From positions 1 to 35,700 of the forward strand of contig CAILJQ010000114.1 of NCBI GenBank assembly GCA_903834625.1: a DNA stretch of 35,700 nucleotides. The letters run 5' to 3'. The first letter of the stretch is position 1. Each line of letters starts with the position of its first letter. The notes beneath the pieces were generated by a model, which saw only the letters and a program-made list of their open reading frames with translations, did not search any database and was not told the DNA's origin. The DNA comes from an uncultured Bacteroidota bacterium. Its GTDB lineage: Bacteria > Bacteroidota > Bacteroidia > UKL13-3. The position numbers were made by a program, and so were the translations under genes. Below are positions 1-35,700 of this stretch, one piece after another.

Positions 1-3000
1 CGGCCCTTCGGTTATCGCGCAAAATGTCTTCAGAAATATTACCTAAGTTAATGTACAAATACCCTTTATCTGCGCTTGCAGGTTTGTCTGCAAAGGGATC
101 CATCACCCACATTTCAATATAATCTATATTCGATTGCTCAAAATCATTCTGATCAATCTTGCGCATGATACCACCCCAATTAGCAGAAGGGTTTTTTAAG
201 GTACCATCTGCGTTTAAATCGTTTACGTTAAAATTATACGGACCTTTTTCATTTGGGTAAAAAGCCAAGTCTAAGGTAGGAAGGGTGGTTGGTAAACCTT
301 GCTGTATTTGTTTGTTTTTAAATACATCCATTTGCAACACTTCACGGGTAGCATGGGTTGATAGTGCTGCAGGGTCTTCTTTTAAATGTTTGGGGGTAAA
401 ATTGTCGTTTCGATAAAAAGTGGTAGCAATGGTATACCAGGCCAAATTCGCGCGCTTAAATCCGTATTCAAGGCTGTTTAAGCTATTGCCTTCAGGGAAA
501 TTATCTGGCTGCCCTTGCGGAGTAGAAGCCAATGCCCAGGTATTACCCATGCGCAAATCAAAGGGTGTTTCTGCGCCTTCAAAGTCATCTAAATAAGCAG
601 TTCCTCTTTGGCCTAACGATCCTTGAACTCCCGGAATCAAACGGGCATATTCCCCAGAAATGGTAATGCTGGATGGCTCTTTGGTTTCAATAAATGGAAG
701 CTTATCTACCATTTTGGTTAGGAAACGGGTTTGTTTGGTATAGGTTCCATCTAAACCTACTACAATATTACTTATTGGCTCTTCTCCAATGTTTACTTTA
801 GGGGTAAGCGGACGTTCATTTAAGTACATAAACGTTGAACCCAATACCAATTCTGGACTGTGTTTATAATCAAACCTAGCACCCATCAAACTCTTTTGTT
901 GAATTTGAAACATGTTATTGCTTTCAGAAGAAACCTTAATTACTGCTCCTGAGTTAAGCAATGCAGTGTTTACAATTTTTACCCTACCCAAATTATAGTC
1001 AACAATATAATCTGAATTCTCTGTAAGGGGTGCGCCGTTGGCTGTTACTTTTACTGAACCTCTTGGCACATTGGTTGAACCTAAGGAGATCTCATTGGTG
1101 CTAGATCCTTGGTAGGTTCCACGTAAAAAGAACTTGTTAAACTGCGGTTGTTGAATGGCAGAGAAACGCGTAGAATCATACAAGGCAAAGAAGCAATAAT
1201 AGTTGGCTAAAGTTGGGTCGTTCAAAAATTTACTTTGCAAATATTTACCAAAGGGCTCCACGGTTGGCAAGAAAATTCTTCCTGATTGTGAGCTCACGGT
1301 AATACCTTCAATAAAGTCGAACAAACCATCACTCACTGGCTCTTGCATGGTGTTCATGCGGTCTACATTAAACACGTTCAATAAAGGTTGATTTGAAAGT
1401 GCTGGCTCATTTTTTACGGGTAAATAACTTAAGTCTGAACCACTCGGGTCATCGGCATAAACAATGTTTAACCTAAACTCTTTGGGTTGAATTTGGAATG
1501 AACCTAATGAGTAAACATTTTTCATCATAAGATCCCAAATGGGCAAATCAGGTCGCAAACTTGGGCCTTTAAGCATCTTTAAAAACAACAATTCAGGGTT
1601 GTCTGTATTCCTAGGAATATCTTGTGAGAAGTCGCCCACTTTAAACGGAATACCATTAATGGTACCTTCATAAGCCACGCACAAAACATCATCATTATTG
1701 AGGGCTTGGTTTAAGGAGATATATCCCAAACGTGGGTTGAATGAGAATTCGTTTGGATTGAGTTGTCGAGCAAAATTTACGATTTGGTATTGTGAGATAG
1801 GCTTCAAATTGGTGGTAGAAAAGTCTTCCATCAATTTGTTTTCAATTTGGTAACTGGCGCGGAATTTGGCTGCATCGGTGGCATTGCCATATCCATTTAA
1901 ATAGGTATTGGCATTGTTGGGGTCGTATAAATTATTGGCACCATTCCCCACATTCACACCTGCGTTTACTTTCCAAAATTTGTTGTCAATTCTTCCAGCC
2001 TCACCTAAATCAGAAAAGCCTATTACATCTCTAGATTGTTCAAAAGAACCACTTCTGTTGGTTACCCAAACCTCTACGCGTGTAACTACTACAGGCGATC
2101 CCACAAAAGGAAGGTTCTTGAGCCATGCTTCATAATTATCTCTGAAATAATGGGCCAAAAAGTAGTGGCGGTTCATGTCGTAATTATCGCCTTGAATATC
2201 AAAACGTGTGGTAGTAGTTCCGCCAGAAAGTTCGGTTTCTTGGGTTTTACCACGTTGCTGACTCACCACTGCAGTTACGGTTAACTTCCCAAATTGCATG
2301 GTACTCTTTACCCCAAATAAGCTCGAACTACCTTGAATAAGACTTGAGTTGAGCGGTAAACTCACGTTACCCAATTCTATTTTTTTGATGATATCGTCGT
2401 CTTTACCCGCAAAATCGAGTTTCATTTGGTTTTCAAACTCAAAGGTGGCTTCGGTATCATAGTTCATATTTACCTTTAACTTGTCACCTACTTGACCGGT
2501 TACGTTGAGTTGAATTTTTTGTTTGAAATCAAACTGTCCGGTACGTTGTTGTCTTAAGCTAAAGGCTGGGTTTTCAACGCGGTTAAAGTTCCCCGCAAAA
2601 ATTACCTCGGCTGTACCTCTTGGTCTAATATCTATGATACCATTTCCAAAAATGCGGTCTACCACCTTATTGCCAATATTTATTTGAGGAAGAAGGCCTC
2701 CTCCTTTGGCAAAATTTTGAGCTTGTGCTCTTTGTCTAAAATATTCGCGGTTGCTTTTGTTGCCGTCTTCCCTTAATTGCTGAGAGATACTAGAAGAGGA
2801 TGGAAGTTTGTAATCTAGTCCACCAACAGTAGTGGTTCTATCATAGCGGTAACGCTCTGGATCAAGGGTGAAGCGTTTTTTAATGATATCTGGTTCCGAT
2901 AAATCCAGCGGGTGTCGTTTCGGTTCAAGCTCGTAGGGCTTGGTATCTTTTATAGGGAATTTGAGTTTTACCTTGCTTGTATCATCGCCAGCCTCAATGG

Positions 3001-3127
3001 GTTCAATAACATTAAAATCGCGCTCTCTTTTTGGTGCATTTTGGGGTGTAGCCGGCCATACCCACGATAGAATAAACGTGGGTAAAAGCAGAATGCGGAG
3101 ATATTTTAAATTAGAGCTACGGTACAA
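1..3127 (-). CDS. sprA: Cell-surface protein SprA (Sov), T9SS translocon, N-terminal part
   Basis: SprA is the giant outer-membrane barrel through which type IX secretion cargo leaves the cell; in gliding Bacteroidota it is also needed for motility. The frame is open from 3127 to the left edge, giving about 1042 residues; full-length SprA is usually over 2000, so the C-terminal half lies outside. After a short signal peptide (hydrophobic stretch ILLLPTFILSWVW) the protein shows family signatures such as GQRGTAYLDDFEGAETPFDLR-like wording around residue 820-850 and LGNISEDIL near the edge. The start is TTG at 3125-3127: an in-frame stop lies five codons upstream and no ATG lies between. It begins 15 bases after ruvA ends, the ruvA-sprA order known from other Bacteroidota, so the two are probably co-transcribed. 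It is likely the exporter for the 1751-residue cargo encoded at 14321-19576. Family assignment is firm; the TTG start is inferred. Confidence 0.95.
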   Translation of the reverse strand, partial: MYRSSNLKYLRILLLPTFILSWVWPATPQNAPKRERDFNVIEPIEAGDDTSKVKLKFPIKDTKPYELEPKRHPLDLSEPDIIKKRFTLDPERYRYDRTTTVGGLDYKLPSSSSISQQLREDGNKSNREYFRQRAQAQNFAKGGGLLPQINIGNKVVDRIFGNGIIDIRPRGTAEVIFAGNFNRVENPAFSLRQQRTGQFDFKQKIQLNVTGQVGDKLKVNMNYDTEATFEFENQMKLDFAGKDDDIIKKIELGNVSLPLNSSLIQGSSSLFGVKSTMQFGKLTVTAVVSQQRGKTQETELSGGTTTTRFDIQGDNYDMNRHYFLAHYFRDNYEAWLKNLPFVGSPVVVTRVEVWVTNRSGSFEQSRDVIGFSDLGEAGRIDNKFWKVNAGVNVGNGANNLYDPNNANTYLNGYGNATDAAKFRASYQIENKLMEDFSTTNLKPISQYQIVNFARQLNPNEFSFNPRLGYISLNQALNNDDVLCVAYEGTINGIPFKVGDFSQDIPRNTDNPELLFLKMLKGPSLRPDLPIWDLMMKNVYSLGSFQIQPKEFRLNIVYADDPSGSDLSYLPVKNEPALSNQPLLNVFNVDRMNTMQEPVSDGLFDFIEGITVSSQSGRIFLPTVEPFGKYLQSKFLNDPTLANYYCFFALYDSTRFSAIQQPQFNKFFLRGTYQGSSTNEISLGSTNVPRGSVKVTANGAPLTENSDYIVDYNLGRVKIVNTALLNSGAVIKVSSESNNMFQIQQKSLMGARFDYKHSPELVLGSTFMYLNERPLTPKVNIGEEPISNIVVGLDGTYTKQTRFLTKMVDKLPFIETKEPSSITISGEYARLIPGVQGSLGQRGTAYLDDFEGAETPFDLRMGNTWALASTPQGQPDNFPEGNSLNSLEYGFKRANLAWYTIATTFYRNDNFTPKHLKEDPAALSTHATREVLQMDVFKNKQIQQGLPTTLPTLDLAFYPNEKGPYNFNVNDLNADGTLKNPSANWGGIMRKIDQNDFEQSNIDYIEMWVMDPFADKPASADKGYLYINLGNISEDILRDNRRA

Positions 3128-3142
3128 TGTAGAGTTTTGCCA

Positions 3143-3727
3143 TCAAAGAATTTTTAGGGTTAATTTGACAAGTTGCTCAACGCTGCTTTCAGGATTTTGT
3201 TGCCTGATTTTGTTCAAACCTTTTTCTGCTTCTGCTTTATTAAAGCCTAGCATCACTAGTGCAGATAAAGCTTCTTCATATGCAGGAGAGCTGAATTGTG
3301 CCGATTGGAGCAAGTCGGGAGATTCAGCTTTTTTCAATTTATCTTGTAAATCTATCACCAAACGCTGAGCAGTCTTAGGCCCAATACCTTTAATGGTTTT
3401 GAGCAAATTCCAGTTGCCGTTCAGGATGGCTAGTTTAATTTCGGCAGGTCTCAGGCTGGATAGAATCATTCTAGCCGTGTTTGTTCCTACGCCACTCACA
3501 GAAATGAGTTGAGAAAACAATTGTCTTTCTTCTTCATCTGCGAAACCGTATAAGGTATGGCTGTCTTCTTTGATAGAGAGAATGGTGAGCAAGCGCAGGT
3601 TTTCTGATTCGCCTATTTTTTCATAGGTGTTCAAAGAAATCTGTATTCCATATCCAACCCCTCCACAATCTATGACGAGATACGTGGGAGAACGATGAGT
3701 AACCTTACCTTGTATATGCGCAATCAC
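3143..3727 (-). CDS. ruvA: Holliday junction branch migration protein RuvA
   Basis: RuvA tetramers bind four-way DNA junctions and recruit the RuvB helicase for branch migration during recombinational repair. The 194-residue length is normal. Domain I opens with MIAHIQGKV and the OB-fold segment YLVIDCGGVGYGI (residues 16-28); two helix-hairpin-helix motifs follow around SVSGVGTNTARMIL (77-89) and TIKGIGPKTAQRL (111-123); the mobile domain III that contacts RuvB is at about 148-194. The start is GTG at 3725-3727, placed by the conserved N-terminus. The gene lies just upstream of sprA. Neither ruvB nor ruvC is in the window, although ruvX is at 29609. Certain. Confidence 0.97.
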   Translation of the reverse strand: MIAHIQGKVTHRSPTYLVIDCGGVGYGIQISLNTYEKIGESENLRLLTILSIKEDSHTLYGFADEEERQLFSQLISVSGVGTNTARMILSSLRPAEIKLAILNGNWNLLKTIKGIGPKTAQRLVIDLQDKLKKAESPDLLQSAQFSSPAYEEALSALVMLGFNKAEAEKGLNKIRQQNPESSVEQLVKLTLKIL

Positions 3728-3891
3728 TTACGGGAACAATTAGCTAAGGTCGCAAAATAAGAAAAGTTTTCAATTATGTGAAGGTCTGAACCAAAGCCAA
3801 GTAATTTTTTTTCTATAGAATGGGAATTGGTTCAACATTGCCAATAAAAATTATGGCAATTCAAGGTTTTGCGGGGTATCTTGTGACTCGA

Positions 3892-4290
3892 ATGTTATGT
3901 TTCATTAAACCATCACTTTGGGTTCAGACCGGCCTGCTACTCTTTATTTTATTGGCTGTGCCAATGTGCTCTTATTCCCAAAAGGTTGTAAGGTACAAAG
4001 AAACGTATGCCAATGGGAAGGTGAAGCTCACAGGCAAAATGAAGGCTAAACAAAAGGAAGATTTTTTGATTTTATTCAATGATAGCAGTAAAATGCTTGA
4101 AAAGGACCGATGGATAAAGGTTGGTTTTTGGATTTTTTATAATGAGAACGGTAAAATAGTGGCAAAAGAACGCTGGAAAAAGGGAGAATTTATATGGCGT
4201 ATAGAGTATAATGAAAAGCAAAAACCTGCAAAGTCTATAGATGCGAAGGGAAAAGAAAGGTTTTATAAAGGCTGCAACTGCAAAAATTAG
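3892..4290 (+). CDS. Exported MORN/YwqK-like repeat protein
   Basis: A small exported protein of unknown function. From the ATG at 3892 it has a standard signal peptide: a basic start, a hydrophobic run GLLLFILLAVP, then CSYSQ before the mature part. The mature portion contains short tyrosine/glycine-rich units of the kind YKETYANGKVKLTGKM and GFWIFYNENGKIVAKERWKKG, resembling MORN or YwqK-type repeats in which each unit forms a beta hairpin. The frame is also open from ATGs at 3820 and 3853, but those give an unusually long N-terminal region before the hydrophobic core, so 3892 is preferred. The end overlaps the convergent apaG gene by four bases. The repeat call is by eye. YwqK-like proteins are often labelled antitoxins, but nothing here looks like a partner toxin. 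Confidence 0.7.
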   Translation: MLCFIKPSLWVQTGLLLFILLAVPMCSYSQKVVRYKETYANGKVKLTGKMKAKQKEDFLILFNDSSKMLEKDRWIKVGFWIFYNENGKIVAKERWKKGEFIWRIEYNEKQKPAKSIDAKGKERFYKGCNCKN

Positions 4291-4673
4291 TTGTTCATGT
4301 AAGGAACAAACAAAGAGAACTCCGGTATTTTTACCTCAAAGAGTTTTCCATCTATTTGTCGCTCCATCAAAAAGGTTCCATACATTTTTCCCATGTTTGA
4401 ACCTAAAATACATCCAGATACATACTGATGTTTTTCGCCTGGCTCTAACATAGGTTGTAAGCCAACAACTCCTTCTCCCTCTACTTCAGATTTGCCATCA
4501 AGTGAGTCAACAATATGCCAATGGCGACGCAAAAGTTTAACTGTATGCTCACCTTGGTTTTCAATGGTAATGCGGTATGCAAACGCAAATTTTTGCTTGT
4601 ATCCAGCATGGCGTTCGTTTTGCCAGGCTGTTTCAACCATAATTTTTACATCGTTTGTGATAGCGGTTTGCAT
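4287..4673 (-). CDS. apaG: ApaG domain protein
   Basis: ApaG is a small fibronectin-III-like protein, annotated from enterobacterial work as involved in Co2+/Mg2+ efflux; its biochemical role is not settled. The 128-residue length fits the family, and the core signature is present: GEGVVGLQPMLEPGE (residues 66-80), then YVSGCILGSNMGKMYGTF (84-101), including the conserved Y-x-S-G and G-x-M-x-G pieces. There is no signal peptide, so it is cytoplasmic. It starts at ATG 4671-4673 and overlaps the 3' end of the convergent gene at 3892-4290. Its neighbours give no functional clue. Firm on family. Confidence 0.95.
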   Translation of the reverse strand: MQTAITNDVKIMVETAWQNERHAGYKQKFAFAYRITIENQGEHTVKLLRRHWHIVDSLDGKSEVEGEGVVGLQPMLEPGEKHQYVSGCILGSNMGKMYGTFLMERQIDGKLFEVKIPEFSLFVPYMNN

Positions 4674-4734
4674 GAATCAAATATCTAAAAAGATATGTAA
4701 ATAACCAATCACCTTAAAAAAAGTTCTTAGTTAA

Positions 4735-6150
4735 CTAAAAATGTTGCATCAAACCTATAAAAAAATGAAATTGGTAAATTGACTTTTTCCCCAAAAACTC
4801 AGGCAGGGTATAGGTTCCTGCTTGTAGTGGCCCTAACCGAAAATTGAGGCCTACACTTGGTTTTTTCATTTGTATTAGGCCAAGAGGTATGCCTATACTA
4901 AAATGGCGTGTTTTTAAATTGGGCTGAACCAATAGGGTATTTAAATGCCCCAAATTGCCGCTCTTTCCGTGGTTTAACTGGCTTGAAAAATAGGCATCTA
5001 AATACCACAACATACCCATTTTGTAACTTAGCTGAATGGCTATTTTATATGGTAGCATAAGCGTAAACTTCTTTCCTGCCTGCATTCCTGCGCCTATTTC
5101 AGGACTTAATCTTTTTACAAACTGGTTGTCTATTCCCATAGGGCCGTAAAGGGATAAACTATCTACATGCTGCCACTTATAATTAACCTGAGTAAAATCT
5201 CTAGTGATGGTGTTTGCTCCATAATTTACAAAGCCAAAATCTAATAGTGATATGCCTAATTTCCATTTGTATGTATGGTAGGAGGGGTAGTATCCTCCTA
5301 GGTTCGGACATTTTTTTTCTATTCTCGTTGCACTGGTTTTTTCTTTTCTTAATATCATCCAACCTATATCAGTAGCCAATCCCAATCCTGCAGGCCTTAA
5401 GCCTTTTGGTTTTAAACCTAGCCCATAATGAAAATGCCCATTAATGAATTCAAATTCATTGTTGGCGGTAATATTATAGGTAGAGTTTTGGTCGTGAAAA
5501 TAATACCCACCTAATCCAATGAGTACTTTAACATGGGCGCCCATTCTTCTGATAAAATAGGCGCTTTCACGTGTTTTTCTTGAAACAGAAAAACCTATTT
5601 CAAAAAACTGTGACCCCGTTATGTTCATTCCTTTGGCTTGGTAAGGCTGTTCTCTTACAGCATCATTCACACGCGCTCCATTAAAAATATAAGTGGCCAT
5701 TTTTGCCGGAATATGGTCCATGTTGTTTAGAATACGTAAACTACTATGAAAACCATACACATATTTTCCTTTGCTGTACCTGAAGCTTGGACCATTTGCT
5801 TTCATATTAATTTGACCATAGCCATTGCGTTGAATATTCTTTTTTATTTCAAAGTTTGGGAAGGCCTTACTTAATTCGCCATCATATTTTTTTTCTCGCA
5901 ATTCAGAGAGATTGATGGCACCAAATACTCTGCTTATGTCAATAGGAGAGAGAGAATAATTACTGTTTAGAAATTCTGAAGTAAAAGCAAAAGGTGAAAC
6001 CTCAGCACCATTGAGGTATAGAGTAGGTGCAGCAGGGTTGTTTTCAAACCCGAAAAAATCGGGCCCCGGCATCACTTGCCCAAGACTATTTAATGGCATA
6101 CCCCCCAATAAAGTAGCCCAAAGGAGGCCACATAAAATAGTTTGTTTCAC
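4735..6150 (-). CDS. Outer-membrane beta-barrel protein, DUF5723-like
   Basis: A 471-residue protein beginning with a signal peptide (hydrophobic run ILCGLLWATLLGG, cleavage probably near LGQ) and followed by a long series of alternating polar and aromatic segments such as KYVYGFHSSLRI, HFHYGLGLKPKG and FHFFIGLMQHF. It ends on an aromatic residue, F, as many outer-membrane barrels do. The N-terminal GPDFFGFENNPAAPTLYLNG resembles the 'NPA' region of the Bacteroidota DUF5723 group, which has no assigned function; this match is from memory and is only suggestive. The start is GTG (6148-6150), chosen because it sits directly before the basic residue of the signal peptide. It stands alone between apaG and the SulP gene, all on the same strand. 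Confidence 0.75.
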   Translation of the reverse strand: MKQTILCGLLWATLLGGMPLNSLGQVMPGPDFFGFENNPAAPTLYLNGAEVSPFAFTSEFLNSNYSLSPIDISRVFGAINLSELREKKYDGELSKAFPNFEIKKNIQRNGYGQINMKANGPSFRYSKGKYVYGFHSSLRILNNMDHIPAKMATYIFNGARVNDAVREQPYQAKGMNITGSQFFEIGFSVSRKTRESAYFIRRMGAHVKVLIGLGGYYFHDQNSTYNITANNEFEFINGHFHYGLGLKPKGLRPAGLGLATDIGWMILRKEKTSATRIEKKCPNLGGYYPSYHTYKWKLGISLLDFGFVNYGANTITRDFTQVNYKWQHVDSLSLYGPMGIDNQFVKRLSPEIGAGMQAGKKFTLMLPYKIAIQLSYKMGMLWYLDAYFSSQLNHGKSGNLGHLNTLLVQPNLKTRHFSIGIPLGLIQMKKPSVGLNFRLGPLQAGTYTLPEFLGKKSIYQFHFFIGLMQHF

Positions 6151-6247
6151 CGCAAAAATCGATTTCTAGGTTTTGGGTAAAACGAAGCTTATTTCTTAGG
6201 TTTTTTAGGGGTTTAGATGTTTCAATTTGATGACAATGATAGGTTGT

Positions 6248-8473
6248 TTAATCCAATTTATAGATATCGTGTTCACTTAAGTTCTTATCTACGTCAATTC
6301 CAAGGTCTTTTATATATCCTTCAGAAATGTCGTATACCCAGCCGTGTACTTGTGGGAACCCGTATAGTTCTCTGTTACGCTGTACAAAAGATGTTTTCAT
6401 GAGATTAAACACTTGCTCTTGCACGTTGATCTCCACCAGTTTTCTGTGCTTTGCTTCGGGGTCTGTGATCTTTTCTATTTCTTCTTCATGCAAACGGTAT
6501 ACATCTTTGATATTTCGCAACCACTTATCAATAATACCTAATGGGTGATGTTCCAAAGCTGCTTTTACCCCACCACATCCATAGTGCCCACAAACAATTA
6601 CATGCTTTACATTTAGTACCTCTACAGAATACTGCAACACAGATAACATGTTGATGTCTGTATTCACCACCAAATTAGCAATGTTGCGGTGCACAAACAT
6701 TTCGCCTGGGTCTGTTCCCGTAATCTCATTGGCAGGAACACGGCTGTCACTGCAACCTATAAACAAGTACTCTGGTTTTTGACCGTCTTTCAGTTTCTGG
6801 AAATATTCTGCATCTACTTTCAGTTTGTTTTCAACCCAATTGCGGTTGTTAGTAAACAACTTCTCATAGCTTTCTTCTAGTTCCTTTTTCAGTTCCAATT
6901 TTGTATCCATGTTTTTGATTCCTCCAATAATCATTTGTATGTTTTTTTCGTGCGAATTGGTTTTAAATTCCCGCAACACATCTAAAATATCTGGGTCGAT
7001 AAACTCAGATTTAGAGCCATCTACTTCCAATATGGTATTGGGTCTTATACTCTCTAATGCTCGAATGATAATATACTTATGCAAAAAGCTCACATTGTTT
7101 CCTAAATGCATTTTTACTCTTGGACCTAAATCTTCTATTTTCATTACAGGAGATTGGTAGTTTTCTCTTATGATGAAGAAAGACGAAACGGCCATGCCTA
7201 TAGCAACACCAATTAATAAATCGGTTCTTACAATGGCAATAATGGTTATAACAAAAGGAATGAATTGGTACCAACCTCTACCATATTGTTCTACAAAATT
7301 CTCTGGGTGTATAAGTTTGTAACCAGTATAACACAATACTGCCGCTAATGCTGCCAAAGGAATTTGGTTAATCACTTGAACCAAAAACAGAATGGATAAC
7401 AAAATAAAAAATCCATGCAACATGGCCGACCATTTTGTTTTAGCTCCAGCAGCTATATTTACTGAACCACGCACAATAACAGATGTAACGGGTAATCCCC
7501 CAATGGCAGCGCTCACCATATTTCCTGCACCTTGGGCAATGAGTTCATTGTTTCCGTTGATGCGGTGTTTGATGGGATCAAGTTTTTCAATAGCTTCTAT
7601 TGATAACAAACTTTCTAAAGAGGCAACCAACGCTATAGTTAAGGCAATTTTATAAAAACTTAAATTTCCTAAAAATGAAAGGGAAGGGAAAGTAAAATGT
7701 GTGGTCTCTGCACTAGAATCTGATAAGTTTGGAAGGTTAACATAATGGTCGCTAGTTATTGGATTGTCTCCAATAAATAAGTTAATGAGCAAAGAAATGA
7801 GTGTACCAAATAAAACGGCCACCAAGGAACCAGGTATTACTTTATATTTTTTACCTAAGTATGCGTCCCACACAAAAAGCATAGCCAAACTGCATACTCC
7901 AACAGCCATTACGGCAAAATTGAAATTGTCAATGGTATTCATTAAGTGAGAAAGGGTATTCTCATGAACATTCGGGTCAACGGGTAATTGTGAAACAATT
8001 TCTTCTTTGTTTATTTCAAAATCTTCAGCCCCTATTTCTTCAGAATCATATCCTACTAAATGCGGAACTTGCTTTAAAATTAGCATCAAACCAATGGCTG
8101 ATAACATTCCTTTGATAACCGCTGTTGGTATATAATTTGAGAAAAAACCCAGCCTTAAATACCCAAATGCAATTTGGAAAATACCTGCTAAGAATACAGC
8201 CGTTACCAATCCTTGGTAACTTCCAAGTTCAGTAATAGATGCCAAACAAATGGAGGTTAAACCTGCTGCTGGTCCGCTAACACTTAAATTTGATTCGCTT
8301 AAATATCCAACTACCAAGCCCCCAACCACACCAGCTATAAGTCCAGCCATCATAGGAGCACCAGATGCATGGGCAATCCCCAAACACAAGGGTATGGCTA
8401 CAATTACCAGCGAAAGTGATGCTGGTAAATCTGTTTTCATATTTTGTAAAGAGGGAAGTGAGTAAACTTTCAT
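6248..8473 (-). CDS. SulP anion transporter fused to beta-carbonic anhydrase
   Basis: A 741-residue fusion. Residues 1 to about 440 form a SulP permease (many hydrophobic segments; signature stretch [11 protein letters not shown] near residue 65, [21 protein letters not shown] around 325). A short STAS-like domain follows ([20 protein letters not shown] to about 530). The C-terminal part is a complete beta-class carbonic anhydrase with zinc ligands C574 (GCSDSR), H630 and C633 (GHYGCGG) and the D576-R578 dyad. SulP proteins carry bicarbonate, sulfate or other anions across the inner membrane; coupling to an enzyme interconverting CO2 and bicarbonate suggests bicarbonate uptake or pH control. 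This fusion type is known in bacteria. The gene is divergent from the one at 8600, with a 14-base palindrome upstream. All visible catalytic residues are intact. The transported ion is inferred. Confidence 0.95.
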
Positions 8474-8500
8474 CTCTGCAATTTATAAGAAAGTAGCTTT

Positions 8501-8514
8501 ATTAGTATACTAAT
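8501..8514. promoter_or_regulatory. 14-base perfect palindrome, possible operator
   Basis: ATTAGTATACTAAT is its own reverse complement. It lies 28 bases upstream of the SulP-carbonic anhydrase start codon, in the 126-base region shared with the divergent gene at 8600. On the minus strand a TTTG lies immediately before it (8516-8519 read in reverse), so it could occupy the space between promoter elements. A-T-rich palindromes of this size also occur by chance, so an operator role is only a suggestion. Confidence 0.35.
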
Positions 8515-8599
8515 GTCAAACAATATTTCTATCCCATGCTGAATCAGTGTTTTAAGACATTTAACTTTTTTAATCGCCAATTTTTAAAAAAATTGCAGC

Positions 8600-9166
8600 A
8601 TGCAAGAGCTTGAACCTTTCTACCGTTGGCGAGATATTTACCAAAGTGAAAACGATCCTTCCTCGCCTTTTTATGAAAGGGAGTACAGCGAGTTTGAATT
8701 TACCAACCAAGTATACAATTACGTAATCCATCCGCAATGGGATCATTTTGGTTCGCCTACTTTATACCTTAAAATCTTATTCGCCGATTATCAAGAAGGA
8801 TTTGCCGTAATAGAGTTATTAGGAGAATGGAACGATGCCATACACAACGATGTGATGTTTTTAAAACGTGAGGTGGTTGATCCCCTTGTAGATTCAGGTA
8901 TTCTCAAGTTTATCCTGATAGGTGAGAACATCCTTAATTTTCATAGCAGTGATGATAGTTACTATGAAGAGTGGTTTCAAGATGTGGAAGATGGTTGGAT
9001 TGCTGCCATCAATTTTCAAGAACATATATTAAGCGAATTTCGCTCGGCCAATATTGATTATTACCTCAATTTTGGAGGTGAACTAGACACCTTTAATTGG
9101 CGAAAATTTAACCCAATGCAATTGTATAGCGAGGTCCAAAAAGTAATGACGCATCGCTTGGGGTAA
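8600..9166 (+). CDS. Conserved hypothetical acidic protein
   Basis: I do not recognise a named family. The 188-residue product has no signal peptide or membrane segment and is strongly acidic, with many aromatic residues (for example FYRWRDIYQSE at the start and DDSYYEEWFQDVEDGW near residue 117-132). The composition and full-length open frame look like a soluble cytoplasmic protein. It is divergent from the SulP-carbonic anhydrase gene and ends 20 bases before the convergent prfA stop; an 8-base A-T hairpin (AATAAGAA at 9165-9172 pairing with TTCTTATT at 9183-9190) sits between them. It is very probably a real gene, since its codon use resembles its neighbours and it fills the gap between two well-defined genes. 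Function unknown. Confidence 0.8.
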   Translation: MQELEPFYRWRDIYQSENDPSSPFYEREYSEFEFTNQVYNYVIHPQWDHFGSPTLYLKILFADYQEGFAVIELLGEWNDAIHNDVMFLKREVVDPLVDSGILKFILIGENILNFHSSDDSYYEEWFQDVEDGWIAAINFQEHILSEFRSANIDYYLNFGGELDTFNWRKFNPMQLYSEVQKVMTHRLG

Positions 9167-9185
9167 TAAGAAAAGTTAATTATTC

Positions 9186-10256
9186 TTATTGCTGACCTTC
9201 CTTTAATTTCTCTGCGTTTTCAGCTACTTGCAGCTGGTCAATAAAGTCTTGAATGTTTCCATTCATTACCTCAGGTAAGTTATAAACTGTGTATCCAATG
9301 CGATGGTCGGTTACCCTACTTTGCGGATAATTATAGGTGCGAATTTTTGCACTTCTATCTCCGGTAGATACCATGGTTTTTCTTCTGTTGGCAATGCCTT
9401 CATTGTGCTTTTGCAATTCTATTTCATATAATTTAGAACGCAACATTTGCATAGCTCTCTCGCGGTTACCATTTTGTGTTCTTTCTACCTGACAAACTAC
9501 CACAATGCCAGTAGGTTTATGGGTAAGCATTACCTTACTCTCTACCTTGTTTACATTCTGACCGCCCGCACCACCAGAGCGTGCTGTTTGCATGTCAATA
9601 TCGGCTGGATTTAAATATACGTCTACTTCTTCAGCCTCTGGCAATACTACCACGGTGGCCGCAGAGGTGTGAACCCTTCCTTGTGTTTCGGTTTCTGGCA
9701 CCCTTTGCACACGGTGTACGCCACTTTCATATTTTAAGATGCCATATACATCTTCGCCTTTTACCTCAATAATAATTTCCTTGTATCCACCTGCTGTACC
9801 TTCGGTAAAGTCAACAATCTCTGTTTTCCAACCACGTTTATCGCAGAAATACATATACATACGGTATAAATCACCTGCAAAAATACTTGCTTCGTCTCCA
9901 CCTGTTCCGCCTCTAATTTCTAAGATGGCGTCTTTCCCATCTTCAGGGTCTTTTGGAATCAACAACACACGTATTTCCTCCTCCATTGGGGCCAATTTGG
10001 GTTCTAATTCATCTAGCTCCATTTTAGCCATATCGCGCATTTCATCATCCTTTTCGGTTTTTAAAATATCGCGCGCGTTTTGAATATTGCCTACCAAATT
10101 GCGGTATTCAAAATACTTGTCAATAATGGGTTGTAAACCCTTATACTCGCGGTTCATGGTGGTAAAACGCTTCATGTCGGCCAATACGTCTGGCTGACTG
10201 AGTTGTTCTTCTACCTGTTTAAATCGCTGATAAATAGCTTCTAATTTGTCTAACAT
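9186..10256 (-). CDS. prfA: Peptide chain release factor 1
   Basis: RF1 recognises UAA and UAG in the ribosomal A site and triggers peptide release. Numbering from the ATG at 10254-10256, the GGQ catalytic motif is at residues 231-233 ([11 protein letters not shown]) and the stop-codon reading region carries P-E-T at 187-189 within [16 protein letters not shown], the RF1 P-x-T form rather than the RF2 S-P-F form. The length of about 356 residues is normal. A start seven codons further upstream is possible but adds residues not expected for the family. It is the last gene of a same-strand run with lutC-like, lpxH and the propeller-like gene, 60 bases after the latter. Certain. Confidence 0.97.
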
Positions 10257-10316
10257 GTTGTTTTGAAGAGGGCGCAAAGGTATGACATTGCTATAGATTT
10301 AGCAAGGTGAACCTGT

Positions 10317-11144
10317 CTATCGTTTACTGAATCCGTATATTTGAACCAGGTTACTGTCCATTAGGAACAACCTATCTTTTTCAATGCAAAAGTCGATAAA
10401 ATTTGCCTTGGGCAAGTTCATTGTATCTCTTTGGTAGGTGCTAGTGCGGTAGCTAATCAATTGCTTGTTGCGCAAATAAAAAAGTTCATCTTTTACCATT
10501 CTCAACTCCAAAATGCCTGTGATAGGAATGGTTTTGAGGTAATTGGCAAAAACATCAAATACCAAAATGCCACTTGAGCTATCACATACATAGATGCGCA
10601 AACCATCATCTACAATGGATGTAGGGTAAAAGTTTTCTGATGCTACAAATTGCCTTACATTTCCGCTCTCCTGAACCAAGCTCCCATCTTTGTTTAAGCG
10701 TTTTAATTGCATGGATCCAACATCATACACCCAAAGTCCGTTGGTATTGCTTCTTCCCAAGGCAGAGGCCAATAAAATACCTGCTTCACTTAAATTTACT
10801 TTGCCTCTAAATGCTAGGTTATTGTCTAAAAAAACCACGGTATTCAGCTCCTTGTAAAACACATATAATTCCATGGGGTTGCTTGCGTCTATATGACTCA
10901 TATTCCCAAGATACGCGTAATTTAAGGTGCTTAAGAGTTTTCCGTTGGGGTCAAACTTGTATAGTTGGTTGGTATTACTAATGGCATATACATTGCCCAG
11001 TCTGTCTGTTTGAATGTCTTTGGCATTTATTTTAATTTCTGCCAATAATTGCCAACCCATATCAAAGCTGCTACACATAAGCACCATTAGGAGGGCGCTT
11101 ATTAGGTTCAGACCGAAAGAAAATATAGACTTATTTTTTTTCAA
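10317..11144 (-). CDS. Exported beta-propeller-like protein
   Basis: A 275-residue protein with an N-terminal hydrophobic signal (FGLNLISALLMVLMC) and a body of repeated beta-strand units such as DIQTDRLGNVYAISNTNQLYKFDPNGKLL and DGLRIYVCDSSSGILVFDVFANYLKTI. These resemble NHL/SMP-30-type propeller blades, so it is probably a small periplasmic or membrane-anchored propeller; no catalytic motif is evident. The cysteine at the end of the hydrophobic stretch is not in a good lipobox. The start is TTG (11142-11144), overlapping the end of lpxH by 14 bases; an in-frame stop lies three codons upstream, so this is the earliest possible start. Tight overlap with lpxH implies co-translation. The function is unknown; its position beside lpxH and prfA does not define one. 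Confidence 0.8.
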   Translation of the reverse strand: MKKNKSIFSFGLNLISALLMVLMCSSFDMGWQLLAEIKINAKDIQTDRLGNVYAISNTNQLYKFDPNGKLLSTLNYAYLGNMSHIDASNPMELYVFYKELNTVVFLDNNLAFRGKVNLSEAGILLASALGRSNTNGLWVYDVGSMQLKRLNKDGSLVQESGNVRQFVASENFYPTSIVDDGLRIYVCDSSSGILVFDVFANYLKTIPITGILELRMVKDELFYLRNKQLISYRTSTYQRDTMNLPKANFIDFCIEKDRLFLMDSNLVQIYGFSKR

Positions 11145-11877
11145 AGTAGGCTAATCGCAATTCGTTACCATCAAAAACTGCATAGGAATTGAACCCAATC
11201 CAATCACCCAAATTTACATAATTTTTTTGATCGCCTAATGCGTATATCATGGGCAAATGCCTATGTCCGAACACAAAATAATCTGCAGGATTATTTGCAG
11301 CAATCAATGTTCTGCAGTGTTGAATAAGGTATTCTTTTTCTTCGTAAAAAGTAAAGTTTCCATCAAAGGTTTTGAGCTTACTTTGATTGCTTAGATAATT
11401 AGCAAAACCCATACCTATACTGGGGTGAACCCAAGAGAACAGCTTTTGAAAAAACTTATTTCTATAGATAGAAAGAATTAATTTAAACTTGCGTTGCTTT
11501 GGGCCTAAACCATCGCCATGGGCAATATAAAAACGTTTTGAACCAAGGGTTATTTCAATAGGTCCGGAATGAACCTTTACGCCGAGTTCTTTTTCAAAAT
11601 ACCCAAATTGCCATAAGTCGTGGTTGCCATGAAAAAAATGGACAGGAATACCTGCGTCTGTAAAAGCAGCAATTTTGGCTTGCAAACGCACAAAACCTTT
11701 TGGAACAACCAGGGCATATTCAAACCAAAAATCGAATATATCTCCCAAGATAAATAATTCAGCACAATCTGCTTGAATACTATCTAACCAACGAATGATG
11801 CGAAGTTCCCTCTCAAAACTCTCTGCGGCATTGGGAATACCTAAATGAAAATCGGAAGCGAAATAAATTTTTTTCAA
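11131..11877 (-). CDS. lpxH: UDP-2,3-diacylglucosamine diphosphatase LpxH
   Basis: A calcineurin-like metallophosphoesterase of 248 residues. LpxH hydrolyses UDP-2,3-diacylglucosamine to lipid X and UMP in lipid A synthesis at the inner membrane. The metal-binding motifs are present in order: D9-x-H11 (SDFHLG), GD46 (LGDIFDFWF), GNHD at 84-87 (HGNHDLW), HGDG near 140, and GHRH near 205. The length and the FDFWFE wording after GD match LpxH-type enzymes rather than generic phosphoesterases. The start is TTG at 11875-11877, fixed by the conserved N-terminus KKIYFASDFHLG and an in-frame stop three codons upstream. It follows the LUD gene by 12 bases and overlaps the next gene by 14. High confidence. 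Confidence 0.9.
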   Translation of the reverse strand: MKKIYFASDFHLGIPNAAESFERELRIIRWLDSIQADCAELFILGDIFDFWFEYALVVPKGFVRLQAKIAAFTDAGIPVHFFHGNHDLWQFGYFEKELGVKVHSGPIEITLGSKRFYIAHGDGLGPKQRKFKLILSIYRNKFFQKLFSWVHPSIGMGFANYLSNQSKLKTFDGNFTFYEEKEYLIQHCRTLIAANNPADYFVFGHRHLPMIYALGDQKNYVNLGDWIGFNSYAVFDGNELRLAYFEKK

Positions 11878-11889
11878 AACGTGTTAGGC

Positions 11890-12567
11890 TCAGTCTTGTT
11901 GTTTACGATCATCTATTAAAAACAGAATCAACTCTACAGGGCCATGTGCACCTACCACCATTTCGCCCATGTTTTCTGTGTCATTTGCGGGTAAATCCAT
12001 GGTTCTACTCGGGCCGGTAATAAAGCTCATCATAGAAGGCATATTTCTGCCATATCTATTGCGCATTACTTGAAGTGATTCTTTTATATCTAATACAATT
12101 TGGGAGCGACGGGCAATAACCACATGCACAGGAGGCCAAATGGTTAGAACTCTTCCATTTCTGGTGCTGCTTACCAATATGCTTCCAGAGCTGGCTAGCA
12201 AAGTTTCGCAGCCAGTGATAGATACTTGAATTTTGTCTAATTGTTCGCGCTTATCAAAATAGGGGATGCCTGTATCATCAAGCATTTGTTGAACGGTGTC
12301 CTCCCAACAAAAGAGGTATTTCCATTTGCGCTGTTCAATCAAATTTAGGAGTTTATCAATGCAATCAAATTGGTTATCACAATAAACAAACTGACCAGAC
12401 ACATCAATAAACTTTTTAACAAACATCTCCGAAAGTGTCTCTCCTTCAGGGCGTGCAAAGATATTGCTTTCCAGATCTATGTTCTGAAAGCTGCTCTTCG
12501 ATTTATAATTGAGCGCGGCCCTAACTTTCTTTAGGATTTTTTCTTTTGATGTTATTTGCTGTTCCAA
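11890..12567 (-). CDS. LUD-domain protein (LutC/YkgG family)
   Basis: The 225-residue product matches the LUD fold seen in LutC, a subunit of the LutABC L-lactate oxidation complex. Family wording is clear in the second half: SGSILVSSTRNGRVLTIWPPVHVVIARRSQIV (about 126-157), then the GPSRTMDL stretch and the terminal GAHGPVELILFLIDD. LutA and LutB are absent from the window, so involvement in lactate use is not supported here; isolated LUD proteins are common in Bacteroidota. The start must be TTG (12565-12567): the preceding in-frame codon is a stop and the next ATG is over 40 codons in. It is the first gene of the run leading to lpxH and prfA, divergent from the gene at 12670. Confidence 0.88.
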   Translation of the reverse strand: MEQQITSKEKILKKVRAALNYKSKSSFQNIDLESNIFARPEGETLSEMFVKKFIDVSGQFVYCDNQFDCIDKLLNLIEQRKWKYLFCWEDTVQQMLDDTGIPYFDKREQLDKIQVSITGCETLLASSGSILVSSTRNGRVLTIWPPVHVVIARRSQIVLDIKESLQVMRNRYGRNMPSMMSFITGPSRTMDLPANDTENMGEMVVGAHGPVELILFLIDDRKQQD

Positions 12568-12669
12568 TCAAACGCAAATTACAGAAATATTATCGCACAA
12601 AAAAAGTACTGCATTTTTTGTATTTTTTATTTAGGTATACTACCGTTTACTATCAGGCGTTTACAATGC

Positions 12670-13554
12670 ATGAAAACGCTTAAACCTTTTTTGATGCTTG
12701 TTATTGGTATGGTAATGAGCATGGCATTTGCCTACAAACATTACGCTGAGGAAAATGAGGCAAGTTTATTAGCCGCCATAAAGGCGGGTAAAATTAGTTG
12801 TATAATGGAGAACAACCCTGGTTATTCGCATTATTCAAAATGTTTGTTAATGAAACTCCAAAACAAAACCTCGCAAGTGGTGCAGATAGAATTACCTGCT
12901 GGGTTACAAGTTTCACCAACAGATAGCAGTTACCAAAATTTGGTGCTTACCGAAACCCAATTTGTTTCATTGCAACCCTCTGAAAGCAAAAAAATAGCCC
13001 TTTTTGCCATGTGTACCGAGCCCAATGACCACGCTCCTGGCGAGTCAACAGTTCGTTACCAATTAAAAAATCATCATTCTCCAAAGCTTACCGAATTGTG
13101 CAAATTCTTATTTGCCAATGCTTATTTTACAAGTGAAGGTCAGGCCGCAGTATGGGCCGTTGCGGCCAATAGACCCATAGAAGATATCAGTGGTTTTGAT
13201 ACTTCGGCTGTGCGAAAACTACAAATGTTAACTGCAAAACTTACCAATAGAAAGGTACCGCCACCACCGGCTAAAAATGATTACAGGAGAAATTATTATG
13301 CGCCGCCACAAGTGATGAAGGTGGTTGTAACAGGTTCGCATAGTTTTAAATTTAGCAAAACCAGAAGTGTGCAAATTGCCATGTTTAATACGCACAATGT
13401 ATTGGTAAGAGAATTGTATAATAATCCTCGAGAGCCAGCAGGGTCTAAAACCATTCCTTATAAGTTTGATGCCAGCATCTATACAGACTCCGTGTATTTT
13501 ATGCGTATGATAGTAGATGGTGCGAACCGAATGGAAACAAAAATGACCATGTAA
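12670..13554 (+). CDS. Exported protein with FlgD-like Ig C-terminal domain
   Basis: A 294-residue exported protein not assigned to a named family. It begins with a signal peptide (MKTLKPFLMLVIGMVMSMAFA). Residues roughly 30-180 hold a beta-rich domain with the distinctive start SCIMENNPGYSHYSKCLLMKL and a later segment that ends in AVWAVAANRPIEDISG. A basic, proline-rich linker (KVPPPPAKNDYRRN) leads to a C-terminal region, VQIAMFNTHNVLVRELYNNPREPAGSKTIPY to SVYFMRMIVDG, that resembles the FlgD Ig-like fold also seen in T9SS sorting tails; I do not call it a sorting domain because the terminal basic segment is not typical. The frame continues upstream to a TTG, but the ATG at 12670 is placed directly before the signal peptide. 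It ends at a bidirectional terminator. Confidence 0.78.
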   Translation: MKTLKPFLMLVIGMVMSMAFAYKHYAEENEASLLAAIKAGKISCIMENNPGYSHYSKCLLMKLQNKTSQVVQIELPAGLQVSPTDSSYQNLVLTETQFVSLQPSESKKIALFAMCTEPNDHAPGESTVRYQLKNHHSPKLTELCKFLFANAYFTSEGQAAVWAVAANRPIEDISGFDTSAVRKLQMLTAKLTNRKVPPPPAKNDYRRNYYAPPQVMKVVVTGSHSFKFSKTRSVQIAMFNTHNVLVRELYNNPREPAGSKTIPYKFDASIYTDSVYFMRMIVDGANRMETKMTM

Positions 13555-13597
13555 AAAAAAAGAAGGCTGACTCAATAGAGTCAGCCTTCTTTTTTAA
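13553..13597. terminator. Bidirectional intrinsic terminator
   Basis: A perfect 13-base stem (AGAAGGCTGACTC at 13561-13573 with GAGTCAGCCTTCT at 13578-13590) and a four-base AATA loop, preceded by a run of A and followed by a run of T. Either strand therefore gives a hairpin followed by a U tract. It lies between the convergent genes ending at 13554 and 13610 and should end both transcripts, including the six-gene unit that starts near 24276. Confidence 0.93.
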
Positions 13598-13609
13598 TAG
13601 AACTTAAAA

Positions 13610-14311
13610 TTATTTACCGCTTGGTGTTTCACCAGCGCTGTTTCTGATTTCACCTTGCTTGTATATTTCAGGGTTCAAAAACTCATCATATTTAGCTCTC
13701 ATGTCTTCGGTTTCAGCCTGCATTTCTAACTTCATTTCATCTAAAATGGCTTGTTGCGCCAATGCATAACTGTAAGCCAATTTCACCTGAATTTCTGTTT
13801 GCTTACCTCTCTTACGCATTAACTTGCTAATAGGAATTACACGCTTTAATTTCTTGCTTACCTTATTGGTAGCAACTTGCAATGTCTTAGAAAGTGATGC
13901 AGCTGTTTTCGCATCTAAACGATTGTTACCTTGCTCTGTTTCAATTACCGAACGCATTTGGGTTTCTAATAAACCAACTAAATTCAATTTAGCTAATTCA
14001 ATGGCTTGCATTTCTGCTGCAGATTGAAACTCTCCTCCCGATTCTCCGTTTGCAACAATGTACTTTGGAAAACCTTCCCCATCTAATTCTGCTTCTTTTG
14101 CCCAGGCATTGTTCAATTGCTGACTAACAGGCATGTCTCCAGGAATGTTTGTCCAACCCTCCTTTTCTAATTTCCTTACCTCTTTTTTTGTGTCGCGTGC
14201 TACTTTTACGTGTTTGAATTTTTTTGACTTAATCGACTTTGAGTCTTGCGCAGTTAATACTACTGCTACTGCCATAAATGCTACGGCAATTACTTGTTTG
14301 ATTGATTTCAT
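13610..14311 (-). CDS. Exported LPP20-like protein
   Basis: A 233-residue protein with a signal peptide (KQVIAVAFMAVAVVLTAQ) and a mature part rich in lysine, alanine and glutamate. The segment EFQSAAEMQAIELAKLNLVGLLETQMRSVIE (about 94-124) followed by SKKLKRVIPISKLMRKRGKQTEIQVKLAYSYALAQQ resembles the LPP20/FlgT-N type alpha-beta domain, a fold common in small envelope proteins; this is judged by eye. It is the last gene of the six-gene unit, nine bases after the giant T9SS cargo gene and directly before the terminator. The first gene of the unit (23207-24184) has a comparable domain, so the unit may be bracketed by related proteins. Function unknown. Confidence 0.8.
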   Translation of the reverse strand: MKSIKQVIAVAFMAVAVVLTAQDSKSIKSKKFKHVKVARDTKKEVRKLEKEGWTNIPGDMPVSQQLNNAWAKEAELDGEGFPKYIVANGESGGEFQSAAEMQAIELAKLNLVGLLETQMRSVIETEQGNNRLDAKTAASLSKTLQVATNKVSKKLKRVIPISKLMRKRGKQTEIQVKLAYSYALAQQAILDEMKLEMQAETEDMRAKYDEFLNPEIYKQGEIRNSAGETPSGK

Positions 14312-14320
14312 GATTTTAAA

Positions 14321-17300
14321 TTAATGGTGAATAATTATTTTAATAGTTTGTTTGTTTTTCATATCTGATAGTTGCAAGAGGTATACACCTTCTGGTAAAT
14401 AGCTTGCATCTATGTTATTTTCATAAGTATTTCCGCGGCTCAACTTGCCTGTATAAATTGTATTTATTTGCTGTCCGAGTAAATCAAAAAGCTCAATCTT
14501 TGCATCTTCTAAATCTCTATTGGCCACGAATGAGAGGGTGAATGAATGATTAGCAGGCTGAGGATAACAAAGGAAGTTTTGAGCAATTTTTGTTTCTTTT
14601 ATACCTGCAGCTACACTTGAATAAACTGGTTTCATTACTTCAGTGCCATTGCCACATTCGTTATTTGCGCTCACACGAATGGTGCCACTTGAGGAGCCAG
14701 TTAATACACTAATTTTATTACTGTAATTACCCGATAGCAATACCCAATCTGTTGGTACCTCCCAAAAGAAGGAAGTGCCTTGTATATTTTGTACACTATA
14801 ATCTCGTATGGTAAACGACTTTACAAAAGATTCACCCTCAATGGAAGAAGGAGTTGGCGGTGTTTTAGCTACCACATTCATTGTGGTATATTTACTACTG
14901 CAGAAAGCATTGCTTACTTTTACTTGAATTGCTCCGCTTGGAGAGCCAATTAAAATATTGGTGGTTCTATTTCCTGGCTGATTTATCGTCCATCCAGTAG
15001 GTGCCTTCCATTCATAAATAGTTCCATTTAAAACATATGAAGCCTCAAACCCAATAGTTGAATTCACACAGGGTGTTGAATCTCCAGTAATTTTTGGTGC
15101 TTCTGGTGGGATACCTGCATAGTTAACTGCAAAATTGCTTGGTTGACTGCTACAAAAACCGCTGATAGCTTTTACAGAAACTATGCCTGTGGCGGCAGAT
15201 GGACTTAGCACAATATTGGTGGTGTTTTGTCCACTTACTACTGACCATCCATTGGGAAATGACCACAAATATGAACTTGCATTGCTTACAGGAGTTATGC
15301 TAAATTCATGGGTCGAACCAATACATACGCCTGGTGAACCTGTGATACTACCAGGCATATTAGGTATATTGGAATTTACAATAAGTCCAAGTGTTTTCGC
15401 GGTGCTTGAACATCCCAACTTATTTGCAGCAACGGTAATGTTGCCGTTTAAAGCAGAAGAACCTATGTTAACAGTTAGGAAGGTATCATTGGTAATTCCA
15501 ATTGGCGTGTATCCTGGACTTGGATAGGTCCAAACATAACTACTTGCATTGCTTTGCCTTGGAATGGTGAAAGTTGAAGTATTGTTTACACAAATGTTAT
15601 TTACTCCGCTAATGCTAGAAGGCTCTGTAGGAGTAGGAATAATATTCATGAATTGTTTTCTAACAGGAGATGTGCAACTTCCATTGCTGGCACTTATTCT
15701 CAAAGTATCTGCAGCACCTGGTGTAACTGAAATGCTGTTTGTGGTAGATGATCCCGACCAACCGCTTGGTAAAACCCAATTATAGGTGCTTGCACCACTC
15801 ACGGTTGAAACAGAAAAAGTAGTGCTCTTTCCAGAACATAAATTTCCTGAATAGCTGATGGTCCCTGGTTGCAGGGGTGCAGGGTTTACTGTGGTGATTG
15901 CAAGGGTAAGTTTGTTGCTCCAACATACTCCGTTAACAGCTGTTACTTCTACCAGTCCGGTATTTGTTGAAGCTTGAGCAGTTACTGCATTGGTTCCATT
16001 GCCTCCGGTAACCGACCAACCACTGGGAAAAACCCAATTATAACTTAATGCGTTCGCATCTGCATTCACTGAGTAAGTTTGTGTAGAATAGGCACATAAG
16101 GATGCAGAGCCTGTTATATTCCCAGTAAGTGATGGTAAATTATTGTTACCTGAAATATATATAATGGCGGGAGCGCTGGCGCATGTTCCATTATTTGCTC
16201 TTAATTCAACCGTGTTAGTAGCGGCAATATTCGTTCCTGTAAATAAGTTGGTAATATTTGAGGTTACAGAATTGTTTGAGTTTACCGTAAAACCGCTAGG
16301 CAATGTCCAACTGTATGAAGTTGCTCCTGATATTGCAGTGGCTCCCATGGTATAACTGCTGCTCTTGCAAACTTGGCTTGGGTAGGTAGTAATATTTGGT
16401 GTTGCTGGTGCAGTAATAACAGATAAATTGAGTGTTCTAGGAACACTGCTGCAACTATTGTTTCCTCCATTTAATGCATTCACAGTTATTGCGCCGCTTG
16501 AAGTTCCTGCAATGATATTTACACTTGTAGTTCCTTGACCGCTTGTAATAGACCATCCCAATGGAACTTGCCATAAATAGGAGTTTGCACCACTAACTGC
16601 ACTTATGGTATAAGTTCCTGTACCATTGGCGCAAATACTGCTTGGACCTGAAATAATTCCAGGTTGAGACGGAGCCGTAACTGGTGCCAAAATAGCTTGG
16701 GTTAATAAAACCCCTGTACCGCAAGTAGCGCTGGTTCCTCGTACCGTTAAATTGCCTGCTATGGCAGTTGTGCCAGGTGTTACTATGATGCTTTTTCCAT
16801 TAGAGGGCGTACCAAGTGTCCATCCCGTTGGAAAGGTCCATGTATAACTGGTTGCCCCAGGCAAAGAATCAACGGCAAATGTATTGGCCACATTTCTACA
16901 TACTGGGTTGTTGAATGTGGTTAAAGAGGGCAGGGTAGGGGCTATAGAGCAATCTACTTTTTTCCATTGGTATAAACTGTAACATCCTAATGCAGTAGAA
17001 TAAGCTCTTACCCTTATGGTATCTGATGCCTTTCCATATATGTTTGGGGTTACATTAATGCTGTTGGTTGCAGATGTGCCCGACCAAGTATTTGGCAAAA
17101 CCCAATTGTAACTTAAACCTGCCACATTGGTTACGCTAAAAGCAGAACCTGCATTGTGGCATACAATGGCAGCACCCGTAATGGCACTTGGTGTTGAAGG
17201 AATGGCATTTACTGTAACTGCAAGGGTTGCTGCTGTAGAACTGTCGCCACAAGAATTGTATGCTTTCACAGAAAGGGTACCTGTACCCACAGTGGTTACA

Positions 17301-19576
17301 TTTATATTGGTGGTACCTTGTCCAGAATTAATTGTCCAACCTGCCGGAACGGTCCATCTGTATCCAACGGCGTTTGTAGTAGTTGTAGAGAGGGAATAGG
17401 TTTTTGAAGCACCCGAACAATTGTTATTTCCACCTGCACCACTTATGGTTCCCATGGTGCCAATTGCTCCAGCAGTACATTCATAAAATTGTGAAATGAA
17501 AATATCATCACCTAATGTGGAAGGTTGGGTTGCACCGCTAGTGCTGGCAAAACTTCCAACGCTTCCTGTAATCGCCGTAATGGTAATATCATTACTATTA
17601 CTTATTGTGATTCCTGACAAACCTTCACCAGATGTTCCCCCATAATAAGTGCCAAATATTTTAACCCCAAAGGTGTTGTATTTTAACAAGGCTAAATCAT
17701 AAATACCAGATAAATTTGGTTGAAACGAATTGGTAGTGCTGATTGTGGTTGTGCTGGTAGTTTCGAATACAAGGAAAACATTGCCTGAAGCATCGTTTTC
17801 AATTTTTGGTTTTATATCATTTCCTGTGCCCCCAACATATGTAGACCATTGCTTTCCGCCTGAGGCGTCAAATTTTGCCAGTATAATGTCATAGTTTCCA
17901 CCAAGTGTTGTTTGTTGCGCCAAGGGGGTTGCAATCCCCGTAGTGCTTGTAGTCATGCCAGTAACAAATAGGTTGCCGCTTGCATCTATAGATAAATTTG
18001 AACCATTTTCTTGAACATTACCTCCAAAATAGGTTGCCCACTGCCTAACACCTGAAGAATTAAATTTAACAATTGCTAAATCAATTCCTCCGGCTAAAGT
18101 GGTTTGACTTGCCCCTGTTGTTGCAACACCACTTGCACTAGTAGTATAAAAGGATAAGTAAACATTTCCAGATGCATCAATTGCGGCAGATGATTTATCC
18201 TCGGAAGACGCCCCTCCGTAATAGGTTGCCCACTGCTTTTGTCCTATTGAGTTTATCTTAACTAAAAATATGTCTAATCCTCCCAATAAAGCAGTTTGAT
18301 GGGATCCAGTTGTGGCGATTCCAGCAAAACTTAATGTTGATCCTGATACGTATATGTTACCTGAATTATCCGAATTAATTGAGTAATTATATTCTGAATT
18401 TGTACCGCCAAAATAAGTTGACCAAACTCTGGAGCCTCCGCTATTGAAATTGGCAATTATGAGATCAGAACCCCCTGCACCACTTGTTTGAAAAGCCCCT
18501 GTGGTGCTCAGTCCTGATGAAGATTCAGTAGAACCAGAAAAACATATTGTACCATTAGCCATAGTTGTAATGGCAGGATAAATTTCTACCGATGCACCAC
18601 CAAAATAGGTGCACCAATTTCTCGAACCATTGGAGGCCATTTTAAGAATAAAAAAATCGTCGTTTGCATTGTATGTATTTTGGAACGCGCCTGCTGTTGC
18701 AATTTGTGAGGAGCTATTTGTGGTGCCAGATAGATAAATATTACCTAAGCCATCTGCTTTTAAACATGGATAGTTTTCACTACCAGACCCTCCAAAATAA
18801 TCACCCCATCTTCTTACAGGTGTTGGGTCTATTACCAAAATTTCATTAGTCTTTATCTCCTTGGATGTTTCGAACCCATAGGTATTTTCCCCTTGCACTC
18901 TAAAATTTACCGCAATCATTTGCTGTTTGCCATTTGTTTCTGTCCAACTGGCAGGAATCTTTTCAATCAATTCTCCAGAAGAAGTGATGAACTTAATGCC
19001 ATTTTTAGTGAGCGCATTTTGTGCCCCTAAAAAGCGCATCAATATTTGTTTATAATCTGCCCCAGGATGAACAATAAAATTGTATTTGAATTCTTGTTTT
19101 TCGTCGAGTAAATACTCTATATCAATACCTGGGTAAATATTCTCTGCTACTACTTTGTTATAATGGTATACACCCTCTACGCCTTCAGGTTTATTGGGTA
19201 CATTAAAGTAATTAAAATAATCTTCTGATTTGCCTTCTGTATGCCATATTGCGCTGGGATTGCTGTTTACCAATTCAATATCAACTCGGTGATATTGATA
19301 GGTTACTTTAACTTGTTTCCCCTCTTGTTTTTCTTTCTTCAACGTATAGGTGTCATAGCTAAAACCGCTGGCACGTAATTGTACATTCAAGCCATTTCTA
19401 TTGAGCAAGTATTTTACCTTGGTATTGGGCTCATATTGGGTAGTAAGAATCTGTCCTTTGTTTTCAATAAATCCTTGTTTCTGACTTGCAGCAAATGCGC
19501 TATTTTTTGGAAGTGGGTTGGCAATTGTTCCTTTTACAAATGCCAATAGTAGTATGATTAAAATGTGTTTTCTCAT
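14321..19576 (-). CDS. Giant T9SS cargo: SBBP repeats, PKD-like domains, sorting tail
   Basis: A 1751-residue secreted surface protein. Order of parts: signal peptide (ILIILLLAFVKGTIA, residues 5-19); a DUF7948-type N-terminal domain with QKQGFIENKGQI and a YHYNKVVAENIYPGIDIEY stretch (about 32-250); seven SBBP propeller repeats starting at residues 257, 321, 385, 449, 513, 577 and 641, each opening with W/F-x-x-Y-x-G-G; eleven PKD-like domains (about 705-1655), each with a Y-x-W-x-x-P core such as YRWTVPAGW or YNWVLPSGW and usually a cysteine pair; and a type A T9SS sorting domain (about 1659-1751) with CYPQPANHSF, KIELFDLLGQQI and LPEGVYLLQL. The tail marks it for export through the T9SS, whose SprA channel is encoded at 1-3127. 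Fifth gene of the six-gene unit. It probably acts at the cell surface, for example in adhesion; the ligand is unknown. Confidence 0.95.
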   Translation of the reverse strand: MRKHILIILLLAFVKGTIANPLPKNSAFAASQKQGFIENKGQILTTQYEPNTKVKYLLNRNGLNVQLRASGFSYDTYTLKKEKQEGKQVKVTYQYHRVDIELVNSNPSAIWHTEGKSEDYFNYFNVPNKPEGVEGVYHYNKVVAENIYPGIDIEYLLDEKQEFKYNFIVHPGADYKQILMRFLGAQNALTKNGIKFITSSGELIEKIPASWTETNGKQQMIAVNFRVQGENTYGFETSKEIKTNEILVIDPTPVRRWGDYFGGSGSENYPCLKADGLGNIYLSGTTNSSSQIATAGAFQNTYNANDDFFILKMASNGSRNWCTYFGGASVEIYPAITTMANGTICFSGSTESSSGLSTTGAFQTSGAGGSDLIIANFNSGGSRVWSTYFGGTNSEYNYSINSDNSGNIYVSGSTLSFAGIATTGSHQTALLGGLDIFLVKINSIGQKQWATYYGGASSEDKSSAAIDASGNVYLSFYTTSASGVATTGASQTTLAGGIDLAIVKFNSSGVRQWATYFGGNVQENGSNLSIDASGNLFVTGMTTSTTGIATPLAQQTTLGGNYDIILAKFDASGGKQWSTYVGGTGNDIKPKIENDASGNVFLVFETTSTTTISTTNSFQPNLSGIYDLALLKYNTFGVKIFGTYYGGTSGEGLSGITISNSNDITITAITGSVGSFASTSGATQPSTLGDDIFISQFYECTAGAIGTMGTISGAGGNNNCSGASKTYSLSTTTTNAVGYRWTVPAGWTINSGQGTTNINVTTVGTGTLSVKAYNSCGDSSTAATLAVTVNAIPSTPSAITGAAIVCHNAGSAFSVTNVAGLSYNWVLPNTWSGTSATNSINVTPNIYGKASDTIRVRAYSTALGCYSLYQWKKVDCSIAPTLPSLTTFNNPVCRNVANTFAVDSLPGATSYTWTFPTGWTLGTPSNGKSIIVTPGTTAIAGNLTVRGTSATCGTGVLLTQAILAPVTAPSQPGIISGPSSICANGTGTYTISAVSGANSYLWQVPLGWSITSGQGTTSVNIIAGTSSGAITVNALNGGNNSCSSVPRTLNLSVITAPATPNITTYPSQVCKSSSYTMGATAISGATSYSWTLPSGFTVNSNNSVTSNITNLFTGTNIAATNTVELRANNGTCASAPAIIYISGNNNLPSLTGNITGSASLCAYSTQTYSVNADANALSYNWVFPSGWSVTGGNGTNAVTAQASTNTGLVEVTAVNGVCWSNKLTLAITTVNPAPLQPGTISYSGNLCSGKSTTFSVSTVSGASTYNWVLPSGWSGSSTTNSISVTPGAADTLRISASNGSCTSPVRKQFMNIIPTPTEPSSISGVNNICVNNTSTFTIPRQSNASSYVWTYPSPGYTPIGITNDTFLTVNIGSSALNGNITVAANKLGCSSTAKTLGLIVNSNIPNMPGSITGSPGVCIGSTHEFSITPVSNASSYLWSFPNGWSVVSGQNTTNIVLSPSAATGIVSVKAISGFCSSQPSNFAVNYAGIPPEAPKITGDSTPCVNSTIGFEASYVLNGTIYEWKAPTGWTINQPGNRTTNILIGSPSGAIQVKVSNAFCSSKYTTMNVVAKTPPTPSSIEGESFVKSFTIRDYSVQNIQGTSFFWEVPTDWVLLSGNYSNKISVLTGSSSGTIRVSANNECGNGTEVMKPVYSSVAAGIKETKIAQNFLCYPQPANHSFTLSFVANRDLEDAKIELFDLLGQQINTIYTGKLSRGNTYENNIDASYLPEGVYLLQLSDMKNKQTIKIIIHH

Positions 19577-19585
19577 GTGGCATAT

Positions 19586-20557
19586 TTATTTAGATACAAA
19601 AAAATCGTTCAATTCATCAGCGTCATTTCCAGTGCCTACATAGGCCTTGCCTCCAAATGTGAAAGCTACTGCACCATACCTTGCCCCAGTATTAATCTGC
19701 GGGGCCAATTTCCATTGATTGGTTAAGGCATTGTATTCATAAAAATCTTTCATTACTCCAGCCACAGGGTTCCAACCTGTTCCTACATAACCTCTTTTTT
19801 CAAAGGCAAAGGCTACAGCATCGTCTCTCACATACCCAGGTAGATCGGGTATCCTATCCCAAGTGTTTTTGCTTGGGTCAAATGCATAAAAGTCTTTCAA
19901 ATAATAGGTGCCATCAAAACCTGTTCCTACATAAGCTTTGTTATTTAATACAAATACGGCTGCATCTGTTCTTCCTCCTCCTGGCATATCTGCCATTTTT
20001 TTCCAAGTGTTTAAAGCCGGATTGAATTCATAAAGGTCTCTAAAGTACCCACTCACACCTCTCCCCAATCCTACATAAACTTTAGTACCAATTGTAAAAG
20101 AAATGCAATTGCTTCTTGCCTCAACAGGAATATTGCTAATTGTGCTCCATGAACCAGTGGGTGTTTTCGACCAAATAACATTATTGTAGTTCAAATCAGC
20201 TAGACCAAATCCATAATACAATTTTCCTTGCGCCAAAAATGAAATGGCCCCTGAAAGAAATTGAGGAGCTGTTGCAGTTAATAGAGTGAGTTTGCGTGTA
20301 GGGGGTTTTACTTCCCAAATTTCTAAATTGGTAAAGGTTCCAGGCTCACCACCTCCTATAATAAAAACACTCTCCTCGTTATAACTCACGGTGGCATTGC
20401 TTCTTTCCTTAAAAGGAATATTCAATTGGGATGAGCTGAATATACATTGCTCCCAAGCAGATACCCTATCCATATTGGAGGCTCCAACAGGTTGAGGGAT
20501 TTCTTCCTTACAAGAAAAGAATAAACTAAGGGTAATAAGTAAAATATAAATTCTCAT
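19586..20557 (-). CDS. Kelch-repeat lipoprotein
   Basis: A 323-residue protein with a lipoprotein signal: a hydrophobic stretch IYILLITLSLFF followed by S-C16-K-E-E. A lysine and two acidic residues directly after the lipid-modified cysteine resemble the surface export signal described for Bacteroidota lipoproteins, so it may be displayed outside the outer membrane. The body contains about six Kelch units; four late ones repeat the pattern YVG-G followed by DFY-FDPS-NTW and are clearly visible (LYEFNPALNTWKKM, FYAFDPSKNTWDRI, FYEYNALTNQWKLA). Kelch units build a beta-propeller used for protein or glycan binding. It starts four bases after the upstream gene ends and is nine bases from the next, so it belongs to the six-gene unit. 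The partner is unknown. Confidence 0.9.
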   Translation of the reverse strand: MRIYILLITLSLFFSCKEEIPQPVGASNMDRVSAWEQCIFSSSQLNIPFKERSNATVSYNEESVFIIGGGEPGTFTNLEIWEVKPPTRKLTLLTATAPQFLSGAISFLAQGKLYYGFGLADLNYNNVIWSKTPTGSWSTISNIPVEARSNCISFTIGTKVYVGLGRGVSGYFRDLYEFNPALNTWKKMADMPGGGRTDAAVFVLNNKAYVGTGFDGTYYLKDFYAFDPSKNTWDRIPDLPGYVRDDAVAFAFEKRGYVGTGWNPVAGVMKDFYEYNALTNQWKLAPQINTGARYGAVAFTFGGKAYVGTGNDADELNDFFVSK

Positions 20558-20561
20558 AACG

Positions 20562-21425
20562 CTATTTAAGTTTAAACCCTACTCCTGCAGAGAAATTCAA
20601 GTAACTGAAATTGATGTTCTGAAGTCCCAAAGTGAAGACATATTTATTTTTAATAAATGCCACAACACCTACCTCGGTTTGTAATCCAGCCGCGCTGGTT
20701 TCTTTTACCCTAACATAGCCGTTTTCTTGGGGTTCATCCAGTTCATTATAAGAGGCGTAATCCCAATAAACATTGTGCATACCAAAGCCACCACCACCAT
20801 AGAAATAAATGATGGGAGAGAACTTGTGCAAGTACCCGGCACTTACCATGAGGTTTGATATTTTTTGTTTGTCACCTATTACCCAATAGTTATTTGAACT
20901 AAAATTGGTAATGCCATTTGCATCGGCTACGTAATCTCCTTTGGCAAATGTGAAATTGGTTTGAAGTTTAACGTAATAGCCTTTATGTTTTCGGTAACCA
21001 TACATTATACCAACAGGCGTTTTTCCTGAAAATTGGTATGCTAAGAATCTAACGGGAGTAACTGGTAATCTCTCTGTTTCTAGCCTTACTTGAAAAACTA
21101 CTTTCCCTACTAGGTCGTCTACATCTTTATAAATTTCCCATTCAATTTTTAGGGTTCCAGTTGGCATCCTTTTTAAAAGCCCCACATCTCCTGTTACATA
21201 TTTAAGCGGACCAATAAATGTACTTCCTCCGTCTAAACTCAACCACAAACTACTTTGATATTTTATTTCATCAGAAACAGGTGTAATGGAATAGCTAACA
21301 GTAATTTTAGTTTGATCACTTGATAAGGTAAACCTTACATCTTTTACCTTTTGTGCGCTTAATGGTTTTACCCCAACTATAATAAGTAGTAGAGCCAACA
21401 ATTTAAATAACCTTTTGTCTATCAT
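20562..21425 (-). CDS. Exported outer-membrane barrel-like protein with Ig-like N-terminus
   Basis: From the ATG at 21423-21425 this 287-residue protein has a signal peptide (RLFKLLALLLIIVGVKPLSAQ). Its first hundred mature residues look like an Ig-like sandwich: VRFTLSSDQTKITVSYSI, LWLSLDGGSTF and TLKIEWEIYKDV are the main strands. The second half, with GIMYGYRKHKGYYVKL, YGGGGFGMHNVYW and NFSAGVGFKLK at the very C-terminus, has the alternating pattern and end expected of a small outer-membrane beta-barrel. The Ig-like-plus-barrel arrangement suggests an anchor with a periplasmic domain. It lies third in the six-gene unit: 14 bases from the caspase gene stop and 4 bases from the Kelch gene. 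A TTG two codons upstream is possible but unnecessary. Function unknown. Confidence 0.8.
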   Translation of the reverse strand: MIDKRLFKLLALLLIIVGVKPLSAQKVKDVRFTLSSDQTKITVSYSITPVSDEIKYQSSLWLSLDGGSTFIGPLKYVTGDVGLLKRMPTGTLKIEWEIYKDVDDLVGKVVFQVRLETERLPVTPVRFLAYQFSGKTPVGIMYGYRKHKGYYVKLQTNFTFAKGDYVADANGITNFSSNNYWVIGDKQKISNLMVSAGYLHKFSPIIYFYGGGGFGMHNVYWDYASYNELDEPQENGYVRVKETSAAGLQTEVGVVAFIKNKYVFTLGLQNINFSYLNFSAGVGFKLK

Positions 21426-21439
21426 GTTCAAGTGCTGTT

Positions 21440-23197
21440 TTAATACTCGGTAAGAACCATACTTGGATCGCCAAAGAATACGGGTGTTTGGGTTTTACCC
21501 GATGATATTTTTTTTGCCAAATCATTCACATTTAACAATAAATAATTTTGCAATTCACCTGCTGTAATTTTCTTGTCTTTGTTGCTGTCTGCTTCTCCTT
21601 GTAATCCTACACACAAGAAATAGGTATACAATCCAGATTGTGATCCATCAAAACCAAGCGATGTTTCTTCATTGGAAGAAGAAGTAAATACCCTAAAGTT
21701 TTCATTGGTTTCCCAAGGTCTCACTGAGGCAGGTTTTACCTTTATTCCTAATGCTTTTGTACCTGTTAAATTCTCATTTGCTCTAGTTGACCCACTAAAA
21801 CAAGCATCCATTATCACAGTCACGCTTCTTGCATTGAGTTTGTTCAACGATTCATAAAAATTGTTAATGCTATATCCAGTCTCTCTTAAGAAATTGATGT
21901 CTCCATCAGATGGAAATAAATATACTTCTGCTCCATCTCTATCTGGCACGCCATGACCAGAGTAATACACAAACAAATCTGTTTTACCTTGCTCAATCAT
22001 GGTGCTTAATTTCCCTATACTGGGGTCAAACTTTTGCTTAAAAAATAAGCCTGCAACCTCTTGGTTGGTGAAAGTAATTACCTCTTCAACACCTAGCGTA
22101 TTCTTAAAGTATTTTTGCATCAACTCTGCGTCGTGAGCGGCATAGGGCGCTTTTGGTAAATTGGTATAATTCTCAACGCCTATAACAATGGCAATAGATT
22201 TGCTTCTTTTGTTTTTGCCCAAGGCGGGTGTTTCAATGTTCTTTATATTGCTTTTATTAACCGTAAATTTTTCTGACTTATACTCTATCCTAGCCACTTG
22301 TTTTTGAATTTGTGCCATATCTGCCTTTACAGATAGCACTGCTGGTTTTGGAGCCCTTTTTTCCAGCTCCAATGGGATTTGAAATTCCTTTAAATTGCCA
22401 TAATTCTTCCGCTCGGTAACGGTTAAAAATATTGGAAGTTTACCGCTTGATTTTACACGGTTATTCGGACTAATGGTTACCCAAATTTCTTTGGTCTCAC
22501 CAATTTTGATATCACCAAGCTGACCATTACCATTTTCGATATAAATATTTTGATCACTGGTAGTTACAATGTATTGGGCATCTAAGGCCAAATTCTGACC
22601 AATGTTTTGAATAACCAATTTGGCTTTAATTTGCTCTCCAGCTTGCAAAATACCATCTTTTACTTTTGCCATTGTGCCATCTCCTTGGTCAAAAATGTCC
22701 ATACCAGAGAATACAATTTTTGAAGGGATGTATTGGTAAGTATTAACAACAAGTAAGGCAGGATCCATATCATACCCAAAATGCTCGGTAATGTGTAATT
22801 GCATTTTGTGTTCGTTCGTCTTAATATGAAATCCAGCATGAATTTTCATTTCAACCACTTTGGTTTCATTTGGCTTTACCAATCTAACCAACTTGTCTTG
22901 TTCTATAGATAATTCCGGGTCGGTAACATTTGACTTTAAACTAATCTGTAAACCTTGTGCTGGTCCACTTCCATCGTTTCTAAGCGTTAAAATGAGTCGG
23001 GCATTTTCCTCTGCCTCTAATAGTCCATTGGCATTATCATCTACAAATTGCAACTCAACAAAAATATTAGGTGGTAAACCTCTTATATAAGGCTTGCTTA
23101 GGTTTAACTCTTTGCTTGCACTATTTCCGGTAGTTTGCGCTTGAAGTGCAAATAGCTTAGCGCATAATAAAACAAATAGAATAATATATTTTTTCAT
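21440..23197 (-). CDS. Exported caspase-family (C14) peptidase with CARDB-like domains
   Basis: A 585-residue protein with signal peptide (IILFVLLCAKLFALQAQ). Two CARDB-like sandwich domains follow (about 45-150 and 160-290; for example ARLILTLRNDGSGPAQGLQISL and AKLVIQNIGQNLALDAQY). The C14 domain begins near SIAIVIGVENYTNLPKAPYAAHDAEL and contains the catalytic dyad His415 (YYSGHGVP) and Cys466 (MDACFSGS), both intact. Near the end, residues 537-548 (D-S-N-K-D-K-K-I-T-A-G-E) match an EF-hand-type calcium loop, and residues 53-64 form a second similar loop. Caspase-like peptidases of this class usually cut after basic or acidic residues and some need calcium. The presence of an export signal implies envelope action. 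It is second in the six-gene unit, nine bases after the DUF4384-like gene. The substrate is unknown; the neighbouring exported proteins are candidates. Confidence 0.93.
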   Translation of the reverse strand: MKKYIILFVLLCAKLFALQAQTTGNSASKELNLSKPYIRGLPPNIFVELQFVDDNANGLLEAEENARLILTLRNDGSGPAQGLQISLKSNVTDPELSIEQDKLVRLVKPNETKVVEMKIHAGFHIKTNEHKMQLHITEHFGYDMDPALLVVNTYQYIPSKIVFSGMDIFDQGDGTMAKVKDGILQAGEQIKAKLVIQNIGQNLALDAQYIVTTSDQNIYIENGNGQLGDIKIGETKEIWVTISPNNRVKSSGKLPIFLTVTERKNYGNLKEFQIPLELEKRAPKPAVLSVKADMAQIQKQVARIEYKSEKFTVNKSNIKNIETPALGKNKRSKSIAIVIGVENYTNLPKAPYAAHDAELMQKYFKNTLGVEEVITFTNQEVAGLFFKQKFDPSIGKLSTMIEQGKTDLFVYYSGHGVPDRDGAEVYLFPSDGDINFLRETGYSINNFYESLNKLNARSVTVIMDACFSGSTRANENLTGTKALGIKVKPASVRPWETNENFRVFTSSSNEETSLGFDGSQSGLYTYFLCVGLQGEADSNKDKKITAGELQNYLLLNVNDLAKKISSGKTQTPVFFGDPSMVLTEY

Positions 23198-23206
23198 AAG
23201 AAGGTA

Positions 23207-24184
23207 TTATGGGATTATGCTGATAACAGTGCTTTCTAATTGAATTTCTTTTTCTGCCATGCGCAGTTTTTGCAGCCATCGCTGGAAGTCTTCACTGCTT
23301 AAACTCAATGGGATTTCTAACTGCTGCCTATTAGTAGTTTCTTGCTGTTGTAGGAGTGGTTTTCCTATTTCTACTTTGGGCCTATACAAAACAAATATTT
23401 TACTTATCTCCGGTGTTTCTGGTTTGCTGAGGTAAAACACAAACTCATCTACTTTTACTTTAGGTATGGAACCAGCATTTGAAGGATCAAAAAAGATGTA
23501 TTTTTTGTCGGCTTGAACCGGATAGGAACCAAGCATTTTATCAACCTTGTAAGGTAGCATGCGAAAAGTGGTTTTTTCCTCTGGCACGTCGCAGAATACA
23601 GCAATATAGCCATCCTCAGGTGCTGTAAATTCTAAATAAATTGATTGTTTGTCGTTAAATGTATTCGTTTTGCATTGTGTTTCTGGGCAGCTCAATACAT
23701 AACTTTTGAAGTTAACGGGTACCTCTTTAATCTCTCTTATTTTCCCAACAACCTTTACCTCCATCCACCAGCTGTCTTCCTCAAACAATTTTTCTATACT
23801 AGGTGGTTTTATGTCTTCAATCCATTCACCATTTACCATGGTTTCTGCCATCATGTTGAATACATTTTTACTCTCGCTGCTGGTTCCAGTTCTTTCGTTT
23901 TTAATGTAGGTACTATTGCCTTGGATAACAGTAACGCCAAAGGCATTTTCAATGGCGTTTATCCTTGCCCTTTCTATGCAAATCTTTTCTGCATCTAATT
24001 CGCTCATCGACTTTTCGATGCGCATTTTATACTCACCTGATTCGGTAACTATTTTTTGGGCATTAACCCATTGATTTGGGAATGTTACTAAAAACAGAAG
24101 GAGAACAATCCAGCGTTTCGGCTCTTTATTTTGTTTGAACCCAAATAAGGCGGCTGTTGTTGGCCAATAATATTGAAGATTCAT
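23207..24184 (-). CDS. Exported LPP20-like / DUF4384-like protein
   Basis: The first gene of the six-gene unit. From ATG 24182-24184 the product is 325 residues with a hydrophobic export segment (WIVLLLFLVTFPNQWVNAQ). Next comes an LPP20/FlgT-N-like region (SMSELDAEKICIERARINAIENAFGV, then WMEVKVVGKIREI), followed by a segment whose wording IYLEFTAPEDGYIAVFCDVPEEKTTFRMLPY and closing FQRWLQKLRMAEKEIQLESTVISI resembles DUF4384, a domain frequently found with caspase-family proteins. An ATG at 24256 would add 24 residues, but that reading runs through the inverted-repeat leader and gives a very long region before the export segment, so 24184 is preferred. It lies nine bases before the caspase gene. 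Domain calls are by eye; role unknown, plausibly an accessory of the caspase protein. Confidence 0.8.
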   Translation of the reverse strand: MNLQYYWPTTAALFGFKQNKEPKRWIVLLLFLVTFPNQWVNAQKIVTESGEYKMRIEKSMSELDAEKICIERARINAIENAFGVTVIQGNSTYIKNERTGTSSESKNVFNMMAETMVNGEWIEDIKPPSIEKLFEEDSWWMEVKVVGKIREIKEVPVNFKSYVLSCPETQCKTNTFNDKQSIYLEFTAPEDGYIAVFCDVPEEKTTFRMLPYKVDKMLGSYPVQADKKYIFFDPSNAGSIPKVKVDEFVFYLSKPETPEISKIFVLYRPKVEIGKPLLQQQETTNRQQLEIPLSLSSEDFQRWLQKLRMAEKEIQLESTVISIIP

Positions 24185-24202
24185 AGTTAAGGTATAATGG
24201 CC

Positions 24203-24276
24203 AAGTACCTTACTACGTTTTTTCGTGGTAAAAGGAGAAATGATATAGGTCAACATCTCCTTATATTAAGGTACTT
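24203..24276 (-). promoter_or_regulatory. Structured leader upstream of the six-gene unit
   Basis: Read on the minus strand, AAGTACCTTA (24276-24267) pairs perfectly with TAAGGTACTT (24212-24203), enclosing two smaller hairpins: AAGGAGA with TCTCCTT, and CCACG with CGTAG around an A6 loop (one C-A mismatch). The three stems form a compact three-way junction ending 19 bases before the preferred start at 24184. A leader controlling translation or transcription of the unit is a reasonable reading. I do not recognise a known riboswitch, and it does not have a tRNA T-loop. Confidence 0.5.
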
Positions 24277-24407
24277 AGCATTTATACAAGTATCCTTAAA
24301 TAGAATTTGGGAATGAACGCTAATTAATGATTAGCTTAGCTGTAATGAGGAATTATCTCGCTCACTATTTTTAGGTATAAAATATTTGAATTTCCCCGAA
24401 GGCCTAC

Positions 24408-25277
24408 TTAGGCTTCAGTCTTGGGCAACGGATTTTTCATCATCACATGCAGTAACTGATTCAATTTACTTTTAAGTTCAGTTCTATTTACAATCATGTC
24501 TAAGAATCCATGCTCCAAAACAAACTCAGAACTTTGGAATCCTTTTGGCAAATCTTTTCCTATGGTTTCACGAATTACACGCGGTCCGGCAAAACCAATC
24601 AATGCTTCAGGCTCTGCGATATTTACATCTCCTAACATGGCAAAACTTGCAGTTACACCACCTGTTGTTGGATCGGTTAATAATGAAATATAAGGAATAC
24701 CTGCTTTGCCTAATAAGGCAAGTTTAGCAGATGTTTTGGCCATTTGCATTAAAGAGAAGGCTGCTTCCATCATCCTTGCTCCACCCGATTTAGAGATAAT
24801 GAGCAATGGAATTCTATTTTCCCTTGCATAATCAATGGCACGTGCAATTTTTTCACCTACCACAGATCCCATACTTCCTCCAATAAATCCAAAGTCCATG
24901 CAGGCAACAACCAATTTCATATCGGTATCCAAATTGCCTACCGCAACGCGCATCGCATCTGTCATGCCGCTCTTTTCTTGCGACTCTTTCAATCGTTTGC
25001 TATATTCCTTTGTGTCTTTGAAATGCAAAGGATCGCTGGGCATAATGTTTTCAAAAAGTTCAACAAAGTCCTCACCAAAGAGAATTTCAAAATACTCATG
25101 TGAACCAACTTTGTCGTGGTAATTGCAATTCGGACAAACATATGCATTGTGCATGTGGTCTTCTGTGAGAAAGGTCTTTTTGCACCTACTGCACTTATGC
25201 CATAATCCATCTGGCACAGATTTCTTTTCAGATGTTAGGGTTGTAATACCCTCTTTTACACGCTTATACCAACTCAT
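24408..25277 (-). CDS. accD: Acetyl-CoA carboxylase carboxyltransferase subunit beta
   Basis: AccD with AccA transfers the carboxyl group from biotin to acetyl-CoA, making malonyl-CoA for fatty acid synthesis in the cytoplasm. The 289-residue product has the N-terminal zinc ribbon (C29-x-x-C32 and C48-x-x-C51) and the carboxyltransferase core with SKSGGARMMEAAFSLMQMAKT (about 163-183) and the conserved LTDPTTGGVTASFAMLGDV and FAGPRVI stretches. Length is normal. accA is not in the window. It is separated from the aldolase gene by a terminator and from the caspase-type unit by 223 bases. Certain. Confidence 0.97.
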   Translation of the reverse strand: MSWYKRVKEGITTLTSEKKSVPDGLWHKCSRCKKTFLTEDHMHNAYVCPNCNYHDKVGSHEYFEILFGEDFVELFENIMPSDPLHFKDTKEYSKRLKESQEKSGMTDAMRVAVGNLDTDMKLVVACMDFGFIGGSMGSVVGEKIARAIDYARENRIPLLIISKSGGARMMEAAFSLMQMAKTSAKLALLGKAGIPYISLLTDPTTGGVTASFAMLGDVNIAEPEALIGFAGPRVIRETIGKDLPKGFQSSEFVLEHGFLDMIVNRTELKSKLNQLLHVMMKNPLPKTEA

Positions 25278-25406
25278 TGCAATTTTCTATGAGGTTCGAA
25301 ATAAACACATACCCCTAAAAATACCAAGAGAAATAACATAAGTTGCAGTAAAACAGGGTTATAGCAAATCCTTTTTGGTTCAAACCGAAACCAAATACAA
25401 AAAGAA

Positions 25407-25447
25407 AAGCCATGATTCAACGCAATTGCTTGCGAGAATCATGGCTT
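25407..25447 (-). terminator. Intrinsic terminator of the aldolase gene
   Basis: A 12-base perfect stem (AAGCCATGATTC at 25407-25418 with GAATCATGGCTT at 25436-25447). Its 17-base loop itself contains a five-base stem CGCAA/TTGCG, so the hairpin is nearly continuous. On the minus strand it is followed by a T-rich run (TTTTCTTTTTG), as expected after fba, whose stop is at 25471. It is flanked by two copies of the recurrent palindromic word (25377-25386 and 25458-25467). Confidence 0.88.
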
Positions 25448-25470
25448 ATATTTATTCGGTTCGAACCTAA

Positions 25471-26523
25471 TTAAGCAATAGTAATGCTGTTATCTAGGTA
25501 TACATCCTGAATGGCATTCAATAAAGAAATACCTTCATTCATTGGCTTTTGGAAAGCTTTACGACCAGAGATTAATCCCTGTCCGCCTGCACGTTTGTTG
25601 ATTACAGCTGTAGTTACTGCCTCAGCTAAATCTGATGCTCCTTTACTTTCACCACCAGAGTTAATTAAACCTTGGCGACCCATATAACAATTGGCTACTT
25701 GGTAACGAGCCAAATCAATTGGGTGGTTTGATGAAAGATCGGTGTATACTTTATTGTGTGTTTTACCAAAGTTCAATGCGGTATAACCTCCATTGGTTGT
25801 AGGTAATTTTTGTTTGATAATGTCTGCTTGAATAGTTACTCCCAAGTGGTTAGCTTGTCCAGTTAAATCAGCAGCAGTGTGATAATCTACACCATCTTTT
25901 TTGAACGCGTTGTTACGTGTATAACACCATAAAATAGTTGCCATACCTAATTCATGCGCACGTTCAAATGCTGCAGCTACTTCTTGAATTTGACGACCGC
26001 TTTCGTCTGAACCAAAATAAATGGTTGCACCTACAGCAGTAGCACCTAAATTCCAAGCCTCTTCAACAGAACCAAACATAATTTGGTCAAATTTATTAGG
26101 GTAGCTTAAAAATTCGTTGTGGTTAATTTTTACAATGAAAGGAATTTGGTGGGCATATTTTCTTGAACATGCTGCCAATACACCATAGGTAGATGCAACC
26201 GCGTTACAACCACCTTCAATGGCTAACTTTACAATATTTTCTGGATCAAAATAAGCTGGATTTGGTGCAAAAGATGCGCCTGCACTGTGCTCAATGCCTT
26301 GGTCTACAGGTAAGATAGAAACATATCCTGTTCCTGCTAAACGACCATGGTTGTATAGGTCAGATAAACTTCTTAAAACCTGTGGTGAACGATTGCTTTG
26401 CATAAAAACACGATTAACGAAATCGTTTCCGGGTAAATGCAATTGGCTTTTCGAAATAGTTTTACATTCGTGGTTCAATAGCGCATCTGCACTATCGCCT
26501 AATAATTCGGCTACTTTTGTCAT
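25471..26523 (-). CDS. fbaB: Class I fructose-bisphosphate aldolase (FbaB type)
   Basis: FbaB cleaves fructose-1,6-bisphosphate to dihydroxyacetone phosphate and glyceraldehyde-3-phosphate through a lysine Schiff base. The 350-residue length is as in the E. coli enzyme. Family wording includes [21 protein letters not shown] (69-89), [12 protein letters not shown] (105-116) and [26 protein letters not shown] (214-239), in which K237 is the probable Schiff-base lysine. The metal-dependent class II motifs are absent. A strong promoter (26547-26580) precedes the ATG at 26521-26523 and an intrinsic terminator follows, so it is a single-gene transcript, fitting a highly expressed glycolytic enzyme. 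Certain for family. Confidence 0.96.
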
Positions 26524-26546
26524 AATTAAGGGTTAAATTGCTGAGG

Positions 26547-26580
26547 CAAACTTACATTTTTTTAGAAAAGAACAGCCAAA
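26547..26580 (-). promoter_or_regulatory. Bacteroidota-type promoter of the aldolase gene
   Basis: On the minus strand TTTG (26580-26577) is followed after 22 bases by TAAGTTTG (26554-26547), an exact match to the TAnnTTTG element of the primary sigma factor of Bacteroidota. Transcription should begin around 26540, about 17 bases before the fbaB start codon. Confidence 0.8.
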
Positions 26581-26583
26581 AAA

Positions 26584-27006
26584 ATGATTATAGACGTAGT
26601 AAAAATCACAGAAGAGTCTGATTTACAGAAAGCATGGGCTATCCGTAAGGAAGTTTTTGTTCTGGAACAGGCCTGTCCCGAAGAACTCGAATGGGAATTC
26701 GAAGACGAATCGGTGCACTTTCTTGCCTCCATTAAAGGATTCCCAGTGGGCACTTCTCGCTGGCGCCAAACAGATGAAGGCATCAAATTAGAGCGCTTTG
26801 CCGTGCTCAAAAATTATCGTATGAAAGGTGTAGCCTCTGTTTTGTTAAGCAGAATGCTTAGCGATCTCATTGAGAAAACACAAAAGATTTACTTACATGC
26901 CCAATTACATGCCGCACCTGTTTATGCCAAATTTGGCTTCGAACCGGTGGGAGAAAATTTTTGGGAAGCAGGAATAGAACATGTAAAAATGGTAAGGAAG
27001 TATTAA
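26584..27006 (+). CDS. GNAT family N-acetyltransferase
   Basis: A 140-residue acetyltransferase of the ElaA/YjcF-like group. It begins with the family pattern RKEVFVLEQACPEE (21-34) and carries the acetyl-CoA-binding motif A as LERFAVLKNYRMKGVASVLL (about 69-88), in which the R-x-x-G-x-A loop contacts the cofactor; HAAPVYAKFGFEPVGENF near the C-terminus is the usual motif B region. No substrate can be named. The gene is divergent from fbaB; the first base of its start codon is only 60 bases from the aldolase start, so the two promoters overlap. Its stop abuts the convergent acyl-CoA synthetase stop. Confidence 0.93.
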   Translation: MIIDVVKITEESDLQKAWAIRKEVFVLEQACPEELEWEFEDESVHFLASIKGFPVGTSRWRQTDEGIKLERFAVLKNYRMKGVASVLLSRMLSDLIEKTQKIYLHAQLHAAPVYAKFGFEPVGENFWEAGIEHVKMVRKY

Positions 27007-28905
27007 CTACTCCACTATTGCCACATACATGCCTTTGATTTCTTTTTCGTATTTCTGTTCAACCAATTTACGCTTAATTTTTTGGGTAGGAGTCATCTCT
27101 CCATCTTCAAGGGTAAAAGGTCTGCGCTTAATGGCATAGTGCTTTACACGCTCAAACTTGCCTAGTTCCGTGGAATATTTATGCATGTCAATGTCTAACC
27201 ATTTTCTTACATCATCCTCTCTAATAAAGTCATCGGCTTCATTGAAATAAGCATCTTTGTATCCAAAAGTCTCCTTCATTTCCTCTCTCGATGGAACAAT
27301 GATGGCAGTTAAATATTCTTGCTTATCACCAATCAAAAATATCTGCTCAATTTTATTTGATTTCAGATAGGTATTTTCAATGGGAGTAGGATATATATTT
27401 TTACCAAAAGAGTTAACCAAAATATTCTTGATGCGATCGGTAATTTTCAAATACCCTTTATAAAACTTACCTACATCACCTGTATGCAACCAACCATCTT
27501 TGTCAATCGCTTCTGCTGTGGCTTCTGGTAGGTTCCAATAACCTTTCATTACATTCCTTCCACGCACCAAAATTTCCCCTTCAGCACATTCAAATTTAGG
27601 GTCGAATGAATCAAAGGTTTGAATGGTAATAATTTCTTTGGTATCCGGATTTTGAATAGCTACTTCATTTAATCTACCAACCCTCCCAACAGCGCCATAA
27701 ACTTGCCTATGTGGCTCATTTACGGTAACCAATGGAGACGTTTCAGTTAATCCATATCCTTCACATACAATTACTCCAATATTTCCAAAAAACTCACCAA
27801 CATGCTGTGGCATAGCCCCACCACCAGATATCATGAGCTTCATGTTTCCGCCCAACTTCTCTTTGATTTTTGAGAAAACCAATTTTTCTGCAATGGCCAA
27901 TTGAAGTGATAAAATAGGTCCAGGAGTTTTGCCATCTTCATGCAATTTTCTGCGTGCTTCACCCACCTTAATCGACCATTCAAAAATCTTTAAACTTAAT
28001 CCACCTTTTGAGGTAACATTTTTTCTTACGCGCTCTTCAATGCGCTCCAATAAACGCGGTACCGTTAAAATAGCAGTTGGTTTTACTTCTATGATATTGC
28101 TGGTTAACGCCTCCAAACTTTGTGCAAAAGCAATTTGTGTTCCTACAATCGTACTTAAATAATAAGTAGCTGTGCGCTCGTAAACATGACACATGGGTAA
28201 AAAGGATAGAAACCTAAAATCCTTATTTACTACATACATGAGTTCAACGGCCATTTCAATATCACTCAAGAAATTGTCGTGGGTTAACATGGCTCCTTTA
28301 GGTTTGCCTGTTGTGCCAGAGGTATATAACAAACAAGATAAATCGTCTCTGGTTACCGTAGCGCAAATGGCATCTATTTCTGCCTGCATTCCGCCATACA
28401 GTTCCTTTCCTTTGGCAATCATTTCTTGGTAAGTACTCACACCCTCATCGCGCTTTTCGGTTTCAAAGGCAATGATGATTTTCTCTAACTTAGGGCAGTT
28501 ACCCTTTATTTTATTGATCTTCTTCAATAAGAAGGGTGTTCCAACCAAAATGGCTTTTGCACCTGAATCGTTTATGATATATTCAACCTCAGATTCTGAT
28601 AGCGTAGGGTAAATAGAAACATTCACTAATCCCAATTGCATCAAACCTTGGTCGAATGTGATATACTCCGGACAGTTCTCAATAATGAGCGCTACCATGT
28701 CTTGCTTTTGCATACCCAAATCATGGAGGTAAGCAGAAATGGCATTGGCTTCATCTATTACCTGTTGGTAGGTAATGCCTCGGTAACTGTCTTTCTTTTT
28801 TTCGAGAAGATAAATACTGTCGGGTGATTTTATCTTACTTGCTACATTCTTCAAATACGGATGAAGTGAAGGAAACGAATAATCTAGTTTAAATTTTTCT
28901 GTCAT
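27007..28905 (-). CDS. fadD: Long-chain fatty acid--CoA ligase (AMP-forming)
   Basis: An adenylate-forming enzyme of 632 residues that activates long-chain fatty acids to acyl-CoA using ATP. The AMP-binding P-loop YTSGTTGKPKG is at 194-204; further motifs are GYGLTETSP, GWLHTGDVG and KITDRIKNILVNSFGKNIYP. The C-terminal catalytic lysine is in GEMTPTQKIKR. Its length and the FLPMCHVYERTATYY stretch fit the long-chain family common in Bacteroidota (several paralogues are usual), so the symbol is by family rather than strict orthology. It acts in the cytoplasm or at the inner membrane, using fatty acids for lipid synthesis or breakdown. It is convergent with the GNAT gene and separated from def by 127 bases. 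Confidence 0.93.
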   Translation of the reverse strand: MTEKFKLDYSFPSLHPYLKNVASKIKSPDSIYLLEKKKDSYRGITYQQVIDEANAISAYLHDLGMQKQDMVALIIENCPEYITFDQGLMQLGLVNVSIYPTLSESEVEYIINDSGAKAILVGTPFLLKKINKIKGNCPKLEKIIIAFETEKRDEGVSTYQEMIAKGKELYGGMQAEIDAICATVTRDDLSCLLYTSGTTGKPKGAMLTHDNFLSDIEMAVELMYVVNKDFRFLSFLPMCHVYERTATYYLSTIVGTQIAFAQSLEALTSNIIEVKPTAILTVPRLLERIEERVRKNVTSKGGLSLKIFEWSIKVGEARRKLHEDGKTPGPILSLQLAIAEKLVFSKIKEKLGGNMKLMISGGGAMPQHVGEFFGNIGVIVCEGYGLTETSPLVTVNEPHRQVYGAVGRVGRLNEVAIQNPDTKEIITIQTFDSFDPKFECAEGEILVRGRNVMKGYWNLPEATAEAIDKDGWLHTGDVGKFYKGYLKITDRIKNILVNSFGKNIYPTPIENTYLKSNKIEQIFLIGDKQEYLTAIIVPSREEMKETFGYKDAYFNEADDFIREDDVRKWLDIDMHKYSTELGKFERVKHYAIKRRPFTLEDGEMTPTQKIKRKLVEQKYEKEIKGMYVAIVE

Positions 28906-28979
28906 TCTACAAAAATTAACAATACGAATAAAGCCATATTTAACCCTCAGGTCAAACTGATTATTCCAAATTACGGAGA

Positions 28980-29006
28980 AAGAATTTGCATTTTGCGCAA
29001 ATTCTT
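28980..29006 (-). terminator. Hairpin downstream of def, possible terminator
   Basis: AAGAATTTGC (28980-28989) pairs perfectly with GCAAATTCTT (28997-29006), seven-base loop, starting 27 bases after the def stop. The minus-strand sequence after the stem is only weakly T-rich, so termination is plausible but unproven; it also lies in the leader region of the acyl-CoA synthetase gene. Confidence 0.45.
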
Positions 29007-29032
29007 ATGAAAAAATTACTGAAATGACAGGA

Positions 29033-29587
29033 TTAACGGTTAGACGGCAGTCTCATTTTGTAATCGACATGAGCCCCACCTTTAGAAATATTTGTAAGCT
29101 TGGTTTTAAGCAACCTGCGCTTGAGTTGAGAGATATGGTCAACAAATAATTTACCCTGACAATGGTCGTATTCATGTTGAATCACCCTTGCAGCTATGCC
29201 ATCATATTCTTCTTCAAACCAATTAAATTGTTCGTCTTGGTAACGAATGAGTAGGTGCGAAAACCTGCTCACTTTCTCGCGGATATGTGGGATACTCAAA
29301 CATCCTTCTTCATATTCCCATTCAGTTCCCCATTCTTCCATAATCTCTGCATTGATAAATACCTTTTTCATGCTTGGGTATTTTTCATCATCAAAAGCAT
29401 CTGTATCTACTATAAAAAGTTGAATAGCCTTACCTACTTGCGGAGCGGCCAAACCAACACCATTGGCATTGTACATGGTCTCCCACATATTTTCAATGAG
29501 CTTATCCAAATCTTTATAAGTTGGATCAATGGTTGCGCCTACTTTTCTTAAAACGGTATCACCGTATGCTACTATTGGAAGAATCAT
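29033..29587 (-). CDS. def: Peptide deformylase
   Basis: Removes the formyl group from the initiator methionine of new proteins. All three metal-enzyme motifs are intact: GVGLAAPQVG (43-52), EGCLSIP (94-100, C96) and QHEYDH (137-142, with H138, E139 and H142). The 184-residue length is normal. It follows ruvX by 21 bases on the same strand and probably shares its transcript. Certain. Confidence 0.97.
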   Translation of the reverse strand: MILPIVAYGDTVLRKVGATIDPTYKDLDKLIENMWETMYNANGVGLAAPQVGKAIQLFIVDTDAFDDEKYPSMKKVFINAEIMEEWGTEWEYEEGCLSIPHIREKVSRFSHLLIRYQDEQFNWFEEEYDGIAARVIQHEYDHCQGKLFVDHISQLKRRLLKTKLTNISKGGAHVDYKMRLPSNR

Positions 29588-29608
29588 GTTTCTTTATTCT
29601 CTTTTCAA

Positions 29609-30022
29609 TTATGGGTTCATTTCTAAATAAGTTTGTAAAATGAGCACTGCACTTATTTGGTCTACATTGCCTTTTACTTGCCTATCTTTTTTCTTCATTC
29701 CCATTTCCAACATGCTGGCCTGAGCCATTCTGCTGGTAAGTCTTTCATCTACACGTTTTACGGGCAGTTCTGGGAAATTTTTGGCCAGCGAAGATATAAA
29801 AATTTCTACATGTTTGGCCGATTCACTATCACTGCCATCCATTTGTAAGGGTTTGCCAACTACTATACATTCTACCTGTTCCTTTAGGAAATAGTTTTTT
29901 AAATAGGCAATTACTTCATGGGCACGCACGGTTCCTAACGCACTGGCAATAATCTTGAGTGGATCGGTTACTGCCAATCCTACTCTTTTGGTGCCATAAT
30001 CTACCGCCATTATTCTTCCCAT
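29609..30022 (-). CDS. ruvX: Putative pre-16S rRNA nuclease / Holliday junction resolvase RuvX (YqgF)
   Basis: A 137-residue RNase-H-fold protein of the YqgF family, implicated in maturing the 5' end of 16S rRNA and proposed as a junction resolvase. Family features: MAVDYGTKRVGLAVTD (5-20, with the first catalytic aspartate at D8), IVVGKPLQMDGSDSE (the glutamate/glycine loop) and VDERLTSRMAQ. Length is normal. A second ATG four codons in is possible. It lies 45 bases after the histidine kinase gene and 21 bases before def, on the same strand. Confidence 0.94.
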   Translation of the reverse strand: MGRIMAVDYGTKRVGLAVTDPLKIIASALGTVRAHEVIAYLKNYFLKEQVECIVVGKPLQMDGSDSESAKHVEIFISSLAKNFPELPVKRVDERLTSRMAQASMLEMGMKKKDRQVKGNVDQISAVLILQTYLEMNP

Positions 30023-30067
30023 ACTGTGCTACTTTTCGCACCACATTGTTACAGGTGCGGAGCAAAT

Positions 30068-31228
30068 TTAAGCGGCATCTAGCACAATTCTAAATGTAGT
30101 GCCTTTTCCAAGTTCTGAATGACGAACATAAATTTCACCATTATGGTAATCATGCACAATGCGCTTTACCAAAGATAGACCTAAACCCCAGCCTCTTTTT
30201 TTGGTAGTATAGCCCGGCTTAAATACTGTTTTAAACTTGCCTCGTGGAATGCCTTTGCCCGTATCTGTTATGTCTAAATAGACAAAATTGGCATCGTGGT
30301 TCAGGCTAATTCTTAAACTGCCATTGCCATCCATGGCATCAATGGCATTCTTGCATAAGTTCTCTATTACCCAATCAAATAAGGGGATGTTTATTTTTGC
30401 CCAATTGCCGGGCTGACCAATATCTATGCTAAAATTCACCTTGCTCGAAACCCTATTGCGCAAATAACCTATAGATTTATCAATGACTAAATCGAGGTTC
30501 TCTGCCTTTAGAATGGGTTCAGACCCAATTTTAGAAAACCTTTCAGTAATGAGCTCCAACCTACGCAAATCATAATCTACCTCCTTTAATATTTCTTCTT
30601 GTTGGTCTTTTTCTGTTTCTTTCAAAAGGTTATGCCATTCGCGCAAACTAGAGATAGGTGTTCCCAATTGATGCGCCGTTTCTTTGCTCATGCCCACCCA
30701 AACTTGATTTTGTTCTGCCCGCCTGCTGCTGCTTAAGGCAAAATAACTCATTAACGCAAAAAAGGCTATGAGTGATAATTGAATAAATGGATAGGTTTTT
30801 AAAGCAGTTAATATAAATGAGTTTTTGTAGTACAGATTTTGATACCGATGGTTTACGGGGTCGTATTCAATTCTAATGGGCTCATGCTCCTCTTTCATCA
30901 TGGCTAACTCTTGAACCAGATATAAACTATCCAAAGACTTTAATGAATCGAGGTTTCTATGTGATAGAATCTGCCCGTTTTCATCGGCCAAAATGGTTGG
31001 AATGGTTTCATTTTCTTTGATGATGTCTAATAAAAAGTTGATTTCATTTTCATCAGAGGCTGTGCTCAACTGTTTGGTAGCATTGGCCCAAAGCTTTATT
31101 TTTTTGTCTTCCTGCACCGCCAGCTCTTTAACCAAACTGCGCGTATACCAAAGGGAGAACGCACCAATAAACATAGCTGCCACCAGAATGCTAATTTTCC
31201 ACCAACGTTTCTTTTCGTATGCCTTCAT
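30068..31228 (-). CDS. Orphan sensor histidine kinase
   Basis: A 386-residue inner-membrane kinase. Two membrane segments (about 12-29 and 147-165) bracket a periplasmic sensor domain of around 115 residues. The dimerisation region has the H-box MSKETAHQLGTPISSLREW with phospho-acceptor H186, typical of a Bacteroidota subgroup. The ATPase part has the N box (ENLCKNAIDAMDG), the G1 box (ITDTGKGIP) and the G2 box (KRGWGLGLSLVKR). There is no HAMP domain between the second membrane helix and the H-box, as the linker is only about 10 residues. No response regulator is adjacent, so its partner and signal are unknown. It is divergent from the gene at 31406 and lies just upstream of ruvX. Confidence 0.93.
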   Translation of the reverse strand: MKAYEKKRWWKISILVAAMFIGAFSLWYTRSLVKELAVQEDKKIKLWANATKQLSTASDENEINFLLDIIKENETIPTILADENGQILSHRNLDSLKSLDSLYLVQELAMMKEEHEPIRIEYDPVNHRYQNLYYKNSFILTALKTYPFIQLSLIAFFALMSYFALSSSRRAEQNQVWVGMSKETAHQLGTPISSLREWHNLLKETEKDQQEEILKEVDYDLRRLELITERFSKIGSEPILKAENLDLVIDKSIGYLRNRVSSKVNFSIDIGQPGNWAKINIPLFDWVIENLCKNAIDAMDGNGSLRISLNHDANFVYLDITDTGKGIPRGKFKTVFKPGYTTKKRGWGLGLSLVKRIVHDYHNGEIYVRHSELGKGTTFRIVLDAA

Positions 31229-31333
31229 TGTGTAACCTAAACGGATTTCGATTTACAATATTTTTGTCAATCAGCAAAATGCCTTACGTGCCTTGACAAA
31301 CATCTACTTGCATTTTTTCCCATTTCCCATTTC

Positions 31334-31364
31334 TTGCATTTTAGGTTTATCGCCGGTACTTTCG
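31334..31364 (+). promoter_or_regulatory. Likely promoter of the gene at 31406
   Basis: TTG (31334-31336) followed after 20 bases by TACTTTCG (31357-31364), seven of eight positions matching TAnnTTTG. Initiation would be near 31371, about 35 bases before the ATG at 31406, which argues against any start upstream of that ATG. Confidence 0.55.
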
Positions 31365-31405
31365 CCCCATTAATTTCATATAATTCAACCTTGCAAAGCT
31401 TTCAG

Positions 31406-31813
31406 ATGAATATTATTACTGCCATACAACACTTCATTTCCAAGCCATTTCGGTTCGAACCGATTTCTGATAAAGACTTATTGGAAATTTCTCATAACCA
31501 TGCTAATTCCAATGAAGTTTGGGACTTATCATGCCCATGCGGAGGAACACTTTTTAGAGGAAAACAATTGGAGGCAGATGGTAAAACTTATCAAGCAGGT
31601 GGCTTGGTTCAGTTTGCTAACGGACAATCATACCGCGCGAGTTTTTTATTGAATACCGCCAAGGAAATGGGCTCTGAGGCCGAACAAATATATGTGCAAA
31701 TAAAAGAACAGTGGCTTGCCTTAGAAGATGAAGCTTTGTTGCAAATGCTCTCTCTTACACCACAAGAAATTTTCCCTGTTTCTATTAAAAGTGATAGGGA
31801 AATAGCGCGTTAA
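31406..31813 (+). CDS. Hypothetical cytoplasmic protein
   Basis: A 135-residue protein of no family I recognise. It lacks a signal peptide. The middle contains a C-P-C-G-G motif within WDLSCPCGGTLFRGKQ, which could bind metal or be structural, but with only two cysteines close together a zinc ribbon is not demonstrated. The C-terminal half is acidic and leucine-rich. The frame extends further upstream to a TTG at 31334, but that lies within the probable promoter, so the ATG at 31406 is used. It precedes the cyclase-family gene on the same strand by 40 bases and may be co-transcribed. The start of its coding region carries one copy of GGTTCGAACC (31452). Confidence 0.72.
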   Translation: MNIITAIQHFISKPFRFEPISDKDLLEISHNHANSNEVWDLSCPCGGTLFRGKQLEADGKTYQAGGLVQFANGQSYRASFLLNTAKEMGSEAEQIYVQIKEQWLALEDEALLQMLSLTPQEIFPVSIKSDREIAR

Positions 31814-31853
31814 TACATACCTTGTATTCCCCCAAATACCTAAATCTTGTTAT

Positions 31854-32603
31854 ATGTTATTGGCTCAGCTTAATTTTAAAGGGAAAATGTATGAGGTAAA
31901 CCTTCATTCGCCCATCGATCTTTCTATTCCTTTAAAAAATGGAAGCGAGAATCCCAATGCTTTTCATATTCCAAACCCTTTGTTTGAACCCATAAGAGTG
32001 GGTGATTTTGTGGGAAGTGTGGCCATGGGAAGTGGCGCCAATTGCGAAAACCTGCATATCAATGCACATGGAAATGGTACCCATACAGAATGTATCGGCC
32101 ATATTACTGAAGAACGAATTAGTATCAATAAAACCTTACAGTCCTTTCATTTTTTTGCCCAAGTTATAAGCGTTGAACCCAATCAACTAGAAAATGGCGA
32201 TTGGCAAATACCCCTTTCAGGCATCAAAAACCAATTAATGGAGGGGATTGAGGCCGTTATAGTAAGAACATTACCAAATACTTCAGATAAATTGAATAAA
32301 ATTTATTCTGGCAATAATCCTTGTTATTTCGAACCGGCACTCTGTAGTTTTTTGGCCGAAAATGGGGTTCAACACTTGCTAACAGATCTTCCTTCGGTTG
32401 ATAGAGAAGAAGATGCTGGGGCTATGGCTGCCCACAAGGCTTTTTGGCAATATCCGCATAGCCCTAGGCTTAAGGCAACTATTAGCGAAATGGTTTTTGT
32501 GCCCAATGAGGTAAAAGATGGCCTTTATTTCCTCAATTTACAGATAGCCTCTTTTGAGTCGGATGCCAGTCCATCTAAGCCCATTTTGTACCCACTCTCT
32601 TAG
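31854..32603 (+). CDS. Cyclase-family metal-dependent hydrolase (kynurenine formamidase-like)
   Basis: A 249-residue member of the cyclase/kynurenine formamidase superfamily. The metal-binding motif of the family, H-x-G-T-H-x-D-x-P-x-H, appears here as AHGNGTHTECIGH (residues 71-83), with H77, E79 and H83 in place and the first histidine displaced by one residue (H72); glutamate replaces the usual aspartate and the proline is absent. LLTDLPSVDREEDAGAMAAHKAFW is also family-like. Proven members hydrolyse N-formylkynurenine or similar amides; the altered motif makes the substrate uncertain, and no kynurenine-pathway genes are adjacent. No signal peptide. Confidence 0.85.
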   Translation: MLLAQLNFKGKMYEVNLHSPIDLSIPLKNGSENPNAFHIPNPLFEPIRVGDFVGSVAMGSGANCENLHINAHGNGTHTECIGHITEERISINKTLQSFHFFAQVISVEPNQLENGDWQIPLSGIKNQLMEGIEAVIVRTLPNTSDKLNKIYSGNNPCYFEPALCSFLAENGVQHLLTDLPSVDREEDAGAMAAHKAFWQYPHSPRLKATISEMVFVPNEVKDGLYFLNLQIASFESDASPSKPILYPLS

Positions 32604-32654
32604 CCCTATTTTCGTAAGCTAGCGGTTAAAAAATTCATAAGGTTTAGGTGGCAC

Positions 32655-32684
32655 TTGCATGGGTGCCCCAAATTCCTATTTTTG
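32655..32684 (+). promoter_or_regulatory. Promoter of the parvulin foldase gene
   Basis: TTG (32655-32657), a 19-base spacer, then TATTTTTG (32677-32684), which matches the TAnnTTTG element exactly. Initiation near 32691 puts the start about ten bases before the ATG at 32701. An upstream ATG at 32659 lies inside this promoter and is therefore unlikely to be used. Confidence 0.78.
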
Positions 32685-32700
32685 CATCACTTTAAAAATT

Positions 32701-34701
32701 ATGAATATGAAGAAAACCGCATTATTGTTAGGTTTTTTAGGTTGTTTAGGTGCATTTCAGGCGAGTGCTCAAAAAGGTTCTAAAAATGCTCCGGCCAAAA
32801 AACCCGTAGCTGTTGAGGTTGCAAAACCCAACCCGGTAATTTTTACCATTGGAGGTGAGGCTGTTTACCAAGATGAATTCTTGCGTCAGCTCAATAAAAA
32901 CAGAAAAGAAAAAACCAAGCCCACAGAAACTGAAATTCGTGAGTATCTAGATTTATACGTGAATTTTAAGTTGAAGGTGAAAGAGGCTATGGCCATGCAG
33001 TTAGATACCAATCCTGCTTTTCGCTCAGAATTATCTGGATACCGCAAGCAATTGGCTGCTCCTTATTTAAATGATAAAAAAGTAACTGAAGGTTTGATGC
33101 AAGAAGCTTTTGAGCGCATGAAATCTGAAGTAAATGCCTCACATATATTAATCAATGTGGCTCCTAATGCTTCTCCTAAAGATACTTTAGAGGCATGGAA
33201 TAAAATTGTAGATTTACGCAAGCGTTGCTTAAAGGGCGAAAGTTTTGATAGCCTCGCATCTAAATATTCTGAAGACCCATCTGCTAAGAAGAACTATGGT
33301 AAATTAGGTTGGTTCACCGTGTTTCAAATGGTTTATCCTTTTGAAAACATGGCTTACAAAACTGCCAAAGGCGATATCAGCATGCCATTTCGCACGCAAT
33401 TTGGTTACCATATTTTACGCGTTAACGGTAACCGTGCCGCACGAGGTGAGGTAAAAGTTCAACATATTATGGTGAGAACAGGTTATGGTTCTTCTTCGGA
33501 AGTAATGGCCAATGCCAAAGAAAGAATTGACATAGCTTATAATGAATTGCAAGCAGGCGCACCTTTTGATACTTTGGTTGAAAAATACTCACAAGATGAT
33601 GGCAGCAAAGCCAACAAAGGTGTTATGAATTGGATTGCTAGCTTAAGCGGGTACCCCGACGAGTTCAAAGACATTTGCTTTGGCTTAAAACCAGGCGAAA
33701 CCTCTAAGCCTTTCTCTACAGATTATGGCTGGCATATGGTTAAATACGTAGATTTCCGTCCGCTTGGCGAATACAAAGACGTACAAGATGTAATCAAAAA
33801 TAAAGTTACACGCGATAGCAGAAGTGAAGGAAGCAAAACGGCCGTTATCAACCGTGTGAAAAAAGAAAATAACTACAAAGAAAATGTGCTTAACATCAAT
33901 GAGTTTACTGCCAAGTTAGATAGCTCGTTGTTAAAAGCCCAGTGGAAATACAACAAAGATAAAATGGGTTCAAAACCATTGTTCACCATTGGCAACAAGG
34001 TTTATGATGCTGAAGAATTTGGTTTGTACTTAGAAGCAAACCAAGATGTGCATGAAAAAGAAAATGCAGCCATGGTAGCTAGAAACCATTTCGCAGCTTG
34101 GGCTAACGACAAATGTTTGGCGTATGAAGAAAGTATCTTAGAAACCAAATATCCAGATTTTAATAATATCATGACCGAATACCATGATGGTATTTTGTTG
34201 TTTGATTTAACAGATAGAAAAGTATGGAGCAAAGCCATCAACGATACTGCTGGTTTGGAAGCCTATTATGAAACCATCAAAGGTAAATACATGTGGAAAG
34301 AGCGCTTAAGCTATGAAGTGTTTAATTGCCTTGATGCCAAAACCAAAGCTACTGCCATGAAGATGTTGAACGCAGGAAAATCTGAAGATTTGGTATTTGC
34401 TAAACTCAACAAAAAAATCACCAATGCCCTTGTTGCTAAAGGTAACAAAGCAGAAAAAACAGATCCAACTGCCGCTAAATTATGGGATAAAAAAGGTGTA
34501 GTGGATATTCCAGATGCAGACGGATTTAAATTCTATTATGTATTAGGTGTATTGCCTCCAGAAGTGAAGTCGTTAAAGGAATCAAAAGGTTTAGTGACCA
34601 GCGATTACCAGGAGTTTTTAATGAAAGAATGGGTGAACGAATTGCGTAACAAATACACTGTTACTGTAAATGAACCTGCCTTGATGGATTTAACCAAATA
34701 A
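32701..34701 (+). CDS. Periplasmic peptidyl-prolyl isomerase with two parvulin domains (PpiC/SurA-like)
   Basis: A 666-residue exported folding factor. Signal peptide MNMKKTALLLGFLGCLGAFQASAQ. After a lysine/proline-rich linker comes a SurA-N-like helical region (TIGGEAVYQDEFLRQLNKNRKEK to about 125). The two parvulin domains are visible as VNASHILINVAP...YSEDPSAKKNYGKLGWF...FRTQFGYHILRV and VKVQHIMVRTG...YSQDDGSKANKGVMNWI...FSTDYGWHMVKY. A long C-terminal region without an obvious fold completes it. SurA-type proteins chaperone outer-membrane barrels across the periplasm; with SprA and other barrels encoded here that role is plausible. It overlaps the convergent gene by 12 bases. Confidence 0.93.
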   Translation: MNMKKTALLLGFLGCLGAFQASAQKGSKNAPAKKPVAVEVAKPNPVIFTIGGEAVYQDEFLRQLNKNRKEKTKPTETEIREYLDLYVNFKLKVKEAMAMQLDTNPAFRSELSGYRKQLAAPYLNDKKVTEGLMQEAFERMKSEVNASHILINVAPNASPKDTLEAWNKIVDLRKRCLKGESFDSLASKYSEDPSAKKNYGKLGWFTVFQMVYPFENMAYKTAKGDISMPFRTQFGYHILRVNGNRAARGEVKVQHIMVRTGYGSSSEVMANAKERIDIAYNELQAGAPFDTLVEKYSQDDGSKANKGVMNWIASLSGYPDEFKDICFGLKPGETSKPFSTDYGWHMVKYVDFRPLGEYKDVQDVIKNKVTRDSRSEGSKTAVINRVKKENNYKENVLNINEFTAKLDSSLLKAQWKYNKDKMGSKPLFTIGNKVYDAEEFGLYLEANQDVHEKENAAMVARNHFAAWANDKCLAYEESILETKYPDFNNIMTEYHDGILLFDLTDRKVWSKAINDTAGLEAYYETIKGKYMWKERLSYEVFNCLDAKTKATAMKMLNAGKSEDLVFAKLNKKITNALVAKGNKAEKTDPTAAKLWDKKGVVDIPDADGFKFYYVLGVLPPEVKSLKESKGLVTSDYQEFLMKEWVNELRNKYTVTVNEPALMDLTK

Positions 34702-35598
34702 GGTTTTTTCTAAGTTCCAAGTGCCACCATTATGCATAGCTACTAAGGTGCTGCCAGATTGGAAATAATTTTTAGATAAAAGGTCTTCAATGGCCCACAT
34801 CATTTTTGCCTCATAAACATGGTCGATTAAAATACCTGTTTGTGAGGCAAATTTTTTTTGATACGTTACCAACTCTCCAGTGGCTTTAGCATATCCCCCA
34901 AAGTGATAGGAATGATGTAAGCAAAAGTTGTTTGTATCAAAGGCAGAGAACTCCTCTGCCATGGCTTCTGCGCCTTTTAATACTACAACTCCATGTGCTT
35001 TTATGGGTAGGCTTGTTTCTTCAATGCCTCGTAACAAACCTCGTAAGGTAGATCCCGTACCCACAGAACAAAACAACTGAATGGGCAACTTACTTTCTTT
35101 AATCATTGTGTCCCATTCTTTGGTTTGGGTCATCACTTCTGCCACACCTTGTTCTCCTAATAATCCACCTCCACCTTCGGGTATTTGAAAGGCAATTCGG
35201 TTCGAACCGAAATACTTGGCATACAAACCTTCCTTATCTTTATACTCCGTTCTACTCACAAATTGAAGTTCCATGCCAAAGGCCAAACAACGATCTAATA
35301 CGTAATTGCTTACTTGCTCACCTCTTACAAAGGCATGTGTGGCAAAGCCGTATTTTTCTCCTGCAGCAGCTGTTGCTAATAAATGGTTGCTGTATGCGCC
35401 ACCATAGGTAACCAACATTTTTTTTTGCTGTGAATGGGCTGCCAATAAATGGTATTTGAGTTTGCGCCACTTGTTGCCAGAAATGTGTTCATGGCTTAAG
35501 TCTTCGCGTTTCATGAGCAGTCTTATCCCTTTCTCTTCCGTACTAGGCAAGCTTATTTCTTGAAAGGGGGCGTATGGCTCACTTATCTGTAGCAACAT
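34690..35598 (-). CDS. ACC deaminase / D-cysteine desulfhydrase family protein (PLP-dependent)
   Basis: A 302-residue pyridoxal-phosphate enzyme of fold type II. The family N-terminus is clear: LLMKREDLSHEHISGNKWRKLKY (residues 27-49), with the PLP-binding lysine K43 in SGNKWRKLKY, then TYGGAYSNHLLATAAAG for the substrate region and GTGSTLRGLLRG as the phosphate-binding loop. Members act as 1-aminocyclopropane-1-carboxylate deaminase or D-cysteine desulfhydrase; which one cannot be decided from the motifs I can see. The ATG at 35596-35598 (MLLQISEP) is preferred over an upstream start. A copy of the recurrent palindrome, extended to 16 bases (35196-35211), lies within it. The 3' end overlaps the foldase gene by 12 bases. 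Confidence 0.92.
   Translation of the reverse strand: MLLQISEPYAPFQEISLPSTEEKGIRLLMKREDLSHEHISGNKWRKLKYHLLAAHSQQKKMLVTYGGAYSNHLLATAAAGEKYGFATHAFVRGEQVSNYVLDRCLAFGMELQFVSRTEYKDKEGLYAKYFGSNRIAFQIPEGGGGLLGEQGVAEVMTQTKEWDTMIKESKLPIQLFCSVGTGSTLRGLLRGIEETSLPIKAHGVVVLKGAEAMAEEFSAFDTNNFCLHHSYHFGGYAKATGELVTYQKKFASQTGILIDHVYEAKMMWAIEDLLSKNYFQSGSTLVAMHNGGTWNLEKTLFG
35196..35211. repeat. Recurrent palindromic word, longest copy (TTCGGTTCGAACCGAA)
   Basis: A 16-base perfect palindrome with the core GGTTCGAACC, inside the deaminase gene. The core also occurs at 25458-25467 and 31452-31461, and near-identical words GGTTCAGACC/GGTCTGAACC at 3783, 3921, 11105 and 30516 and GGTTCAAACC at 25377. It is listed as one repeat family; its role is unknown. 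Confidence 0.6.
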
Positions 35599-35700
35599 TT
35601 TTGGTTTGAGGAATAAGAACAAGAAGGGCAGCAACCCACAAGAAAGGCGCAATGGCTATACGATACCTCGATAAGCCCAAAACTCCCGTAGAAGCCATGA
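35579..35700 (-). CDS. C-terminal fragment of a probable membrane protein (partial)
   Basis: An open minus-strand frame enters from the right edge and stops at 35579-35581, overlapping the start of the deaminase gene by 20 bases. The visible part, about 39 residues, includes a hydrophobic segment, IAIAPFLWVAALLVLIPQ, followed by a short polar tail, consistent with a last membrane helix. An ATG at 35696-35698 might instead be the true start of a tiny gene. Too short to identify. Confidence 0.4.
   Translation of the reverse strand, partial: MASTGVLGLSRYRIAIAPFLWVAALLVLIPQTKNVATDK

Follow-up and report, generated by a model that had tools for sequence, protein, structure and literature searches.

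Discussion of bacterial caspase homologues centres mostly on cytoplasmic effectors of cell death and defence, and little is known of their natural substrates. Cysteine peptidases that work outside the cytoplasm of Bacteroidota include PorU, which acts on T9SS cargo, and the gingipains; these belong to peptidase family C25, which shares clan CD with the caspases. Orthocaspases and metacaspases carry the C14 domain with its His-Cys dyad, and the accessible text of a survey of these proteins describes caspase operons that include outer-membrane proteins or sigma factors, some probable signal peptides, and a Bacteroidetes genome as the holder of the highest prokaryotic caspase homologue count (PMC3501461; Asplund-Samuelsson et al. 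2012). As early as 2012 the same text suggested an extracytoplasmic location for some of the prokaryotic homologues, so an extracytoplasmic caspase is not in itself new. NTP-dependent conflict systems (VMAP/iSTAND and others) also combine caspase or transglutaminase-like peptidases with variable accessory domains, including FGS, around an NTPase or membrane effector (PMC7159879).

The window analysed here comprises 35,700 nucleotides of an uncultured Bacteroidota bacterium (contig CAILJQ010000114.1), and its minus strand carries six genes, A-B-C-D-E-F, running from 24256 to 13610, the second of which encodes a C14 caspase homologue. As far as the accessible text of PMC3501461 goes, neither a set comprising a caspase, an Lpp20-fold protein, a DUF4384 protein and an Ig-barrel protein nor a T9SS display cassette is described. 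Literature searches on exported or periplasmic caspases found nothing, those on LPP20 with caspase nothing relevant, and those on caspase with DUF4384 only cyanobacterial or orthocaspase papers. No published description of an envelope caspase module of this kind appeared in the literature searched.

The six-gene unit and its caspase homologue

ORF calling gives products of 349 (A), 585 (B), 289 (C), 323 (D), 1751 (E) and 233 (F) residues, separated in that order by 9, 8, 4, 9 and 9 bases. Gene C is called from a TTG codon; starting instead from an ATG two codons downstream (~21425), the likely true start, widens the B-C gap to 14, which accounts for the spacing of 4 to 14 bases given in the sequence-only reading. 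Downstream of the unit lies a bidirectional intrinsic terminator (13556..13595) with an 18-bp perfect stem and a 4-base loop, folding at z -7.07 relative to shuffled sequences. It begins two bases past the stop codon of a convergent gene (12556-13554), and can thus serve both that gene and the unit. The co-orientation of the ORFs, their short gaps and the terminator bear out the earlier description of a same-strand unit with a perfect terminator at its end, and we regard the six genes as an operon-like unit, probably a single operon. The structured leader that had also been proposed did not survive comparison with shuffles: the intergenic stretch that separates accD from gene A (24257..24407, minus strand), presumed to hold the promoter and leader, folds at z -1.30, and 21 of 200 shuffles fold equally well. 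No Rfam family was found in the window. Internal sigma-70-like promoters were rejected, since such matches are scarcer here than shuffles would predict (31 vs 39 expected), and the Bacteroidetes-type -33/-7 pattern has no match within the unit or its leader.

Gene B (21440..23197, minus strand) encodes an N-terminal Ig-like region and a caspase domain that matches Peptidase_C14 at 61.8 bits (Pfam cut-off 21.4). The sequence-only reading reported an intact catalytic dyad, and the alignment agrees: His415 and Cys466 are present and conserved in homologues, with His in a G-H-G and Cys in a D-A-C context in 38 of 41 aligned caspases; the remaining three are truncated or split reading frames. Asp356 and Asp464, which may belong to an acidic pocket specific for Arg/Lys, are also conserved. 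A Pfam scan of gene B at E<=0.05 returned only C14, an Ig-like family and Raptor_N, with no C25 match and no T9SS C-terminal domain, which distinguishes it from PorU and the gingipains. Similarly, its score against the EACC1-associated caspase family (NCBIfam NF047832), 77.9 bits, falls under the cut-off of 140 and sets it apart from the EACC1 conflict-system caspase. Membership in a catalogued defence system was rejected, the PADLOC 'caspase' model matching weakly at 25.8 bits. Gene B is the sole C14 protein in its genome.

Every product of the unit is predicted to be exported, as had been proposed. In a pattern scan, which serves as a rule of thumb, A, B, C and F, and most of their homologues, present a hydrophobic stretch followed by A-Q, i.e. 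a site conforming to the 'Q-rule' of Bacteroidetes signal peptidase I, which cleaves before Gln (PMC5837995). Gene D has a putative lipobox cysteine, and the N-terminus of E is hydrophobic. The earlier prediction of a caspase outside the cytoplasm is supported. The consistent export signals, and the lack of an NTPase gene in the unit, differ from the conflict systems of PMC7159879.

Proteins encoded beside the caspase

Gene A (23207..24256, minus strand) is predicted to comprise an N-terminal α/β domain and a DUF4384-like Ig-type sandwich. Its start is uncertain, with 65 residues before the apparent cleavage site and an alternative ATG near 24184. The DUF4384 match of A itself is below the Pfam cut-off (14.9 vs 27 bits), though 12 of 18 relatives match the family at E<=0.5 (best 6.6e-06), and the relatives in loci L031 and L142 exceed the cut-off (27.2 and 38.1 bits). 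Relatives of A are encoded beside caspases. In the structural model, residues 180-349 resemble Ig-type sandwiches; similar solved structures are generic members of that class only (Z up to 8), and these matches fall mostly on the C-terminal sandwich, the N-domain model being partly of low confidence.

Gene F (13610..14311, minus strand) has an AlphaFold model of pLDDT 80.6, whose first-ranked structural match is Lpp20 (PDB 5ok8; Z 9.2, rmsd 4.3, 111 of 115 residues), followed by HP1454, Tip-alpha and FlgT; the Foldseek match is weak (E 0.013). The model thus predicts an Lpp20-type fold, as in Lpp20, HP1454 and the FlgT N-domain (5ok8, 4kzs, 3w1e), a likeness of fold that implies no function. 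F differs from the Lpp20 family in sequence: for 18 F sequences, no LPP20 match at E<=0.5 is found among the Pfam matches listed (25 families), and neither F nor C of the window matches any Pfam family. Both A and F had been called LPP20-like. For F this holds at the level of predicted fold; A shows a weak DUF4384 resemblance, and the two do not match each other (hhalign probability 2%), which leaves the idea that they are paralogues unsupported. In locus L089, F is fused to DUF4384.

Gene C (20562..21431, minus strand) encodes a probable outer-membrane barrel with an N-terminal Ig-like domain. Its L031 homologue has a sub-threshold match to OMP_b-brl (E 1.7e-4), and C-type proteins adjoin the caspase in families f1, f30 and f28 (divergent in the last) and in Bacteroidales. 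Gene D (19586..20557, minus strand) matches Kelch families and is predicted to be a β-propeller lipoprotein; its Cys16 is invariant in six homologues. The sequence C-K-E-E that starts there resembles the lipoprotein export signal C-X-K-(D/E)2 of surface-exposed lipoproteins, with lysine at +2 instead of the optimal +3 (PMC5080379). Gene E (14321..19576, minus strand) encodes the 1751-residue T9SS cargo described in the sequence-only reading, comprising DUF7948, SBBP repeats, 11 PKD_6 domains and a C-terminal sorting domain that exceeds the cut-offs of both Por_Secre_tail (43.1 vs 27 bits, residues 1671-1749) and TIGR04183 (34.6 vs 23).

Within the genus this arrangement is stable. The complete A-B-C-D-E-F order is kept in three congeners and is consistent in five contig-truncated loci, so the conservation of gene order on which the earlier description depended is found in relatives. 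B, C, D and E form a cassette between A and F, and are adjacent in the same order wherever the contig allows, tying the caspase to the outer-membrane protein, propeller lipoprotein and T9SS cargo in every such congener. Gene A is present in 10 of 10 genomes with B; one further genome has A and F with a WD40-caspase, and eight lack both A and B. Identity to the window proteins declines from F (90-67%) and B (81-54%) to D (50-36%) and E (48-38%). F is the slowest-diverging member and E, together with D, the fastest, a gradient expected if D and E face outward.

This constant order is one reason to ask whether B is a dedicated protease that matures or releases E, and perhaps D, as a private counterpart of the T9SS sortase. 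Tandem duplication of E in two congeners (G010 and G012) and the giant surface-type protein downstream of the caspase and outer-membrane protein in L031 are consistent with such a role. However, an E-like gene is missing from most core loci of other families, and the genome of the window has 133 matches to T9SS C-terminal domains, which suggest that a T9SS machinery is encoded, against a single caspase; T9SS maturation in general is thus not tied to the caspase. Moreover, B has no T9SS C-terminal domain, so its action would need to take place in the periplasm or prior to the export of E. We therefore consider this role unlikely. For the same reasons, the earlier proposals that the unit is built around the giant cargo, and that the caspase serves its maturation, are not upheld: elsewhere the caspase retains A and F without D or E.

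Recurrence of the exported caspase with A and F

Beyond the genus, the conserved core comprises the exported caspase, A and F. These three recur together in at least 11 Bacteroidia families and two Bacteroidales MAGs, in differing gene orders and positions, and are usually accompanied by a C-type outer-membrane protein. Most of these loci lack D and E, which appear to fill a variable surface slot. In an F-anchored survey of 247 genomes of the class, A lies directly after F (gap of -4 or -1 in family f43), with a caspase in the vicinity at most loci. A and F occur together in 13 of these genomes, F alone in two and A alone in none (p 7e-20, a value that ignores kinship). A caspase is present in each of the 16 surveyed genomes that carry F or A, vs 15 of 40 without (p 3.8e-6, computed with two additional caspase-free genomes). 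Where an F-bearing genome has only one caspase, it adjoins F and/or A in 8 of 11 cases, from five families. Three genomes of f43 have their caspase at a distance from A and F, so close linkage is not required. Five genomes with weak F matches act as a negative control: none of those matches lies beside a caspase. An F profile searched against 395 genomes of the phylum found no convincing F outside Bacteroidia, the one marginal, partial match there having an E-value of 4.8e-4.

Such recurrence, of a protease with the same partners across at least 11 families, points to an undescribed envelope protease system, and would not be predicted if the unit were a set of functionally unrelated envelope genes sharing one promoter. 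That D and E belong to common types of surface protein, and that C-lipoprotein sets exist without a caspase in two loci, accords with chance co-transcription; as an account of the whole unit it is nonetheless distinctly improbable, though it may apply to D and E alone.

Our preferred reading, to which we assign a probability of roughly 40%, is an envelope caspase module with B, A and F at its core. Caspase B would be a proteolytic switch in the periplasm or at the outer membrane, held, localized or regulated by A and F and coupled to the outer membrane by C. The presumably surface-exposed, fast-changing D and E could provide input, by sensing a ligand or contact, or be the controlled output; their absence from most core loci makes this gating role a lineage-specific guess. 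We infer the physical association of the products, the direction of signalling, the substrate and the trigger. A bolder version, which we view as somewhat doubtful, is that of a caspase-based sensing or execution system wholly outside the cytoplasm, in which a conserved exported complex of B with A, F and an outer-membrane protein would be coupled to interchangeable, fast-evolving surface receptors and act on the cell's own envelope or on neighbors. A module of this kind would offer a tractable route to the role and substrate of an envelope caspase: its exported set is compact, A and F are constant partners, many carriers have one caspase per genome, and presence and absence are clean among close relatives. 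Possible functions would come into view, too, for three protein types that have no assignment, namely F, A/DUF4384 and C.

The neighborhoods of several loci bring a different role into view, in which B would sense envelope stress or contact as the protease of a pathway that feeds an ECF sigma factor, through cleavage of an anti-sigma factor or a partner outside the cytoplasm, with the operon as target and input. In L031 and L089 the module lies next to sigma and membrane anti-sigma genes, in another locus F has an ECF sigma gene as its neighbor, and metacaspase operons with sigma-70 factors are reported in Myxococcus and others (PMC3501461). Neither kind of gene adjoins the unit in the window, nor is one evident at most other loci, and such a pathway seems quite unlikely here.

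Since the accessible text of PMC3501461 also proposes extracellular action of exported metacaspases on self or neighbors, the envelope module could alternatively be a killing device, whose caspase damages the envelope when a surface trigger is recognized. We judge this very unlikely: Pfam reveals no gene of the unit that would encode a pore-former, an amidase or an immunity-like protein, and the PADLOC match of B is weak. Furthermore, each of the f43 genomes examined retains a single caspase, a pattern that suits a maintained cell function better than a variable weapon.

The six-gene unit and its export signals

Six co-oriented genes occupy the minus strand: A (24256-23207; DUF4384-like, below the Pfam cut-off), the caspase B (23197-21440; Pfam caspase domain at 61.8 bits, cut-off 21.4), the probable outer-membrane protein C (21431-20562; no Pfam match), the Kelch lipoprotein D (20557-19586; Pfam Kelch repeats), the T9SS cargo E (19576-14321; Pfam DUF7948, SBBP, eleven PKD_6 stretches and a T9SS sorting tail) and F (14311-13610; no Pfam match). 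The same-strand run described in the sequence-only reading is borne out by the ORFs as called, with gaps of 9, 8, 4, 9 and 9 bases. The called ATG of A is probably too far upstream and the true start downstream. The terminator also stands: a perfect 18-bp stem at 13556-13595 (z -7.07) closes the unit, beginning two bases past the stop of a convergent gene (12556-13554). The proposed structured leader (24257-24407) does not, as it folds no better than shuffles (z -1.30). The convergent gene, which shares the terminator with the unit, has no Pfam match and a signal-like stretch from approximately residue 39; its true start probably lies downstream of the TTG that was called.

In a pattern scan, A, B, C and F each carry a hydrophobic stretch followed by A-Q, which matches the Bacteroidetes Q-rule for signal peptidase I (PMC5837995). 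The pattern recurs in 33/48 caspases, 26/34 A, 21/32 F and 16/21 C homologues, against 110 of 552 for the remaining ORFs in these loci, a background that itself contains many other exported proteins. In D, a Cys invariant in six homologues is followed by K-E-E, near the optimal lipoprotein export signal but not an exact match (PMC5080379). With the export of A-D and F read as rule-based predictions, A-F form an operon-like unit of products bearing export signals.

Conservation within the genus

The sequence-only reading had named conserved gene order in relatives as a check, and three complete and five contig-limited loci agree. The complete A-B-C-D-E-F order is found in L035, L037 and L038; the contig ends within E in L034, L036 and L039, within C in L033 and within B in L040, with the order the same throughout. 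Among 19 genus genomes, A is present in 11 and B in 10 of those, while eight lack both. Identity to the window descends roughly from F (90-67%) through B (81-51%), A (68-50%), C (60-38%) and D (50-36%) to E (48-38%), and E is a head-to-tail tandem pair, 6 bases apart, in two congeners (L034:9550-15855; L104:1051-5730). The upstream neighbor is accD in the window and an epimerase-like gene in L033, L034, L037 and L047; the unit is thus not fixed at one genomic place.

In genome G001 (L038:4156-7043) the unit runs on beyond F into another outer-membrane protein gene and one for a WD40-caspase; A, F and this second pair, in place of B-C-D-E, are what G006 retains. In two congeners (L102:2741-4934; L101:7014-9117), F is directly followed by an ECF sigma factor, a membrane-spanning probable anti-sigma factor and a 346-residue conserved protein.

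A caspase core across the Bacteroidia

A total of 247 genomes from across the class were searched with an F profile, and the neighborhoods of strong matches were read. In four f43 genomes (f numbers denote families of Bacteroidia), A directly follows F (gap -4 or -1), then an exported caspase. F-A-caspase or its permutations recur in f2 (four loci, three genomes), f64, f67, where an OMP_b-brl protein sits between A and the caspase, and f57, where an F-DUF4384 fusion precedes a transglutaminase-like protein and a caspase, with a C homologue upstream. The same set of genomes, searched with profiles of A and of C, yielded further families: f28 (A-B, C divergent), f30 (F-A-B-C-C-...-caspase), f41 (A-B), f47 and f51. 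The spread amounts to eleven families counting f1, plus two Bacteroidales MAGs (L031, L032). When the F profile was applied to 395 genomes of the phylum, no convincing F turned up outside Bacteroidia; a single partial match was marginal (G405, E 4.8e-4). As read from gene content and order, the core shared across the class comprises the caspase, A and F, and an outer-membrane protein often accompanies it.

Loci were anchored on A, F, B or C; selection on the caspase is absent only from counts anchored on F or A. By genome, strong matches comprise both A and F in 13, F alone in two and A alone in none (Fisher 7e-20, kinship ignored). A caspase is present in 16/16 surveyed genomes with F or A versus 15/40 without (p 3.8e-6, with G003 and G004 joined to the negatives and kinship again ignored). 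Because these tests ignore relatedness, the number of families is the more reliable measure. Where an F-bearing genome has a single caspase (n=11), it adjoins F and/or A in eight, from five families, and lies away from both in three f43 genomes. Five genomes with weak F matches serve as a negative control: none of those matches was near a caspase.

B is an intact caspase by its residues: His415 and Cys466, together with Asp464 and Asp356, which lie near the dyad where the fold usually has them, are conserved in 38/41 aligned caspases, the exceptions being truncated or split frames. Orthocaspases are described as cutting after basic residues (PMC6426788), and by analogy B may do likewise. The N-terminal part varies, being Ig-like in the window, f2, f28 and f30, and WD40 in f64 and G001/G006; in a quick tree without bootstrap, A/F-linked caspases scatter over several separate branches. 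The F model (mean pLDDT 80.6) best matches the solved structures of Lpp20 (Z 9.2, 111 residues), HP1454, Tip-alpha and FlgT; by Foldseek alone, the match to Lpp20 has E 0.013. The C-terminal part of the A model (mean pLDDT 73.7) resembles Ig-type sandwiches with non-specific Z-scores, and the A and F profiles do not match each other.

Possible roles and the variable surface slot

The caspase, A and F, together with the outer-membrane protein that often accompanies them, would assemble into a complex at the outer membrane; in this genus D/E would be its input or output at the surface. Maturation of E by B, as suggested earlier, is possible; it cannot be the general role, because most core loci lack E-like genes and the window's 3.4-Mb genome, with one caspase, holds 133 matches to T9SS C-terminal sorting domains. 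Sigma and anti-sigma genes adjoin the module in L031, L089 and L102, making a signaling role a serious rival. A 2012 paper already notes exported prokaryotic caspase homologues, as well as operons that combine a caspase with outer-membrane proteins or sigma factors (PMC3501461); a literature search of limited scope found no description of this specific gene set.

Other surface-type proteins take the D/E place elsewhere, such as an FGE-domain lipoprotein and a 1754-residue protein (FGE, fn3, Fib_succ) in L031. C-like genes also adjoin lipoproteins without a caspase: in L105 the neighbors are a LamG lipoprotein and an FG-GAP/T9SS protein, and in L149 (7454-14838) a C homologue and a Kelch lipoprotein come directly after genes for a Ser/Thr kinase and a PP2C phosphatase and an apparent FHA gene that was assigned from sequence only.

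A further recurrent partner is an exported family of 447-515 residues adjoining caspase modules (L031:7642-9141, L089:7979-9322, L083:3993-5534, L084:6800-8329, L043:6369-7916), in which the motifs D-C-E-D, H-x-A and C-D-P-x-Y are invariant. The family is probably transglutaminase-like, with Pfam matches only at E 0.07-0.15 and in two members. Within the exported caspase cluster of L031 there is also an FRG-domain protein (9152-9994) with no evident signal.
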